Assembly (NCBI RefSeq): GCF_003024685.1
Contig: NZ_PYLQ01000015.1
Coordinates: forward strand, 422 to 64,421
Direction of reading: 5' to 3'
From: Faecalibacillus intestinalis
GTDB lineage: Bacteria > Bacillota_I > Bacilli_A > Erysipelotrichales > Coprobacillaceae
DNA: 64,000 nt
Below, one piece after another: positions 1 through 64,000 of this stretch; position 1 is the stretch's first letter, and each line of letters opens with the position of its first letter. The position numbers were made by a program, and so were the translations under genes. Under the pieces are notes generated by a model, which was not told the DNA's origin, did no database searches, and was given only the letters and a program-made list of their open reading frames with translations.

Positions 1-181
1 ATTGTCAATTTATATAATTATTCACATATATAAAATAAAAATTGTTTATTTTTCTCTTCTATACTAAATATTACTTTTCCCAGTAAGATAACAGGAAAGG
101 GGTTCTTAGGGGAAAACCGAGTCACATTTCCCCACAAAAAACAGACTCCCCCTTCACTAAGTCTGCTGAAATAAAATGTAC

Positions 182-208
182 AAAAAATACAGTTATATAT
201 GTAACTGT
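182..208 (-). terminator. Intrinsic terminator of the parAB operon
   Basis: On the minus strand, arms ACAGTTA (202-208) and TAACTGT (189-195) enclose a 6-nt loop and are followed by a T-rich run. The hairpin begins at the parB TGA stop. The remaining bases 1-181 are AT-rich and show no gene that I can support. Confidence 0.7.
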
Positions 209-1164
209 CATCTTTCTTGCTCTTTATTTCTTCTTTTTGCCCATCCTTTTAAAAGTTTCAATATAACTTCACTTTTTTCTCTAGGCGTATAGTTTTTTGG
301 AAAGTATTCATTAATATCCTCCATTTTAAACGACAATTTTTCTTTCTGATTCGCTTTTTCTTCCGTCATTATTGAATAAATAACATTTTCATCTAGACGA
401 TTTTCTCTTGATAACTCCTTCATTCTTATTGTTTGAGCATGTGACGGTGTTAAATCAAGTCCTTCAATATTTTTTACCACAAGTTGTTGATTTTCTTTTG
501 AAAGATATGAAAGTTCCACAGCAGGATTAAATGCAATCTTTTTTCCATCACTTCTTATACCATCGACCATATCACGTAACGGCTCAATTAATTCTGTTAA
601 ACGTATAAATCGATGAATTTGATTTTTACTTTTTCTTTCTTCTTCAGCAAGTACCTCAATAGATTTTTTACCTTTTAAATGGTTCCCAACTTGGGAACCA
701 TTATCCTTAGGTCTCCCACTTTGTCTAATCATTGCATCTAATTTCATCTTATAAGCAAATCCTCTTTCAGTTGGTAAGATATTTTCCCTTTGTATATTTG
801 AATCAACCATAATAATTGTTGCTTGATCATCAGTAAGTTCTCTTACAATAGCCTGTATCTTTTCTTGACCATTTACCATTGCTGCATTCATTCTTCTGTG
901 ACCAGAAATCATTTCGTATCCATGACCATTTGGGTGTGGTCTTATAAGAACAGGAACTAAAATACCATTTTCTGAAATACTTTTTACAAGTTCAGACATT
1001 TGTTCATCATTTCTAACTCTAAACGGATGATTTTTAAACTCCTGAATATCTTCAACAGGAACTTCCATTATCTTTTCTAGTTTTGCCTCCTGTCTTTGTT
1101 CTTCATTGGTAAATAAATCATCGTACGTAGGAACTCTTATGTCGTTTATGCTCTTTTTCGGCAT
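208..1164 (-). CDS. parB: ParB/RepB/Spo0J-family partition protein
   Basis: This is a DNA-binding partner of the ParA ATPase in plasmid or chromosome segregation. In 318 aa it has a ParB N-terminal nuclease-like domain (about residues 33-125) with the family box GHRR at 88-91 and the NIQREN segment near 123-128. A central helical HTH region and a basic C-terminus follow. The ATG has a strong AAAGGAGGT site lying inside parA, and the gene overlaps the parA 3' end by 47 nt, so the two are translationally linked. The middle region (SGRPKDNGSQVG...) is typical of ParB proteins from conjugative elements. It could control copy stability of the excised element. No canonical parS (TGTTTCACGTGAAACA) was seen nearby. 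Confidence 0.88.
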   Translation of the reverse strand: MPKKSINDIRVPTYDDLFTNEEQRQEAKLEKIMEVPVEDIQEFKNHPFRVRNDEQMSELVKSISENGILVPVLIRPHPNGHGYEMISGHRRMNAAMVNGQEKIQAIVRELTDDQATIIMVDSNIQRENILPTERGFAYKMKLDAMIRQSGRPKDNGSQVGNHLKGKKSIEVLAEEERKSKNQIHRFIRLTELIEPLRDMVDGIRSDGKKIAFNPAVELSYLSKENQQLVVKNIEGLDLTPSHAQTIRMKELSRENRLDENVIYSIMTEEKANQKEKLSFKMEDINEYFPKNYTPREKSEVILKLLKGWAKRRNKEQER

Positions 1165-1939
1165 TTAAGATGACCTCCTTTGTAAAAGCTTCATAAGCTT
1201 TAGTTGCTGCACCTTTTGGATCATATTGAAATATACTTTCTCCTATTCCTGTACTTTCTGCTGCCTTTGTACATCTTGGAATTGTTGTATCAAATACCTT
1301 GATATGCCCTCCAAAGTTTTCTCTAACTTCATGTGTGATTTTCTTTGATAGATTGGTTCTTTCATTTGTCATCGTAATCAACACACCTTCAATTTTTAAA
1401 TCATGGTTAAGGTTTCTTCTAACCATATTAATTGATCTTAATAAGTCAGCCATACCTTCAACTGCATAAGGTTCTGCTTGTACAGTTATAACAACTTTAT
1501 CTGAAGCAGTAAGAGCATTAATAGGTAGATTATCCAATGATGGATTTGTATCTATAATGACATAATCATAATCATCTTTTACGGTATCAATAAATCTTTT
1601 CAATACCGTTTCTCTACACATAGCACTTTCTAATTTAGAATTTATTCCTGCAAGAGAAATATTTGATGGAACAATATCAACATTTTCATTACTGTGAAGT
1701 ATTAGTTGTTCTCTATCAAGTGGTATATCTTCAATAACTGATACGATAACATCCTTCATAGATAAAGGATATTGTGTACTGTCATAAAATCCAAATGCCT
1801 TTGTTGAATGTCCTTGTGGATCTAAATCTAACAGCAATACCTTTTTGTTATTTAATGCAAGACATGCACTTAAACTAACAGATGTCATTGTTTTACCTAC
1901 ACCACCCTTTTGATTTGCAATTGCTATTACTTCGCTCAT
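1118..1939 (-). CDS. parA: ParA-family partition ATPase
   Basis: This is a MinD/ParA P-loop ATPase that positions DNA together with ParB. In 273 aa it has the deviant Walker A motif KGGVGKT at residues 11-17, a Walker A-prime DLDPQGHST segment near 38-46, and the Walker B-type stretch YVIIDTNPSLD near 126-136. It starts at an ATG behind AGGAGTGATTACAA. It is first in the parA-parB operon, and a 17-bp palindrome (1994-2010) upstream is a candidate operator or centromere. Together with parB next to a tRNA, it suggests maintenance of an integrated or episomal element rather than the housekeeping soj/spo0J pair, which normally sits near oriC. Confidence 0.9.
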   Translation of the reverse strand: MSEVIAIANQKGGVGKTMTSVSLSACLALNNKKVLLLDLDPQGHSTKAFGFYDSTQYPLSMKDVIVSVIEDIPLDREQLILHSNENVDIVPSNISLAGINSKLESAMCRETVLKRFIDTVKDDYDYVIIDTNPSLDNLPINALTASDKVVITVQAEPYAVEGMADLLRSINMVRRNLNHDLKIEGVLITMTNERTNLSKKITHEVRENFGGHIKVFDTTIPRCTKAAESTGIGESIFQYDPKGAATKAYEAFTKEVILNAEKEHKRHKSSYVR

Positions 1940-1993
1940 TTGTAATCACTCCTATCTTTATATATAGCATTAAATTGACCTCCTTTCTTTTTT

Positions 1994-2010
1994 GCCAATC
2001 AATGATTGGC
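1994..2010. promoter_or_regulatory. 17-bp palindrome upstream of parA (candidate operator or parS-like site)
   Basis: The sequence is GCCAATC-AAT-GATTGGC, with perfect 7-bp arms, about 55 bp before the parA start and between the terminator of the upstream gene and parA. Its position fits autoregulation by ParA or ParB, or centromere binding. It is not followed by a T-run on the parA coding strand, so it does not look like a terminator. Confidence 0.45.
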
Positions 2011-2014
2011 TATG

Positions 2015-2042
2015 TAAAAAAGCCATCTACTATGATGACTTT
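2015..2042 (-). terminator. Terminator after the DprA-like gene
   Basis: On the minus strand, AAAGTCATC, loop ATAGTA, GATGGCTTT, then TTT (arms 2034-2042 and 2019-2027, with one G-T pair). It separates the DprA-like gene from parA, so parAB probably has its own promoter in about 1940-2010. Confidence 0.6.
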
Positions 2043-2048
2043 TATATG

Positions 2049-2501
2049 CTATCTTTCTTGTTGTTTATGTTTTGTATTTTTACTGTAGTCTTTTAATGGA
2101 ACTTTCTTATCCATTACATGCTCCCTTATATTGAAAAATTCATCATGACTTTCACAAGCAATTATATAATCAAAACAAAATTTTCCTTTATCTGTCGATG
2201 GCTCAACAGTACTTAGATATCTTTTATCATTAAAAGCAGAATAGATAAAAGCATCACCAACCTTTAAATTTTTAGCAAGTTTTAGATTGCCTTCATAAAA
2301 TAACACAAATGGCGGACATGAAACCTGCTTTAAAAAATCAGGATAATTACTATCAAGTATTGTTACGTATTTTGTTTTCAATACTCTTTTTAATTTAATA
2401 AATTCATTTTCATCTACAGGTTCTTTTGCCTTTAAAGATTCATATATTTTTTTAAAATCTCCTTCATGCTTCAATGAAAAATAAAGTAACACGTTATCCA
2501 T
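2049..2501 (-). CDS. Small protein resembling the N-terminal part of DprA/Smf
   Basis: The start chosen is the ATG at 2501, 150 aa, behind AAAGGAGGTG. An upstream in-frame ATG at 2540 (163 aa) also has an AAAGGAG site, but it sits in the loop of a hairpin. Residues about 45-80 read YVTILDSNYP..L...PPFVLFYEGNL, which matches the segment preceding the nucleotide-binding Rossmann core in DNA-processing protein DprA. The core itself (VGSR.. motif) and the rest of DprA are absent; the remaining C-terminus is unrecognised. DprA loads RecA on single-stranded DNA during uptake. Whether this short form binds DNA is unknown. It lies upstream of parAB in the presumed element. Confidence 0.6.
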   Translation of the reverse strand: MDNVLLYFSLKHEGDFKKIYESLKAKEPVDENEFIKLKRVLKTKYVTILDSNYPDFLKQVSCPPFVLFYEGNLKLAKNLKVGDAFIYSAFNDKRYLSTVEPSTDKGKFCFDYIIACESHDEFFNIREHVMDKKVPLKDYSKNTKHKQQER

Positions 2502-2524
2502 ATTCTTATCACCTCCTTTATATG

Positions 2525-2551
2525 AAAAAAGGAGATCCATTTTGAATCTCC
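2525..2551 (-). promoter_or_regulatory. Terminator-like hairpin with a start codon in its loop
   Basis: On the minus strand, GGAGAT (2546-2551), 9-nt loop containing ATG (2540-2538), ATCTCC (2531-2536), then six T. The 5' arm also covers the Shine-Dalgarno of the upstream start. It could act as an attenuator that blocks the long form while the internal start at 2501 stays free, or as a plain terminator of incoming transcription. Confidence 0.5.
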
Positions 2552-2605
2552 TTTGCTTATTAAATTGTTTACTTAGTCCCTTTTAATTTCTAATATGTTA
2601 TCTAG

Positions 2606-2668
2606 TTTGTTAGAAAAGCCCTATTTTTGTTAGATAAAAAGTCAAGAAAAGTTCCGCACTTTGTTAGA
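2606..2668. repeat. Three direct repeats TTTGTTAGA beside the tRNA junction
   Basis: Exact copies of TTTGTTAGA lie at 2606-2614, 2626-2634 and 2660-2668 (steps of 20 and 34 bp). They sit 73-135 bp from the tRNA 3' end. Arm-type binding sites of tyrosine integrases or excisionases have this form and place. Function here is inferred. Confidence 0.45.
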
Positions 2669-2740
2669 AAGAAAAAAGGATATTCAATAAGCAATAATAC
2701 CTATCAAACATCCTATTTTTAATAGAAAAACCAATAAAAA

Positions 2741-2817
2741 TGGCGGCACTTATGGGATTTGAACCCATGACCTTACGCTTAGGAGGCGTATGCTCTATCC
2801 AGCTGAGCTAAAGCGCC
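2741..2817 (-). tRNA. tRNA-Arg (anticodon CCT)
   Basis: All arms can be read on the minus strand. The acceptor GGCGCTT pairs with AAGTGCC, the D-arm is GCTC/GAGC, and the anticodon stem TACGC/GCGTA holds loop CTCCTAA (anticodon CCT, codon AGG). The T-arm ATGGG/CCCAT has loop TTCAAAT. The discriminator is G and CCA is encoded. The length is 77 nt. It is the probable integration target of the element to its left. Confidence 0.95.
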
Positions 2818-2828
2818 ACATCTTTTTT

Positions 2829-2908
2829 CTGCCCGTTATAGCTCATTTAGGCTAGATACTGCTCTACGCTTAGGAGGCGATTGCATTATCCAGCTATGCT
2901 ACGAGGAC
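2829..2908 (-). pseudogene. Decayed tRNA-Arg(CCT)-like sequence
   Basis: Read on the minus strand it begins GTCCTCGTAGC. It keeps a D-arm (GCAT/ATGC, perfectly paired) with loop AGCTGGATA and an anticodon loop CTCCTAA identical to the intact gene next to it. The anticodon stem has only three of five pairs. A weak T-arm-like TAGC/GCTA follows, then a partly paired acceptor end, without CCA. It shares 15 identical bases with the neighbour around the anticodon. It may be a former resident tRNA ruined by insertion and replaced by an element-borne copy, or a structural RNA relic. Confidence 0.6.
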
Positions 2909-2950
2909 AAAGCCTCTATTATCCTAACAAATATTTATTTAAAATACAAT

Positions 2951-4048
2951 CTATGTATCTAATTCTTTCATTTTATTACGAAAGTCAATGATATCATTAA
3001 AAAGCATACGAATGACACAAATCATTGGTACTCCAAGGAACATTCCAATAAAGCCAAAGAAATGTCCAAAGACGGTAATAGAAAGTAAAACCCAAAATGG
3101 TGAAATACCAACAACATCTCCTAGAATCTTTGGTCCTAAGAATAAACCATCAAATTGTTGTAAAGCAAAGACAAAAACTAAGACCGCTAAAGCATGGAAT
3201 AAATCTCCTGTCATCAAGGCTACAAGAACAGCAGGAAACCCACCGATAAATGGTCCAAAATAAGGAATCATATTCGTAATCAAAATAAAGACAGCAAGAA
3301 TTGGGAAGAATTTTACTTTTAAAATAGCGAGTCCAATAAATGCGATAATTCCAATAATTAACGAATCTAAGAATTTACCATAAATAAATTGTCCAAAGAT
3401 TCGATGTGAGCGTACTGCATAATCATGAATAAGTTCTATTTTTTCTTTTGACATAAAAAGTGAACATAAACGATCAAAGATACCTACAAGCTTTTTTGCT
3501 TCAATTAAAACATAAGGTGTAAAAATCAAACCTAAAACAGCTGTAATAATCGTACTTCCTGCTTTAAAGAGAGTCCCAAGTGTCGCAATAGGATCAATAG
3601 CTTCAATTGAATTAACATATTTAACAACCATTTCATCTATCTTAATGATAACTTCACTGGCAAGATTACTTCCTAAATAAGTTTCCAATGTTTTTTCAAA
3701 GTTTTTAATATACAAGGTTAAATTATCCGCAATATTGACAACATAATTGACAAGTGCTGGAATGATTGCAATCATTAAAACAACAATAATTAAAACAAAG
3801 ACAACAAAAACAAAAATAGAAGAAATTGTATGACTATATTTAATAAGCTTTTTATTTTGAAAAGAATCTAAAAACATTTCAAATTTATAAACCAATGGTT
3901 GTAAAAAATAAGCAAGTATTGCTCCTACTATTAAAGGAATAAAAGCTGATAAAATATTGGAAAACAATGAAATATCAAATGTTTTATAAATAAAAATAAT
4001 AACACACGCACACAAAATAATTCCTACATAATTCTTTACTGTCCTCAT
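2951..4048 (-). CDS. AI-2E/PerM-family membrane transporter
   Basis: This 365-aa polytopic membrane protein belongs to the AI-2E (YdiK/PerM/YhhT) family. It has about eight hydrophobic segments, a soluble stretch after the first pair, and the typical C-terminal FGPFIGGFPA...FLGPKILG...FFGFIGMFLGVP region. Members export small molecules or act as Na+/H+ exchangers; the substrate here cannot be read. The start was set at the ATG behind GAGGTGG (6-nt spacer), nine codons inside the longest frame. It is the last gene of a minus-strand group with the small gene, the PAP2 phosphatase and GT2 upstream. About 40 bp on its 3' side separate it from the tRNA-like relic. Confidence 0.85.
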   Translation of the reverse strand: MRTVKNYVGIILCACVIIFIYKTFDISLFSNILSAFIPLIVGAILAYFLQPLVYKFEMFLDSFQNKKLIKYSHTISSIFVFVVFVLIIVVLMIAIIPALVNYVVNIADNLTLYIKNFEKTLETYLGSNLASEVIIKIDEMVVKYVNSIEAIDPIATLGTLFKAGSTIITAVLGLIFTPYVLIEAKKLVGIFDRLCSLFMSKEKIELIHDYAVRSHRIFGQFIYGKFLDSLIIGIIAFIGLAILKVKFFPILAVFILITNMIPYFGPFIGGFPAVLVALMTGDLFHALAVLVFVFALQQFDGLFLGPKILGDVVGISPFWVLLSITVFGHFFGFIGMFLGVPMICVIRMLFNDIIDFRNKMKELDT

Positions 4049-4074
4049 TTTAAACCACCTCAAACTTTTTTCCA

Positions 4075-4257
4075 TTATATCACACTCTCTATATTTTTAC
4101 GATGCTTATTCCAACTTCTTAATAATCTTTTTATATAATAAATACTCATTTTTTCATAAACTTCTTGAGTCTTTAAATCTACTAAACAATAATCTTGTTC
4201 ATATTTTATAATGGTCAAACCATAATGATATAAACCACTAATGATATCAATATCCAA
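4075..4257 (-). CDS. Hypothetical 60-aa protein
   Basis: The frame starts with TTG at 4257 behind a perfect AAAGGAGG and an 8-nt T-rich spacer, and ends 26 bp before the downstream transporter start. The product is MDIDIISGLYHYGL..., rich in Tyr and Ile with a basic C-terminal half (RLLRSWNKHRKN), and has no signal or membrane segment. I recognise no family. Its ribosome site forms one arm of a terminator hairpin (4264-4298), so it may be expressed only under special conditions, or not at all. Confidence 0.5.
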   Translation of the reverse strand: MDIDIISGLYHYGLTIIKYEQDYCLVDLKTQEVYEKMSIYYIKRLLRSWNKHRKNIESVI

Positions 4258-4298
4258 TAAAAAAACCTCCTTTACACATTCTATGTATAAAGTGAGGT
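4258..4298 (-). terminator. Terminator after the PAP2 gene that masks the next ribosome site
   Basis: On the minus strand an approximately 15-bp stem (4283-4298 with 4264-4279, one bulge, 3-nt loop) is followed by TTTTTTT. The 5' arm is the last codons of the PAP2 gene, and the 3' arm contains AAAGGAGG, the ribosome site of the 60-aa gene. Confidence 0.7.
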
Positions 4299-4865
4299 AT
4301 TATAATAAATAAATAATAAATAGCTTAAAGACAGCAAAAAGCCACCTATAACATCAGAAAAATAATGTACACCTAGATAAATTCTACTTAAACCTATTAA
4401 TAAAATCATCATTGCTAATAATGTCATGATAAGTTTTTTATATTTTAAAGAACTTTGATAAACTTCTATAATCAATAATCCATAACCAATCATTGCTGAC
4501 ATACTATGTCCACTAGGAAAACTATAATTCGTTTCTTTTACTAAATGTAATCTTTGAGGAGGTCTTGGTCTTTTAATAATATATTTAATAAGTCTATTTA
4601 TTCCTTGTCCTATTAGTAAATGGATACCTATCAAAAGTTCTTTTTTATCTTTTAAAAACATTAATACTACAACTAATAAAACATAAAACCATGTACTTCC
4701 TAATGTTGAACAAAGTTTAAAAAAGGATGTCATAAAATCACATCTTAAATTTTGTACTAAATGATAAATCATCCAATCTAATGGTTGGATGATTTGAAAA
4801 TAAATCAATAAATAATCTAAAACAAATAAACTTAAGGGTATAACAAATAATAATTTCTTCTTCAT
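4281..4865 (-). CDS. PAP2-family membrane phosphatase
   Basis: This 194-aa phosphatidic-acid-phosphatase-type enzyme has about six membrane segments. The three signature motifs are present: K94.....RP (99-100), PSGH (117-120, catalytic His120) and SR.YLGVHY.SD (R161, H167). Such enzymes dephosphorylate undecaprenyl pyrophosphate, PgpB-type phosphatidylglycerophosphate or related lipids on the outer face. The start codon lies one base after the stop of the GT2 gene, with GAGGAATAGA as ribosome site, so the two are co-translated. An envelope role with the glycosyltransferase is likely; the exact lipid substrate is not readable. Confidence 0.88.
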   Translation of the reverse strand: MKKKLLFVIPLSLFVLDYLLIYFQIIQPLDWMIYHLVQNLRCDFMTSFFKLCSTLGSTWFYVLLVVVLMFLKDKKELLIGIHLLIGQGINRLIKYIIKRPRPPQRLHLVKETNYSFPSGHSMSAMIGYGLLIIEVYQSSLKYKKLIMTLLAMMILLIGLSRIYLGVHYFSDVIGGFLLSLSYLLFIYYNTSLYT

Positions 4866-4866
4866 T

Positions 4867-5838
4867 CTATTCCTCTATTTCTAATTTATATACTTTTTCA
4901 AATATTTTAATTAACATATCATATAATTTTTGATTATTACTACTTAATAAAAATCCATAAACACGTTTTGTAAGTGCTTTGTATAATTTAGGATCATTAA
5001 ATCCTAAATATGCATTTAATAATTCAATTTGTTCCTTTTGATTTGATTTTAATAATAAATAAACAGTAAGCACATAGACCTTTGATAAATATTCAATAAC
5101 ATAAGTTCTTTGTCTTCTACTCTTTAATGAATAAACATCATATAAATCCCATAAACTTTTCATTAAATCTATATAGCTATTTGATTTAGAAATATGAATT
5201 TTTCGATGTGATCCATAACAATGAAATGGTACATTTAAATAATACATTGATTTAATATAAGGAATTATTCCATAAACGGTTAACTCATTATAAAAAATAT
5301 TTTCTTCATCCGTTTTTATTTTTCTTAGAGTACTTGTTTTAATAATAACTGATCCTAAATCTATTTGAAAATGCTTATGAAATGCTTTTATATTATGCCA
5401 TTCAAAAATAGTTTCTGTTGGAAAAATATTTTTATATGAAACTCTTTTTTCTTTTTTTTGAGGAACTACATATTTATAATCTGTAAGTAATACATCTAAA
5501 TTTGCTTGAATACGAATAAAATCACGAATTGTTTCTACAACACTTACAAGTGATGGTTGATCTAAATAATCAAAGCATTGAAGTATCTTAAAATAAAGTC
5601 CTTCGCTATATTTTAAAGCTGTTTTTAAAAAAGGAACATCTTCTTTAGTTGTAATAACTTTAACGGTATCTGGATAAGCTTCTTCATATTCTCTAGCAAC
5701 TTGTAAAGTTTCATCATGTGAATGACGATCAACAATTAAAACTTCTACCTCATCTTTCATTAAAAGACATGAGTTAATTGCTTTATGCATTTCCATAATT
5801 GAGTTATAACAAGGGATACATACTGTTAGTAATTTCAT
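4867..5838 (-). CDS. Family 2 glycosyltransferase
   Basis: This 323-aa protein has the GT-A opening LLTVCIPCYNS at residues 2-12 and a second motif VLIVDRHSHDET near 34-45, as in nucleotide-sugar-dependent GT2 enzymes. The usual DXD is not clear: LDQPS/LTDYKY segments lie where acceptor binding is expected. No membrane segments are evident, so it is cytosolic or peripheral. The start was placed at the ATG behind GGAGG rather than ten codons upstream. It is first of the GT2-PAP2 pair, consistent with envelope polysaccharide or glycolipid formation. Acceptor and donor are unknown. Confidence 0.8.
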   Translation of the reverse strand: MKLLTVCIPCYNSIMEMHKAINSCLLMKDEVEVLIVDRHSHDETLQVAREYEEAYPDTVKVITTKEDVPFLKTALKYSEGLYFKILQCFDYLDQPSLVSVVETIRDFIRIQANLDVLLTDYKYVVPQKKEKRVSYKNIFPTETIFEWHNIKAFHKHFQIDLGSVIIKTSTLRKIKTDEENIFYNELTVYGIIPYIKSMYYLNVPFHCYGSHRKIHISKSNSYIDLMKSLWDLYDVYSLKSRRQRTYVIEYLSKVYVLTVYLLLKSNQKEQIELLNAYLGFNDPKLYKALTKRVYGFLLSSNNQKLYDMLIKIFEKVYKLEIEE

Positions 5839-5949
5839 AATTAAAATCCTCCAAAAATATTTTATCATAATTTATCTATTAGTTCACGTTTTATTGCATT
5901 TACCTTGATTTTATGCTATTTTATTAAGGTATCTAAAGGAGGAAATTAT

Positions 5950-6228
5950 ATGCATTTTGTTATTAATGTATTTGTTACAGCTGTATGTTTTATCTCTATT
6001 ATTTTATTTAAAGAGATTCTTAATAAAATTGTGAAAGTCTTATTAAGTGTTATTGGATGTGGTACATTATCTTATGCACTTGCTATTCTTGTTAAAAAAT
6101 GTGGAGAATGGTTTGGATGTTGGTCTGGTGATGCTCAATATATCAAAAGCGATTTCTTATGGATTTTTGCTATTGTTCTAGTTGTTTATATTATTATTAA
6201 TATTATTGCTAAAAAAAATAAAGCTTAA
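5950..6228 (+). CDS. Small membrane protein (92 aa), function unknown
   Basis: It starts at the ATG behind AAAGGAGGAAATTAT; the longer frame from 5905 lacks a ribosome site. The protein has three hydrophobic segments (about residues 2-18, 27-47 and 70-87) and a short Cys-containing loop (CGEWFGCWSGD). No family was recognised. It is transcribed alone, divergent from the GT2 gene, and is followed by a strong terminator. Confidence 0.6.
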   Translation: MHFVINVFVTAVCFISIILFKEILNKIVKVLLSVIGCGTLSYALAILVKKCGEWFGCWSGDAQYIKSDFLWIFAIVLVVYIIINIIAKKNKA

Positions 6229-6249
6229 TTTTCAAGCTTTATTTTTTTA
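6220..6249 (+). terminator. Bidirectional terminator between convergent genes
   Basis: Arms AAAGCTT (6220-6226) and AAGCTTT (6234-6240), then ATTTTTTT on the plus strand. The stem reaches the stop codons of both convergent genes. Confidence 0.75.
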
Positions 6250-6832
6250 TACCCACTGCTTTTTTAGCCAGCCCATCAGCAACTTCATTATAATAATCCC
6301 CACTATGTGCTAAAACCTTTTGAAAATAAATATCTATCTTCTTTTTCATATCATTGATTGTTTTAACATAATTTTGAGTTTGTTCCTTATTTGCTTTCCA
6401 TAGACCCGTAGCCCACTTTTCAATACCTTCATAATCATAATAAATGCAAATAGACTCATAATGATGATCAATTGCATAAGCAATAGCATTCATACACCCA
6501 AGAATTTCTCCTGAAACATTACGCATTGAAGAATACTCAGGAATATTCCCTTTACCTAATAATTGTTGAATAACTTGTTGCCCTTCAATTAAAACACAAC
6601 CATAGCCATATTCTTTTGTTTTAATATTATAACTACCATCAACATAAGCAAGTAAAGTTAAATCATCACTTACTTTTTTTACTTCTTTACCAATAAATGC
6701 TTTTGCTTCATCTTCACTTGTAAAAGATTTATAAACTGCTCCTGAATAACCATTAACTTGTTCTTTACATTCATCCCATGACATATAAATTCCTGGTTTT
6801 TTTCCTTCTTTTACTGCATAAAATTTTGCCAT
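6239..6832 (-). CDS. rnhA: Ribonuclease H1 with N-terminal viroplasmin (hybrid-binding) domain
   Basis: It cleaves the RNA strand of RNA-DNA hybrids (R-loops, primers). The 197-aa protein has a caulimovirus viroplasmin/HBD domain at residues 2-48 (FYAVKEGKKPGIY...W.EC), as in eukaryotic RNase H1. An RNase HI fold follows, with carboxylates D65 (YVDGSYN), E109 (SGEI), D133 (YDYEG) and D186 (VADGLAKKA), plus a late His (AHSGDYYNE). The set is complete. The start ATG has AAAGGAGTTTATT. It stands alone, convergent with the small membrane gene. This hybrid-binding version is usual in many Firmicutes. Confidence 0.92.
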   Translation of the reverse strand: MAKFYAVKEGKKPGIYMSWDECKEQVNGYSGAVYKSFTSEDEAKAFIGKEVKKVSDDLTLLAYVDGSYNIKTKEYGYGCVLIEGQQVIQQLLGKGNIPEYSSMRNVSGEILGCMNAIAYAIDHHYESICIYYDYEGIEKWATGLWKANKEQTQNYVKTINDMKKKIDIYFQKVLAHSGDYYNEVADGLAKKAVGIKK

Positions 6833-6940
6833 AATAAACTCCTTTGCTTATTCTATTTTATTATAATCATTGAAACAATGATTGTATATCTTTTTTAATT
6901 GTTTTAAAATGTATATAGTATATTTAAGTGAGGTAATAAC

Positions 6941-7840
6941 ATGAAACGTTGTCTTATTATTATAAATCCATCATCTGGAAAACATATTATTCAAAATAAA
7001 CTAGATCGTATTATTGGTCAATTAACATTACAAAACATTGTAGAACATTTTGAAATATTTTATACAGAAAAAAAAGATGATGCCTATTATAAAGCAAAAG
7101 ACTGTGATGAAAATCAATATGATTTTATCATGTCTGTTGGTGGTGATGGTACTTTAAATGAAGTTATTTCTGGAATGGTTGATAGTCATAAAAAAATTCC
7201 TTTATGTATTTTAGCAGCAGGTACCGTTAATGATTTTGCTAATTATTTAAATATTCCAAGTTCAGTAAATGGTATTGTGGAAATGATTAAAAATTTCAAC
7301 GTTATTTCTAGTGATGTTGGGAAAATCAATGACCAATATTTTATTAATGTAGCAGCAGCGGGAATGTTTTCTGATATTTCGTTTGTTGTATCAAAAGAAG
7401 AAAAGAAAAAATTTGGTCCTTTAGCTTATTATTTTAAAGGAATGACACAACTTCCTCAACAATTATCAACAAATCTTCATTTAAATGTAACTGTAGATAA
7501 TGAATCTTTTGAAGAAGATGCTTATATGTTTGCAATTACAAACACTAATCGTGTTGGTGGTTTCGATGGTATTATTCCTTTTGCAGATATCAATGATGGT
7601 AAATTAGATTTAGTGATTGTAAAAAGATGTTCAATCACAGATTTAATTGCACTCATTAAAGATTATCGTTTTGGTAAACACGATAAGAGTCCTTTTATCC
7701 ATTATATTCAAGGACAACATATTCACATTACTTGTGATCAAGATCTTACAATGGATATAGATGGTGAAGAAGGCACACATCTTCCTATTGATGTACATAA
7801 TTTACAAAAATCAATTCAATTATTAGTTCCTTTAAAATAA
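6941..7840 (+). CDS. Diacylglycerol/lipid kinase family protein (DagK/YegS type)
   Basis: This 299-aa member of the diacylglycerol kinase catalytic (LCB5/YegS/DgkB) family phosphorylates lipid acceptors with ATP at the membrane face. It shows the N-terminal IINPSSGK motif (8-14) and the nucleotide motif GGDGTLNE (67-74). AAGTVNDFA (about 94-102) and the C-terminal MDIDGEEG also match. In Gram-positives the enzyme returns diacylglycerol from lipoteichoic acid turnover to phosphatidate. Whether this copy is the DgkB orthologue is likely but unproved. It starts at ATG after GTGAGGTAATAAC, is monocistronic, and a terminator follows. Confidence 0.85.
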   Translation: MKRCLIIINPSSGKHIIQNKLDRIIGQLTLQNIVEHFEIFYTEKKDDAYYKAKDCDENQYDFIMSVGGDGTLNEVISGMVDSHKKIPLCILAAGTVNDFANYLNIPSSVNGIVEMIKNFNVISSDVGKINDQYFINVAAAGMFSDISFVVSKEEKKKFGPLAYYFKGMTQLPQQLSTNLHLNVTVDNESFEEDAYMFAITNTNRVGGFDGIIPFADINDGKLDLVIVKRCSITDLIALIKDYRFGKHDKSPFIHYIQGQHIHITCDQDLTMDIDGEEGTHLPIDVHNLQKSIQLLVPLK

Positions 7841-7845
7841 TATTT

Positions 7846-7882
7846 AAAAAGAAATCATTGCTTTTCATGATTTCTTTTTTTT
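7846..7882 (+). terminator. Terminator of the lipid kinase gene
   Basis: AGAAATCA (7850-7857), 10-nt loop, TGATTTCT (7868-7875), then a T-run. It ends just before the convergent Rpn-type pseudogene. Confidence 0.8.
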
Positions 7883-7884
7883 GT

Positions 7885-8832
7885 TTAATGAATTAACTTT
7901 AAAACATCATTTTCACTTTGTATATCAAAAATAGATACTGTAAGCTTATTTAGTTTTTCCATCGTACTACTTCTTATCGTATTTTCTGTTTCTTTTGATA
8001 AATCTCCTAACTTACATCTTAATTGCATTAATAAAGTATTTTGTTTTTCTTCTAATTTACCTTCATTTCTTCCAACAAGAATACCTTCTTCACGTCCTTC
8101 ACTTCTAAATCCTTCTGCCATTCTTTCCATTCCTTCGCACATATCCATCTCATCTCCTTCTACAATATCTTTAATCATATCCAAACTCCCTGTAATTATC
8201 GCTGCATAAATCAAATTATTGGTATTCATCTTTCTTTTTTGATGTAATTTTATATAGTCTCCCTTATACATTGCTTGAATGGCTTCTATAAAATAGCGTG
8301 TTTGTTCATCTTTGATCTTACTTGTATCCATTTCTTTAACATCTACTAAGATGATTTTCCAATCATTAAAGTATTTCTTTAATTCTTCGGGTATTTCAAA
8401 ATAATCACTGAGTTTTACAGGTACATTCCATTTCTTTGGTCCTGTATAAAAGGCAACCATGATTTGTGGTACTAATCTTTTATACTCTTTATTTTCTAAC
8501 TGTTTTAAATATTCCAACATTTCATAGATGGCACATCTAACCACCATTGCTTGATCAACACTACTTTGATGTTCTACTCCTAGTATACAGTAGATTCCAT
8601 TAATATCACTTTTAACAACAATATCTCTTCTTCTTTTTTTATCCTCTATTCTTTTTGAATCATTGATAATAAAAGAAATATCAAATTCAAAACGTACCAA
8701 CCTTTCAGGATGAATGATTTATTTTCCTTCAAATATAGCTGCATTATAAAAAGATGCAAAACTGACATCATTACTTAAGAATGTCCGACATGCACTATCA
8801 GAGGTTACCTTATTGATGGGTATCATACACAT
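7885..8832 (-). pseudogene. Rpn-type recombination-promoting nuclease / PD-(D/E)XK transposase-like gene, broken by an in-frame TAA
   Basis: The 271-aa frame from a TTG at 8700 is the body of an Rpn/transposase_31 protein. It has GIYCILGVEHQSSVD (PD-(D/E)XK core region), MVAFYTGPKKW, WKIILVDVKEMD, and a C-terminal coiled Glu/Lys tail ending in NDVLKLIH. Reading upstream in the same frame from an ATG at 8832 gives the missing family N-terminus (..ACRTFLSNDVSFASFYNAAIFEGK), then TAA at 8719-8721 and IIHPERLVRFEFD. One C-to-T change (CAA to TAA) would explain the break. The proteins act in RecA-independent recombination in E. coli. The gene is probably inactive, unless the TTG start yields a trimmed product. 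Confidence 0.8.
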
Positions 8833-8909
8833 TACCTACTTTCTATTGAGTTGAAGTAACGTCATCTAGATTTATTACAAGTAGATTATAACATGTATGT
8901 ACTCAATAT

Positions 8910-8950
8910 TTGTCTCAAGTTTGTTTCAAATTTGTCTCACAAATGTCTCA
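8910..8950. repeat. Four direct repeats at exact 11-bp steps
   Basis: TTGTCTCA (8910), TTGTTTCA (8921), TTGTCTCA (8932) and ATGTCTCA (8943) lie one DNA helical turn apart, upstream of the broken Rpn gene. No family of sites was recognised. The rest of 8833-9007 is AT-rich and shows nothing else. Confidence 0.6.
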
Positions 8951-9011
8951 TTTCTTATATTTATTTTATCTTTCAATTTTTCTTCTTTCAATGGACATTT
9001 AGTCCAAAAAA

Positions 9012-9050
9012 TATAAAAAGCTATTGATGGATTAATCCATTTCAATAGCT
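9012..9050 (-). terminator. Terminator overlapping the end of the ABC operon
   Basis: On the minus strand, AGCTATTGA (9042-9050) and TCAATAGCT (9019-9027), extended by ATGGAT/ATCCAT, then TTTTTATATTTTTT. The stop codon of the ABC gene (9032-9034) sits in the loop. Confidence 0.85.
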
Positions 9051-10882
9051 CCTGTATATAATTGATAATATTTACCTTTTTCTTTAATAAGTGATTGATG
9101 ATTTCCTCTTTCAATAATGTGTCCTTGTTCTAAGACCATAATACAATCACTATTTTTAATTGTTGATAAACGATGGGCAATAACAAGTGTTGTTCTACCA
9201 TGCATTAATTTATCCATACCATCTTGTACAAGTTTTTCTGTACGAGAATCAATAGAAGAAGTTGCTTCATCCAAAATAAGTGCAGGAGGATTAGCAACAG
9301 CAGCACGGGCAATCGCTAATAATTGTCTTTGTCCTTGAGATAAATTAGCTCCATCTCCTGTAAGCATTGTTTGATAACCCTCTGGTAAATGTTTTACAAA
9401 TAAATCAGCATTAGCAAGTTTTGCTGCCTCAATACATTCTTCATCCGTAGCATCAAGACGACCATAGCGAATATTATCCATAACTGTTCCAGTAAATAAA
9501 TGTGTATCTTGTAATACCACACCTAATGATCTTCTTAAATCATCTTTTTTAATCAATTTAATATCAATACCATCATAAGTAATTGATCCTTTTTGAATAT
9601 CATAGAAACGATTAATTAGGTTAGTAATCGTTGTTTTACCTGCACCTGTCGCTCCAACAAAGGCTATCTTTTCACCAGGATTAGCATAAACATCAACATT
9701 GTGTAAAACCATACGATCATCAAAATAACCAAAATCAACACCTTCTAAACGAATATCACCTTTCATTTCTACAAGTTCAACTTGTCCATCCTTGCGTGGA
9801 TGTTTCCAAGCCCAATGTCCAGTTCTTTTATCTGTTTCAACCATTTTTCCATCAACAGTTTCTACACGACATAAAGTCACAACACCTTGATCGTCTTCAC
9901 TTTCTTGATCTAATAAATCAAAAATACGTCCTGCACCTGCTTGTGCCATCGCTACAGCATTGATTTGTTGAGAAATTTGTCCAATTGGTTGATTAAAGCT
10001 TTTATTAAGTGTTAAGAAAGCAACAAGTGTCCCAATTGTAAGTGAGAAATGTCCATTTAAAGCAAGAATTGCTCCTACGATGGCACAAATAATATAAGAA
10101 ACATTTCCTAATTGAACCGTAACTGGCATTAAGATATTCGCAAATTTATGAGCTTGATAAGCACTTTCTCTTAATTCATCATTTAATTTTCTAAAATCAG
10201 CAATAGCTTGTTCTTCGTGATTGAACACTTTAACAACTTTTTGACCTGAAATCATTTCTTCAATATAACCATTAACTTTACCTAAATCATTTTGTTGTTT
10301 AACGAAGAATTTTCCTGATAAAGAACCAAGTTTTCTTGATACAACAAGCATGATCATAAGCATACATATACTTAACACAGTTAAAGGAATATTTAAAATA
10401 ATCATTGAGACAAATGTTGTCACAATAGTCATACAACTTGAAATAAGTTGTGGAATAGATTGTGAAATCAATTGTCTTAAGGTATCAATATCATTTGTAT
10501 AGACTGACATTGTATCTCCATGAGGAGTTCTGTCAAAATAACGAATTGGTAAAGATTCCATATGTTCAAACATATCAATTCTTAAATCTCTTAAGAACCC
10601 TTGTGTTACATAAACCATAATACGGTTAAAGGTAAAGGCACATACAACCCCACAAGCATATAAACAAGCTACACGAATTAAAGCATGTAATAATCCACTA
10701 AAATCAGGAGAAGAGCTCTTTAATAAAGGAACAATATAATCATCAATCAATGTTTGCATAAACATTGTTCCTTGAACATTAAATAAAGCATTTCCAATAA
10801 TACATAAAACAACAACAATTAAATGAATCTTATATTTACTCCATAACATCTTAAGTAAACGTTTCATTGTTCCTTCTTTCAT
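9032..10882 (-). CDS. ABC exporter half-transporter, catalytic subunit
   Basis: This 616-aa fused permease and ATPase of the multidrug/lipid exporter class has six membrane helices in about residues 15-320. An extra approximately 40-aa linker before the ATPase carries the GHWAWKHPRKDG segment. The nucleotide domain is complete: Walker A GATGAGKTT, Q-loop VVLQDTHLF, signature LSQGQRQ, Walker B LILDEATSS with catalytic Glu, and switch His (IAHRLST). It starts at an ATG sharing the TAATG overlap with its partner. The pair forms a heterodimer of the BmrCD/LmrCD type, probably pumping drugs or lipids. The substrate is unknown. The MarR gene at the head suggests inducible drug response. Confidence 0.9.
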   Translation of the reverse strand: MKEGTMKRLLKMLWSKYKIHLIVVVLCIIGNALFNVQGTMFMQTLIDDYIVPLLKSSSPDFSGLLHALIRVACLYACGVVCAFTFNRIMVYVTQGFLRDLRIDMFEHMESLPIRYFDRTPHGDTMSVYTNDIDTLRQLISQSIPQLISSCMTIVTTFVSMIILNIPLTVLSICMLMIMLVVSRKLGSLSGKFFVKQQNDLGKVNGYIEEMISGQKVVKVFNHEEQAIADFRKLNDELRESAYQAHKFANILMPVTVQLGNVSYIICAIVGAILALNGHFSLTIGTLVAFLTLNKSFNQPIGQISQQINAVAMAQAGAGRIFDLLDQESEDDQGVVTLCRVETVDGKMVETDKRTGHWAWKHPRKDGQVELVEMKGDIRLEGVDFGYFDDRMVLHNVDVYANPGEKIAFVGATGAGKTTITNLINRFYDIQKGSITYDGIDIKLIKKDDLRRSLGVVLQDTHLFTGTVMDNIRYGRLDATDEECIEAAKLANADLFVKHLPEGYQTMLTGDGANLSQGQRQLLAIARAAVANPPALILDEATSSIDSRTEKLVQDGMDKLMHGRTTLVIAHRLSTIKNSDCIMVLEQGHIIERGNHQSLIKEKGKYYQLYTGAIEMD

Positions 10883-12612
10883 TATTTTTCCTCCTTTCCT
10901 TTCATTTGTGTTTCATAAATTGTACGATAAATTTCATTTGTTTCTAATAAATTTTCATGTGTATCAAATCCATCAACTACTCCATCATTTAAAACAATAA
11001 TACGACTTGCATTTTGTACTGATGAAATACGTTGAGAGATAATAATTTTAGTTGTATCAGGGATACGTTCGTTAAATGATTCTTGAATACTTGCATCTGT
11101 AGCAGTATCAACTGCACTTGTTGAATCATCTAAAATTAAGATTTTAGGATTTTTAAGTAATGCTCTAGCAATACATAAACGTTGTTTTTGTCCACCAGAT
11201 ACATTTGAACCACCTTGTTCAATATACGTATTATAACCATCTTCAAAACGATCAATAAACTCATCAGCACAAGCTAAACGACAAGCTTCTTTACATTCTT
11301 CTTCTGTGGCATTTTCATTACCCCATCTTAAGTTTTGTAAGATTGTTCCACTGAATAAGACATTCTTTTGTAATACGACAGAAACTTCATTTCTTAAAAC
11401 TTCAAGATCATAATTACGCACATCTTGTCCACCAACAACAACACTACCTTCATCTACATCATATAAACGTGAAATTAAATTAACTAAACTACTTTTAGCA
11501 CTTCCCGTACCACCAATAATACCAATTGTTTCACCACTTTTAATATGTAGATCAACGTCTTTTAAAACAGCTTCTCCACTACCATGTTTATAAGAAAAAA
11601 CAACATGATTGAAATCAATTGAACCATCTTTTACTTCAGTTAAAGCTTCTTGAGGAGATACTAAATCAGATTGTTCATTAATAACTTCAGCAATACGTCT
11701 TCCTGAAGCAAGTGACATGGTAATCATAACAAATGCCATTGAAAGCATCATTAATGACATCATAATGTTCATTACATAACTAAATAAACTTGTAAGTTCA
11801 CCTGTTGTAAGGGTTCCTCCTACAATCGCTTTAGCACCTAACCATGAAAGCATTAAAATTGAACCATAGACAGCAATTAACATTGCTGGGCTATTATAAG
11901 ATAAAACAGATTCTGCTTTAACAAATAATTTATAAATATTTTGTGCTGCTTTTCTAAATTTTTCATTTTCATATTTTTCTCTAACAAAAGATTTAACAAC
12001 ACGAATACCTACAACGTTTTCTTGAACACTTTCATTTAAAGTATCATATTTAGGAAAAACATCATTAAAGTATTTTGTAGCATGATACATAATTGTTACA
12101 AGCACAGCTACTAAGAAAACAATCGCTACAACGAAAATCATACTTAATTTAAAGTTGATCATCATCGCCATTGCAAGGGCACAAATAAGATTCATTGGTG
12201 CACGAATACACATACGAATAATCATTTGATAGGCATTTTGTACATTTGTAACATCTGTTGTAAGACGTGTTACAAGTCCAGCTGTACTGTATTTATCAAT
12301 ATTTGAAAATGAGTATGTTTGAATATTAGTATACATCGCATCTCTTAAATTAGCAGCAAATCCTGTAGAAGCTTTTGCTGCGTGATTTCCTGCTAAAAAA
12401 CCGAGAGATAATGTTCCAAGGGCAATAACAAACATCAAAGCCCCATATTTTGTGACATTTGACATGTTTCCCGCTTCAATTCCTTTATCAATTAAACTTG
12501 CCATAAGTAAAGGAATCATAATTTCTAAAACAACTTCTAATGTTGCAAATAACATTGTAAGTAAAGAATCTTTTTTATATTCTTTAATTTGTTTCATTAA
12601 AGTTTTGACCAT
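10882..12612 (-). CDS. ABC exporter half-transporter with degenerate ATP site
   Basis: This 576-aa permease-ATPase fusion is the partner of the downstream subunit. The ATPase domain departs from consensus in a coordinated way. Walker A is GGTGSAKSS (Ala for the last Gly), Walker B ends LILDDSTSA with Asp in place of the catalytic Glu, and the switch His is replaced by Gln (ISQRISS). The signature NVSGGQKQR is intact. This is the known pattern of heterodimeric exporters with one non-hydrolysing site. Stop and start codons overlap (TAATG) with the partner. It lies 41 bp after the MarR regulator gene. Confidence 0.9.
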   Translation of the reverse strand: MVKTLMKQIKEYKKDSLLTMLFATLEVVLEIMIPLLMASLIDKGIEAGNMSNVTKYGALMFVIALGTLSLGFLAGNHAAKASTGFAANLRDAMYTNIQTYSFSNIDKYSTAGLVTRLTTDVTNVQNAYQMIIRMCIRAPMNLICALAMAMMINFKLSMIFVVAIVFLVAVLVTIMYHATKYFNDVFPKYDTLNESVQENVVGIRVVKSFVREKYENEKFRKAAQNIYKLFVKAESVLSYNSPAMLIAVYGSILMLSWLGAKAIVGGTLTTGELTSLFSYVMNIMMSLMMLSMAFVMITMSLASGRRIAEVINEQSDLVSPQEALTEVKDGSIDFNHVVFSYKHGSGEAVLKDVDLHIKSGETIGIIGGTGSAKSSLVNLISRLYDVDEGSVVVGGQDVRNYDLEVLRNEVSVVLQKNVLFSGTILQNLRWGNENATEEECKEACRLACADEFIDRFEDGYNTYIEQGGSNVSGGQKQRLCIARALLKNPKILILDDSTSAVDTATDASIQESFNERIPDTTKIIISQRISSVQNASRIIVLNDGVVDGFDTHENLLETNEIYRTIYETQMKGKEEK

Positions 12613-12653
12613 AATTTACTTCCTTTCCTATTCATTACCGAACTTATGAATAT

Positions 12654-13094
12654 TTATAAACCTTCTTTAATGTTATTAATTAACTTATCTGAAATTTTAA
12701 TAAATGCATTAATTTCATCATCAGATAAATCTTTAATTAATTGTTGATGCATTTTTCTCATCTTATCTTCAATATTACGATTGTGTTGCCTTGAAGCTTC
12801 TGTTAAAACAATCTTCTTTAATCTTGCATCATAATCCACTTCTTCTCTTGTAATCATTCCATTTTTACACATCAATTTCAACATTTCTGATGTTGTAGAA
12901 CGATTAATTGAAAATTCTTTTTCTATATCTTTAGGAAATGTATCAAGACCTATATACTCTCTTTCTTCAACAAAACCAATAATCCAACAATGCATTAATG
13001 TTGCACGATCAGGACGTCCCGTCTGCTTATCCATTGTTTTTCTCATAAGATTATTTAGAGTCTTAATACGATGTCCAATTGGATCTCTATACAT
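12654..13094 (-). CDS. MarR-family transcriptional regulator
   Basis: This 146-aa winged-helix regulator has a dimer helix region (residues 5-30), a recognition HTH (EKEFSINRSTTSEMLKLMCKNGMI, about 63-86) and a basic wing (REEVDYDARLKKIVLT). The start was chosen at the ATG behind AGGAGGAGTTAT; the longer frame to 13166 has no ribosome site and runs through the promoter. It heads the operon with the ABC exporter pair and probably represses it, responding to a toxic ligand. A palindrome within its own promoter (13127-13140) fits autoregulation. Confidence 0.88.
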   Translation of the reverse strand: MYRDPIGHRIKTLNNLMRKTMDKQTGRPDRATLMHCWIIGFVEEREYIGLDTFPKDIEKEFSINRSTTSEMLKLMCKNGMITREEVDYDARLKKIVLTEASRQHNRNIEDKMRKMHQQLIKDLSDDEINAFIKISDKLINNIKEGL

Positions 13095-13126
13095 ATAACT
13101 CCTCCTATATTGTTCGGCTACGAATT

Positions 13127-13157
13127 GTATGGTAACATACATTTTTTGATTTGTAAA
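13127..13157 (-). promoter_or_regulatory. Promoter with palindromic operator for the marR-ABC operon
   Basis: On the minus strand, -35 TTTACA (13152-13157), a 17-bp gap and -10 TACCAT (13129-13134). The palindrome GTATG-GTAA-CATAC (13127-13140) covers the -10. It is the likely binding site of the encoded MarR protein. The match to the -10 consensus is only moderate. Confidence 0.5.
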
Positions 13158-13217
13158 GTATTTCATAGAAGTTCATAGTTTTTCGTTGTATAATAATGAA
13201 GAAAGTGAGGAAGACAA

Positions 13218-14441
13218 ATGGAAATTAAAGAAAGATTTTTAAATTACGTCAGTTTTGATACACAATCTGTTGAAAATTCACAAACAGTTCCTTCAACATC
13301 AAAACAATTAAAATTAGGAAAATATCTTGTTGAAGAACTTCAATCATTAGGAATTGAAAACGCAAAAATAGATGAATATGGTGTTGTTTATGGAACAATT
13401 CCTAGTAATAATAATCATCAAGGAGATGTCATAGGTTTTATTGCCCATATGGATACTTCCCCTGATGCAAGTGGTAAAGATATTCATCCACAAATTATCA
13501 AAAATTATCAAGGACAAAAAATTACTTTAAATGAAGATAAAAAACTTTATCTAGACCCTGAACAATATCCTCAACTCTTACATCTTATTCATCATGATTT
13601 AATTACTACAGATGGAACAACTTTATTAGGAGCTGATGATAAAGCAGGAATTGCGATCATTATGCAAATGGTTGAATATCTACACACACATCCTGAATTT
13701 AAACATAATGATATACAAATTGCTTTTACACCAGATGAAGAAATTGGTTGTGGAAGTAATCATTTTGATGTGAAATACTTTAATGCTGATTATGCCTATA
13801 CAATTGATGGAGGAGATATTCACATTGTTGAATATGAAAACTTTAATGCTTTTTCAGCAAAAGTGAATATTCATGGTAGAAGTATTCATCCTGGAAGTGC
13901 TAAAAATAAAATGATTAATTCTACACGTGTTGCTTATGAATTTGATTCATTATTACCAGTTCATATGCGTCCTGAATCTACTGAAGGCTATGAAGGTTTC
14001 AATCATCTTCATGCTATTCAAGGAACTTGTGAAGAAACAACAATGGATTATATAATTCGAAATCATGACTTACAACAAGCAAAAAAACAATGTCAAGAAT
14101 TTATTGACATTGCAGAATTCTTAAATAAAAAATATGGTTATCAAATTATTGAAGTAACGATTACAGAAAGTTATTTAAACATGAAAGAAGCTCTAAAAAA
14201 TCATATGTTCATTGTTGAACAAGCTTTAGCTGCCATTAAAGAAAATGGTTTGGATGCTTATTGTTCACCAATTCGTGGTGGTACAGATGGTGCACGTTTA
14301 ACATTTATGGGACTTCCTTGTCCTAATCTAGGAACAGGTGGTTTTAACTATCATGGACCTTATGAATATTGTTCCTTAACAATGATGGAAAAACAAGTCG
14401 AAATATTACTTCATATTTTAAAAAGCACTGCTTCTAAATAA
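13218..14441 (+). CDS. pepT: Peptidase T (tripeptide aminopeptidase)
   Basis: This cytosolic M20B zinc enzyme removes the N-terminal residue of tripeptides. The 407-aa length is normal for PepT. Metal and catalytic residues are visible: H77 and D79 (AHMDTSPD), D140 (LGADDKAG), E174-E175 (TPDEEIG), D197 (TIDGGD), and the C-terminal His (NYHGPYEY). The start is behind GTGAGGAAGACAA. It is monocistronic and divergent from the marR operon. Peptides imported by the opp system a few kilobases away are natural substrates. Confidence 0.95.
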   Translation: MEIKERFLNYVSFDTQSVENSQTVPSTSKQLKLGKYLVEELQSLGIENAKIDEYGVVYGTIPSNNNHQGDVIGFIAHMDTSPDASGKDIHPQIIKNYQGQKITLNEDKKLYLDPEQYPQLLHLIHHDLITTDGTTLLGADDKAGIAIIMQMVEYLHTHPEFKHNDIQIAFTPDEEIGCGSNHFDVKYFNADYAYTIDGGDIHIVEYENFNAFSAKVNIHGRSIHPGSAKNKMINSTRVAYEFDSLLPVHMRPESTEGYEGFNHLHAIQGTCEETTMDYIIRNHDLQQAKKQCQEFIDIAEFLNKKYGYQIIEVTITESYLNMKEALKNHMFIVEQALAAIKENGLDAYCSPIRGGTDGARLTFMGLPCPNLGTGGFNYHGPYEYCSLTMMEKQVEILLHILKSTASK

Positions 14442-14511
14442 GCAGTAACAAAAATCGTGTAGATTTCTTAAACAATAAATAAAGCAAAAGTATTAACTTA
14501 ATAGCATTACA

Positions 14512-14541
14512 AAAAAAAGCCGTGATTTTTCACGACTTTTT
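14512..14541 (-). terminator. Terminator of the PTS/GH1 operon
   Basis: On the minus strand, GTCGTGA, 4-nt loop, TCACGGC, then a run of T (arms 14530-14536 and 14519-14525). It can also work for pepT on the plus strand. Confidence 0.85.
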
Positions 14542-14575
14542 GATATTAAGATTAAATATTTGTATTTCTTATAAG

Positions 14576-15865
14576 TTACTTTTGATTTTCTTTATTTAAT
14601 TCCAAAGTATCTATTTTTTTAATAAATGGTAAATAAATAACAAAAGATACAACAATCATCACAAATTGCCATAATGCGACACGCCATCCACCAATCAAAA
14701 GTCCTGATATAATTGGTGGTGTTGTCCAAGGAACCATAACCCCGCTAAATAATGGTAAAATTCCCATATACATTAATAAGTAGCTACTTATACCTATAAT
14801 TAAAGGAACAAGAACAAATGGAATTAATAAATATATATTAAGTACAATTGGTGTCCCAAAAATAATTGGTTCATTAATGTTAAAGATATTAGGTACAATG
14901 GATAATTTACCTAAGCTACGTAATGACTTTGATTTGGCAAAAAATGTAATATAAATCACTAACCCAATCACAATTCCAGCACCAGACATGCATAAGAAAT
15001 TGTCCCAAAATTGTTGTGTAAAAATATGTCCACCATTTTGAATTGTAAGAGGCAATCCTGAATCTATAATTTTTTGATTAGCTGCCATATTTGCTTGTAA
15101 AATCGGTGAAAGAATTCCTCCACATATAGAACCACCATGGACGCCTGTCCACCATAATAAAGACATAACAACTGTCATAATAATAACACCAAAGAACGAA
15201 TCTGTAATTCCTTGTAAAGGAATTTGAATTACCGAATAAATAAGTTCTGCAAATGTTGTATTAAATATAAAGTGACATATAGCATAAATAATTGCACAAA
15301 TAGTAATAATAATTCCAGTTGGTAATAGTGACGAAAATGAATCTGCAACACCACTAGGCACACCATTTGGCATTTTAATGCTAATATCTTTTTTTACACA
15401 TAAAGAATAAATATATCCAACTAAAAAACCAATTAAAATAGCACAAATCATTCCTTGACCAGCAGTCCAATCTTTAGAAATAATTCCTGTAACTGATTCC
15501 CCACTGTCTAATACCTTAGAAGATGGAGTTAATAAAATAAAAGCTGCTAAACCAGTTAAAGCGCCATTTATAGCTGTTATTACTTGATCATTCTTCAAAT
15601 AAGAATAAGTAATTCCTATTACTGTAAAGAAGGCCATTAATGAAAACGTAGAAGAATATACTTGAGAACATACATCTCCTATTCCACTTTCACTAATTAC
15701 TTTACTTACTGATTCAATTGGTAAGTTGGCAATCAACAGGAACAATGATCCTATCATTAAAAACGGTAAAGAAAACATCATTCCATCCTTTAAAGCCTTT
15801 ATAACTTTTGTATTTGTAAACTTCGATATATAAATAACTAATGTTTCATTTATAAATTTGTTCAT
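14576..15865 (-). CDS. PTS sugar transporter subunit IIC, cellobiose/beta-glucoside type
   Basis: This 429-aa membrane permease is of the lactose/cellobiose (Lac) PTS family. It has ten or so hydrophobic segments, the family N-terminus (KALKDGMMFSLPFLMIGSLFLLIANLP) and the substrate-region motif NINEPIIFGTPIVLNIYLLIPF. It imports and phosphorylates a beta-glucoside only together with IIA and IIB proteins, which are not encoded nearby and so must be supplied from elsewhere. It is the last gene of the rpiR-GH1-IIC operon, 12 bp after the GH1 gene. Confidence 0.9.
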   Translation of the reverse strand: MNKFINETLVIYISKFTNTKVIKALKDGMMFSLPFLMIGSLFLLIANLPIESVSKVISESGIGDVCSQVYSSTFSLMAFFTVIGITYSYLKNDQVITAINGALTGLAAFILLTPSSKVLDSGESVTGIISKDWTAGQGMICAILIGFLVGYIYSLCVKKDISIKMPNGVPSGVADSFSSLLPTGIIITICAIIYAICHFIFNTTFAELIYSVIQIPLQGITDSFFGVIIMTVVMSLLWWTGVHGGSICGGILSPILQANMAANQKIIDSGLPLTIQNGGHIFTQQFWDNFLCMSGAGIVIGLVIYITFFAKSKSLRSLGKLSIVPNIFNINEPIIFGTPIVLNIYLLIPFVLVPLIIGISSYLLMYMGILPLFSGVMVPWTTPPIISGLLIGGWRVALWQFVMIVVSFVIYLPFIKKIDTLELNKENQK

Positions 15866-15877
15866 ATTATTTATCTC

Positions 15878-18126
<2,249 letters not shown>

Positions 18127-18253
18127 ATTTCCTCTTTTCACCGGTTAAAAGATACAAATTAATTATCTTCTTATCTAGAAGACATCTTCATCATAATTAA
18201 CAACAACTTGTAAGTCAATCTTCTGTAAGCATTTACAATCAAATCGAAAAAAG

Positions 18254-18291
18254 CTTTCAATTTCACAATTATTATTAATAAAAATTGAAAG
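18254..18291. promoter_or_regulatory. Inverted repeat upstream of the rpiR-type gene (candidate operator)
   Basis: CTTTCAATTT (18254-18263) and AAATTGAAAG (18282-18291) are perfect 10-bp arms 18 bp apart, about 130 bp before the regulator start. Adjacent TTGAAAG-like half sites fit a regulator binding as a dimer of dimers. No T-run follows on either side. Assignment to the RpiR protein is inferred. Confidence 0.4.
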
Positions 18292-18299
18292 AAATTATC

Positions 18300-18350
18300 A
18301 AAAAAGGTTGTTACGAAATTCAATAAATAATTTCATAACAGCCTTTTTAT
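18300..18350 (-). terminator. Second terminator after the opp operon
   Basis: A 14-bp stem, 18306-18319 with 18330-18343, has two mismatched or wobble pairs and is followed on the minus strand by TTTTTT. It lies in the 334-bp gap between oppF and the rpiR-type gene. Confidence 0.7.
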
Positions 18351-18369
18351 TTTGTAATATTTTTTATTT

Positions 18370-18412
18370 ATATAAAAAGAGAACAACATTTCGCATTTGT
18401 TCTCTTTTTTTG
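18370..18412 (-). terminator. First terminator after oppF
   Basis: AGAGAACAA (18378-18386) and TTGTTCTCT (18397-18405) with runs of A and T on both sides; it can work in both directions. With the hairpin at 18306-18343 it gives tandem termination of the long opp transcript. Confidence 0.8.
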
Positions 18413-18460
18413 AATATTTTCTTATAATATTTTAGGTTGCCTTCTTAAGTGCCTCCTAAA

Positions 18461-19390
18461 CTATTTTTTTGTCCATTTTTCAAATTCTTCATCAGTAGCT
18501 AAAACATAATGAGTTCCATCTACTAAATGTTCAGTACCTTTTGTATAATCGACTCCACTTTCTTTATAATCATAAGTAAATGATTTACGTACTTTTTCTA
18601 CACGTGGATTAGGATGAGGAATAGCACTTAATAATGATTTTGTGTATGGATGAATTGGATTATCAAAGATTTCTTCAGTAGTTCCTGTTTCTACTAAATG
18701 TCCTAGGTGTAATACCCCAATCTTATCACTAATATATTTAACCATTGATAAGTCATGAGCAATGAATAAATAAGCAATTCCTGTTTCTTTTTGAATCTTT
18801 TTCATTAAGTTAACAACTTGCGCTTGAATAGAAACGTCTAACGCTGAAATAGCTTCATCAGCAATAATTAAATCAGGATTCATAATTAAAGCTCTGGCAA
18901 TTCCAATACGTTGTCTTTGTCCACCTGAGAATTGATGTGGATAACGTGAAGCATGTTCTCTTGATAAACCAACAAGTTCAAGCATTTCATAGATTTTTTC
19001 ATTTCTTTCTTCAATAGATGAATAAGATTTATGAATATCTAAACCTTGACCAATGATATCAATAACTTTCTTTCTTGGATTTAAACAAGCCATTGGATCT
19101 TGGAAAATCATTTGCATCTTTGTATGTAATTCTTTAGATGTTTCCTTATTTAATTTTCCACCAATTTCTTTTCCGTTGAAAACAATTGATCCAGAAGTTG
19201 GTTTATATAAACGAATAATACTTCTACCAGTAGTTGATTTACCTGAACCAGATTCACCTACCAAACCATAAGTTTCACCTGGCATAATATCAAAGGAAAT
19301 ACCATCTACCGCTTTTACAGTAAAGTTACGATTAATTTTAAAATGTTGTTTTAAATCTTTAACGACAAGGATAGGTTCTTTCTTTTCCAT
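18461..19390 (-). CDS. oppF: Oligopeptide ABC transporter ATPase OppF
   Basis: This 309-aa ATPase of the peptide importer has Walker A GESGSGKST (about 44-52), Q-loop MIFQDPMACLNPRK, signature FSGGQRQR, Walker B LIIADEAISALD and switch His (FIAHDLS). The C-terminal oligopeptide extension (NPIHPYTKSLLSAIPHPNP) is present. It works with OppD on the cytosolic face of OppBC. It is the last gene of oppA-B-C-D-F, and its start overlaps the oppD stop by one base. Confidence 0.95.
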   Translation of the reverse strand: MEKKEPILVVKDLKQHFKINRNFTVKAVDGISFDIMPGETYGLVGESGSGKSTTGRSIIRLYKPTSGSIVFNGKEIGGKLNKETSKELHTKMQMIFQDPMACLNPRKKVIDIIGQGLDIHKSYSSIEERNEKIYEMLELVGLSREHASRYPHQFSGGQRQRIGIARALIMNPDLIIADEAISALDVSIQAQVVNLMKKIQKETGIAYLFIAHDLSMVKYISDKIGVLHLGHLVETGTTEEIFDNPIHPYTKSLLSAIPHPNPRVEKVRKSFTYDYKESGVDYTKGTEHLVDGTHYVLATDEEFEKWTKK

Positions 19391-20475
19391 TATTCAACAC
19401 CCTCCTTTTTCATTTTTTCTAATCTGTTTTTTAATTCAGTTGGCATTTCAACCTTAGGTGCTTTTTCATGCATTAACCATGAAGCAACTTTATGAGTTGT
19501 ACTACCAGGTACTTTAAACATTGGTGGTTCAAGTCTTAAATCAATATTTAAAGCATATTTATTACGTGGAGCAAAAGCATCACCTTTTACTTCATGTGCT
19601 AAGTTTGGTGGAGTACCTGGGATTGTATATAATTCATCATCATCTGTATCTAAATCAGGCATAGATGAAAGTAATCCCCAAGTATATGGATGACGTGGAT
19701 CATAGAAAATTTCATCAATTGTTCCAGTTTCTACGATTTTACCAGCGTACATAACATTTACATAATCAGCTACTTTAGCAACAACACCTAAGTCATGTGT
19801 GATATAAATAACTGATAAATCTTTTTTCTTTTGAATATCTTGAATTAATTCAAGAATTTTAGCTTGGATAGTAACATCCAATGCAGTTGTAGGTTCATCA
19901 CAAATCAAAACATAAGGATCACAAGATAAAGCAATTGCGATAACAATTCTTTGTCTCATCCCACCAGATAATTGGTGAGGATAGTTTTTCATACGTTTTT
20001 CAGCATTAGTAATACCTACTAATTGTAATAATTCAACTGCTTTTTTATAAGCTTCTTCTTTTGGTGTATTGTAATGATGAATCATTGGTTCCATGATTTG
20101 ATTTCCAATTGTCATTGTAGGGTTTAATGATGTCATTGGATCTTGGAAAACCATTGCAATCTTACGACCACGGATTTCGCTTTGCATTTCTTTTTCACTT
20201 AATTGACAAATGTCTTTTGTGATTCTTTCACCTGTATTCTCATCTGTCCAAGTGTAGTTAATAGAACCACCATCAATTGAACCATTTCCAGCCATGATAC
20301 CCATAATTGCTTTAGTAGTAACTGACTTACCTGATCCAGATTCACCAACGATAGCAATTGTTTCACCTCTATATAAATCTAAGTTAACACCACGAATTGC
20401 ATTAACAGTTCCACTATCAGTTTTAAAAGAGATATTTAAATCTCTGACTTCTAATATTTTTTCTCTTTCTGCCAT
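19390..20475 (-). CDS. oppD: Oligopeptide ABC transporter ATPase OppD
   Basis: This 361-aa ATPase has Walker A GESGSGKSV, MVFQDPMTSLNPTM, signature LSGGMRQR, Walker B VLICDEPTTALD and switch His (YITHDLG). The C-terminal region DPRHPYTWGLLSSMPD and PGTPPNL is typical of OppD, though the cysteines of the Fe-S type tail are absent. An insertion after the first strands (about residues 66-95, TDENTGERITKD) is also usual in OppD. It lies two bases after oppC. Confidence 0.95.
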   Translation of the reverse strand: MAEREKILEVRDLNISFKTDSGTVNAIRGVNLDLYRGETIAIVGESGSGKSVTTKAIMGIMAGNGSIDGGSINYTWTDENTGERITKDICQLSEKEMQSEIRGRKIAMVFQDPMTSLNPTMTIGNQIMEPMIHHYNTPKEEAYKKAVELLQLVGITNAEKRMKNYPHQLSGGMRQRIVIAIALSCDPYVLICDEPTTALDVTIQAKILELIQDIQKKKDLSVIYITHDLGVVAKVADYVNVMYAGKIVETGTIDEIFYDPRHPYTWGLLSSMPDLDTDDDELYTIPGTPPNLAHEVKGDAFAPRNKYALNIDLRLEPPMFKVPGSTTHKVASWLMHEKAPKVEMPTELKNRLEKMKKEGVE

Positions 20476-20477
20476 AA

Positions 20478-21410
20478 TTACATCTCCTTCATAGTTGGAT
20501 CAAGTGCATCACGAAGTCCATCACCAAATAAGTTGAAACTTAACATTAAGATAGAGAAAATAATAACTGGAATTACCATCATGTAAGGGTAAATAGTAAT
20601 TGAGTTAAATCCATCATTAATTAATGTACCTAATGAAGCCATTGGAATTGGTAAACCTAAACCAACGAAAGACAAGTATGCTTCATAGAAGATAGCATTT
20701 GGAATAGACATCATAATCATAATAATCATTTGACTATAAATATTTGGTAAAATTTCTTTAAAGATAATAAATAAGTTACTAGCTCCTAAAGTACGTGAAG
20801 CTAAAACGAATTCTTCTTCTTTTACTCTTAAAACTTGAGCTCTTGTAATACGTGACATACCAATCCATTCAGTAAATGATAAAGCCATGATAATTGTGAA
20901 TAATGATGCTTTCATCACCATTAATAACAATGTTAATATTACTAAAGTTGGGATAGAGTTTATGATTTCTTGAATTCTTTGCATTACTGAATCAACTTTA
21001 CCTCCGAAATAACCAGAGATAAGTCCATATGTCATACCTACAATCACGTCAATGAAGATTGCGACTACAGCAATAAATAATGAATATCTTGTACCTGTCC
21101 AAACACGTACAAATAAATCACGCCCATAAGTGTCTGTACCAAAGAAATGTTCAGCACATGGCGAAATACTTGCAATTTTTGTATTGATTGCATCAAATTT
21201 ATATGATGAAAACATTGGTGCAAAAATTGCAAATACTGCGATAACTAAAATACAAATTAAACCGATAACGGCACCTTTATTCTTTTTAAAACGATTTAAA
21301 GAATCTTTCCAAGCAGGAAGTGATGGAGCAACAACGTCTTTAGTAATGTCTTGTTTATCTCCAACGAATTCAAAATCGTCTGGCAAAAATTCAATCTTTT
21401 CTAAATCCAT
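20478..21410 (-). CDS. oppC: Oligopeptide ABC transporter permease OppC
   Basis: This 310-aa permease has a cytosolic N-terminal tail (about 35 residues), six membrane segments and the EAA loop EFVLASRTLGASNLFIIFKEILPN near 200-225. It keeps the OppC feature FGTDTYGRDLFVRVWTGTRYSL. It forms the membrane channel with OppB. It lies two bases after oppB. Confidence 0.95.
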   Translation of the reverse strand: MDLEKIEFLPDDFEFVGDKQDITKDVVAPSLPAWKDSLNRFKKNKGAVIGLICILVIAVFAIFAPMFSSYKFDAINTKIASISPCAEHFFGTDTYGRDLFVRVWTGTRYSLFIAVVAIFIDVIVGMTYGLISGYFGGKVDSVMQRIQEIINSIPTLVILTLLLMVMKASLFTIIMALSFTEWIGMSRITRAQVLRVKEEEFVLASRTLGASNLFIIFKEILPNIYSQMIIMIMMSIPNAIFYEAYLSFVGLGLPIPMASLGTLINDGFNSITIYPYMMVIPVIIFSILMLSFNLFGDGLRDALDPTMKEM

Positions 21411-21412
21411 TA

Positions 21413-22357
21413 TTAATCATCCTTTCCTAATCTAATTCTTGGATCAATAATTCCATAAGAAATATCAATAATTAACATCATGAAAATGTACATTGCAGCA
21501 TATAAGAATGAACAAGCTAAAATGATGTTGTAATCATTTGATAAAATACTATTAATTAATAATTTACCTAATCCAGGAACAGAACAAATCTTTTCAACAA
21601 CCATAGTACCTGTCATTAAGTTAACTAAGATAGGTCCTAAAATTGTAATAACTGGAATTAAAGCATTACGTAAAGCATGTTTGAAAATTAAAGTTTTACG
21701 ATCTAATCCTTTTGCTTTAGCAAGCGTCATATATTCACTTGTTAAAACTGATACCATTTCAGTACGAGTAAAACGTGCAACGTTTGCAATAACACCAACA
21801 GATAAAGCTAAAATTGGCATAATTGAAGAACGTACAGCATTTGAAGAACTGTATGAAGTTGGTAATAAACGTAATTTAGATGCAAATAATAATAAAATTA
21901 ACATTGCAAATACGAATGATGGGATTGAAACCCCAATTACTGAGATTACTGTAGCAATTGTATCCCAAATTGTATTTTTATGTAATGCAGCAAATACCCC
22001 TAAGAACATACCAATAACTGTTCCAATAATAACTGCACATAAACCATAAATCATAGATAATTTTGCAGCACTTCCTACTAAAGAAGATACTTGCATATCT
22101 TTGTATAAGTTAAATGATACCCCGAAATCCCCTGTTAACATATTTTGAATATAACGTACGAATTGAACCGGAATTGGTTGATCCAATCCATATTGTGCTT
22201 CAATAGCAGCTCTGGCTGAAACACTTAATTTTTCATTGTTAATTGGAGAACCTGGTAAAAATTTAACCATTAAAAATAATACCATTAAAATAACGAATAA
22301 AGTAATTAACGAAATAACTAAACGTTTTCCGATATATTTTAAGGTTGAATTACTCAT
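21413..22357 (-). CDS. oppB: Oligopeptide ABC transporter permease OppB
   Basis: This 314-aa permease starts with a hydrophobic helix. It has the OppB-typical QYGLDQPIPVQFVRYIQNMLTGDFGVSF periplasm-side loop and the EAA loop EYMTLAKAKGLDRKTLIFKHALRNALIPV. The C-terminus DPRIRLG is diagnostic of the family. It is the second gene of the operon, behind oppA and separated from it by a hairpin that probably reduces transcription of the membrane parts relative to the binding protein. Confidence 0.95.
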   Translation of the reverse strand: MSNSTLKYIGKRLVISLITLFVILMVLFLMVKFLPGSPINNEKLSVSARAAIEAQYGLDQPIPVQFVRYIQNMLTGDFGVSFNLYKDMQVSSLVGSAAKLSMIYGLCAVIIGTVIGMFLGVFAALHKNTIWDTIATVISVIGVSIPSFVFAMLILLLFASKLRLLPTSYSSSNAVRSSIMPILALSVGVIANVARFTRTEMVSVLTSEYMTLAKAKGLDRKTLIFKHALRNALIPVITILGPILVNLMTGTMVVEKICSVPGLGKLLINSILSNDYNIILACSFLYAAMYIFMMLIIDISYGIIDPRIRLGKDD

Positions 22358-22374
22358 CTTTTTTCCTCCTTTAT

Positions 22375-22416
22375 TTATTTAAAAAAGAAACACAATACAG
22401 AATACTATATTGTGTT
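22375..22416 (-). terminator. Hairpin between oppA and oppB (partial terminator or mRNA stabiliser)
   Basis: On the minus strand, ACACAATA (22408-22415), 10-nt loop, TATTGTGT (22390-22397), then TTCTTTTTT. Such leaky terminators set the high binding-protein to permease ratio in many opp operons; that role is inferred here. Confidence 0.65.
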
Positions 22417-22445
22417 GTCTTCTCTATGTTCTTTTTTAGATTGAA

Positions 22446-24065
22446 CTATTTTGATACATATTCGAATGTATATGGAACACCAACTGGTTTAATACCTAAG
22501 TTTTTAACTTTTGTATTTTGTAAAGTAGCAGTTCCTTTTTCGAATACTGGGATGTAACATAAATCATCCATCATAATTTTTTCTGCATCGATCATTAATT
22601 GCCAACGAGCATTAGCATCAGTTTCACTGCTAACTTTTCCCATGATTGAATCATACTCAGCATTTGACCAATGACCATAGTTGTTATTGTTGTCAGTTAA
22701 AGCTAATGTTAAGTAAGTTGTAGGATCACCATAGTCAGGTCCCCAACGAGTTACTGATAAATCGAAATCTCCTTTCTTTTGTTTATTGTAGATACGATCT
22801 TGTTTAGTAGTAGCAACCATTTCAATTTTTAATCCTTTTAAGCTAGAGAAAGCGTTTTGTAAATAAGTTGCAAATACATCCATTGGAGATTCATCTGTAC
22901 CATAAGTTAATCTTAAAGTAATTTCAGATTTTCCTAATTCTTTTAATCCTTCATCTAAAGCAGCTTGTGCAGCTTTTTTGTTATATGAAGTATATGTTGC
23001 AGCTTCATCACGGAAATCTTTTCCTTCTGGAGAAATTGATAATCCTGAAGGTACGAAACCTTTAGCAGCTTGTGAACCGTCTTTTAATACGTTTTCACAT
23101 AAATCTTTTCTGTTGATAGCTAATGATAAAGCTTTTCTTACATTTAAGTTAGCTAAATCAGCATTTTCTAAGTTTGGTTGAACGTAGAATAAGAATCCTT
23201 CAGAAATATTTTTGAATGATTCATCTTTTTTGTATTTATCAACTAAGTCAGAGTTGATAATAGCGAAATCAGTTTCACCTGCTTCAAAAGCTTGAGCAGC
23301 AACTTTTGGTTCTTGAACTAATTTCATCACTAATTTGTCGATTTTTACATCTTTAGCAGCATAGAATTTATCATTTTTTTCGAATTCAGCTACTGAACCT
23401 GGTTCCCATTTTGTCATAGTGAAAGCACCGTTACCTAAAATAGAATCAGCACTCTTACCATATTTATCACCTTGTTTTTCACAGAATTTTTGGTTAATTG
23501 GATAGAAACATGGGAATGACATTAATTCATCAAAGAACGAAACTCTTGTAGTTGTAGTAATTTCTAACGTTTTGTCGTCTACAGCTTTTACCCCTAATTT
23601 GTTTAAGTCTTCATCAGTTAAATCTTGTTCTGCATCGATTTTATCTGATAATTCTTGAGCACCTGCGATGCTAGCAATACCATCGCAGAACATGTAATAG
23701 TAGTTTCCTTTCTTTTTGAAAATTCTTTGCCATGCATAAACGAAATCGTTTGCTGTCACAGCATCACCATTAGACCATTTAGCATCTCTTAATTTATAAG
23801 TGTGTGTTAAACCGTCTTCTGAAACTTCTGAAGATTTAGCAATACCATATGTAGTAGTACCATCTTTAGCAGGTTTCATTAGCCCATCAATAATTGCATG
23901 TAATGCAGTAAATGAGCATCCGTCATCGGCATCTGATGAGTCTAAATTTTTGATATCTAATTCACTTGAATAAGTGTAAGTAGATGAATCATCACTAGAT
24001 CCCCCACACCCAGCAAGAGTTAGAGCCATCATAGCACAAAGTACCATAGATAATAATTTTTTCAT
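22446..24065 (-). CDS. oppA: Oligopeptide-binding lipoprotein OppA, copy 1
   Basis: This 539-aa family 5 solute-binding lipoprotein (SBP_bac_5) has a signal peptide with lipobox LAGC (Cys20) and a Ser/Asp-rich linker. Typical motifs are SSELDIKNLDSSDADD at the mature N-terminus, YKLRDAKWSNGD, VNDFVYAWQRIF-type, and RWGPDYGDPTTYL near residue 430. It is anchored outside the membrane and hands peptides to OppBC. It is the first gene of the complete opp operon, with its own promoter (24135-24163). It shares a nearly identical approximately 235-nt stretch with copy 2, a sign of gene conversion. Confidence 0.94.
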   Translation of the reverse strand: MKKLLSMVLCAMMALTLAGCGGSSDDSSTYTYSSELDIKNLDSSDADDGCSFTALHAIIDGLMKPAKDGTTTYGIAKSSEVSEDGLTHTYKLRDAKWSNGDAVTANDFVYAWQRIFKKKGNYYYMFCDGIASIAGAQELSDKIDAEQDLTDEDLNKLGVKAVDDKTLEITTTTRVSFFDELMSFPCFYPINQKFCEKQGDKYGKSADSILGNGAFTMTKWEPGSVAEFEKNDKFYAAKDVKIDKLVMKLVQEPKVAAQAFEAGETDFAIINSDLVDKYKKDESFKNISEGFLFYVQPNLENADLANLNVRKALSLAINRKDLCENVLKDGSQAAKGFVPSGLSISPEGKDFRDEAATYTSYNKKAAQAALDEGLKELGKSEITLRLTYGTDESPMDVFATYLQNAFSSLKGLKIEMVATTKQDRIYNKQKKGDFDLSVTRWGPDYGDPTTYLTLALTDNNNNYGHWSNAEYDSIMGKVSSETDANARWQLMIDAEKIMMDDLCYIPVFEKGTATLQNTKVKNLGIKPVGVPYTFEYVSK

Positions 24066-24093
24066 TTTTTCTCTTCCCTTCTATAAATCGCCT

Positions 24094-24103
24094 TTGTATA
24101 CAC
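24094..24103. promoter_or_regulatory. Operator-like palindrome in the oppA copy 1 leader
   Basis: TTGTATACAC matches the perfect palindrome TTGTATACAA at nine of ten positions. It lies 31 bp downstream of the -10 element and 28 bp before the start codon. Confidence 0.5.
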
Positions 24104-24134
24104 TAATACATATACAATAAAAATTTATGCTTTA

Positions 24135-24163
24135 ATATTAGTACAATGCGTTATAGAAGTCAA
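24135..24163 (-). promoter_or_regulatory. Sigma-A type promoter of oppA copy 1
   Basis: -35 TTGACT (24158-24163), a 17-bp gap, -10 TAATAT (24135-24140). The intergenic region 24066-24370 holds this promoter, two flanking palindromes and the hairpin following oppA copy 2. Confidence 0.75.
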
Positions 24164-24178
24164 CAAAAAAGACGAACT

Positions 24179-24188
24179 TTGTATACAA
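24179..24188. promoter_or_regulatory. Operator-like palindrome upstream of the oppA copy 1 promoter
   Basis: Perfect TTGTATACAA, 15 bp before the -35 element. A related imperfect site (TTGTTTATACAA) follows at 24199-24210. The same 15-bp distance is seen at oppA copy 2. Confidence 0.6.
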
Positions 24189-24325
24189 AATTGTATTATT
24201 GTTTATACAAAAAATATATTTTTCAATCTACATTCAAAAATAAAATAGAGCAATTGTTTTTTTTACATTTCATTTTGGTGTTTATATTAATTGGAAGACA
24301 ACATAATTTTTTATTCTTTTTTAAG

Positions 24326-24370
24326 AAGAAACACAATACCGAAATATTGTGTTTCTGTTGATTTTATCGA
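24326..24370 (-). terminator. Hairpin after oppA copy 2
   Basis: On the minus strand, GAAACACAATA and TATTGTGTTTC form an 11-bp stem with a 6-nt loop directly after the stop codon, followed by TTCTT and then A-rich sequence. The weak T-run means termination may be partial. Confidence 0.6.
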
Positions 24371-25993
24371 CTATTTTGATACATATTGGAATGTATATGG
24401 AACACCTACAGGTCTAATTACTAAACCTTTTACATCTTTATTTTGTAAAGTTGCAGTACCTTTTTCAAATACTGGGATGTAACATAAATCATCCATCATA
24501 ATTTTTTCTGCATCAATCATTTCTTGCCAACGAGTATTAGCATCAGATTCATTAGCAACTTTATCCATTAATGCATCTAATTCACTGTTTGTATATTTAC
24601 CGTAGTTGTTACCATTAGTAGAAATACCCATTGTTAAGTAAGTTGTAGGATCACCATAGTCAGGTCCCCAACGAGTTGTAGCTAAGTCATAATCACCATT
24701 TTTTTGTTTGTTGTAGATACGATCTTGTTTAGTAGTAGCTACCATTTCTACTTTAATACCATCTAATTTACTTAAAGCGTTTTGTAAATAAGTTGCAAAT
24801 ACATCCATTGGAGATTCATCTGTCCCATAAGTTAATCTTAAAGTAATTTCAGATTTTCCTAATTCTTTTAATCCTTCATCTAAAGCAGCTTGTGCAGCTT
24901 TTTTGTCATATGAAGTATATGTTGCAGCTTCATCACGGAAATCTTTTCCTTCTGGAGAAATTGATAATCCTGAAGGTACGAAACCTTTAGCAGCTTGTGA
25001 ACCGTCTTTTAAAACATTTTCACATAAGTCTTTTCTGTTGATTGCTAGTGAGATTGCTTTTCTTACATTTAAGTTAGCTAAATCACTATTTTGGAAGTTT
25101 ACTGAAATATAGAATAAGTAACCTTCATTAATTTGTTTGAATGAATCATCTTTTTTGTATTTATCAACTAAGTCTGAGTTGATTGGAGCAAAATCAGTTT
25201 CACCAGCTTCGAATGCTTGAGCAGCAACTTTTGGATCTTGAACTAATTTCATTACTAATTTGTCAATTTTAACTGTTTTAGCATCATAATATTTATCATT
25301 TTTTTCAAATTCAGCTACTGAACCTGGTTCCCAGTTTGTCATAGTGAAAGCACCATTTCCTAAAATAGTTTTAGCACTCTTACCATATTTATCACCTTGT
25401 TTTTCACAGAACTTTTCATTAATTGGATAGAAACATGGGAATGACATTAATTCATCAAAGAATGAAACACGAGTAGTTGTAGTAACTTCTAATGTTTTAT
25501 CATCGATAGCTTTAACACCCATTGCATCTAAATCTGCATCTGTAATATCTTCTTCATTGTCAATTTTATCTGACATTTCTTGTGCCCCTACAATACTTGC
25601 AATACCATCACAGAACATGTAGTAATATTGACCTTTCTTTTGGAAGATTCTATGCCAAGCATAAACGAAATCATTTGCAGTAACAGGATCACCGTTAGCC
25701 CATTTTGCATCTTTTCTGATTTTGTAAGTATGAGTTAACCCGTCATCTGAAACTTCAGAAGATGAAGCAACACCATTTACGACATTACCTTTCTTATCTG
25801 TTTTCATAAGCCCATCAATAACAGCATGCATTGCTGTAAATGAGCATCCGTCATCGGCATCTGATGAATCTAAGTTTTTGATATCTAATTCACTTGAGAA
25901 AGTGTAAGTAGATGAATCTCCTCCTGATCCCCCACAACCAGCAAGAGTTAGAGCCATCATAGCACAAAGCACCATTGATAATAGTTTTTTCAT
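24371..25993 (-). CDS. oppA: Oligopeptide-binding lipoprotein OppA, copy 2
   Basis: This 540-aa SBP_bac_5 lipoprotein is highly similar to copy 1 along its length. The signal peptide and lipobox (LAGC) are almost identical. The mature N-terminus is again SSELDIKNLDSSDADD, and RWGPDYGDPTTYL is present. Differences cluster in the ligand-contact half (for example NFQNSDLANLNVRKAIS and the C-terminal NGNNYGKYTNSELDALMDKV), so the two probably bind different peptides. It has its own promoter (26072-26100) and an ATG behind GAAGGGAAGAGAG. It may be read as a single-gene unit or run into the opp operon. Confidence 0.93.
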   Translation of the reverse strand: MKKLLSMVLCAMMALTLAGCGGSGGDSSTYTFSSELDIKNLDSSDADDGCSFTAMHAVIDGLMKTDKKGNVVNGVASSSEVSDDGLTHTYKIRKDAKWANGDPVTANDFVYAWHRIFQKKGQYYYMFCDGIASIVGAQEMSDKIDNEEDITDADLDAMGVKAIDDKTLEVTTTTRVSFFDELMSFPCFYPINEKFCEKQGDKYGKSAKTILGNGAFTMTNWEPGSVAEFEKNDKYYDAKTVKIDKLVMKLVQDPKVAAQAFEAGETDFAPINSDLVDKYKKDDSFKQINEGYLFYISVNFQNSDLANLNVRKAISLAINRKDLCENVLKDGSQAAKGFVPSGLSISPEGKDFRDEAATYTSYDKKAAQAALDEGLKELGKSEITLRLTYGTDESPMDVFATYLQNALSKLDGIKVEMVATTKQDRIYNKQKNGDYDLATTRWGPDYGDPTTYLTMGISTNGNNYGKYTNSELDALMDKVANESDANTRWQEMIDAEKIMMDDLCYIPVFEKGTATLQNKDVKGLVIRPVGVPYTFQYVSK

Positions 25994-26041
25994 ATTCTCT
26001 CTTCCCTTCTTAAATTATCTTTTGTGCAATAAATCGACATA

Positions 26042-26051
26042 TTGTATACAA
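26042..26051. promoter_or_regulatory. Operator-like palindrome downstream of the oppA copy 2 promoter
   Basis: Perfect TTGTATACAA, 20 bp downstream of the -10 element and 48 bp before the start codon. Confidence 0.6.
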
Positions 26052-26071
26052 TCTATCGATTTATTAACATC

Positions 26072-26100
26072 ATCATAGTTTATATAGGTTTAAAAGTCAA
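26072..26100 (-). promoter_or_regulatory. Sigma-A type promoter of oppA copy 2
   Basis: -35 TTGACT (26095-26100), a 17-bp gap, -10 TATGAT (26072-26077). The -35 is identical to that of copy 1. Confidence 0.75.
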
Positions 26101-26115
26101 TAGTTTTTTGTATAT

Positions 26116-26125
26116 TTGTATACAA
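26116..26125. promoter_or_regulatory. Operator-like palindrome upstream of the oppA copy 2 promoter
   Basis: Perfect TTGTATACAA, 15 bp before the -35 element, exactly as at copy 1. Confidence 0.6.
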
Positions 26126-26162
26126 TGTATTTAATTTATTAATGTTATATTTTTTTCAATAC

Positions 26163-26200
26163 ATAATAAAAACATAACACATTTTACTGTATTATGTTTT
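26163..26200 (-). terminator. Terminator after the dead oppA copy
   Basis: On the minus strand, AAAACATAA (26192-26200) and TTATGTTTT (26169-26177), then TATTAT. The T-run is imperfect. Confidence 0.55.
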
Positions 26201-26207
26201 CTTAAAA

Positions 26208-27834
26208 TTATTCTGTTTTTTCTACATATTCAAAAGAAATTATACGACATGGTTTAATCACAAGATTTTTTACCTTCATATTTTGTAAAGTAGCAGCTCC
26301 TTTTTCAAAAACAGGAATACACGCATAATCATCTAATAATATCTTTTCTGCATTCTTCATTTCTTGCCAGCGCTTTTCAACATCTGATTCAACACCGACT
26401 TGATTTACAAGTTGATCATACTCACTATTTGCCCACTTGCCATAGTTATTACTATTCGTTGATAAAGCAATTGTTAGATATGTTGTTGGATCTCCATAAT
26501 CCGGTCCCCAACGTGTTACAGCTAAATCAAAATCACCATTTTTTTGTTTGTTGTAGATACGATCTTGTTTAGTAGTAGCTACCATTTCTACTTTAATACC
26601 ATCTAATTTACTTAAAGCATTTTGTAAATAAGTTGCAAATACATCCATTGGTGATTTATCTGTACCATAAGTAATTCTTAATGTAATTTCAGATTTTCCT
26701 AATTCTTTTAACCCTTCATTCAACAAATCTTGAGCTTGCGCCTTATCATAAAACGTAAAATCACCAGAATCTTTTCTAAAATCTACACCACATGGGCTTG
26801 TAGCTAAGCCTGAAGGAATAAATCCTTTAACAACTTGTGAACCATCTTTTAAAACATTTTCACATAAATATTTTCTATTAATAGCATATGAAATGGCTTT
26901 TCTTACATTTAAATTTGCAAGATCTTCATTTTTAAAATTTATTGAGATATAAAATAAAAAACCATCATAAACTTGTTTAAAAGAGTCATATTCTTTATAT
27001 TTATCAACTAAATCAGAATTAATTGGCGCATAATCTGTTTCACCTGCTTCAAAAGCTTGTGCAGCTACTTTAGGTTCTTGGACAAGTTTCATCACAAGTC
27101 TTTGAAGTTTTACATGTTTTTGATCATAATAGTTTTCATTTTTTTTAAATTCAGCTACTGATCCAGGTTCCAAATTAATCATCTTAAAAGCTCCATTACC
27201 TAAAATTGTTTTAGCACTTTTACCATATTTACTTCCTTGTTTTTCAGCAAATTTTTCATTAATTGGATAGAATGGTGGAAAAGCAAGCAATTCATCTAAA
27301 AACGAAACGCGTACTGTTGTTTTTACTTCTAATGTATAACCATCCAATGCTTTTACACCCATAGAATTTAAATCATCATCTGTAAGTTCTTCACCAGCGT
27401 CAATTTTATCTGATAATTCTTGTGCACCTTGAATGCTTGCTATACCATCTGCAAACATATAATAATAACTGCCTTTTTTCTTAAAGATTCTTTGCCATGC
27501 ATAAACAAAATCATGAGCTGTTACAAGATCACCATTATCCCATCTTACATCTTTTCTAAGTTTATAAGTATGAACTAATCCATCTTCTGAAACTTCTTCA
27601 CTTTTCGCAATACCATACGTAATATTTCCTTTTTTATCTGTTTTCATCAACCCATCAATAACAGCATGGATAGCACGCAATGGACATTGATCATCAGCAT
27701 CTGATGAATCTAAGTTTTTGATATCCAATTCACTTGAATACGTATAAGTCGAAATGTCATCTCCACTTGATCCACCACATCATGTTAATGTTAAAACCAT
27801 TAAACAATATAAAAAAATGAAAGTATTTTTTCAT
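26208..27834 (-). pseudogene. Third oppA copy with ruined signal peptide
   Basis: The 506-codon body from 27728 is a full SBP_bac_5 mature domain (ELDIKNLDSSDADD..., RWGPDYGDPTTYL, ending SFEYVEKTE). The natural start is an ATG at 27834 with GAAAGGAAAT. From there the frame is wrong by one base (probably a slip in the T-run at 27811-27817). In the correct frame the lipobox reads L-T-stop-C, because the Gly codon is TGA (27780-27782). Both lesions remove export and lipidation, so the gene is almost surely non-functional, although the remaining frame is intact. It is more diverged than copies 1 and 2, except for one 121-nt stretch. Confidence 0.85.
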
Positions 27835-27925
27835 ATTTCCTTTCTCCTTTTTTATCTTTTCCTTCAACCATATCCCATTTTCACACACCGTCAACAAAAT
27901 TATGTATCCGCTTCCATTTTTTATT

Positions 27926-27952
27926 AAAAAAAGAAGTAGATTTCTCTACTTC
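27926..27952 (-). terminator. Terminator of the fructokinase gene
   Basis: On the minus strand, GAAGTAGA, loop GAAA, TCTACTTC, then seven T (arms 27945-27952 and 27933-27940). Confidence 0.9.
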
Positions 27953-27953
27953 A

Positions 27954-28829
27954 TTATTTTACTACACTCATGGCAAGAGCTAAAGCTCCAACAACCCCTG
28001 CATTATCCCCTAATCCTGGATAAACGATATAATCTTTAATTTTATCAGTAGTCACTTCTTCTTTTTGAATATAACCATTTAAGAATTCTTGAGTATATTT
28101 ATGAATCATTGGGAAAAGTTGTTTTTGATGCATAACACCACCACCAAGAATAATTTTCTTAGGTGAAAGAGTTAAAATATAATTTGCCATCGCTTGTCCA
28201 ATATAATAAGCTTCTAAATCCCATGCTGGATGATCTTCTGGAAGTTCACTTCCTTTTACTCCCCATCTTGCTTCAATAGCAGGACCAGCAGCTAAACCTT
28301 CAAAACATGTTCCATGATATGGACATTTACCTGAATATGTGTCATCTTCTCTTACAATCATTTTCATATGTCCCATTTCTGGATGAAGTAACCCGTGTAC
28401 AAGTTTACCACCAACAACGGCTCCTCCACCAATTCCTGTTCCAATTGTAAGATAAAGGGCACTGTCTAATCCTTTTGCCACACCAAATGTTGCTTCGCCT
28501 AAAGCAGCCCCATTGACATCTGTATCAAAAGCCATAGGAATATCATATCTTTCTTTTAAAGCACCCATAATATTATAATTGTTCCATCCTGGTTTAGGTG
28601 TTGTTGTAATATAACCATAAGTTGGACTTGTAAGATCTGGATCAATCGGTCCAAAGCTTCCTACACCTAATGCTTCAATTTCTTTTCCATCAAAGAATTT
28701 AAAAACATTTTCCATTGTTTTTTCAGGTGCTTCTGTAGGAAATGATTCTCTTTCTAAAACTTCTCCTTTTTCATTTCCAATACAAACTACAAATTTAGTT
28801 CCACCTGCTTCAATTGCTCCTAATTTCAT
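27954..28829 (-). CDS. ROK-family sugar kinase, probable fructokinase
   Basis: This 291-aa cytosolic kinase has the N-terminal phosphate motif GAIEAGGTKFV (3-13), catalytic Asp in FDTDVNGAALGE, GTGIGGG, and the ROK zinc region H..K-CPYHGTCFEGLAAGPA. The last is typical of the GmuE/ScrK/YdhR fructokinase branch of the family rather than of glucokinase. It phosphorylates fructose (or mannose) with ATP. The start was placed at the ATG behind AAGGAG, fourteen codons inside the longest frame. It is monocistronic, with a terminator on each side. Confidence 0.88.
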   Translation of the reverse strand: MKLGAIEAGGTKFVVCIGNEKGEVLERESFPTEAPEKTMENVFKFFDGKEIEALGVGSFGPIDPDLTSPTYGYITTTPKPGWNNYNIMGALKERYDIPMAFDTDVNGAALGEATFGVAKGLDSALYLTIGTGIGGGAVVGGKLVHGLLHPEMGHMKMIVREDDTYSGKCPYHGTCFEGLAAGPAIEARWGVKGSELPEDHPAWDLEAYYIGQAMANYILTLSPKKIILGGGVMHQKQLFPMIHKYTQEFLNGYIQKEEVTTDKIKDYIVYPGLGDNAGVVGALALAMSVVK

Positions 28830-28905
28830 TATTATAATCTCCTTTTTTTCCTTTACTCTTATTTTAAACAACTCTAATTATAAAGTAAATATGCAATTAT
28901 AAATT

Positions 28906-28958
28906 GAAAAAGAGTTACATGATTTAGATGATAAATCTAAATTCATGAACTCTTTTTT
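28906..28958 (-). terminator. Terminator of the pflB-pflA operon
   Basis: A long, nearly perfect stem of about 21 bp (AAAAAGAGTT...AATTTAGAT arms) with a 4-nt loop, and T-runs on both strands. Confidence 0.9.
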
Positions 28959-28960
28959 CA

Positions 28961-29716
28961 TTAATTATCTAAATAACGTGTATAACGATCTACATGTAAT
29001 AATCTTTTTGCATTTTCTACACGTTCTTTAACTGGAGGTTTAATTCCTTCTAATTGATATGGAATATTCAATTCCTCCCATTTAAATACACCTAAAGTAT
29101 GATAAGGAAGAATTTCAACACGATAAACATTTGAAAGTGTAGAAATAAAATGATCTAATTCAATTAAATCTTCATCATAGTCACTTCTTTCAGGAACAAG
29201 AACATGTCTAATCCAAATTGGTTTATCAATTTCAGATAAATATCTTGCCATATCAAGAATATTTTCATTACTTCTTCCTGTTAAAAGCTGATGTCTTTCA
29301 TTATTAATTTCTTTAATATCTACAAGTAATAAATCTGTATACTCCATAAGTTCATTAAACTTAGAAAAGAAAGGTTCTTCTCTCGTGAAACATCCTCCAC
29401 TGGTATCAATACACGTATTAATTCCTTCTTTTTTAGCAAGTTTAAATAACTCTAAAACAAAATCGATTTGAGCTAAAGGTTCTCCACCACTAATCGTAAT
29501 GCCCCCTTTTTTACCCCAATATGTTTTGTATTTCATTGCTTGTTGAAGCGCTTTTTCAGGAGTATATTCTTCGTATTTCTTTGAACCCCATGTATCAGGA
29601 TTATGACAAAATTGACATCTTAAAGGACATCCATGTAAGAAATAAATATAACGTACTCCTGGACCATCGACTGATCCAAAGCTTTCTATTGAATGAATTC
29701 TACCAATTGTTTCCAT
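28961..29716 (-). CDS. pflA: Pyruvate formate-lyase-activating enzyme
   Basis: This 251-aa radical SAM enzyme installs the glycyl radical in PflB. The [4Fe-4S] motif C30xxxC34xxC37 (GCPLRCQFCHNPD) is complete, followed by the GGxP motif SGGEPL and later SAM-contact regions. The start was set at the ATG behind GGAGG (the longest frame would begin nine codons earlier in the hairpin). It lies directly downstream of pflB, in the usual order, behind a short hairpin. It acts only under anoxic conditions. Confidence 0.95.
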   Translation of the reverse strand: METIGRIHSIESFGSVDGPGVRYIYFLHGCPLRCQFCHNPDTWGSKKYEEYTPEKALQQAMKYKTYWGKKGGITISGGEPLAQIDFVLELFKLAKKEGINTCIDTSGGCFTREEPFFSKFNELMEYTDLLLVDIKEINNERHQLLTGRSNENILDMARYLSEIDKPIWIRHVLVPERSDYDEDLIELDHFISTLSNVYRVEILPYHTLGVFKWEELNIPYQLEGIKPPVKERVENAKRLLHVDRYTRYLDN

Positions 29717-29730
29717 TTTTCCTCCGTAAC

Positions 29731-29756
29731 AAAACAACCTCATAAGAGGTTGTTTT
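29731..29756 (-). terminator. Hairpin between pflB and pflA (leaky terminator)
   Basis: On the minus strand, AAAACAACCTC, 4-nt loop, GAGGTTGTTTT, a perfect 11-bp stem ending in a short T-run, nine bases before the pflA ribosome site. It probably lowers pflA expression relative to pflB. Confidence 0.65.
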
Positions 29757-29778
29757 CATTATTTGATTAAGTTATTGA

Positions 29779-32043
29779 TTACATATGTTCATGACAAGTT
29801 CTTGCGATAACGTCTAATTGTTGTTCACGAGTTAAGTCAATGAATTTAACAGCATATCCAGATACACGAATTGTGAAGTTTGCATATTCTTCTTTTTCTG
29901 GATGTTCCATAGCATCAATTAATTTTTCAGTTCCAAATACGTTAACATTTAAGTGATGAGCACCTTGTTCAAAATATCCATCCATAACTTGTACTAAGTT
30001 ATTAACTCTTTCACCTTCATCATGTCCTAAAGCATCTGGGTTGATTGTTTGAGTATTAGAAATACCATCTAATGCCCATTCATATGGTAATTTAGCAACT
30101 GAGTTTAATGAAGCTAATAAACCATTTTGTTCTGCACCATAAGATGGGTTAGCACCTGGTGATAATGGTTCACCTGCTTTACGTCCATCAGGTAATGAAC
30201 CTGTAGCTTTACCATAAACAACGTTTGAAGTGATTGTTAAGATAGAAGTTGTTGGTTCTGAATCTCTATAAGTATGATGTTTTTTGATTTTAGCTAAGAA
30301 TTCACCTAATAACCATACAGCGATATCATCAGCACGATCATCATCGTTACCATATCTTGGGAAGTCACCTTCAACTTCATAATCTACTACGATACCATCT
30401 TCATCTCTGATTGTTTTAACTTTAGCATATTTGATTGCGCTTAATGAATCTACTACATGTGAGAATCCAGCAATACCAGTTGCGAAAGTACGTTTTAGAT
30501 CAGTATCAATTAATGACATTTGTGCAGCTTCATAATAATATTTATCATGCATATATTGAATTAAGTTTAATGTATTAACATAAAGATCTGCTAACCATTC
30601 CATCATTTGGTCATAACGTTCCATAACTTCATCATAGTCTAAGTATTCAGAAGTAATTGGACGATATTTTGGAGCCACTTGATCTTTAGTTTTTTCATCA
30701 ATACCACCATTGATAGCATATGTTAAACATTTAGCTAAGTTAGCACGTGCACCAAAGAATTGCATTTCTTTACCAGTTTGAGTAGCTGATACACAACAAC
30801 AAATTGAGTAATCATCTCCCCATACAGGACGCATTACATCATCATTTTCATATTGGATTGAGCTAGTATCTACTGAGATTTTAGCAGCAAAACGTTTGAA
30901 GTTTTCTGGTAATGCTTTTGTATATAATACAGTTAAGTTTGGTTCTGGTGAAGGACCCATATTTTCTAATGTGTGTAAGAAACGGAAACAGTTTTTAGTA
31001 ACCATTGAACGTCCATCAGTTCCTAAACCTGCAACTTCAAGTGTAGCCCATACTGGGTCACCAGAGAATAATTGGTTGTAAGAAGGAATACGAGCAAATT
31101 TAACCATTCTACATTTCATAACGAAATGGTCTACTAATTCTTGTGCTTCTTCTTCTGTTAATGTTCCGTTAGCTAAATCTCTTTCTACATAGATATCTAA
31201 GAAAGTAGAAATACGTCCAACTGACATTGCAGCACCATTTTGAGTTTTGATTGCAGCTAAATATCCAAAGTATAACCATTGGAATGCTTCATGAGCATTT
31301 TTAGCTGGTTTAGAAATGTCATATCCGTAGATAGCAGCCATTTCTTTCATACCTTTTAATGCTTTTACTTGTTCAGCAATTTCTTCTCTTTTACGAATAA
31401 TGTCTTCAGTCATTGATCCACTACCACAATGATTGAAATCATTTACTTTTTGTTCAATTAAGAAATCAACACCATATAAAGCAACACGACGATAGTCACC
31501 AACAATACGTCCACGTCCGTATGTATCAGGTAAACCTGTAATTACTTTATTATGACGAGCTTTTTTAATTTCTGGTGTATAAACATCAAATACTGCTTGG
31601 TTATGTGTTTTATGATATTTTGTGAAAATTTCATGTAATTTTTCATCTGGTTCATATCCATAAGTTGCAGCAGCTTGTTCTGCCATTTTGATACCACCAT
31701 AAGGCATGAAAGCTCTTTTTAAAGGTTTGTCAGTTTGTAAACCAACAACTTTTTCTAAATCTTTCATTTCTTCATCGATATATCCAGGACCATAAGCAGT
31801 AAGTCCACTTACTACTTTAGTTTCACATTCTAATACTCCACCTTTAGCTCTTTCTTCTTTTTGTAATTTTTGAAGTTTTCCCCAAAGTTTATTAGTAGCA
31901 TCTGTAGGACCAGCTAAAAATGATTCATCTCCATCATAAGGTTTATAGTTATCTTGAATGAATTGACGAGTGTTTACTTCTTCTTTCCAAAGTCTTCCTT
32001 TAAATCCGTTCCATTCTTCATTGAATTTATCTGTTAAAGCCAT
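29779..32043 (-). CDS. pflB: Formate C-acetyltransferase (pyruvate formate-lyase)
   Basis: This 754-aa glycyl radical enzyme converts pyruvate and CoA to acetyl-CoA and formate, a central step in mixed fermentation. The active-site cysteines lie in [10 protein letters not shown] (415-417). The radical Gly729 is in RVSGYAVKF near the C-terminus. The length matches E. coli PflB (about 760). It starts behind TAGGAGGAAATAAACAAA. The promoter is at 32080-32108. The activase follows. The gene stands divergent from a stand-alone PRD protein. Confidence 0.97.
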
Positions 32044-32079
32044 TTTGTTTATTTCCTCCTAAATCAAAATTCCTTCATA

Positions 32080-32108
32080 ATTATAGCACTTACATTTTGC
32101 ATAGACAA
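32080..32108 (-). promoter_or_regulatory. Promoter of pflB
   Basis: -35 TTGTCT (32103-32108), a 17-bp gap, -10 TATAAT (32080-32085). It lies in the 236-bp divergent region shared with the PRD gene; I see no clear Rex or FNR-type palindrome there. Confidence 0.7.
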
Positions 32109-32279
32109 CAAAAACTTAAAGAAAATGATGAGCGCTTACATAATTACTTTACAAGTTTAGTATAACAGGAATCATTCCTAAAATCCAATCATATGCTCTT
32201 ATAAATAATATTTATTTTTTCCTAGCTTTTCTAATTGATTTAGTATATAGTTTACGTAGACATTTTAGGAGGCTTTTTT

Positions 32280-32969
32280 ATGACATTAACAAACCAAGCT
32301 TTATCAAGCGCTGCTGATAAAGATTTAGAATTATCAAAACAAGTATGTCGCGAAGCAGTAAATGAAGTAATTGAGAAAAATCATTTAACATTATCTCCAC
32401 AATTTACGCAAAATCTCGTTGTACATCTTGCAATTGCAATACTTAGAATCAAAACAAACAATTACATTCCTTTAAGTCAAGGACAAATCACATCATATAA
32501 AGCAAACACTAACTATGATTCAGCAGTTGAAATTTGTAATATTCTTAGTAAAAAATTTGATATTGAATTTCCAGAATCAGAATTAGCACTTATTTCAATG
32601 TACCTATCTAAAAATAACGTATTAGATGTTGAATTTAATGCTGGTGTTAATTTATTAGATGATGAAATTATTGATGTTCTACAAAACACTTTAGATTCTT
32701 TATTTAAACAAAAAGGTATAGATTTAAGAAATAATGAAAAATTACTTGTTTCTTTAGGATTACATTTAACACCTGCACTTGATCGATTATTAGATGATAG
32801 TCAAATCGAAAATCCTTTAACTGCAAAGATTAAAGAAAGACATCCTAAAGAATTTGCAATGGCAGAAATCTTAAATGACGCTATTGAATCTATTTATCAT
32901 AAAAGATTTACTGAAGATGAAGTGGCATATTTTGCATTACACTTTATTGTTTCAGCAAGACAAAAATAG
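32280..32969 (+). CDS. Stand-alone double PRD-domain protein
   Basis: This 229-aa protein consists of two PTS-regulation domains. PRD1 is about residues 18-118, with conserved H49 in NLVVHLAIAILR. PRD2 is about 125-229, with LGLHLTPALDRL and the final VAYFALHFIVSARQK. There is no RNA-binding CAT domain, helix-turn-helix or EIIB/EIIA domain, and only about 17 residues precede PRD1. PRDs are phosphorylated on His by HPr or EIIB. A free PRD pair may sense PTS flux by partner binding. It starts behind TTAGGAGGC and has its own terminator. It is divergent from pflB, so a link to fermentation control is possible but unproved. Confidence 0.75.
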   Translation: MTLTNQALSSAADKDLELSKQVCREAVNEVIEKNHLTLSPQFTQNLVVHLAIAILRIKTNNYIPLSQGQITSYKANTNYDSAVEICNILSKKFDIEFPESELALISMYLSKNNVLDVEFNAGVNLLDDEIIDVLQNTLDSLFKQKGIDLRNNEKLLVSLGLHLTPALDRLLDDSQIENPLTAKIKERHPKEFAMAEILNDAIESIYHKRFTEDEVAYFALHFIVSARQK

Positions 32970-32997
32970 AAGTTCACATTGAACTTCTATTTTTTTA
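32964..32997 (+). terminator. Bidirectional terminator between the PRD gene and the UvrA-like gene
   Basis: TAGAAGTTC (32967-32975) and GAACTTCTA (32981-32989), then TTTTTTT on the plus strand, reaching the stop of the convergent gene. Confidence 0.85.
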
Positions 32998-35481
32998 TAA
33001 ATATTTACCTGTAATACTCTTTATATTATTTTTTATTTCTTCAACACTACCAGTAGCTACAATCATTCCACCATCTCGACCACCACCTGGCCCCATATCA
33101 ATTATATAATCCGCATTTTTCATCACATCACGATCATGTTCAATGACGACGACTGTCGCACCTTGATCTACAAGTGATTGAAAAACTTTAACTAATATTT
33201 GAACATCTAAAGGATGTAATCCAATCGTAGGTTCATCAAAGATAAAAATTGAATCATTTTGAGACTTACTCATTTCACTTGCAAGTTTTAAACGTTGTGC
33301 CTCTCCACCAGATAAACTTGGTGTTTCCTCACCCAATGTCAAATATCCTAAACCTAAGTTTTCTAATACTTCCAGTTTTCGATAAACACCTTTTAAATCT
33401 TGACAAGCTTCTTTAGCAAAACTCACATCCATTTCCATCAATTCAGGTAAAGAATACTCTTTCTCTTTTGACGTTTTATATTTAATAAAATAACTTTCTT
33501 TATTATATCTAGAACCATGACAATCAGGACAAGTCACCTGAACATCTGGCAAGAATTGTACATCCAAACTTAATGTCCCTGTTCCATCACAAGTTGGACA
33601 TCTAAGCTTTCCTGTATTATAAGAAAAATCTCCTGCTTTATACCCCTTAGACTTAGCGCTTTCTGTTTTGGCAAATCTTTTTCTAAGTTCATCATGAACA
33701 TTAATATAAGTAGCAACAGTCGAACGAATATTAATACCAATAGGTGAAGCATCAATCAGTTTAATATGTTCTATTCCTTCCATTTGAACATCTTTAATAT
33801 GATCAGGTAATGATGAGTCATTGATTTTAGTTTGAATCGCTGGTAACAAGCTTTCTAGAATCATCGTTGTTTTTCCAGAACCTGACACTCCTGTAACAAC
33901 CGTTAATTTTCCTTTAGGAATATCTACTTCTAAAGGATGGACTGTATGTATTTGATTTGTTGAAAGATGAATTTTTCCAAATTCAAATAGTTGTTCAATT
34001 GGAGATATTGGACGCATTTTTTCATCATAATGATTTGTAAGGAATGGCCCAATCATTGACTTTTTATCATTTTTAATTTGTTCTATTGTTCCTTCCGTAA
34101 AAACATAACCTCCATTTTTTCCTGCTTCTGGTCCCATTTCAATGAGCCAATTCGCTTCTTTAATAATTTCAGTATCATGATCTACTAATAAAATAGAATT
34201 TCCATCATGAATTAAATCATTCATGACTCCTATAAGTCCATAAATATTAGAAGGATGTAATCCAATAGAAGGTTCATCTAAAACATAGAGAATACCTGTT
34301 GTACGATTTCTTACTGCTCTAGCAAGTTGCATACGTTGTCTTTCTCCTGTTGAAAGTGTAGAAGCAGCTCTATCTAAAGAAAGATAGCCCAATCCTAAAT
34401 CTAACAGCCTTTTAGAAACATCTAAAAACGAATCACAGATTTCACGAGCCATTGGCTTCATTTCATCAGGCATTGAATCTGGAATACCTCTTACCCATTC
34501 TACTAAATCATTTAATGGCATTTGACAAGCTTTATCTAAACCAATTCCTCTAATCAAAGGTTTTCTTGCTTCTTTTGATAAACGTGTTCCCTGACATTCT
34601 GGACAAATTTCTTCTTTTAAAAACTTTTCAACTCTTTTCATTCCTTTATCATCTTTAACTTTTGATAAAGCATTTTCTACTGTATAAGTTGCATTAAAAT
34701 AAGTAAAATCCATTTCTCCTGCATGATCTGTATTTTTAGCCTTATAAAAAATATGTTTCTTTTCCGCCGGTCCATAATAAACAATATTTTTTTCTTCATC
34801 AGTTAATTGATTAAAAGGCACATCTGTTCTTACTCCCATAGCACGACAAACATCTGTCATCAAAGTCCACATTAATGAGTTCCATGGAACGACTGCTCCT
34901 TCATCTATGGTAAGTGTTTTATCAGGAACAAGCGAATCAATATCAACAGTTCTAACAATTCCTGTTCCACCACATTTAAGACAAGCTCCTTGACTATTAA
35001 AAGCTAACTCTTCAGCACTTGGTGCATGTATTTTTTCTTTACAAATTGGACAGATGATTTCTTTTTCAGACGCCACATTTAAAGTTGGTTCAATATAATG
35101 GCCATTTTTACAACAATGCTTAGCAAGACGTGAATACATGAGTCTTAAACTATTTAAAAGTTCTGTCCCTGTTCCAAACGTACTACGAATACCTGGAACA
35201 GCTGGTCGTTGGTGAAGTGCTAAAGCCGCAGGAACATAAAGAACTTCATCTACTTGTGCCTTCGTAGCACTCGTCATACGCCTTCTTGTATAAGTTGATA
35301 AAGATTCTAAGTATCTTCTTGAACCCTCACTATAAAGAACACCCATGGCTAGTGATGATTTTCCTGACCCTGAAACACCTGTAATAGCAACTATTTGATT
35401 TAATGGTATATCAACATTGATATTTTTTAAGTTATGTACTTTTGCACCTCTTACTTTTATTTTCTTTGGTGTATTTCCCAT
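32995..35481 (-). CDS. Short UvrA-like excinuclease ATPase (UvrA2-type paralogue)
   Basis: This 828-aa protein has the twin ABC architecture of UvrA: Walker A GVSGSGKSS and GVSGSGKTT, signatures LSTGERQR and LSGGEAQR, and Walker B FVLDEPS/FIFDEPT-type sites. Cys-rich zinc modules CPIC...CLKCGG, CPECQG and CPTCDG...CPDCHG are present. Housekeeping UvrA is about 940 aa. The shortfall near the N-terminal third fits UvrA2 proteins, which lack the UvrB-interaction part and are linked to drug or DNA-damage tolerance. The start is at ATG behind GAGGGATTAT. No uvrB or uvrC is adjacent. A role in DNA repair is family knowledge; the role of this copy is unknown. Confidence 0.85.
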   Translation of the reverse strand: MGNTPKKIKVRGAKVHNLKNINVDIPLNQIVAITGVSGSGKSSLAMGVLYSEGSRRYLESLSTYTRRRMTSATKAQVDEVLYVPAALALHQRPAVPGIRSTFGTGTELLNSLRLMYSRLAKHCCKNGHYIEPTLNVASEKEIICPICKEKIHAPSAEELAFNSQGACLKCGGTGIVRTVDIDSLVPDKTLTIDEGAVVPWNSLMWTLMTDVCRAMGVRTDVPFNQLTDEEKNIVYYGPAEKKHIFYKAKNTDHAGEMDFTYFNATYTVENALSKVKDDKGMKRVEKFLKEEICPECQGTRLSKEARKPLIRGIGLDKACQMPLNDLVEWVRGIPDSMPDEMKPMAREICDSFLDVSKRLLDLGLGYLSLDRAASTLSTGERQRMQLARAVRNRTTGILYVLDEPSIGLHPSNIYGLIGVMNDLIHDGNSILLVDHDTEIIKEANWLIEMGPEAGKNGGYVFTEGTIEQIKNDKKSMIGPFLTNHYDEKMRPISPIEQLFEFGKIHLSTNQIHTVHPLEVDIPKGKLTVVTGVSGSGKTTMILESLLPAIQTKINDSSLPDHIKDVQMEGIEHIKLIDASPIGINIRSTVATYINVHDELRKRFAKTESAKSKGYKAGDFSYNTGKLRCPTCDGTGTLSLDVQFLPDVQVTCPDCHGSRYNKESYFIKYKTSKEKEYSLPELMEMDVSFAKEACQDLKGVYRKLEVLENLGLGYLTLGEETPSLSGGEAQRLKLASEMSKSQNDSIFIFDEPTIGLHPLDVQILVKVFQSLVDQGATVVVIEHDRDVMKNADYIIDMGPGGGRDGGMIVATGSVEEIKNNIKSITGKYL

Positions 35482-35524
35482 ATAATCCCTCATTTCTTCT
35501 TTAGTTATATATTATTTTTGGAAT

Positions 35525-35561
35525 AAAAAAGTAAATGATATTCATTTCGAATACCATTTAC
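35525..35561 (-). terminator. Terminator of the rsmE-deoC operon
   Basis: On the minus strand, GTAAATGGTATTC, 5-nt loop, GAATATCATTTAC, then TTTTTT (arms 35549-35561 and 35531-35543). Confidence 0.85.
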
Positions 35562-35623
35562 ATATTTTTCATTTTATACCTATATTTTGTAAATAACATT
35601 AAAAAATTAAAATTACATCCAAC

Positions 35624-36265
35624 TTATTTTTTAACTAAAGAACATCCTGCACTTGTTCCAATACGATCAGCTCCAGCAGCAACGATTTTCACCATATCTT
35701 CAGGTGTTCTAACACCACCTGCAGCTTTTACTTTTGCTTTTCCATGAACAGCTTCTTTCATGATTCTAACATCTTCAATTGTAGCCCCTCTTGTTGAAAA
35801 ACCAGTACTTGTTTTTACATAATCAGCTTTTGCTTCTACGCATAATTCACATGCTTTTTTAATTTCATCTTCTGTAAGTAAACAAGTTTCTAAAATAACT
35901 TTTACTAATGTTCCATTAGCAGCTTCAACTACCGCTTTAACATCATCTCTTACTAAATCATAATTTTTATCTTTTAAAGCTCCGATATTCATTACCATAT
36001 CAATTTCATCAGCCCCATTAGCAATCGCATCTTTTGTTTCAAATGCTTTCACTGCACTTGTATTAGCTCCTAATGGAAAACCAATAACTGTACATACGTT
36101 GACATCACTATCTTTTAGATAGTCTGCACAATAAGCAACATGGCATGGATTAATACAAACACTTGCAAAACCATATTCCATTGCTTCATCACAAATTCTT
36201 TTAACTGTTTCTAAAGGTGTATCTGCTTTTAAAACAGTATGATCAATCATTTTGTTGTAGTTCAT
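35624..36265 (-). CDS. deoC: Deoxyribose-phosphate aldolase
   Basis: This 213-aa class I aldolase splits 2-deoxyribose-5-phosphate into acetaldehyde and glyceraldehyde-3-phosphate. The Schiff-base Lys151 lies in YVKTSTGF and the proton-relay Lys180 in [10 protein letters not shown]. The length is typical of the short bacterial form. It overlaps the preceding MurE-like gene by 23 bp and is the last gene of an RNA-modification/cell-wall operon, not the usual deo nucleoside cluster. Confidence 0.95.
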
Positions 36266-37709
36266 TTTCTCCTTCTCCTTCGTATACTCTTTTAATAGCT
36301 TTTAATGCTATCGCTTTATCTCCTTCATACTCTCTTTGACCAACTTCTAAGGCAATAAATTTTTCATGACCTTTTCCTAATAATAAAACAACATCTCCTG
36401 GACTTGCCTGTTCAATAGCTTGTTCTACAGCCACTGCACGATTAGGAATGATAATACTTGGAATATCTGTAATTTCACTTTGGATTTCTTTACAAATTTC
36501 CTCAATATTTTCTCCTCGATCATCTAATTCAGTCAAAATCACATGATCTAAATATCTATTGGCCAATGCTCCTATTTTCTTTCTTCTTGCCATATGTCTT
36601 TTACTTGGTGCTCCTAAAACAGCAATAATATTTCCTCTAGAAACACGATCTGCAAATTTAAAAACATTTTCAAAATCTTTTGTATGACAACAATAATCGA
36701 CAATAATCGTAATTTTATGTTTATTAGGAATAAGCTCCATTCTTCCATTAACTGGTTTTAAATCACTAATGGCTTCAATGATCATGCGATCATCAAATCC
36801 TAAACCAACAAGTACTCCTACCGTTGCTAGAACATTATAAATATTAAAATCAGCAATTGTTGGACAAACAATATGATATAGATTCCCTTTTAATGAAAGA
36901 TCAAATTCACTATGATCAATATAAAGTTCTATATTTTTAGCCATAATTTCACTTTCATTTTTAATACCATAAGTCATAATTCTTGCTTTCGTAGCTGCTT
37001 TAAATTCAGCAAAAACTTCTTCATCTTTATTTAAAACAGCAATCGAATTTGTAGATAACATTGAAAATAATTTTTTCTTACTTTCAATATATTGTCTTCT
37101 AGTTCCATGAAAATCTAAATGTTCATCAGAAATATTTGTTAAAACAGCAATATTAAAATCGACTGCATCAATTCTTTTAAGTGCCAAACCATGACTACTT
37201 GCTTCCATGGCAACAACCTTAACACCACGTCTTGCCATATCAAACAATTTCTTTTGTACATATAAAGTTTCTGGTGTCGTATAAGGGCACTGTTCTTCTA
37301 CCCCATCATACTCTAAAGAAATTGTTCCCATGTAAGCTGCTTTACAATAATGGTCCATCACACTTTTAACCATTGAAGCAACAACTGTTTTACCACTTGT
37401 TCCAGTCACTCCAACAACACGCATTTTCTTACTTGGATAATCATAGAATACATTAGAAACTCTATTTAATTCATCTAAAGCATCTGCTACCTTAATATAA
37501 ATAATGCCTGGTTGTTTTTCTATATCCTTGCTATGAACAATAACTTTTGCTCCTTGAAAAATAGCATCATCTACATACCGATGTCCATCTACACTCAATC
37601 CTTCAATACAAAAGAATATAGAATAGGGTTTTACATATCTTGAATCACTATGAATTGAATATATTTTCATATCATTATCAATATCAAACAACTCATTTAA
37701 TCGTTTCAT
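36243..37709 (-). CDS. MurE-like Mur ligase (UDP-MurNAc-dipeptide ligase family)
   Basis: This 488-aa protein has the three-domain Mur ligase fold. The MurE uridine-binding start is at residues 21-35 ([17 protein letters not shown]). The ATP loop is GVTGTSGKT (about 98-106), the central [11 protein letters not shown] region is present, and the C-terminal domain ends [12 protein letters not shown]. The amino-acid-selecting motif is unusual: where meso-DAP enzymes have DNPR and the GGDRDxxKRP loop, this has LDDRGEN and [13 protein letters not shown]. The DYAHTPD motif reads DYCCHTKD. It therefore may add a different residue (for example Lys) or serve another amide-forming role. It overlaps mtaB by one base. 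Confidence 0.8.
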
Positions 37710-38989
37710 TATACCACTCTTCCAATTAACATTTCATCATATGAATCAATTATAACATTCTTCAATTGTCCTATCAATTGTTCATCACTTTGTACTTTTA
37801 TAAGTAAATAATTATCTCCATGTCCCACATAATATCCATGATCTTCTTTTTCAAAAAGAACTCTTAAAGTTTTACCAATTTGAGATTTTGCATAATTTTC
37901 ATTTAATTCATGAGAAAGTGCAATCAAACGATTAACTCTTTCATGTTTAATTTTTTCATCAACTTGTACCATGCGAGCTGCAGGTGTTCCTTTACGCATA
38001 GAATAAGGGAAAACATGAAGTTGTGTATATCCTACTTTTTTAATAAATTCATAAGTTTTTTCAAACTCTTCTTCGCTTTCTCCAGGAAAACCAACAATGA
38101 CATCTGTTGTAAAAACAATATCAGGAATCAATCTTCTAATTTTTGATAATTTTTCATAATATTGTTCACAATTATATTTTCTATTCATACGTTTAAGTGT
38201 TTCATCGCATCCAGCTTGAAGCGGTACATGTAAATGATCCACAATAATTTTAGATTTTGAAATTAAATCAATAATATCATCAGTAATTTGACTTGTTTCA
38301 ATAGAAGAAATACGAAGTCTCTTTAATCCTTCTATTTTTGTTAAATCTACTAATAAATCATAAAAACTATAATTTTCTAAATCTTCACCATATCCTGCTG
38401 TATGAATCCCTGTTAAAACAATTTCTACATATCCTTTAGCTACTAATTCCTTTGCTTGTTTAATAACACTTTCTGGTTTTCTAGATCGCACTCTTCCTCT
38501 AGCATAAGGAATAATACAGTATGTACAAAAATTATTACATCCATCTTGAATCTTTAAATAAGCTCTTGTATGTAAAAAACGATCAATATTTAAATCTTCA
38601 AATTTTCTTAATTGTTTAACTTCAGAAACTTTCACAATTCTTTCATGTGTTTGTTGATACTTTTCTACTAAATCAACAATTTCATTTCTAAATTGTGTCC
38701 CTAAAATGATACTTACACCTTCAATTGCTTCAATATCTTGAGGTGCTACTTGACTATAACATCCAACAACACAAACGGTTGCTTGAGGATTTTTACGAAT
38801 TGCTTTGCGTATCATTTGACGAGATTTACTATCTCCTGTATTTGTGACAGTACATGTATTAACAACATAAACATCTGCCACTTCTTTAAAATCAACTTCT
38901 TCATATCCTGCTTCTTCAAACATATTTAACATTGCTTGAGATTCATAGGAATTAACTTTACATCCTAATGTATGGAATGCAACTTTCAT
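37709..38989 (-). CDS. mtaB: tRNA t6A37 methylthiotransferase MtaB
   Basis: This 426-aa radical SAM methylthiotransferase makes ms2t6A at position 37 of ANN-decoding tRNAs. It has an N-terminal UPF0004 domain with FHTLGCKVN (C10), NTCTV and VVGCYSQ cysteines, the radical SAM cluster CNNFCTYCIIPYARGRVRSR, and a C-terminal TRAM region. The MtaB type (rather than MiaB) is shown by the LGCKVN start and by its place next to rsmE, a common Firmicutes order. Its stop overlaps the MurE-like start (TAATG). Confidence 0.93.
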   Translation of the reverse strand: MKVAFHTLGCKVNSYESQAMLNMFEEAGYEEVDFKEVADVYVVNTCTVTNTGDSKSRQMIRKAIRKNPQATVCVVGCYSQVAPQDIEAIEGVSIILGTQFRNEIVDLVEKYQQTHERIVKVSEVKQLRKFEDLNIDRFLHTRAYLKIQDGCNNFCTYCIIPYARGRVRSRKPESVIKQAKELVAKGYVEIVLTGIHTAGYGEDLENYSFYDLLVDLTKIEGLKRLRISSIETSQITDDIIDLISKSKIIVDHLHVPLQAGCDETLKRMNRKYNCEQYYEKLSKIRRLIPDIVFTTDVIVGFPGESEEEFEKTYEFIKKVGYTQLHVFPYSMRKGTPAARMVQVDEKIKHERVNRLIALSHELNENYAKSQIGKTLRVLFEKEDHGYYVGHGDNYLLIKVQSDEQLIGQLKNVIIDSYDEMLIGRVV

Positions 38990-38997
38990 TCTTTCAC

Positions 38998-39750
38998 CTA
39001 CTTTAATTTTTTCATAATTTTTTTATGTACTTTATCACTTAAATAATTTAATTCATGTAATTGATTTATAAATTGTTGAGGTTGTTTATAATAAGTCATA
39101 ACTTCTCTTATATCATCTAAAGATGTATTTCCTTGGAAATATTTATCAACTATTGGAAAACTATCTACTAAACCATATTCTTTCTTATCAAAAATATAGA
39201 TTTTCTTTAAACCATCATAATAATAATATTCATAATTTTCATCTTCAGCTATTCCTTTTAAAGAAGAAAAAGCAGAACGTAATACTTTTAAACCATAAAG
39301 TTGATAAGGAATTTCTATATTTCTTTGATAATTTTTAACATACAATTGATGTTGTTTTAATGTTAATAACATATAATTATTTAAATATCTTTCATTTATA
39401 AAAGGTTCTAAATAAGGAATTAAAATAATTTGTTGATCAGCTTTCATGAGTTTTAAATTTTTTAACGTTTCACTAATAATACTATTAAACATTTTTTGTT
39501 TTTCTTCATAATTTAAATATTGAATAGCATCTTGTGTCTCATAAACAAATTTCTTATATTCCCCTTCTATTTTTGTCTTATTATAAATACCATTTAAAAT
39601 CACTTCATATTTAAACATTTCTTCTTCATTTGTCATTTTAAAAGCAAAACCATCTTCAAGAAAAGTATCTTTTTGTCCTTCAATAAGACGAAACAAATCA
39701 CATTTTTTTAATTTTAACTCTACCCCATATTTCTTTAATAATTTAATCAT
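38998..39750 (-). CDS. Hypothetical protein between rsmE and mtaB
   Basis: This 250-aa, Lys/Tyr/Glu-rich, soluble protein has no signal or membrane segments that I can see. The central part (about 80-140, IILIPYLEPFINERYLNNY...) and YEYYYYDGLKKIYIFDKKEYGLVDSFPIV near 190 are its most distinctive features. I do not recognise a family. It overlaps the rsmE stop by four bases (ATGA) and is followed by mtaB nine bases later, so it is produced with two RNA-modifying enzymes and may serve translation, but no function can be claimed. Confidence 0.7.
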   Translation of the reverse strand: MIKLLKKYGVELKLKKCDLFRLIEGQKDTFLEDGFAFKMTNEEEMFKYEVILNGIYNKTKIEGEYKKFVYETQDAIQYLNYEEKQKMFNSIISETLKNLKLMKADQQIILIPYLEPFINERYLNNYMLLTLKQHQLYVKNYQRNIEIPYQLYGLKVLRSAFSSLKGIAEDENYEYYYYDGLKKIYIFDKKEYGLVDSFPIVDKYFQGNTSLDDIREVMTYYKQPQQFINQLHELNYLSDKVHKKIMKKLK

Positions 39751-40487
39751 TTTGTAAGCTCCCTTGAATAACCAATGACGCTCATTAAATAAAGTGGTGC
39801 TGTTTCACTTCTTAAAATACGGTTACCTAATGAACAACATTTAACACCCATCTCATTTAATTCTTGAATTTCACTTTCATCAAAGCCACCTTCACAACCA
39901 ACAATAATCAATAATTGATCTCCTGCTTTTAATTGTTGTAAAGTATGAAATAATTCACCATGTTCATGTTGTTTAGCAGTTTCTTCATAAGCCACTAAAT
40001 TATAATCTTTTAAATAGGGTTTTAATTCTTTAATTGTTTTTACTTCTTCTATTGAAGGTATTCTATTTCTTCCTGATTGTTCACTTGCTTCTTTTAATAT
40101 TTTTTGATAGCGGGGCAGTTTTTTATTGAATTTGTCTTTAGTAAGTTTAACAACACATCTTTTAGAACTTAATGGAATAATGTGATGAACTCCTAACTCA
40201 CAAGCTTTTTGTAAAACAAATTCAAATTTATCTCCTTTAGGTAAAGCATAAACAAGTGTAACTTCTACATCTAATTCATTATTAATATCTAATTTTTCAA
40301 TTGGTAAAATTGTACCTTCTTGAACATTTTCAATTGAACATAAATATTGAATATGTTTTAAGTCTACACAAATAATTTGATCACCATTTTTATTACGCAT
40401 TACTTTTTCTATATGATGTTGATCACTACTTTCTATTTTGAAAGATTTATTTAATTCGATATTTTCATTTATAAAATATTTTTGCAT
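39747..40487 (-). CDS. rsmE: 16S rRNA (uracil-1498-N3)-methyltransferase
   Basis: This 246-aa SPOUT enzyme has an N-terminal PUA-like RNA domain (residues 1-70, HIEKVMRNKNGDQIICVD) and a SPOUT knot with EQSGRNRIPSI (about 137-147), IIVGCEGGFDESEI (191-204) and SLGNRILRSETA (217-228). All family motifs are intact. It is first in an operon of five tightly packed genes (rsmE, unknown, mtaB, MurE-like, deoC). Confidence 0.95.
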   Translation of the reverse strand: MQKYFINENIELNKSFKIESSDQHHIEKVMRNKNGDQIICVDLKHIQYLCSIENVQEGTILPIEKLDINNELDVEVTLVYALPKGDKFEFVLQKACELGVHHIIPLSSKRCVVKLTKDKFNKKLPRYQKILKEASEQSGRNRIPSIEEVKTIKELKPYLKDYNLVAYEETAKQHEHGELFHTLQQLKAGDQLLIIVGCEGGFDESEIQELNEMGVKCCSLGNRILRSETAPLYLMSVIGYSRELTK

Positions 40488-40569
40488 CGTCTTTCACCCC
40501 AACATATTCTAGCATAATATTTCCCCAAGAAAAAACAATTTTACATTTTTATTTATATTCCTACAATTT

Positions 40570-40599
40570 CAAAAAGAAAAGTACGATTTCTCGTACTTA
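40570..40599 (-). terminator. Second terminator after clpB
   Basis: On the minus strand, AAGTACGA, loop GAAA, TCGTACTT, then TTCTTTTTG. Confidence 0.75.
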
Positions 40600-40638
40600 A
40601 TTAGTTATTATTTTCTTTCTAAATACAAAATAGTTTTA

Positions 40639-40668
40639 TAAAAAAAGAAGTAGCTTTTATACTACTTC
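40639..40668 (-). terminator. First terminator after clpB
   Basis: On the minus strand, GAAGTAG, 8-nt loop, CTACTTC, then seven T, immediately after the stop codon. Confidence 0.85.
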
Positions 40669-40669
40669 C

Positions 40670-43237
40670 TTATTGAGCTTTTAAAACAAATCCATCTTGA
40701 TAATCAACTTCTACATGTTGTCCTTGATGAACTGTTCCTTTAATAATTTCTTTAGCAAGTTTTGTTTCAATTTGAGATTGAATAAATCTCTTTAATGGTC
40801 TTGCTCCATAGATTGGATCAAATCCTTCTTCTTGAATCATTTGATAAGCTTGATCAGTTAAAGAAATTGTAATCTTTTTATCTTGTAAACGATGAACTAA
40901 TTGACCAATAAATTTATCAATGATTTTTCTTACTACAGAACCATCTAATGAATTGAACATAACAATTTCATCAATACGATTTAAAAATTCTGGTTTAAAG
41001 TGCACTTTTAATTCTTCTTTTACAAGTTTTCTGTTTTCTTCATTATTACCTTCTAATAAATATTGAGAACCAATATTACTTGTCATAATAATAATTGTAT
41101 TTTTAAAGCTCACTGTATTTCCTTTACTATCTGTAATACGACCATCGTCTAAAACTTGAAGTAGGATATTAAATACATCTGGATGTGCTTTTTCAATTTC
41201 ATCCAATAATACAATACTATAAGGATGACGTCTTACTGCTTCTGTTAATTGTCCTCCTTCTTCATAACCTACATATCCTGGTGGAGCACCTACTAAACGT
41301 GAGACACTAAATTTTTCCATATATTCAGACATATCAATACGTACAATATTCTTTTCAGTGTCAAATAATTGTTCAGCCAATGCTTTAGCCACTTCTGTTT
41401 TACCAACCCCAGTTGGACCTAAGAATAAGAAGGAACCAATTGGTTTTTCTTCATCATTGATACCAGCACGACTACGTAAGATAGCATCTGTTACTTTAGT
41501 GATTGCATCATCTTGACCAATAACACGTACTTTTAATGTATCATCTAAGGCTAAAAGTTTTTCTCTTTCAGAAGCCATTAATTTATTCATTGGAATACCT
41601 GTCCATCTTGAAATAACTTCTGAGACATTATCAACAGTTACTTTTTCTTGAAGTAAAGCATCATCCGATTCTTTTGCTTCAAGATCAGCAATTTCTTTGG
41701 TGATTTTTGGAATATCACCATATTGAAGTTTAGAAGCTTCTTGTAAATTACCTTCTTGCATATATTTATCTTGTAAAGCTACAAGTTTATTTTTTTGATT
41801 CTTTAATTCTTTAATATGATCTAATGAAGACTTTTCTTCTTTCCATTTTGCTTTTAATGCTGTTTCTTGTTCAGTTAAAGAAGCAATACGTTCTTTAATA
41901 TCATTTAAACGTTTTACATTATCTTCATTACTATCTTCTTTTTCAATAGAAATTCTTTCCATTTCTAATCGATTCTTTTCACGTGTAATACCATCTAATT
42001 CTTCTGGTAAAGAATCAATTTCCATACGAATAGAAGCACAAGCTTCATCAATTAAATCAATTGCTTTATCTGGTAAGAAACGATCGGTAATATATCTTTG
42101 TGATAAATTAACAGCACCAATAATAGCACTATCATTGATTTTAACCCCATGATGTCTTTCAAAAGAATCTTTTAAACCACGTAAGATAGCAATACTATCA
42201 TCAATTGTTGGTTCATCAACTTGTACCTTTTGGAAACGTCTTTCAAGAGCCGCATCTTTTTCAATATATTGTCTATATTCATCTAGGGTTGTTGCTCCAA
42301 TACAATGAAGTTCACCACGAGCTAACATTGGTTTTAATAAGTTAGCGGCATCCATCGCACCATCTGTTTTACCAGCACCTACTAATTGATGGATTTCATC
42401 AATAAATAAGATGATATTTCCATTTGCTTTTTTAATTTCACCTAAAACAGCTTTCAATCTTTCTTCAAATTCACCACGATATTTAGCACCTGCTACAAGT
42501 GAACCTAAGTCAAGTTCATATAAAGTTTTATTTTGTAAAGAAATTGGTACATCATTTTTATAAATACGCCATGCCAATCCTTCAACGATGGCTGTTTTAC
42601 CAACACCTGGTTCACCAATTAAAATTGGATTATTTTTTGTTTTACGTGACAAGATTTGAATCACACGACGAATTTCATCATCACGCCCAATAACTGGATC
42701 TAATTTTCCATTTTCCACATCTTTTGTTAAGTCACGTCCATATTTTTCTAATACTTCATAAGTATTTTCTGGATTTGGATTATCTACCATATGATCACCC
42801 CGCATTTCTAAAATTACCTTTTTTGTATCCTTTTTATTCATACCTTCTTGGTTCAATAAATCTTTGATCCAATTTTCATTTATTTCAAATAATGCCATAA
42901 TGACATGTTCTACTGACATATATTCATCTTTAAACGATGTCATTTGATTATTTGCTTTTGCAAGTAAATCATTTAAGCTATAGCTTATTCTCATGCTATT
43001 GACATCAATATTTTCAAGTGTCGGCTTTTGTTGAAACCTTTGTTCTAATACTTGAATGAAATGATTTTTATCTTTATTTAGCTTAGATAACACCCTTGGA
43101 AAAATACCACTACTATCATTCAATAAAACATACAATACATGTTCAATGTCAATTACTTGATGCTTATAACTTAATGCTAATTGACTTGCTTTTTGAATTG
43201 CCTCTTGCATCTTGGCTGTAAATTTTTCGATATCCAT
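40670..43237 (-). CDS. clpB: ATP-dependent disaggregase ClpB
   Basis: This 855-aa Hsp100 chaperone rescues aggregated proteins with DnaK. It has a Clp N-domain (1-150), AAA1 with GEPGVGKTA, and a coiled-coil M-domain (about 400-520, rich in Glu/Lys) that marks ClpB rather than ClpC. AAA2 has GPTGVGKTE and the sensor region [10 protein letters not shown], and there is no ClpP-binding loop. The start is the ATG behind AAAGGAG at 43237; the longer frame would read through the operator. Its regulation is plain: a near-consensus promoter between two CIRCE boxes, so HrcA represses it until heat stress. Confidence 0.96.
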
Positions 43238-43251
43238 GTTATCACTCTCCT

Positions 43252-43278
43252 TTAGCACTCCTTTATCCCTAGTGCTAA
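43252..43278. promoter_or_regulatory. CIRCE operator 1 (HrcA site) before clpB
   Basis: TTAGCACTC, nine bases, TAGTGCTAA: one mismatch to the CIRCE consensus. Its clpB-proximal end runs into the ribosome site of clpB. Confidence 0.9.
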
Positions 43279-43282
43279 TTTT

Positions 43283-43310
43283 ATTATATTCATATTTTTA
43301 GCACTGTCAA
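43283..43310 (-). promoter_or_regulatory. Sigma-A promoter of clpB
   Basis: -35 TTGACA (43305-43310), a 16-bp gap, -10 TATAAT (43283-43288). Both hexamers are perfect. The -35 lies within the second CIRCE box. Confidence 0.85.
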
Positions 43311-43324
43311 CACTAAAGTGCTAA
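43298..43324. promoter_or_regulatory. CIRCE operator 2 (HrcA site) over the clpB -35
   Basis: TTAGCACTG, nine bases, AAGTGCTAA: perfect apart from the innermost pair. Two HrcA sites frame the promoter. Confidence 0.9.
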
Positions 43325-43367
43325 AAAATAAAATTTATTATAAAAAAAGTGAAACATGATTTCCCTT

Positions 43368-43849
43368 TTAATGAAGTAATTTCATAACATCTTCTTCACT
43401 ATTAATATTAAGAATATTAACTGCTAATTCATCTAATTGTTCAATGCTTATATTTGATAATTGTTCTTCTAGAATTTTTGATAAACTTCCTAGTTTTACT
43501 TTTAAAAGTGTTTCTAAAGTACTAAGTTTTCCAGTCTCAAAATACCGACTTTTAATGTTTCTAATGCTTGCACAAGCGTACTAATAAATGTACTTTCATC
43601 AACGTCAAGAGGTAAAGCATTTTTCGCAAATTCACATTCTATAAGATAACTAGCTTGTTTAAAGATTTCATCTGTTTTTTCAATTCCAAAATTCTTAAAT
43701 AAAACATCATTCATACAATATTCTAACAATCAATAAACAAGTACAAGCATTTCTTCTCCTAAATGTTCTCTTCCTTTTTTAATATTTCCTAATTTCTTCA
43801 ATTCAAATTTATAATGGCTTTCAGGAGATACTTCAAATATATTTTTCAT
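43368..43849 (-). pseudogene. Decayed gene with Rpn/DUF4351-type C-terminus
   Basis: From an ATG at 43849 behind GGAGGATAAGT the frame reads MKNIFEVSPESHYKFELKKLG... up to a TGA at 43730-43732. It then continues (LLEYCMNDVLFKNFG...) to about 43535, where a one-base shift is needed to reach KLSTLETLLKVKLGSLSK...ISEEDVMKLLH-type sequence and a stop at 43368. The tail matches the C-terminus of the Rpn-type pseudogene at 7885-8832 (LL..KLG.LS...NDVLKLIH). One nonsense and one frameshift lesion show decay. The N-terminal half is not recognised, so the parent may have been an Rpn relative or a separate DUF4351 protein. Confidence 0.7.
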
Positions 43850-44012
43850 ACTTATCCTCCAAACATCTAAATATATATATTTATTTTTATTGTATCATTA
43901 TAATTTCAAATTACAATTTGTAAGAATTGATATGATAAAAATTAACATAATCAATAATTTATATCTTGTTCCTTTATATTAGTGATATAATACATAAAAA
44001 AGGAGGATTTTT

Positions 44013-45176
44013 ATGAATAATATAACAATAAGTGAATCTATTAAATATATTGGGGTTGATGATACAACACTTGATCTTTTTGAAAGTCAATATATTGTAC
44101 CTCATGGGGTTAGTTATAACTCTTATCTTATTTTAGATGAAAAGATTGCAGTTATGGATACAGTTGATGCAAGAAAGACAAAAGAATGGTTTGATAATTT
44201 AGATAAGGAATTAAAGGAACGTGTTCCTGATTATTTGATTGTTTCTCATTTAGAGCCTGATCATTCCGCAAATATTCAATTATTTACAGAAAAGTATAAA
44301 GAAGCAAAACTTGTTTTAAGTGCCAAAGCAAAAGCGATGCTTCCTCAATTTTTTAATATTGAAGGATTAGATGAAAGATGTATTGTGGTTAAAGAAGGAG
44401 AAGAATTAGATTTAGGAAATCATCATTTAAAATTCATCATGGCGCCAATGGTTCATTGGCCAGAAGTCATGGTAGAATATGAAACAACTGAAAAAGTGTT
44501 ATTTTCAGCAGACGGCTTTGGTAAATTTGGGGCTTTATCACATGATGAAGATTGGGCTTGTGAAGCAAGACGTTATTATTTTAATATTGTTGGTAAATAT
44601 GGTGCTCCTGTACAAGCTTTATTAAAAAAAGCCAGCACTTTAGATATTAAAATGATTTGTCCTTTACATGGTCCTATTTTAAAAGATAATTTAGGATATT
44701 ATATTGATAAATACCAAATTTGGAGTAGTTATCAAAGTGAAGATGAAGGGGTTTTAGTGGCAAGTGCTTCTATCCATGGAAATACCAAAGAAGTGGCTTT
44801 AAAAGTAGTTGATTTATTAAAAGAAAAAGGTGTTAAAGTTGCCTTCACTGATCTTACAAGAGATGACATGGCTGAAGCAGTTGAAGATGCTTTTAGATAT
44901 TCTAAAATGATTTTAGCCGGAGCTACTTATGATGGTGGTGTTTTTAGTCCAATGGAAGATTTCTTACATAGATTACAACATAAAGGATATCAAAATAAAA
45001 CTGTTGGACTTATTGAAAATGGTTCTTGGGCTCCTCTTGCAAATAAAGTGATGAAAGAAATGCTTACTCCAATGAAAAATGTTACTATTTGTGAAAATAC
45101 GGTCACAATTAAATCTACTTATAAAGATGAAAATCAAGAGGCAATTAATCAACTTGTTGAAGAAATATGTCATTAA
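44013..45176 (+). CDS. FprA-type flavodiiron protein (O2/NO reductase)
   Basis: This 387-aa protein has an N-terminal metallo-beta-lactamase-like diiron domain with ligands H79-x-E81-x-D83-H84 (SHLEPDHSANI), later His (APMVHWPE, CPLHGP) and D165 (SADGFGKFG). A C-terminal flavodoxin domain (about 250-385, VASASIHGNTKEVA and GATYDGGVFSPM) follows. These soluble enzymes reduce O2 to water or NO to N2O and protect anaerobes. It starts behind AAAGGAGGATTTTT and is monocistronic. It has no fused rubredoxin, so the electron donor must be encoded elsewhere. Confidence 0.93.
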   Translation: MNNITISESIKYIGVDDTTLDLFESQYIVPHGVSYNSYLILDEKIAVMDTVDARKTKEWFDNLDKELKERVPDYLIVSHLEPDHSANIQLFTEKYKEAKLVLSAKAKAMLPQFFNIEGLDERCIVVKEGEELDLGNHHLKFIMAPMVHWPEVMVEYETTEKVLFSADGFGKFGALSHDEDWACEARRYYFNIVGKYGAPVQALLKKASTLDIKMICPLHGPILKDNLGYYIDKYQIWSSYQSEDEGVLVASASIHGNTKEVALKVVDLLKEKGVKVAFTDLTRDDMAEAVEDAFRYSKMILAGATYDGGVFSPMEDFLHRLQHKGYQNKTVGLIENGSWAPLANKVMKEMLTPMKNVTICENTVTIKSTYKDENQEAINQLVEEICH

Positions 45177-45202
45177 AAAAATCAGCTATTGCTGATTTTT
45201 TA
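45175..45202 (+). terminator. Bidirectional terminator between the flavodiiron gene and def
   Basis: AAATCAGC (45179-45186), 4-nt loop, GCTGATTT (45191-45198), then T-run. Confidence 0.9.
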
Positions 45203-45613
45203 TATGATTTTTCCTTCAAAATGATCAAGCTCATGTTGAATGATTTGAGCTGTATACCCTTTAAACGTTCTAATTTTCTTTTTAAAATTTTGATCTAAAT
45301 AACTTACTTTGATACTTTCATATCTTTGTGTCTTTCTTACACCTTGTAATGATAGACAACCTTCTTCTGTTTGATACGTTTTTCCATTTATTTTTAAAAT
45401 AACAGGATTAATTAAAATAAGATATTTATTTTGATCTAAAACAACCATCATTGTTTTTAAATATCCAATCATATTCGCTGCCATACCAACACATTGTTCT
45501 TTGTAAGCTTGAATTGTTTCTAATAATTCATTGGCGATATATAAATCCTCTTTTGTACATGACTTTGATTTTTGTTTTAAAAAGAATTCATCTTTAATAA
45601 TTTCTTTAACCAT
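45200..45613 (-). CDS. def: Peptide deformylase
   Basis: This 137-aa metallo-enzyme removes the N-formyl group of nascent proteins. Motifs present are GMAANMIG (variant of GxGLAAxQ, with Asn for Gln), EGCLSL and QHELDHFEGK (HExxH). The variant first motif and short length mark it as a type 3-like or accessory deformylase rather than the main form. The start is uncertain: the ATG at 45613 and a GTG at 45622 both have only weak ribosome sites next to the nitroreductase stop. It is last in an operon with ABM and nitroreductase genes. Confidence 0.8.
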   Translation of the reverse strand: MVKEIIKDEFFLKQKSKSCTKEDLYIANELLETIQAYKEQCVGMAANMIGYLKTMMVVLDQNKYLILINPVILKINGKTYQTEEGCLSLQGVRKTQRYESIKVSYLDQNFKKKIRTFKGYTAQIIQHELDHFEGKII

Positions 45614-45615
45614 TT

Positions 45616-46137
45616 TTACCACTTATTATAATGAACAACAGATTCATCATAATATTCTTCTTTCTCTTTAATTTCATCTAGAGGATAACCAAAAGCAATA
45701 ATTGAATGAGGAATTTGATCATTTGGTAAATCAAACAATTTACTTTGGGCAAAAACACGATCCATTTGTGGCCATGTACCAAGCCAAACACTTCCAATAC
45801 CTAAAGACCAAGCTGCTAAAATCATATTTTGTCCAGCAATAGAACCATCTACAGCAAAATAATCTTTAGAGAATTTAAATGCTTTTGAGTAATCTCCACA
45901 AATTAAAATAGCAAAAGCACATTCAAGTAATGGTTTCGCTGGTACACCATTCGCTTCATACATTTGTTTTAAAACTTCTTGATCATCAATTACAATAAAT
46001 GACCAATCTTTTGAATTAACACATGTTGGCCCTGACATTCCTGCTTTTAAGATTGTTTTGATGTCTTTTTCATCTACTTTTTGATTTTTAAATTGTCGAA
46101 CACTTTTTCTTGTAAAAATTGTTTCTAATGTATTCAT
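45616..46137 (-). CDS. Nitroreductase-family flavoprotein
   Basis: This 173-aa FMN enzyme has the N-terminal RKSVRQFKNQKVD (10-22, FMN phosphate contact), AGMSGPTCVNSKDWSFIVI, and the late GIGSVWLGTWP. Members reduce nitro compounds, quinones or flavins with NAD(P)H; the substrate here is unknown. The short form with a Cys (PTCVN) resembles the clostridial type. It overlaps the ABM gene by one base (TAATG). The pairing with a quinol-oxygenase-like protein suggests handling of electrophiles or quinones. Confidence 0.88.
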   Translation of the reverse strand: MNTLETIFTRKSVRQFKNQKVDEKDIKTILKAGMSGPTCVNSKDWSFIVIDDQEVLKQMYEANGVPAKPLLECAFAILICGDYSKAFKFSKDYFAVDGSIAGQNMILAAWSLGIGSVWLGTWPQMDRVFAQSKLFDLPNDQIPHSIIAFGYPLDEIKEKEEYYDESVVHYNKW

Positions 46138-46424
46138 TATTGCACCTCTTTATATTTAATTGCTCTTGAAGGTTTTGAAGCAAAGCTTTTGATTTGAGGA
46201 ACAATTGTTGTAAAGTGTTTTGTTTGATTATGTTCATCAATTGCTTCTTGGTTTTGCCATTCTTCAATAAAAGTAAAATGACTATCATCATTAATATCTT
46301 GATAAAGATGATAAGAGATATTTCCTTTTTCTTCTCTACTTAAAATAATAAGTTCTTTTGTAAGTTTTAAAAATTCTTCTTGATATTCTTCTTTAATATA
46401 ATTTTCTGCAACAATTTTAATCAT
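46137..46424 (-). CDS. Antibiotic biosynthesis monooxygenase (ABM) domain protein
   Basis: This 95-aa dimeric ferredoxin-like fold protein of the YgiN/quinol monooxygenase type shows EFLKLTKELIILSREEKGNISYHLYQDINDDSHFTFIEEWQNQEAIDEHNQTKHF, with typical E/H positions. It works on quinols or related aromatics in characterised cases. It starts behind TGGAGGCATACT and is first in the ABM-nitroreductase-def operon. A perfect 14-bp palindrome (46440-46453) next to the promoter suggests an inducible repressor. Confidence 0.85.
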   Translation of the reverse strand: MIKIVAENYIKEEYQEEFLKLTKELIILSREEKGNISYHLYQDINDDSHFTFIEEWQNQEAIDEHNQTKHFTTIVPQIKSFASKPSRAIKYKEVQ

Positions 46425-46439
46425 AGTATGCCTCCATTA

Positions 46440-46480
46440 GTTGATATATCAACAGTATAATAAAATATTCTATTTGTCAA
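46440..46480 (-). promoter_or_regulatory. Promoter and palindromic operator of the ABM-nitroreductase-def operon
   Basis: -35 TTGACA (46475-46480), a 15-bp gap, -10 TATACT (46454-46459). This is followed directly by the perfect palindrome GTTGATATATCAAC (46440-46453). The short gap is unusual. The palindrome would block RNA polymerase if bound; the repressor is not in the window. Confidence 0.55.
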
Positions 46481-46482
46481 AT

Positions 46483-46513
46483 AAAAAAATGCTATGCACT
46501 GCATAACATTTTA
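46483..46513 (-). terminator. Terminator of aroE
   Basis: On the minus strand an 11-bp stem (46501-46511 with 46487-46497, one wobble) with a 3-nt loop is followed by T-rich sequence. Confidence 0.85.
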
Positions 46514-47377
46514 AAAGTCTAAAGCTTCTTTTACAACATCAATTGGCATATCTTGATCTGTCCATAATTTAAATGAAGCAGCTCCTTGATAAAGCATCAT
46601 TCCTAGACCATTAATTGTTTTACATCCTATTTTTTCAGCTTCTTCTAATAATTTTGTTTTTTCTGGCATATAAATAACATCTGAAACAATTAAATCTTTT
46701 CTTAAATAAGAAGTATCTGGTAAAACCATTTTCCCTTCTAATTTACCCATACCTACATTTGTTGCATTTGTAAAAATAACTGACTCATTGATTTCTTTTC
46801 TTAATGTTTCATGATCATTTAAATCAAATAATTGTGCTTTACATTGAGTTTGTGAATTGATTTTTTCTACATTTTCTAAAGCACGTTCCCATGAAGCATC
46901 TTTAATGTTAAAAATACTAATTTCTTTAACACCATCTAATGCAGCTTGCATGACGATTGCAGTAGCTGCTCCACCTGCACCAACAATTGTCATCTTTTTA
47001 CCAATAATATCAATTCCTTGATCTTTTAAAGCTGTCATATAACCTGTTCCATCTGTAATAGTTCCAGTTAAAACACCATGATCATTAATAACAGTATTAA
47101 TAGCGCCACACATTTTAGCAATTGGTGTAATATGATCTAAATATTGTCCAATTGTTGTTTTATAAGGCATAGATACATTCCATCCTCTTACATTTAAAGC
47201 TTTGAAACCTTTAACCGCATCTTCTAATTGATCTGGTTGAATATCAAAAGCTAAATAAGCATAATCTAATCCTAAAGCACGACAAGCAGCATTGTGCATC
47301 ACTGGTGATTTAGAATGTCTAATTGGTGTTGCTACTAAACCTAATAATTCTGTATGTCCTGTAATTCTTTTTTCCAT
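46511..47377 (-). CDS. aroE: Shikimate dehydrogenase
   Basis: This 288-aa enzyme reduces 3-dehydroshikimate to shikimate. The substrate domain starts LGLVATPIRHSKSPVMHN (the S-x-S-P motif), and the catalytic Lys lies in NVSMPYKT. INTVINDHG and TDGTGY carry the conserved Asp, and GAGGAATAIV is the nucleotide-binding turn. The C-terminal LYQGAASFKLWTD has the usual Gln. It is closer to the YdiB-like quinate/shikimate branch. The start is ATG behind GGGGGAAAT. It is transcribed alone under a T-box leader, so expression rises when charged tRNA is short. Confidence 0.93.
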   Translation of the reverse strand: MEKRITGHTELLGLVATPIRHSKSPVMHNAACRALGLDYAYLAFDIQPDQLEDAVKGFKALNVRGWNVSMPYKTTIGQYLDHITPIAKMCGAINTVINDHGVLTGTITDGTGYMTALKDQGIDIIGKKMTIVGAGGAATAIVMQAALDGVKEISIFNIKDASWERALENVEKINSQTQCKAQLFDLNDHETLRKEINESVIFTNATNVGMGKLEGKMVLPDTSYLRKDLIVSDVIYMPEKTKLLEEAEKIGCKTINGLGMMLYQGAASFKLWTDQDMPIDVVKEALDF

Positions 47378-47400
47378 TTTTATTTCCCCCATATATTAAT

Positions 47401-47645
47401 AAAAAAGTCTCTTCATCCCATAAGGACGAAAGAGACCATCGCGTTACCACCTTACTTCGTTATTATTTCACAATAATAACCTTACTAAGTACCTACATAC
47501 TCATACACGTTAACGGGTGTTCCCGGAGATATCTACTTACTTCAATACTCTACTCCAAGAGGAATTCAATCATCAAACATAACTTTTTTTCACCAACCAA
47601 AAGCTCTCTACTTATGTTTTGATCATCTACTACTTCTTTTCACTG
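47401..47645 (-). ncRNA. T-box leader of aroE, probable Phe specifier
   Basis: The 373-bp gap between aroE and the surface-protein gene is mostly this leader. On the minus strand it has an AGTAGAGAG stem I element and an 11-bp apical stem (ATCAAA...CATAA with TTATGTTTGAT). The specifier GAA-TTC-CTC lies before TTGGAG, with TTC at 47562-47564. The T-box AAGGTGGTAACGCG (47440-47453) and the terminator arms GTCTCTTTCGTCC/GGATGAAGAGAC with six T complete it. TGGT in the T-box suits a tRNA with discriminator A, as in tRNA-Phe; tRNA-Trp (G73) would not match. Confidence 0.88.
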
Positions 47646-47656
47646 TATTTATTTGT

Positions 47657-47685
47657 ATTAAACCACTTCATCATTTATTTGTCAA
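47657..47685 (-). promoter_or_regulatory. Promoter of the aroE T-box transcript
   Basis: -35 TTGACA (47680-47685), a 17-bp gap, -10 TTTAAT (47657-47662), shortly before the leader. Confidence 0.65.
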
Positions 47686-47713
47686 AGATTTTTTATATCT
47701 ATTAATATACCTA

Positions 47714-47746
47714 ATAAAAGATATCGCCTACTATGACGATATCTTC
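47714..47746 (-). terminator. Terminator of the surface-protein gene
   Basis: On the minus strand, AAGATATCG and CGATATCTT, a 9-bp stem with a 10-nt loop, then TTTATTAG. Confidence 0.7.
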
Positions 47747-47750
47747 TTAA

Positions 47751-49484
47751 TTAAGCTGTTTTCTTTTTATTTAAATAAATTAAAACTATCAAACTTCCTA
47801 CCAATAATAAAGTAATACCTATAATATTTGTATTATCACCTGTATTTACCTTTTTAACTTCTTGTTTATTTTCAGCTTTTACATTTTCTTGATTATTTGA
47901 TATGGTATCTTTCTTTTCATTATTATCTTTTGTTTGTTCTTTAATGATTAAAGTTGTTGTTGCATAACCATCTTTAAATGTTACTTTTACATGATGTGTT
48001 CCTACAGCAAGTGTATTTAAATACATATCATCAAAAGTAATAATTGTAGAACCTTTTGTTACTTTATAATGTACTTTATCAACTTCTTGATCATCTACTT
48101 CTACTTTTACATTTTCTGTATATTCATGATCTATTCTTATTGAAATATCTTTTCCACTTTCTTTAACAAAAGTTTCTCCTTCACCTTCAATAACTTTATA
48201 AGAAATATTTTTCTTTACAAGTCCTTCAATAGCTTTATTAATTGCATCTGCATAACCATCTACTGTTGTTTGTTCCGTAATATTCTTTCCTTCTTCTACT
48301 AAAGCAAGAGCATCTTTTAATGTCTTTACTGTTTCATCTGTATAGATATTTAAATCATTTGGTACTTTAGCTTTTGCTTCATTGACTTTTGTATAGTCAG
48401 CAGGTTTATATTTTAAACCTACAATAGCATTTTCAATTGATGTTGCATAACCATTAACAGCAATTTGTTCAGTAACATCCTTATCTTCTACAACAGCTGC
48501 TAAAGCATCTTGTAATGCTTTTACCGATTCATCCGTATAAACGCTTAAATCAGCTGGTACTTTTGATTTTGCTTCATTAACTTTTGTATAATCAGCTTTT
48601 TCAATTGTTACTGTTCCTTGCGTGTTACTTTTAGAATTCACATATAATTGGTTGCCTTCTTTTAAAATAATGTTTCCTTTTTTTATTGTTAAATTTCCAT
48701 TTGCCAACGCTATACCTATTGAACTGTCTTTAAAATCTATTGTACCTGTTGTTTCAATGTAAACGTCTTTTTTGTATGTATTATTTCCTGAACACATTCC
48801 ATATAATTTGGCTGATACATCAATATTCCCTCCAGTTATCTTTATTCCTGTCGTTGGATTTGGATGTCCTGTTCCTGTAGCAAATATACCTACTCTGTTT
48901 GAAATAATATCTACTGTCCCACTAGATATTTCGATACTTCCACATGCATAGAGTCCATCTGTCCAACCATCGTCACTTACCTGTGAGGTATCAACTTTGA
49001 CATATCCACCGTCAACTTTTATAGTTTGCATAGTAATTATGCTGCCTCCAATAGCATTAACTGTTCCACTTTCAAATAAAAGATCATTAGCATCTATTGT
49101 TGGTAATTCTTTCTTAGAGTTTAATTCTAATAATCCATTGCCACCAAATATAATAAATCCCGGACCATCCTTTTTGCCATAAATGACTGTTTTGCTAGAT
49201 ATAAGCTTGTTATTTCCATTTGATACAATATGTATATCTCTATCAGATGGTAAAACAATGCTCATGTTATCACCCGTATTAAAATTCACATTTGTTAATG
49301 TTAATGTATTTGTAGTTGAATTCCAACTCCATCCTTCTTCTTTATTTTCCTCATCTTGAATAAATTTGCTTACGTCTAATGTTGTTGTTCTTTCTATCGT
49401 ACTTGTCGCAAATACTTTTGTTGGACAAAAGCATATAGCTACGATCATCAACAACATTGATAAAAATATTTTTTTGATTTTCAT
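47751..49484 (-). CDS. Cell-surface protein with beta-helix-like N-domain and FIVAR-type repeats
   Basis: This 577-aa exported protein has a signal peptide (residues 1-26). A beta-rich region (about 27-285) is full of Gly/Asn turns, as in Cthe_2159-type carbohydrate-binding or beta-helix domains. Two FIVAR-like repeats of about 60-65 aa (ADYTKVNEAK.KVP.DL..YTDE.VK.L.DAL) are near 290-425. An Ig-like X-domain follows (about 430-520, KVEVDDQEVDKVHY...TLAVGTHHVKVTF), then a Lys/Glu linker. The end is VNTGD, a hydrophobic helix and KKK, a sortase-type tail with NTGD in place of LPxTG. It is probably wall-anchored and may bind host or plant glycans; the ligand is unknown. It is monocistronic. Confidence 0.8.
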   Translation of the reverse strand: MKIKKIFLSMLLMIVAICFCPTKVFATSTIERTTTLDVSKFIQDEENKEEGWSWNSTTNTLTLTNVNFNTGDNMSIVLPSDRDIHIVSNGNNKLISSKTVIYGKKDGPGFIIFGGNGLLELNSKKELPTIDANDLLFESGTVNAIGGSIITMQTIKVDGGYVKVDTSQVSDDGWTDGLYACGSIEISSGTVDIISNRVGIFATGTGHPNPTTGIKITGGNIDVSAKLYGMCSGNNTYKKDVYIETTGTIDFKDSSIGIALANGNLTIKKGNIILKEGNQLYVNSKSNTQGTVTIEKADYTKVNEAKSKVPADLSVYTDESVKALQDALAAVVEDKDVTEQIAVNGYATSIENAIVGLKYKPADYTKVNEAKAKVPNDLNIYTDETVKTLKDALALVEEGKNITEQTTVDGYADAINKAIEGLVKKNISYKVIEGEGETFVKESGKDISIRIDHEYTENVKVEVDDQEVDKVHYKVTKGSTIITFDDMYLNTLAVGTHHVKVTFKDGYATTTLIIKEQTKDNNEKKDTISNNQENVKAENKQEVKKVNTGDNTNIIGITLLLVGSLIVLIYLNKKKTA

Positions 49485-49614
49485 TTGAATTTTTCCTTTC
49501 TTTTTCTTAATTGAGACTTATTGTACCATATTAAATCATTAAATAATGAGACTATGTGTCTCCTTTGTCTAAATTGTAGCGTAAGCTCTTTCAATTGTCA
49601 ATTATTGACATAAT

Positions 49615-49634
49615 AAAAAGATGTTTTCACATCT
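49615..49634 (-). terminator. Terminator of the first GNAT gene
   Basis: On the minus strand, AGATG, loop TGAAAA, CATCT, then TTTTATT; the stem is short. Confidence 0.55.
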
Positions 49635-50031
49635 CTTTTTTCATCCAAGTATGTGGACAAAATTCATCATAATCTATTTCACCATAAGCTTTAAAGCCTA
49701 ATTTTTCATAAAAAGGTTTAGCTTGTAATTGCGCATGTAAACAAACATTTCCTTGAATTAAAGAACAAGCAGTTTTAACAATATATTGTCCTACCTTTTT
49801 ACCTCTATATTCTTTAATCACTGCTATTCTTCCAATAACATTTGCTTGTAAAGGATCATCATAATAATAGCGACACGTTCCAATTGCTTTTTGATGATCA
49901 AAAACAACAAGATGTTTACATACTTCATCTAAATCATCAAATTCATCTTTAAATCCTTGTTCTTCCATAAAAACTTTAATTCTATTTTTTTTTGCTTCTT
50001 GAGGCAATTGATCATAAATTTTATAATTCAT
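49627..50031 (-). CDS. GNAT-family N-acetyltransferase
   Basis: This 134-aa protein is of the YjcF/ElaA-like acetyltransferase type. It has the acetyl-CoA loop IAVIKEYRGKKVGQYIV (about 73-89; R/Q-x-x-G-x-G/A with Lys variant) and the closing FYEKLGFKAYGE. It transfers acetyl from acetyl-CoA to an amine; the target is unknown. It lies nine bases after the AEC carrier gene and is probably co-transcribed with it. Confidence 0.85.
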   Translation of the reverse strand: MNYKIYDQLPQEAKKNRIKVFMEEQGFKDEFDDLDEVCKHLVVFDHQKAIGTCRYYYDDPLQANVIGRIAVIKEYRGKKVGQYIVKTACSLIQGNVCLHAQLQAKPFYEKLGFKAYGEIDYDEFCPHTWMKKEM

Positions 50032-50040
50032 ATTTTTCTC

Positions 50041-50964
50041 CTATAATAACATTGTTGCGACAACAATTGGAATTGTAATCACTGATAATAAAGTTGAAAC
50101 AACAATATTTCTTGTAACGATTTTTACATTTGCATTATATTGTGTTGCCAGCATTAAAACCATTGATCCTACTGGCATCGCATTTGTAATAATTGTAATA
50201 TTAGCATAATAAGCATCAATGTGTAATAAACGACACATGATCATTGTTACAAAAGGAACAATCATTAAACGAACAAAAGCAAAGACATAACTACGCCAAT
50301 CTGTAAAACTATCTTTAATAGGATAAACAGCTAATGATGAACCAATCATCATCATTGAAAGTGGAGCTGTAAGTGAACCAACACTATTAATCGTATCCAT
50401 AAGTACACTAGGAAGTTGAATATCGAATAAGTAAATAAATATTCCTACAAAAATCAAAATAATTCCTGGTGTTAATAATTGTTTAAAATTTAATTTAAAT
50501 TCACTATCGTCTCCTTTTGTTAGACACATAATAGCGTATGTATACACAAAAAAGTTAAAAGCCATATGAATAAGTGATGCATAGAAAACAGCTTCTTGTC
50601 CAAAAACATCTAATAAAACAGGATATCCCATAAATCCTGTATTCGCAAAAACGACCATACATTCATAAACAGGCCAATCTTTTTTAGGAAATGGAAAGAT
50701 TCGATTAATGATTTTCCCTAAAATAATAAAACCGATATACATTAAAATACCTGCACCTATCATTAAAAAGACAATACTTTTATTACTTCCTTCAACCCCC
50801 GCAATAGAACTAATAATCAACATTGGTGAAGCAACATTGACAATTAAAGCTGATATTTTTTTATTTGTATATTCATCAAAAATATGACATTTAAATAAAA
50901 CAAATCCTAAAATAAGTAATAAAAACAATTTTAACATTGTTTGAAAGACAACCATGATATCCAT
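50041..50964 (-). CDS. AEC-family (auxin efflux carrier-like) transporter
   Basis: This 307-aa membrane protein has ten predicted helices in two five-helix repeats. Family features include SPMLIISSIAG, FANTGFMGYPVL (about 106-117) and the C-terminal AMPVGSMVLMLATQY. Bacterial members move malate, malonate or other organic acids; the substrate is not readable. It starts behind GAGGGGGAAATTT. It is first in a two-gene unit with the GNAT protein. Confidence 0.88.
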   Translation of the reverse strand: MDIMVVFQTMLKLFLLLILGFVLFKCHIFDEYTNKKISALIVNVASPMLIISSIAGVEGSNKSIVFLMIGAGILMYIGFIILGKIINRIFPFPKKDWPVYECMVVFANTGFMGYPVLLDVFGQEAVFYASLIHMAFNFFVYTYAIMCLTKGDDSEFKLNFKQLLTPGIILIFVGIFIYLFDIQLPSVLMDTINSVGSLTAPLSMMMIGSSLAVYPIKDSFTDWRSYVFAFVRLMIVPFVTMIMCRLLHIDAYYANITIITNAMPVGSMVLMLATQYNANVKIVTRNIVVSTLLSVITIPIVVATMLL

Positions 50965-51068
50965 AAATTTCCCCCTCTATAAATCCTTACTATCTTATCA
51001 CAATTCAATTTTTTCTTTTGTTTTTTTCAAAAAACTAAAATAATATCATTTTTGCCTGTGTATCATAA

Positions 51069-51113
51069 CAAAAAAATTGTAATAAAAGGGGTAATCCCAA
51101 ATTATTACAATCT
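51069..51113 (-). terminator. Terminator of the Pr6Pr-type gene
   Basis: On the minus strand, ATTGTAATAA and TTATTACAAT, a perfect 10-bp stem with an inner GGGATTACCCC mini-stem, then TTTTTTT. Confidence 0.85.
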
Positions 51114-51133
51114 TTTAATTATTCTAACAAAGA

Positions 51134-51811
51134 TTAATATAAATCTTTCTTTGTTCTCTTTAATTTTAAAAATAAAGTACCTAAACCAATAAAAATAATT
51201 AATAAAACAACAATCATATAGAAAGTTCCAATACCTAATGTTTTTGAACCTAATAAAGATAAATCAAATCCAAACCATCCTGTTGGTGCACCATAATTTA
51301 AAAAATTATAAGGAGCCAACATATCCTTGTACCATCTTATATGAAAAACATTTCCTAAAACAATCACATAACCTACATAAACAAGTGGTGGTACTACTGA
51401 ATAATAAACATGTTTTTCATCTGGTCTATAGTGTTCACTAAATAATAGAAAATCAATAATAGCAAGAACTGGTGTAATAAAATGTACACATAAACTTCCT
51501 GCTCCATTATTTAAATAGGCACCAATAAATCCTTGACTATTCGTTGGTGCAAGTAACAACATATAAACAAAGAACGTTAATGTAATGGAAATCGTTGCCA
51601 TAAATTTAATAAGGTACATCCCTTGTGGTATATATTTTACTTTTTTTAGATCATAAATAATGAAGATCACTAACATAATATCTATAAAGATATTGGATAA
51701 ATTCGTAAAATACGTAAAAAACATCCAATGATCTAATGATTGTAACATTCCATAAAGAGATGCGACTACTGCAATGATTTTCATTATTAAAGATATCTTA
51801 CTCTTTTTCAT
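51134..51811 (-). CDS. Pr6Pr-type six-helix membrane protein
   Basis: This 225-aa protein has about six to seven membrane segments. It shows the pattern of the Pr6Pr/FAR-17a family: FFTYFTNLSNIFIDI near residues 31-45, HFITPVLAIIDFLLF near 110-124, and the late YKDMLAPYNFLNYG...GWFGFDLS. Function in bacteria is unknown. The start is the ATG behind GGGTGATAAAA rather than 15 codons upstream. It follows the lysine-type transporter gene by 51 bp; no terminator was seen between them. Confidence 0.7.
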   Translation of the reverse strand: MKKSKISLIMKIIAVVASLYGMLQSLDHWMFFTYFTNLSNIFIDIMLVIFIIYDLKKVKYIPQGMYLIKFMATISITLTFFVYMLLLAPTNSQGFIGAYLNNGAGSLCVHFITPVLAIIDFLLFSEHYRPDEKHVYYSVVPPLVYVGYVIVLGNVFHIRWYKDMLAPYNFLNYGAPTGWFGFDLSLLGSKTLGIGTFYMIVVLLIIFIGLGTLFLKLKRTKKDLY

Positions 51812-51862
51812 TTTTATCACCCGCAACACTATACCACAATATATTTTGATGTTCAAATGTTT

Positions 51863-53359
51863 TTATGAACTCTTTTTTTGATAAAGACGAATTACAAAAA
51901 TAATGATGCTTAATGAAACAAAAGCAACAAATAGTGTTAATAATACATTTTGTGTAAATCCAGCAACAAGATATCCTATAAAACAAGCACTTGCGACAAC
52001 TAAGGCATATGGAATTTGAGTGGTTACATGATAAAGATGATTACACTTTGCCCCTGTAGAAGCCATAATTGTCGTATCTGAAATAGGTGAAATATGATCA
52101 CCACAAACGGCACCTGCAAGAATGGAAGCAATGGAAATCACCAACATTGTTGATCCTTCTGGAAATAAAGAAGTTGCCATCGGAATCAAAATACCAAAAG
52201 TTCCCCAAGATGTCCCTGTTGAAAAAGAAAGACCTGCCCCAACAATAAATAAACATGCTGGTAAAATAGCTGTTGAAATAGAAGCAGATTGTAACGTATT
52301 ATAAACAAATGCTCCTGCTTGTAACTGATTAGAAACTAAATCTCCTAAAGACCATGCAAGAACCAAAATCAAAATAGACGGAACCATTGCTTTAAAACCT
52401 TCAGGAATACATTCTACAAATTCATTATAAGAAATAATTTTTCTTGGAATATATAAAATAAAGACAAAGATCAAAGTAACAAATGTACCATAAACAAGCC
52501 CTCTTGAAGCATCACATTGACTAAAAGCAGTAATTAAATCTTTTCCATCAAAGAATCCCCCAGTATAAATCATCCCAATAATACAACTCATAATTAAAAC
52601 AATAACAGGTAAAATCAAATCTAGAACTTTCCCCTTTTGATTATAAGAAATTTCTTCATTTGTCTGATAAGAATCATCCCCAAAACAAACATCGCCATTT
52701 TGAGCAGCTAATTCATGTTTTTTCATCTTTCCAAAATGAAACTCACTGCCAATAACATAACAAACCATGACAATTGTTAAAAGAGCATAAAGATTAAAAG
52801 GAATTGTATTTAAAAATAATTGAAAACCATCCCCTGAGGTATAACCACTTACAGCTGCAGCCCATGATGAAATAGGTGCAATAATACAAACAGGTGCTGC
52901 CGTACTATCAATAATATAGGCAAGCATTGCTCTTGAAACTTTAAATTCATCTGTAATTTCACGCATAACACTTCCAACTGTTAAACAGTTAAAGTAATCA
53001 TCAACAAAGATAACAACGCCTAAAATAAAAGTAGAAAACAAAGATTGTTTAGAAGATTTCATCTTCTTTTTAGCCCATTTTCCATAAGCTTGACTTCCTC
53101 CACTTTTAGTCATTAAAGTTACAATAATTCCTAACATTACTAAAAATATTAAAATTCCAATATTAGAAGGTTTACTTAAACAATTAACAACTGTATCAAA
53201 CAATAAATTTAAACTTTCAACAAGATGAAAATTTGTCAGTAATAAAGTTCCTGAAACAACTCCAATGAGTAATGAAATATAAACTTCTTTTGTTTTTAAA
53301 GCAAAAATAATTGCGATTACAGGCGGTAATAAAGCCCATATTGTCTTTACATAATTCAT
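51863..53359 (-). CDS. NhaC-family antiporter-like transporter under a lysine riboswitch (LysW type)
   Basis: This 498-aa, twelve-helix protein of the Na+/H+ antiporter NhaC family includes IFVDDYFNCLTVGSVMR, ISSWAAAVSGYTSGDG, STGTSWGTFGILIPMA and GDHISPISDTTIMASTGA, the family hallmarks. The gene is preceded by a lysine riboswitch. NhaC-type proteins behind L-boxes have been proposed from comparative genomics as lysine transporters (LysW). So lysine uptake, Na+- or H+-driven, is the best inference. The start was placed at the ATG behind GGAGGAAAAGA; the longer frame enters the riboswitch terminator. Confidence 0.85.
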   Translation of the reverse strand: MNYVKTIWALLPPVIAIIFALKTKEVYISLLIGVVSGTLLLTNFHLVESLNLLFDTVVNCLSKPSNIGILIFLVMLGIIVTLMTKSGGSQAYGKWAKKKMKSSKQSLFSTFILGVVIFVDDYFNCLTVGSVMREITDEFKVSRAMLAYIIDSTAAPVCIIAPISSWAAAVSGYTSGDGFQLFLNTIPFNLYALLTIVMVCYVIGSEFHFGKMKKHELAAQNGDVCFGDDSYQTNEEISYNQKGKVLDLILPVIVLIMSCIIGMIYTGGFFDGKDLITAFSQCDASRGLVYGTFVTLIFVFILYIPRKIISYNEFVECIPEGFKAMVPSILILVLAWSLGDLVSNQLQAGAFVYNTLQSASISTAILPACLFIVGAGLSFSTGTSWGTFGILIPMATSLFPEGSTMLVISIASILAGAVCGDHISPISDTTIMASTGAKCNHLYHVTTQIPYALVVASACFIGYLVAGFTQNVLLTLFVAFVSLSIIIFVIRLYQKKSS

Positions 53360-53372
53360 TCTTTTCCTCCAT

Positions 53373-53590
53373 AAAAAAAGTACCTTGAGAATATCAAAGT
53401 ACTTTACATACAAGATAGCTCTCCACTAAAAAGTGACAAGAAATTATATATTTTATAATTTCCCAGATAAATAACATTTGGTGCTGTTATTTTCTTCGGC
53501 ACGTTTCCCTTTCATTGTTGACTGTCACCAAACATTATCAACAATTACTCTTGATTCATGCACCTCTACCAATTCTTCTATTTTGTCTTT
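53373..53590 (-). ncRNA. Lysine riboswitch (L-box) with terminator
   Basis: On the minus strand the aptamer shows GGTAGAGGTGC near its 5' end and GAAAGGGAAACGTGCCGAAG. It then has a long P-type stem (GAAATTATAAAATATATAATTTC) and the closing TGTCAC...GTGGAGAGCTATC. The terminator AAAGTACTT, 10-nt loop, AAGGTACTTT and seven T (53373-53405) lies before the ribosome site. Lysine binding should terminate transcription of the NhaC-type gene. The rest of the 322-bp gap 53360-53681 is the promoter region of the M42 peptidase. Confidence 0.92.
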
Positions 53591-53657
53591 TCAAGAATAA
53601 CAAAGTCCAACATACTTGTCAATTAAAATGTATAAAAATAGATACAATTTAATATGT

Positions 53658-53663
53658 TATAAT
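53658..53663 (+). promoter_or_regulatory. -10 element of the M42 peptidase gene
   Basis: TATAAT preceded by TATGT, 18 bases before the ATG. No good -35 stands at 17 bp; the transcript would be nearly leaderless apart from GGAGG. Confidence 0.4.
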
Positions 53664-53681
53664 ACCTATGGAGGAATTGAT

Positions 53682-54698
53682 ATGAATAAATATATATTAG
53701 ATTTTTTAAAGGATATTATGGCAATAGATAGCCCTTCTGGCTATAGTAAGAAAGTAATTCACTATTGTCAAAAAGAAGCTGAAAAGTTAGGTTTTCAAAC
53801 AAAGAAAACGCATAAAGGAAATCTTGAAATTTATGTTGAAGGTCAAGATGATTATACGATTGGTTTTTGTGGACATGTTGATACTTTAGGATTAATGGTA
53901 AGAAGTATTAAAAGTGATGGTACATTAGCTTTTACAAATGTTGGTGGTCCAATTATTCCTACATTGGATGGTGAATATTGTCGTATTCATACAAGAGATG
54001 GTCAATGTTATACAGGAACAATTCTTTCTAATTATCCTGCTGTTCATGTTTATAAAGATGCTAAAAGTGCACCAAGAGATTGTGAAAATATGCATGTAAG
54101 AATTGATGAAGTAGTTAAAAATAAAGAAGATGTACAAGCTTTAGGTATTCAAAATGGTGATTATATTGCTTATGATCCTAAAACTGAAATTACAGAATCT
54201 GGTTTTATTAAATCACGTTTTTTAGATGATAAAATATCTGTCGCTATTTTATTTGGAATGCTTAAGCATTTAGCTAATAATCATATTAAACCCAAACATA
54301 ATCTCATTATTATTATTTCTACTTATGAAGAAGTAGGACACGGAAGTAGTTATATTCATCCTAATATTGATGAATTGATTGCTGTAGATATGGGGTGTAT
54401 TGGTGAAGATTTAGCTTGTAGTGAATATGATGTCAGTATTTGTGCTAAAGATGGTAGTGGCCCTTATGATTATGATTTAACTTCTAAACTCATTGAACTT
54501 GCAAGTACACATCAGTTACAATACGCTATTGATATTTATCCTTATTACAGCAGTGATGTTTCAGCCGCTTTACGTGGTGGTCAAAATATTAAAGGCGCTT
54601 TAATTGGCCCAGGTGTAGCAGCTAGTCATGGTATGGAAAGAACACATCTTCAAGCTGTAGAAAATACTTTAAAATTATTACTTGCTTATATAGCATAA
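53682..54698 (+). CDS. M42-family metallo-aminopeptidase
   Basis: This 338-aa cytosolic peptidase of the M42 (glutamyl aminopeptidase/cellulase M) family has the metal ligand His in CGHVDTLGLMV and Asp in FLDDKISVAI. The catalytic Glu pair is in STYEEVGHGSS, with a later AVDMGCIGEDL and HGMERTH. It releases N-terminal residues from peptides, a second peptidase after pepT to use imported oligopeptides. The start was chosen at the ATG behind GGAGGAATTGAT, 22 codons inside the longest frame. It is monocistronic. Confidence 0.92.
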   Translation: MNKYILDFLKDIMAIDSPSGYSKKVIHYCQKEAEKLGFQTKKTHKGNLEIYVEGQDDYTIGFCGHVDTLGLMVRSIKSDGTLAFTNVGGPIIPTLDGEYCRIHTRDGQCYTGTILSNYPAVHVYKDAKSAPRDCENMHVRIDEVVKNKEDVQALGIQNGDYIAYDPKTEITESGFIKSRFLDDKISVAILFGMLKHLANNHIKPKHNLIIIISTYEEVGHGSSYIHPNIDELIAVDMGCIGEDLACSEYDVSICAKDGSGPYDYDLTSKLIELASTHQLQYAIDIYPYYSSDVSAALRGGQNIKGALIGPGVAASHGMERTHLQAVENTLKLLLAYIA

Positions 54699-54728
54699 AA
54701 ATGTTGCCAAATGACAACATTTTTATTT
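54697..54728 (+). terminator. Bidirectional terminator after the M42 peptidase
   Basis: AAAAATGTTG (54697-54706), 8-nt loop, CAACATTTTT (54715-54724), reaching the stops of both convergent genes. Confidence 0.85.
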
Positions 54729-55346
54729 TACTTTAACACCAAGGATCCCTATTAAATCTACAGCTTGAAAATCATTAATAATCAATCCTTTTAAACTTGC
54801 TAGATCAAACATTGCCCCTTGTATTTGACATGTAGATAAATCTAATCCTTTATGATGTAATGAAGCAAGTTCACTTTGTATTAAATTTGTTTCATTAAAT
54901 TGTATTTTTTTAAAGTTTGCATCATAAAATGATGCTTCTTGTAAATCACAATGATCAAACATAACATTTAACAATTGACTTGATGATAAATTACTATAAC
55001 GTCCCTGACAATGATCAAATAAAACATCTTTTAAATTTGTTTCAATAAAAGAAGTTCCTGTTAATTTACAGTTTTTAAATTGTACACGATTTAAATATTG
55101 ATGATCAAAATTTTGATTTGATAGATCACATTTATCAAAAGTAACATCTATTAAATCAAGATGCTTTAATGAAACTTTAGTAAAATCAATATTTTCAAAG
55201 AGACAACCATCAAAAGTTAAATCTTGAATTATTGTTCTTTGTTGAATATTTTGATCAATATGAACATCTTGAAATTTCATTTTTTTTAAACATTCTTCAA
55301 AACTTGTTTTTTCTATATAGGATAGTTTAGGTGCAACTAACTTCAT
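54723..55346 (-). CDS. Pentapeptide-repeat protein
   Basis: This 207-aa protein has about 25 A(D/N)LXX-like pentapeptides between residues 30 and 195 (FDGCLFENIDFTKVSLKHLDLIDVTFDKCDLSNQNF...). It is predicted to form a right-handed quadrilateral beta-helix. Some members (Qnr, MfpA) mimic DNA and protect gyrase; many have no known role. The start is the ATG behind AAGGAGAAAAA, overlapping the stop of the preceding acetyltransferase by four bases (ATGA). Fluoroquinolone protection cannot be claimed from sequence alone. Confidence 0.9.
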   Translation of the reverse strand: MKLVAPKLSYIEKTSFEECLKKMKFQDVHIDQNIQQRTIIQDLTFDGCLFENIDFTKVSLKHLDLIDVTFDKCDLSNQNFDHQYLNRVQFKNCKLTGTSFIETNLKDVLFDHCQGRYSNLSSSQLLNVMFDHCDLQEASFYDANFKKIQFNETNLIQSELASLHHKGLDLSTCQIQGAMFDLASLKGLIINDFQAVDLIGILGVKVK

Positions 55347-55846
55347 TTTTTCTCCTTCTTTAAGGAATCCCAAAAATTCCAAAATTCTTTTTTTTGAACA
55401 ATTCCATTTTTACTTAAAATAACATAATCTTCTCCTTGCCAAGTATAAAAGACATCTGTTTCTTTAAAATCATTTTTTAAATAAAATTGTTTTCTTTTTA
55501 TTCTTTGTTCTTTATTAGAAGTATCTTTAATTTTTTCAATATCTACAATAATCTTTTTAGAATCATATTGTTTTGCTAGATCATTAAGAATATAGCTTCC
55601 TATACCTTGATCACGATATTCTTTTTTTACAGCAAGATATAAAATATGCGCTATTTGACTTTGAATACATAAAATAGCAAAACCTACAAGTTGATTTTCT
55701 TGATAATAACCATAAATAGCGCCTAAATGTAATTCATCAAATAATCGAGTTAAATCCATTTGTTCATTTTTTGGAAATGCTTGTTGATAAAGGGTATACA
55801 TTTCTTCTATTTCTGTGCTATGAAAAGCGATTTGTTTTTTTATCAT
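55343..55846 (-). CDS. GNAT-family N-acetyltransferase
   Basis: This 167-aa acetyltransferase has the acetyl-CoA motif LAVKKEYRDQGIGSYIL (about 71-87, with R/Q-x-x-G-x-G fulfilled) and the closing FYLKNDFKETDVFYTW. The target is unknown. It is co-translated with the pentapeptide protein. A terminator separates it from the HAD gene upstream. Confidence 0.88.
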   Translation of the reverse strand: MIKKQIAFHSTEIEEMYTLYQQAFPKNEQMDLTRLFDELHLGAIYGYYQENQLVGFAILCIQSQIAHILYLAVKKEYRDQGIGSYILNDLAKQYDSKKIIVDIEKIKDTSNKEQRIKRKQFYLKNDFKETDVFYTWQGEDYVILSKNGIVQKKEFWNFWDSLKKEKK

Positions 55847-55849
55847 TTT

Positions 55850-55876
55850 AAAAAACTCTTAATTTCTTAAGAGTTT
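55850..55876 (-). terminator. Terminator after the Cof-type HAD gene
   Basis: On the minus strand, AACTCTTAA, loop GAAA, TTAAGAGTT, then TTTT; the 5' arm includes the HAD stop codon. Confidence 0.75.
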
Positions 55877-56690
55877 AAATAAGTCCTTTTTCTTCTAATT
55901 GTTTTAAACAATAAGCAATTCCATTATCATTGTTAGATAAAGTAATGTAGTTTGCTCTTTCTTTTACTTCATCTACAGCATTTTCCATAGCAACACCATA
56001 TCCACAATATTCAATTAATGATAAATCATTATAACCATCACCAAAAGCAACTGTTTCTTCTTGTTTAATTCCTAATTTCTTACATAAAACATCTAAAGAA
56101 GCAGCTTTATCAATTCCATTTGCCATACATTCAATAAAATAAGGATCACTTCTATAAATAGACATTTTACCTTCATAAGGTTTTTTAAAGTCATCTAGAA
56201 TTTGAGCAACATATGCTGGTTCTCCAGTAATTAATACTTTATTGACATCAAAGTTCACTTCTTTTTTAAAATCTTGAACATGTTTAATATTCATTTTTGT
56301 TGTAAAGCTTTCTAATTGAATCCAATGATCTCCTATATCTTCTGTAATGATTTCAGTTGCATTGTATGTAAGCGGAGATAAACCAAAGGCTTTTGCTCGA
56401 TCATACATTTCATGTGCTATTTCACTTGATAATGTTTGTTCATAGACAACTTCATTTGTTTTATAATCTAATACTCTTGCTCCATTGAAAGATAATAAAT
56501 ATCCTCCTACTTGATCTAAAGTTAATTCTTTTGCTTCTTTAAAGATACCAGCTGTTGGTCTTCCAGAAGCTAAAACAATAATAACACCTTTTTGTGCTAA
56601 TTTAATAAGTTCTTGTTTTGTTTCTTCTAAAATATTTTTATTTTTATCTGTTAATGTTCCATCTAAATCTAATGCTATTAATTTATACAT
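55875..56690 (-). CDS. Cof-type HAD-family phosphatase
   Basis: This 271-aa HAD hydrolase (subclass IIB) has motif I DLDGTLTDKN (residues 8-17), motif II LASGRP, Lys in motif III and motif IV GDGYNDLSLIEY. The cap with FDVNKVLITGEP is typical of YidA/Cof sugar or nucleotide phosphatases. It probably clears phosphosugars or PLP-like compounds; the exact substrate is unknown. It is monocistronic. Confidence 0.92.
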   Translation of the reverse strand: MYKLIALDLDGTLTDKNKNILEETKQELIKLAQKGVIIVLASGRPTAGIFKEAKELTLDQVGGYLLSFNGARVLDYKTNEVVYEQTLSSEIAHEMYDRAKAFGLSPLTYNATEIITEDIGDHWIQLESFTTKMNIKHVQDFKKEVNFDVNKVLITGEPAYVAQILDDFKKPYEGKMSIYRSDPYFIECMANGIDKAASLDVLCKKLGIKQEETVAFGDGYNDLSLIEYCGYGVAMENAVDEVKERANYITLSNNDNGIAYCLKQLEEKGLI

Positions 56691-56756
56691 TTTTCTACCT
56701 ACCTTTGCGACTATTATAACAAAGCCTTTATAAAAAACAAAATTATTTCTTAAAAA

Positions 56757-56786
56757 GAAAAAACAATGTTTTCACATTGCTTTTTC
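56757..56786 (-). terminator. Terminator of the HD-domain gene
   Basis: On the minus strand, AAAAAGCAATG, 6-nt loop, CATTGTTTTTTC; it lies between the HD gene and the HAD gene. Confidence 0.75.
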
Positions 56787-56820
56787 ACGCCCCTGCCAAG
56801 GACTTTCATTATAACATATT

Positions 56821-57312
56821 TTATAATTCAAAAATATGATTTAATAGTTCTATTCCTGTTTTTGTTTTAAAAACATTCTTTTTCATTTTTTCGATAGCTT
56901 CTTTAGTTAAATTCGATTCATCACCATTTACTAAAAAGTCAGCTTCTAATAAAATTTGATAATCTAAACCATCTACATCTTTATACGTATGATGATGTCC
57001 TACTAAATAAGCCACACGTTCAATAAAAGCTTTATCTAAAGAATAATTTTTTAAGAAATCTTTTACTAAAGCTGGTCCTTCTTGTTCTTGTAAATATCCT
57101 GCAGAATTTCCATATTTTTCACGACACATTGGACAAGCTATATCATGAACAATAGCAGCTACTTCGAGTATTTCTTGTTCTCTTTTTTCTAAATGCTCTA
57201 ATTTTCCAATAAGACGTGCATATTGATGCACTTTTAAAAAATGAGCAACATCATGTTTGATTTTATTTCCTTGAGTATATAAAATCATGCCTTGTTCAAT
57301 TTCTTCAATCAT
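56821..57312 (-). CDS. HD-domain phosphohydrolase-type protein
   Basis: This 163-aa protein has metal-binding motifs H (HDVAHFLKVHQYARLIG, about 20-36), HD (VHDIACPMC, about 54-62), and H-H (GHHHTYKDVD, about 105-114), plus a late Asp (LEADFLVN). The fold is that of small HD hydrolases (YedJ/nucleotidase-like). A CPMC pair right after HD is unusual and recalls the redox-type partner next door. The start is the ATG behind GGAGAAAGAAA, eight bases before the end of the preceding gene. The substrate is unknown. Confidence 0.85.
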   Translation of the reverse strand: MIEEIEQGMILYTQGNKIKHDVAHFLKVHQYARLIGKLEHLEKREQEILEVAAIVHDIACPMCREKYGNSAGYLQEQEGPALVKDFLKNYSLDKAFIERVAYLVGHHHTYKDVDGLDYQILLEADFLVNGDESNLTKEAIEKMKKNVFKTKTGIELLNHIFEL

Positions 57313-57703
57313 TTTCTTTCTCCATTTGATCAATAAGTTCGATTACTTCTTGAATCATCCCATCACAATGAGGTTTCTTTTGTCCACCATTTTTAGCATT
57401 TTCTTTAAGTAAATCTGCACAATTAATAAGTCCATGATGATTATTAGAAATTGTTTTTATAAATTGGTTCACTTTTGCTGGTGAATCAATTCCTTTTGCT
57501 CCTAAAATCATTAAACCACTGGTAATAGCACCACAGACGCTCCCACATTTCATACCACCGCCAAAGTTACATCCCAAATGATTAGCAAGTTCTTTATTGA
57601 TTCCTAAATCATCGGCATAAACTTCCATAATTGTTTGTGCACAATTATGAACCATGGGTGTAGCATTTCTTAATTCTTTTGCTTTTTCTACATGTTTATT
57701 CAT
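57305..57703 (-). CDS. C_GCAxxG_C_C-family redox-type protein
   Basis: This 132-aa protein belongs to the putative redox-active CGCAxxGCC family. It has NCAQTIMEVYADDLG, GCNFGGGMKCGSVCGAITSGLMILGAKG (C44, C52, C56) and a late CADLL and HCDG Cys. The conserved cysteines may bind a cluster or metal. Function is unproved in the family; members are common in anaerobes. It is translated with the HD-domain protein (8-bp overlap), a conserved-looking pair worth noting. Confidence 0.88.
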   Translation of the reverse strand: MNKHVEKAKELRNATPMVHNCAQTIMEVYADDLGINKELANHLGCNFGGGMKCGSVCGAITSGLMILGAKGIDSPAKVNQFIKTISNNHHGLINCADLLKENAKNGGQKKPHCDGMIQEVIELIDQMEKEND

Positions 57704-57747
57704 CTTTCAAATTCCTTTTCTTTTTATATCTTTATTATAACGAATTT

Positions 57748-58365
57748 TTATTTTGAATAAATCTTTTTTTGCCAACTTCTTTTTTGACAATGTGGACATT
57801 TCATATATCTTGTTCTTCCATAATGCATTGCAAAATAAACTTGTTGATAGCTTGGAATATATTTATGATGACATTTTTGACATTCATAATAGCCTTCTTC
57901 TGTTTCTATTTTTAAAGCAACTGATACACCAATAATCAAAAAGATAAAGCTTAAGATAAACAAGATGATTTTTAATACACTGTTTTCAACAAAATAAACA
58001 GACATAAAAATTAAAATCAAAAAGATACTCGTTGAACCAATGCCAATAACATTTTCATAAAAGAACATTTTCTTTGTTTGTTTTACTTCTTGACCTGCCA
58101 TCATCAATAAATTATCTTCTGCCTTTTGTTGGTAATTTCTTTCTTCGATAAATTCTCCCGTTAACAGCTCATTGACTGAAATATCCAATATTCGACAGAG
58201 TTCTAACATATACATAGGATCTGGTAGACCCTTCCCTCTTTCCCATTTAGAAATTGTACGATCACTAATTCCTAAATAGCTTGCAAGCTTAGCTTGTGTA
58301 AGCTTTTTATCTTTTCTTCTTTGAGCAATAAAATTCCCTATTTTTTCTTGATTCATAACTTTCAC
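57748..58365 (-). CDS. XRE-family regulator with membrane anchor and zinc ribbon
   Basis: This 205-aa protein has an N-terminal helix-turn-helix (about 9-62, LTQAKLASYLGISDRTISKWERGKGLPD) and a linker. Two hydrophobic helices (about 103-121, 128-148) follow, then a C-terminal Cys4 module CQKCHHKYIP...KCPHCQKRSW (about 161-199). Membrane-tethered XRE regulators of this design are usual in Firmicutes and may answer to envelope stress. It is monocistronic, between the CGCAxxGCC pair and MATE. Its target genes are unknown. Confidence 0.85.
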   Translation of the reverse strand: MKVMNQEKIGNFIAQRRKDKKLTQAKLASYLGISDRTISKWERGKGLPDPMYMLELCRILDISVNELLTGEFIEERNYQQKAEDNLLMMAGQEVKQTKKMFFYENVIGIGSTSIFLILIFMSVYFVENSVLKIILFILSFIFLIIGVSVALKIETEEGYYECQKCHHKYIPSYQQVYFAMHYGRTRYMKCPHCQKRSWQKKIYSK

Positions 58366-58420
58366 CTCACTTGCATTTTATGTATATTCATACAAAATGT
58401 AAACAAACGCATCGTAGAGA

Positions 58421-58448
58421 TAAGAAAAGCAGCCTTAATTTGCTGCTT
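58421..58448 (-). terminator. Terminator of the MATE gene
   Basis: On the minus strand, AAGCAGC, 8-nt loop, GCTGCTT, then TTC; the hairpin begins in the last codons. Confidence 0.7.
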
Positions 58449-59793
58449 GATGATGATAAACTTTTGGGCGTACATGAATGAAATAAACAAGTGCTAGTGC
58501 TAACACAGTAACAAACCAACTAATTGGATAAATGATTAATAAATGATCGTATGAGGCAATTGATGGATAAATTGTATATAAGTAAGCAAGTCTTACTCCA
58601 CAAATTCCCGCAACACAAATACCTGCTGGAACACTAGAATAACCAACACCTCTCATTACACTTGAGAAAACTTCAATTGACATGTTAAGGAATTGGAATG
58701 GTAAAATGATTTTCAATCTTGTATAAGCTAAACTAGCTACTGAAACATCTGATGTAAAGAAACTAATAAAGAAATGATCAAAAATTACAAATATCATACA
58801 AGCAACCATTGTTGTTGCTCCCCCTAATAAGAAAGATTGAAGTGTAATCTTTTTACAACGGTCATATTTTTTAGCACTATAATTTTGTCCAATAAATGTA
58901 ACCGCAGCTTGAGCAAATGAACTTAATATATAATAAGCAAAATATTCATAGTTTAAAGCTGCTGAACTGGCTGCAATGGCATCTGAACCTAAAGCATTTA
59001 ATGATGATTGAATACAGACATTCGAAATAGAAAAGACCATGCCTTGTAAACCAGCAGGTACCCCAATTTTTGCAATTCTTTTTAAGATTCGATCATTGAT
59101 TTTTAATTGTTTTAAATCAATTCTTAAAGCATCTGTTTCATGCATTAACCAATAAAGTAACATCATAGAACTAAAGATATTAGAAACAACAGTTCCAATA
59201 GCTACTCCTTCTACAGACATATGTAAAACAACAACAAAGAATAAATTTAAAATAACGTTAATGACTCCACCAATAAATAATGCAATAAGTGGTCTTTGAG
59301 TATCTCCTTTACTTCTTAAAACAGCTGCAGCAAAGTTATAGAGCATGACAAAAGGAACCCCAATAAAATAAATTTTTAAATATACTTCTGCAAGATTAAT
59401 AATATCATCTGGTGTTGACATCAACTCTAAAATAGGTCTTGCGAAAAAGAATCCTACAAACAATAAAACAATTCCAATAATCACCGACATTAAAATTGAA
59501 GTATGTGCTGCAAGTGATGTTCTCTTTTCATCATTTTGTCCTATAAATGATGCAATAACAACATTAGCACCTATTGATAACCCTACAAATGAGTTAACAA
59601 GTAAATTAATGATTGGCCCATTTGCTCCAACGGCAGCTAATGCCCCACTTCCTGCAAAACTTCCGACAACAGCAACATCTGCTGCATTAAATAATTGTTG
59701 TAAAATACTACTTGCTGCTAATGGTAAAGCAAAAAGTATGAGCTTGTTCCAAATAGAACCATTTAACATATCAAATGTTTTCTTTTTCTTCAT
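58435..59793 (-). CDS. MATE-family efflux transporter
   Basis: This 452-aa protein has twelve helices and the MATE pattern: LPLAASSILQQLFNAADVAVVGSFAGSGALAAVG near the start, GLSIGANVVIASFIGQ, LRSKGDTQRPLIA (DTQ loop), and a repeat in the second half FIGQNYSAKKYDRCKK. It expels drugs or cationic compounds using Na+ or H+. The substrate is unknown. It has its own terminator and no linked regulator. Confidence 0.92.
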   Translation of the reverse strand: MKKKKTFDMLNGSIWNKLILFALPLAASSILQQLFNAADVAVVGSFAGSGALAAVGANGPIINLLVNSFVGLSIGANVVIASFIGQNDEKRTSLAAHTSILMSVIIGIVLLFVGFFFARPILELMSTPDDIINLAEVYLKIYFIGVPFVMLYNFAAAVLRSKGDTQRPLIALFIGGVINVILNLFFVVVLHMSVEGVAIGTVVSNIFSSMMLLYWLMHETDALRIDLKQLKINDRILKRIAKIGVPAGLQGMVFSISNVCIQSSLNALGSDAIAASSAALNYEYFAYYILSSFAQAAVTFIGQNYSAKKYDRCKKITLQSFLLGGATTMVACMIFVIFDHFFISFFTSDVSVASLAYTRLKIILPFQFLNMSIEVFSSVMRGVGYSSVPAGICVAGICGVRLAYLYTIYPSIASYDHLLIIYPISWFVTVLALALVYFIHVRPKVYHHQAAN

Positions 59794-59960
59794 ATTATCC
59801 CTCCTGTTTACTATTCTATTTCTTTTAATTCAAGATGTACAATAATAATTGTGTAATCTACTATAACTTAAATGTATAGTGATATTTTATCTTCTTTATT
59901 TTTATTATTCCAATACTTTTATTGTAGATAATATTATGCTTATAAAGCATATTTTAGCAA

Positions 59961-59986
59961 AGAAAAAAGAAATGAAATCATTTCTT
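59961..59986 (-). terminator. Terminator of the HigA-like gene
   Basis: On the minus strand, AAGAAATGA, 2-nt loop, TCATTTCTT, then TTTTCTTT; it overlaps the final codons. Confidence 0.7.
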
Positions 59987-60226
59987 TGTCATACGATATT
60001 GCTTTTCTAAAGTAAGCCAACGTGATGCTTCTACATGAAAAAAAGCTTCTAATTTTTTAGCAATTTCTTCATTAAGTTCACATTCCCCTAAAATAAGTTG
60101 TGTCACTTCATCTAGATTCATATCCATCTTTTGTGCAAAATCGTTATAAGAGATATTTAAAGTTGTAAGTATATCTCGAATATAATATCCCGGTGCATAA
60201 GCAACCGCATTTGTACTTTTGTCCAT
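59978..60226 (-). CDS. Small HigA/VapI-like helix-turn-helix protein, no toxin nearby
   Basis: This 82-aa protein has an XRE HTH (about 13-70) of the HigA type, PGYYIRDILTTLNISYNDFAQKMDMNLDEVTQLILGE, and the typical C-terminal EASRWLTLEKQYR. Most such proteins are antitoxins beside HigB toxins or truncated HigA-like regulators. Here no HigB-like frame is found within 200 bp on either side. The start is the ATG behind GGGTGAAAAAG (a GTG three codons earlier is the alternative). Solitary role unknown. Confidence 0.78.
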   Translation of the reverse strand: MDKSTNAVAYAPGYYIRDILTTLNISYNDFAQKMDMNLDEVTQLILGECELNEEIAKKLEAFFHVEASRWLTLEKQYRMTKK

Positions 60227-60300
60227 CTTTTTCACCCAATATGTATTATATTCTTTCTGTTATTTTGTTGCAATAAATTATTTCCAAGGAAATAATTTAG

Positions 60301-60327
60301 AAAAGAGTCAGAAAAAATCTAACTCTT
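60301..60327 (-). terminator. Terminator of the RlmI-type gene
   Basis: On the minus strand, AAGAGTTAGA, T-rich loop, CTGACTCTT, then TTCT. Confidence 0.6.
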
Positions 60328-61528
60328 AAATAATTTGGAAAATATAGAATTTTAAATAAGATGTTTCTTCCATTGTCCATAAAATAGGATGATCTGCATT
60401 TTGTTGAGTAACAGAAACTTGTTTTAAAACAACGCCTGCTTCACTTGCAGCTTCTCTTAACATTTTTTCAAAATTAGCTGTTTCCATAAAACGTGAACAA
60501 CTACATGTAATAAGATATCCTCCATTTTTTAAAACTTTCATTGCTTGTTTATTGATTCTTTTATAACCATTATAAGCTTTTTGAACAGTTCTTCTTGATT
60601 TCGTAAATGCGGGTGGATCTAAAACAATTATATCAAATTCATTTTCTTTTAATTCATCTAAATAATCAAAGACATCTGCTTGTACAAAATCAATTTTTTC
60701 TTCTAAATGATTAAGTTTAGCATTTTGAAAGCCTTGATCTAATGCTGTTTTAGAAACATCAACAGAAACAACATGACTAGCATTTCCCATAGCAGCATTT
60801 AAGGCAAAACCACCTGTATGACTAAAACAGTCAACGACACGTTTTCCATGAGCAATTTTTCTAAGTAGATAACGATTTGATTTTTGATCTAAAAAATATC
60901 CTGTTTTTTGTCCATTTTCAACATCTACGTGTAATAATAAACCATTTTCATTAATAATTGTTTGTGTAGGTAAATCTTTATTTTTATAATAGCCTTTATA
61001 TTGTTCTAAACCTTCTTTAGTTCTAATTTGGATATCATTTCTTTCATAAATACCTTTAACATCTTCTCCATCTGCTTTTAAGACATCTAAAACAATTTCA
61101 TAAATCATATCTTTAATTTGTTCTAAACCATAAGAACTGATTTGACTTACTAAAATATCATTATAACGATCTATCACAAGTCCAGGTAATAAATCAGCTT
61201 CTCCAAAAATTAAACGACAATTAGATAAATTATCTCCTTCAACAGTTTTTCTAAAATCATAAGCTTGTTGAATTCTCTTTTTAAAAAATTCATGATCAAT
61301 TATTTCTTTTCTATCTTTAGATAAAATACGTACCGTAATATGACTTTTTAAAGAAATAAAACCTGTTCCTAAATATCTTCCTTTATTTGTAACAATATCA
61401 ACAAGTTCACCATTTTTTATTTGAGGATCACATTGTTCTAAATTATTTTTATACATCCACATTTGGCCTTTATCAAGCCAAGTAACACCTTCATCTGAAA
61501 TAATAATCTCTGGATAATTTCTTTCCAT
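60326..61528 (-). CDS. rlmI: RlmI-type 23S rRNA methyltransferase (PUA plus class I SAM domain)
   Basis: This 400-aa protein has a PUA domain near the N-terminus (residues 40-110, VDIVTNKGRYLGTGFISLKSHITVRIL), a central RlmI beta-hairpin part, and a class I methyltransferase core. The core shows ENGQKTGYFLDQKSNR, VVDCFSHTGGFALNAA (SAM loop), and the catalytic segment IIVLDPPAFTKSRR. RlmI methylates C1962 of 23S rRNA. In Firmicutes the orthologue assignment is probable rather than proved. It follows the LiaF-like gene by 14 bp with GGAG as ribosome site. Confidence 0.9.
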   Translation of the reverse strand: MERNYPEIIISDEGVTWLDKGQMWMYKNNLEQCDPQIKNGELVDIVTNKGRYLGTGFISLKSHITVRILSKDRKEIIDHEFFKKRIQQAYDFRKTVEGDNLSNCRLIFGEADLLPGLVIDRYNDILVSQISSYGLEQIKDMIYEIVLDVLKADGEDVKGIYERNDIQIRTKEGLEQYKGYYKNKDLPTQTIINENGLLLHVDVENGQKTGYFLDQKSNRYLLRKIAHGKRVVDCFSHTGGFALNAAMGNASHVVSVDVSKTALDQGFQNAKLNHLEEKIDFVQADVFDYLDELKENEFDIIVLDPPAFTKSRRTVQKAYNGYKRINKQAMKVLKNGGYLITCSCSRFMETANFEKMLREAASEAGVVLKQVSVTQQNADHPILWTMEETSYLKFYIFQII

Positions 61529-61542
61529 TCTATTAACTCCTT

Positions 61543-62160
61543 TTATTTAATATTTATACCACCAAAAATACAACGTGCATTAAGATAAATAACTTTTGTA
61601 TTTTCTATTTTATTTTCTCTTTTATGAAGATCGACACCACCTAAAAAATTAGATGATTGTATTTGAATATTTACATCATCTGGCAAATATAAATCAACCC
61701 CACCAAACAAAGTTGAAATCGTAATGTTTGTTTCCTCATTTAAATAAGCCTTTGATAAATCTAATATCAATCCATTAAAAGTAACATCATAATTTCCACC
61801 TGTATATAACTGATTATCATAAATATTTTGATGAGATTTCTTTTTATTAAAAGTATCTTTAAAAATCATTTTCAATCCTATTAATACAAAGATAACAGGA
61901 ACCACTAATTTCCATGCAAATTGAAAATTTATTAATCCTTGACAATAAAGTAATAAATAGATACCTACAATCAAACCTATGATGTTTCCTGTTTTATCTT
62001 GATCTTTAAATAAACCAAAAAAACAAGGAACAATAATAAATAACGTCCACCATCCATCAAAGAATAAATCTATATTTGTAATATGAAAAGCATTTAGTCC
62101 GATAATAACTCCAATAATGATCAAAATAAAACCTATAACGGTATTTTCAATTTTTTTCAT
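61543..62160 (-). CDS. LiaF-like membrane protein
   Basis: This 205-aa protein has four hydrophobic segments (about 6-25, 32-48, 54-72, 77-95), a polar linker (KKKSHQNIYDNQ), and a beta-rich C-terminal domain GG.DLYLPDDVNIQIQSSNFLGGVDLHK..., ending with FGGINIK. This is the shape of the LiaF / cell-wall-active antibiotic response family. LiaF inhibits the LiaRS envelope-stress system in Bacillus, but no liaRS is present here. The start is the ATG behind GAGGAGAAATTT. It shares a transcript with the RlmI-type gene. Confidence 0.78.
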   Translation of the reverse strand: MKKIENTVIGFILIIIGVIIGLNAFHITNIDLFFDGWWTLFIIVPCFFGLFKDQDKTGNIIGLIVGIYLLLYCQGLINFQFAWKLVVPVIFVLIGLKMIFKDTFNKKKSHQNIYDNQLYTGGNYDVTFNGLILDLSKAYLNEETNITISTLFGGVDLYLPDDVNIQIQSSNFLGGVDLHKRENKIENTKVIYLNARCIFGGINIK

Positions 62161-62214
62161 AAATTTCTCCTCAATTTTCATCATTATAGCATATAAATAG
62201 CATTTTGATTAAAC

Positions 62215-62237
62215 AAAAATAGCACTTATGTGCTATT
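62215..62237 (-). terminator. Terminator of the 92-aa hypothetical gene
   Basis: On the minus strand, AATAGCAC, loop ATAA, GTGCTATT, then TTTG. Confidence 0.75.
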
Positions 62238-62514
62238 AATGAAGTAATTCGATTTCATGAATGAAATCATGTTTTAAGATATCTTTGAATTCATCTGATA
62301 TTTCTTTAGAAGTTTCTTTTTTTAATTCAATAAGAAATATAATTTGATATTCTTCGATTAGGATTGATGAAGGATTATTCTTCATCAAATGTAAAGCAAT
62401 CGATAAATTATCATCATTGATTTTACAATTATGTGATTTACAAATTGCCCCTAACTCCTTTCTTGTCATGGTTTGTAACTTATGATTTAATGCGTTCATA
62501 TCCTTCATATTCAC
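62236..62514 (-). CDS. Hypothetical 92-aa protein, DUF2624/YqfT-like
   Basis: It starts behind AAGGGGTGAATAT and encodes a small helical, soluble protein: NALNHKLQTMTRKELGAICKSHNCKINDDNLSIALHLM. The pattern recalls the Bacillus YqfT (DUF2624) family, which has no known function. The match is by impression only. It sits 57 bp after the yolD-like gene, possibly in the same transcript. Confidence 0.55.
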   Translation of the reverse strand: MNMKDMNALNHKLQTMTRKELGAICKSHNCKINDDNLSIALHLMKNNPSSILIEEYQIIFLIELKKETSKEISDEFKDILKHDFIHEIELLH

Positions 62515-62571
62515 CCCTTCTTTCTTACAAATATTATATCTCTAATAAATAATAGATTCAACGAATATGAC

Positions 62572-62979
62572 CTATTGTTCGATTTCATAAATGTCTTCCA
62601 TTTTAATAATTTGACCATTTTGAAGAGTAATTGTTTTATAAATTGAATCTATCTTTTTTATTCTTTGAATGGTCGTCAAATAATCTCCACCTGATTTTTT
62701 TTGATCTTTTTTGAAGTAAGTAATTTTTATCTTTTCTTTAGTTTCTATAAAATAAAGTAATTTTTGATTTAAAATACTTTTTTTATTTTCATCAAGCTCC
62801 TTTTTATCTTCTGTTAGCCTTTGGGTTTCTTGAATAAGTTGTTTATGTCCTGTAAGAGCAGCAAAAGGAGCAAACTGTGCTGCACGATCTTTTTGAGACA
62901 TATGTTTATACTTTTTAGATTTTTTATAAGGAAGATTTATGATATCACTATAATCATGAATATTTTTTATTGTGGCCAT
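62572..62979 (-). CDS. YolD-like protein
   Basis: This 135-aa protein begins with the YolD signature region YDDIINLPYKKSKKYKHMSQKDRAAQFAPFAALTGHKQLI (here YSDIINLP...), where AAQFAPFAAL is diagnostic. YolD proteins are encoded directly after Y-family polymerases in Bacillus, phages and conjugative elements and are thought to control or assist them. The start overlaps the polymerase stop by one base (TAATG), so the two are co-translated. Confidence 0.88.
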   Translation of the reverse strand: MATIKNIHDYSDIINLPYKKSKKYKHMSQKDRAAQFAPFAALTGHKQLIQETQRLTEDKKELDENKKSILNQKLLYFIETKEKIKITYFKKDQKKSGGDYLTTIQRIKKIDSIYKTITLQNGQIIKMEDIYEIEQ

Positions 62980-64000
62980 TACGCTTTATGTCCCCCTATA
63001 ATTTCATTTCTTTCTCTTGTTGTTGCTCCTTCTTCTAAATTCATTCCTTTAAGAATTGCATTTTTACCATATTTTTGTTTGATTTTAAGAGTTGCTTTTT
63101 GTAAATTTTTTTCTTTTTCTAAAGCTTCTTTTTCATCTTTTTGATTTATATTTTGATGGTTTGTAAATAAATTCAATTGTCGATGATAAATCATATCTTT
63201 TACTTTATCTTCATATAAAACATTGGATGCTGAAATATTGATTCTTTTAACCATTAAATTCCTATTTACTATTTCATCAAATTTCTTTATTACTTCTTTA
63301 ATTATCAATTTTGATGATGAAGTGTAACGCTCTAAATTGATTGTTCCACGTGCATGTTTAGGAATCTTTCGATTATAACGATCGATCATCATTTCTCCAT
63401 GATATTCATTATCTTTATCATAACCAATCGTTAAAACAATTTGATTGGTTACTAATCCTTTTTCTACTAAATCAAGTGCTAACAGATCTAACATTTCTTT
63501 AACAATCAATTTTGTTTTTTCAAAATTATAAGGACAACTTAATACCTGACCTGTTCCAACACTATTTCTTTCGGGTTTATAATTTTTAATATCTTTCATT
63601 GTACATGATTCATAACCCCATGCATGGTCAATAAGTAACTCAGCATTAACACCAAATAAATCATAAAGAAGTTTTTCATTATAATATTCATTCTCTGTAC
63701 CTTGTGAACATTTTGCGATATCTCCCATTGTATAAAGTCCTTCTTTTTCTAATTTTTTAGCATATCCTTTCCCTACTCGCCAAAAATCAGTGATTGGACG
63801 ATGATTCCATAAATACTTTCGATATCTTTCTTCATTAAGTAAGGCAATACGTTGCCCATTATCATCTTTGTTTATATGCTTAGCAACTATATCCATTGCG
63901 ACTTTACATAAATATAAATTCGTACCAATTCCTGCTGTCGCTATAAGACCAGTTGTTTCATAAATATCACTTAAAATTTGGGAAGCTAACTCTTTAGGTG
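62979..64000 (-). CDS. Y-family DNA polymerase (UmuC/UvrX-like), 5' part beyond the window
   Basis: The open frame continues past the right edge. Upstream of the internal Met at 63896 it reads PKELASQILSDIYETTGLIATAGIGTNLYLCKVAMDIVAKH, the palm region of UmuC-type polymerases. The visible part then has the helix-hairpin-helix region ITDFWRVGKGYAKKLEKEGLYTMGDIA, a thumb/little-finger part RNSVGTGQVLSCPY...ERYTSSSKLI, and a C-terminal basic tail. The N-terminal catalytic Asp/Glu motifs lie outside. It performs translesion synthesis and is probably SOS-induced; the promoter is not in the window. Confidence 0.9.
   Translation of the reverse strand, partial: PKELASQILSDIYETTGLIATAGIGTNLYLCKVAMDIVAKHINKDDNGQRIALLNEERYRKYLWNHRPITDFWRVGKGYAKKLEKEGLYTMGDIAKCSQGTENEYYNEKLLYDLFGVNAELLIDHAWGYESCTMKDIKNYKPERNSVGTGQVLSCPYNFEKTKLIVKEMLDLLALDLVEKGLVTNQIVLTIGYDKDNEYHGEMMIDRYNRKIPKHARGTINLERYTSSSKLIIKEVIKKFDEIVNRNLMVKRINISASNVLYEDKVKDMIYHRQLNLFTNHQNINQKDEKEALEKEKNLQKATLKIKQKYGKNAILKGMNLEEGATTRERNEIIGGHKA

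Follow-up and report, generated by a model that had tools for sequence, protein, structure and literature searches.

A palindrome before two oppA genes of Faecalibacillus intestinalis and a probable amino-acid regulon of a GntR-type regulator in the Coprobacillaceae

The palindromes that stand before two peptide-uptake genes of Faecalibacillus intestinalis very probably serve as binding sites in an amino-acid control circuit that extends over the genome. The shared architecture of the two promoters is real and larger than first reported: the earlier note saw just these two, and both are members of a genome-wide regulon that extends beyond oppA. A single GntR-type regulator, common throughout the Coprobacillaceae, most likely controls this regulon.

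Paired palindromes at the oppA promoters

The opp genes are transcribed leftwards in the window (the whole 64-kb stretch of DNA analysed, whose coordinates are used here). The features are as follows, with promoter boxes read from the sequence.

18461–22357, minus strand: oppB, oppC, oppD and oppF, downstream of oppA1; contiguous same-strand ORFs with roles assigned from sequence
22446–24065, minus strand: oppA1, peptide-binding lipoprotein; ATG at 24065, ORF with a lipobox, product 84% identical to OppA2
24094–24103, minus strand: predicted oppA1 downstream operator; GTGTATACAA, one mismatch with the inner TGTATACA intact, 31 bp after the -10
24135–24140, minus strand: oppA1 -10, TAATAT
24158–24163, minus strand: oppA1 -35, TTGACT; 15 bp from the operator and 17 bp to the -10
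24179–24188, minus strand: predicted oppA1 upstream operator; perfect TTGTATACAA, predicted to lie at -61 to -52, conserved in the relatives G010 and G011
24371–25993, minus strand: oppA2, peptide-binding lipoprotein; ATG at 25993, best NCBIfam match the OppA model, below its equivalog cut-off
26042–26051, minus strand: predicted oppA2 downstream operator; perfect TTGTATACAA, predicted to lie at +13 to +22, 20 bp after the -10, conserved in G010 and G011
26072–26077, minus strand: oppA2 -10, TATGAT
26095–26100, minus strand: oppA2 -35, TTGACT; 15 bp from the operator and 17 bp to the -10
26116–26125, minus strand: predicted oppA2 upstream operator; perfect TTGTATACAA, predicted to lie at -61 to -52, conserved in G010 and G011
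26208–27830, minus strand: oppA3, a third copy, degenerate and lacking an operator; out-of-frame start and a TGA at the lipobox

The geometry described in the earlier note (TTGACT, a 17-bp gap and a palindrome exactly 15 bp upstream of the -35) is correct to the base at both promoters, and the second copy that it placed past the -10 is confirmed at 20 bp for oppA2 (perfect) and at 31 bp for oppA1 (one mismatch). A one-mismatch site also stands downstream of the oppA1 promoter in the relatives, as GTGTATACAA in G010 and ATGTATACAA in G011. Measured centre to centre, the two sites are 85 bp apart at oppA1 and 74 bp apart at oppA2 (approximately 8.1 and 7.0 turns); the 74-bp oppA2 spacing is constant across three genomes, in which that at oppA1 is 84–85 bp.

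The perfect palindrome occurs three times in the window, compared with 0.28 expected, with all three copies at oppA1 and oppA2, and at least three perfect copies were reached in 0 of 100 shuffles of the window. When one mismatch is allowed, the seven sites found are at chance level (7.6 expected), and the perfect motif alone is therefore informative. The oppA1 and oppA2 genes are tandem copies with 84% identity, so their shared geometry could be a mere remnant of the duplication with no regulatory meaning. However, the two promoter sequences differ except in the operator, the -35 and the -10, such that spacer and flanks have diverged while operator, spacing and boxes are kept, and the operator also stands before many unrelated genes, including, again at 15 bp, the distant gene for a family-5 binding protein (SBP5, locus L005). 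A remnant of this type is contradicted by the genome-wide distribution described below, and we consider it extremely improbable.

Conservation before oppA homologues, which the earlier note had proposed as a check, holds for oppA1 and oppA2 in three Faecalibacillus genomes, and the 15-bp geometry is lost outside the genus. Only a downstream-type site is present before oppA in G013, G021 and L017, and most other genera lack any site; the predicted control of oppA is thus a genus-level feature and not a family-wide one. OppA2 of the home genome and its counterpart in Faecalibacillus faecis share 99% identity, and the intact oppA3 of a relative (L016) has TTGTATACAA 15 bp before its -35.

Several other features of the opp genes and their surroundings can be recorded. 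There are three tandem oppA copies in the home genome and four in G011 (G011:C127:27843-34991), where long near-identical blocks among the copies may reflect gene conversion, and one oppA copy of G010 has an internal TAA. Directly downstream of opp is a sugar cluster (14576–18141) with RpiR-type regulator, family-1 glycosidase-like and PTS EIIC-like genes. Further along the window there is a T-box leader (47419–47652, minus strand) with nothing obvious just downstream and a shikimate-dehydrogenase-like gene nearby, and a lysine riboswitch (53408–53576, minus strand) upstream of a gene for an Na+/H+ antiporter-like transporter.

Distribution of the palindrome in the genome and in relatives

The 2.79-Mb home genome contains 14 perfect copies of TTGTATACAA and 12 of the reversed palindrome used as a control, and the total is therefore not unusual. 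The locations are a different matter, since 13 of the 14 sites are found in promoters of genes for amino-acid or nitrogen metabolism or for the TCA branch: oppA1, oppA2 (two sites), the SBP5 gene, a PHP/histidinol-phosphatase (hisJ)-like gene, threonine synthase (thrC), a sodium:alanine symporter, aconitase (acn), hisZ, glutamate dehydrogenase (gdhA), serC, DAHP synthase (aroF) and citrate synthase (gltA). The one site outside this functional group (L001) is near a yqfD-like gene. Six of the eight control sites inspected are inside ORFs, and it is location, not number, that separates the palindrome from its control. The earlier note had allowed that the palindrome might be equally frequent in unrelated intergenic regions; genome-wide it is not spread there, and all sites but one are at functionally related promoters. 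A one-mismatch search of the genome was set aside as uninformative (226 sites, compared with 465 for the control).

The flanks of the 13 sites show a preference for A before the core and T after it, extending the motif to ATTGTATACAAT. Six of the promoters, those of thrC, the alanine symporter gene, acn, hisZ, serC and aroF, have the operator overlapping their -35/-10 region; those of gdhA and gltA are hard to define, which makes the operator position uncertain there. In two promoters a second layer of control accompanies the operator: the DAHP synthase gene has a T-box leader (L013, 1501–1768), and the alanine symporter gene has a tandem glycine riboswitch (L004, 1501–1698).

Across genomes, a perfect site is present in the gltA promoter of all 26 genomes read and in 23 of the 29 serC promoters read, the other six being without one. 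A density of approximately 13 sites per 2.6 Mb would predict a site in well under 1% of promoters; two acn loci (L107 and L129), four loci for gltA and one for serC were left out of the counts given here and below. The genus g19 has two-site promoters at gltA and serC. All eight of its acn promoters (L123–L128, L135 and L136) carry TTGTATGCAA in place of TTGTATACAA, and its gltA promoters keep perfect sites, often two. It counts against the proposed regulon that many perfect copies in other family genomes lie inside genes, five of 13 being so placed in G001.

A candidate GntR-type regulator

The likely gene of the cognate regulator is outside the window, in agreement with the earlier note; it is on another contig of the home genome (G000:C6:52187-52870) as the third gene of acn-icd-gntR (L079). 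In the relatives read, the site in the acn-icd-gntR promoter abuts the -10 in 28 of 28, with 20 perfect and eight in the TTGTATGCAA form, and where gntR stands alone a perfect site abuts its own -10 in four of four cases, a placement that would suit autoregulation. In G009 the sole perfect site in the genome is directly after the -10 of a GntR/FCD gene (L028). An orthologue of the regulator (54–73% identical) is present, one per genome, in 37 of 38 family genomes, and a search of the order found the regulator in 40 of 41 family genomes; no orthologue was found outside the family at E≤1e-40 among the 392 phylum genomes searched. The single family genome in which the regulator is missing (G014) likewise has no match to gltA or serC, and its four perfect sites equal the number of its control sites and represent no excess. 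In G034 (G034:C129:19514-20194) the regulator gene is broken by several in-frame stop codons and is either an assembly error or a pseudogene.

The sites could belong instead to another regulator, such as the RpiR-type gene (17278–18141), which adjoins the opp operon on the same strand, or another GntR paralogue, several distant GntR-domain proteins with weaker matches being encoded in the home genome. The RpiR gene abuts the family-1 glycosidase-like and PTS EIIC-like genes and has no perfect site before it, and we set it aside as part of the sugar cluster. Only the acn-linked GntR gene is conserved at one per genome with a site in front, and control by some other protein thus seems improbable.

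The acn-linked protein has an N-terminal GntR winged helix-turn-helix (PF00392, E=3.4e-16) and a C-terminal FCD domain (PF07729, E=5.8e-29). The effector domains of GntR proteins of this type have six helices in the VanR group and seven in the FadR group. The predicted model (pLDDT 88) has six C-terminal helices (residues 81–105, 108–126, 130–146, 151–168, 175–193 and 197–226), and its Foldseek matches are McbR, Atu1419, PmiR and TM0439. The metal-ligand residues N137, H141, H185 and H207 are invariant in 14 sequences and align with Asn137, His141, His192 and His214 of Atu1419; R50, T51 and R54 are also invariant and align with its Arg45, Thr46 and Arg49. With these domains, six predicted helices, and an Asn plus three His, the regulator is likely to be a VanR-group FCD GntR protein. 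A short palindrome of the GT...AC type stands in its own and its predicted target promoters as a candidate binding site. The fold, the residues and the inner TGTATACA that are shared with Atu1419 lend support to recognition of TTGTATACAA by the acn-linked protein but do not prove it.

Proposed mechanism and comparison with known systems

We consider it probable that TTGTATACAA is the operator of a Coprobacillaceae amino-acid and carbon–nitrogen regulon under the VanR-group FCD GntR protein of acn-icd-gntR. Beyond what is observed (the motif, its positions and conservation, its co-occurrence with the regulator gene, and the domains and predicted fold of the protein), we infer binding of the motif by this protein, the sign of control, the effector and the loop. 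The protein would probably bind as a dimer at each palindrome, and its metal-containing FCD pocket would probably sense a small carboxylate. Most sites overlap the core promoter and their position therefore suggests repression, in which the regulator would cover the -35/-10 region of the amino-acid synthesis genes and of its own operon. At oppA1 and oppA2 it would occupy one site on each side of the promoter. Roadblock repression is the most likely role of the downstream site, and the upstream one, fixed at -61 to -52, most likely acts by contact with RNA polymerase or through the 74- or 85-bp loop.

In four binding-protein promoters (oppA1, oppA2, the SBP5 gene and L016 oppA3) a 15-bp gap separates the upstream site from the -35. 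The site is at -61 to -52 in the first three of these, and such a position is limited to promoters of peptide-binding-protein genes. The earlier note had suggested repression by looping or by paired sites, and repression by DNA looping is plausible at oppA1 and oppA2, where the separations are close to whole numbers of turns and the spacing is kept, or varies by a single base pair, across three genomes; moreover, Atu1419, a tetramer, was observed to form DNA loops across a site spacing of 190 bp (PMC7797058). The SBP5 and L016 oppA3 promoters, however, have no second site even when two mismatches are allowed, and looping cannot explain the fixed upstream position in general; other site pairs are also not all in phase (38–39 bp at serC and 108 bp at gdhA). 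We regard looping at the two oppA promoters as possible, although somewhat doubtful. Another reading is that the same regulator activates peptide uptake from -61/-52 and represses synthesis at core promoters, providing a switch between scavenging and synthesis. The upstream position is identical in four binding-protein promoters, two of them without a second site, and the regions protected by CitO, an FCD GntR activator of Enterococcus faecalis, run from -65 to -41 and from -74 to -51 (PMC4746285). Yet these promoters have good -35 and -10 boxes and by sequence need no activator, and the extra downstream site at oppA1 and oppA2 is in a repressor position, so we hold activation to be rather unlikely. 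Direct contact with RNA polymerase, of either sign, fits all four binding-protein promoters.

As a first guess, the effector may be citrate or another TCA acid, given that the system is linked to acn, icd and gltA and that FCD proteins tend to sense carboxylates, as CitO senses citrate (PMC4746285).

CodY commonly serves related Bacillota as the global regulator of amino-acid metabolism, and its targets include peptide uptake, amino-acid synthesis and the TCA branch. The target types of the regulon described here resemble these, and CodY was the first guess at the regulator from regulon content, but the protein and the motif are unrelated, and no CodY domain (PF06018) scores over the cut-off in the 38 family genomes or in 265 genomes of the order (Erysipelotrichales), with positive controls detected; the order thus lacks CodY. 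We tentatively raise the possibility that this CodY-less family manages its amino acids through an FCD GntR protein of its own, which would sense an acid of the TCA cycle, repress synthesis genes at core-promoter sites and, from the fixed upstream site, drive or gate the uptake of peptides, as a carbon-acid-sensing replacement for CodY. In Bacillus subtilis CcpC responds to citrate and represses the genes for citrate synthase and aconitase, but it belongs to the LysR family and has a small regulon and a different site. GntR/FCD regulators usually control a single catabolic pathway.

In the open-licence literature we found no bacterial regulator for the exact motif and no account of such a regulon in Erysipelotrichales or Coprobacillaceae, and a search for TGTATACA with GntR gave Atu1419 as the sole lead. 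GdhR, a FadR-type GntR regulator of Neisseria, is similarly connected with gdhA, and 2-oxoglutarate affects its binding in meningococcus, but it has a 21-base FadR-type repeat operator and other targets, with no acn operon link reported (PMC6957213). CitO, which activates the citrate fermentation operons of E. faecalis, shares the FCD family, the metal-dependent carboxylate sensing predicted here and sites within -41 to -74, but it is an activator, and a link to amino-acid genes is not described (PMC4746285). Atu1419, a VanR-group FCD GntR protein of Agrobacterium fabrum, binds ATGTATACAT through Arg45 and has methylene-tetrahydrofolate as its effector (PMC7797058). The likeness extends to the fold, the wing-HTH contact residues, the Asn plus three His metal site (here predicted), a 10-bp palindrome whose inner 8 bases are identical, operators in or beside the -10/-35, and paired sites; Atu1419 differs in that it controls three hydroxycinnamate genes (PMC7797058), whereas approximately 12 amino-acid-metabolism promoters are concerned here. 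In common gut bacteria without CodY, one GntR/FCD protein appears to control genes for the uptake of peptides, the supply of glutamate and a number of amino-acid pathways. This offers an answer as to how amino-acid supply may be sensed in CodY-less Erysipelotrichales and provides a candidate gene, along with an operator of defined sequence and a list of targets, all open to direct testing.
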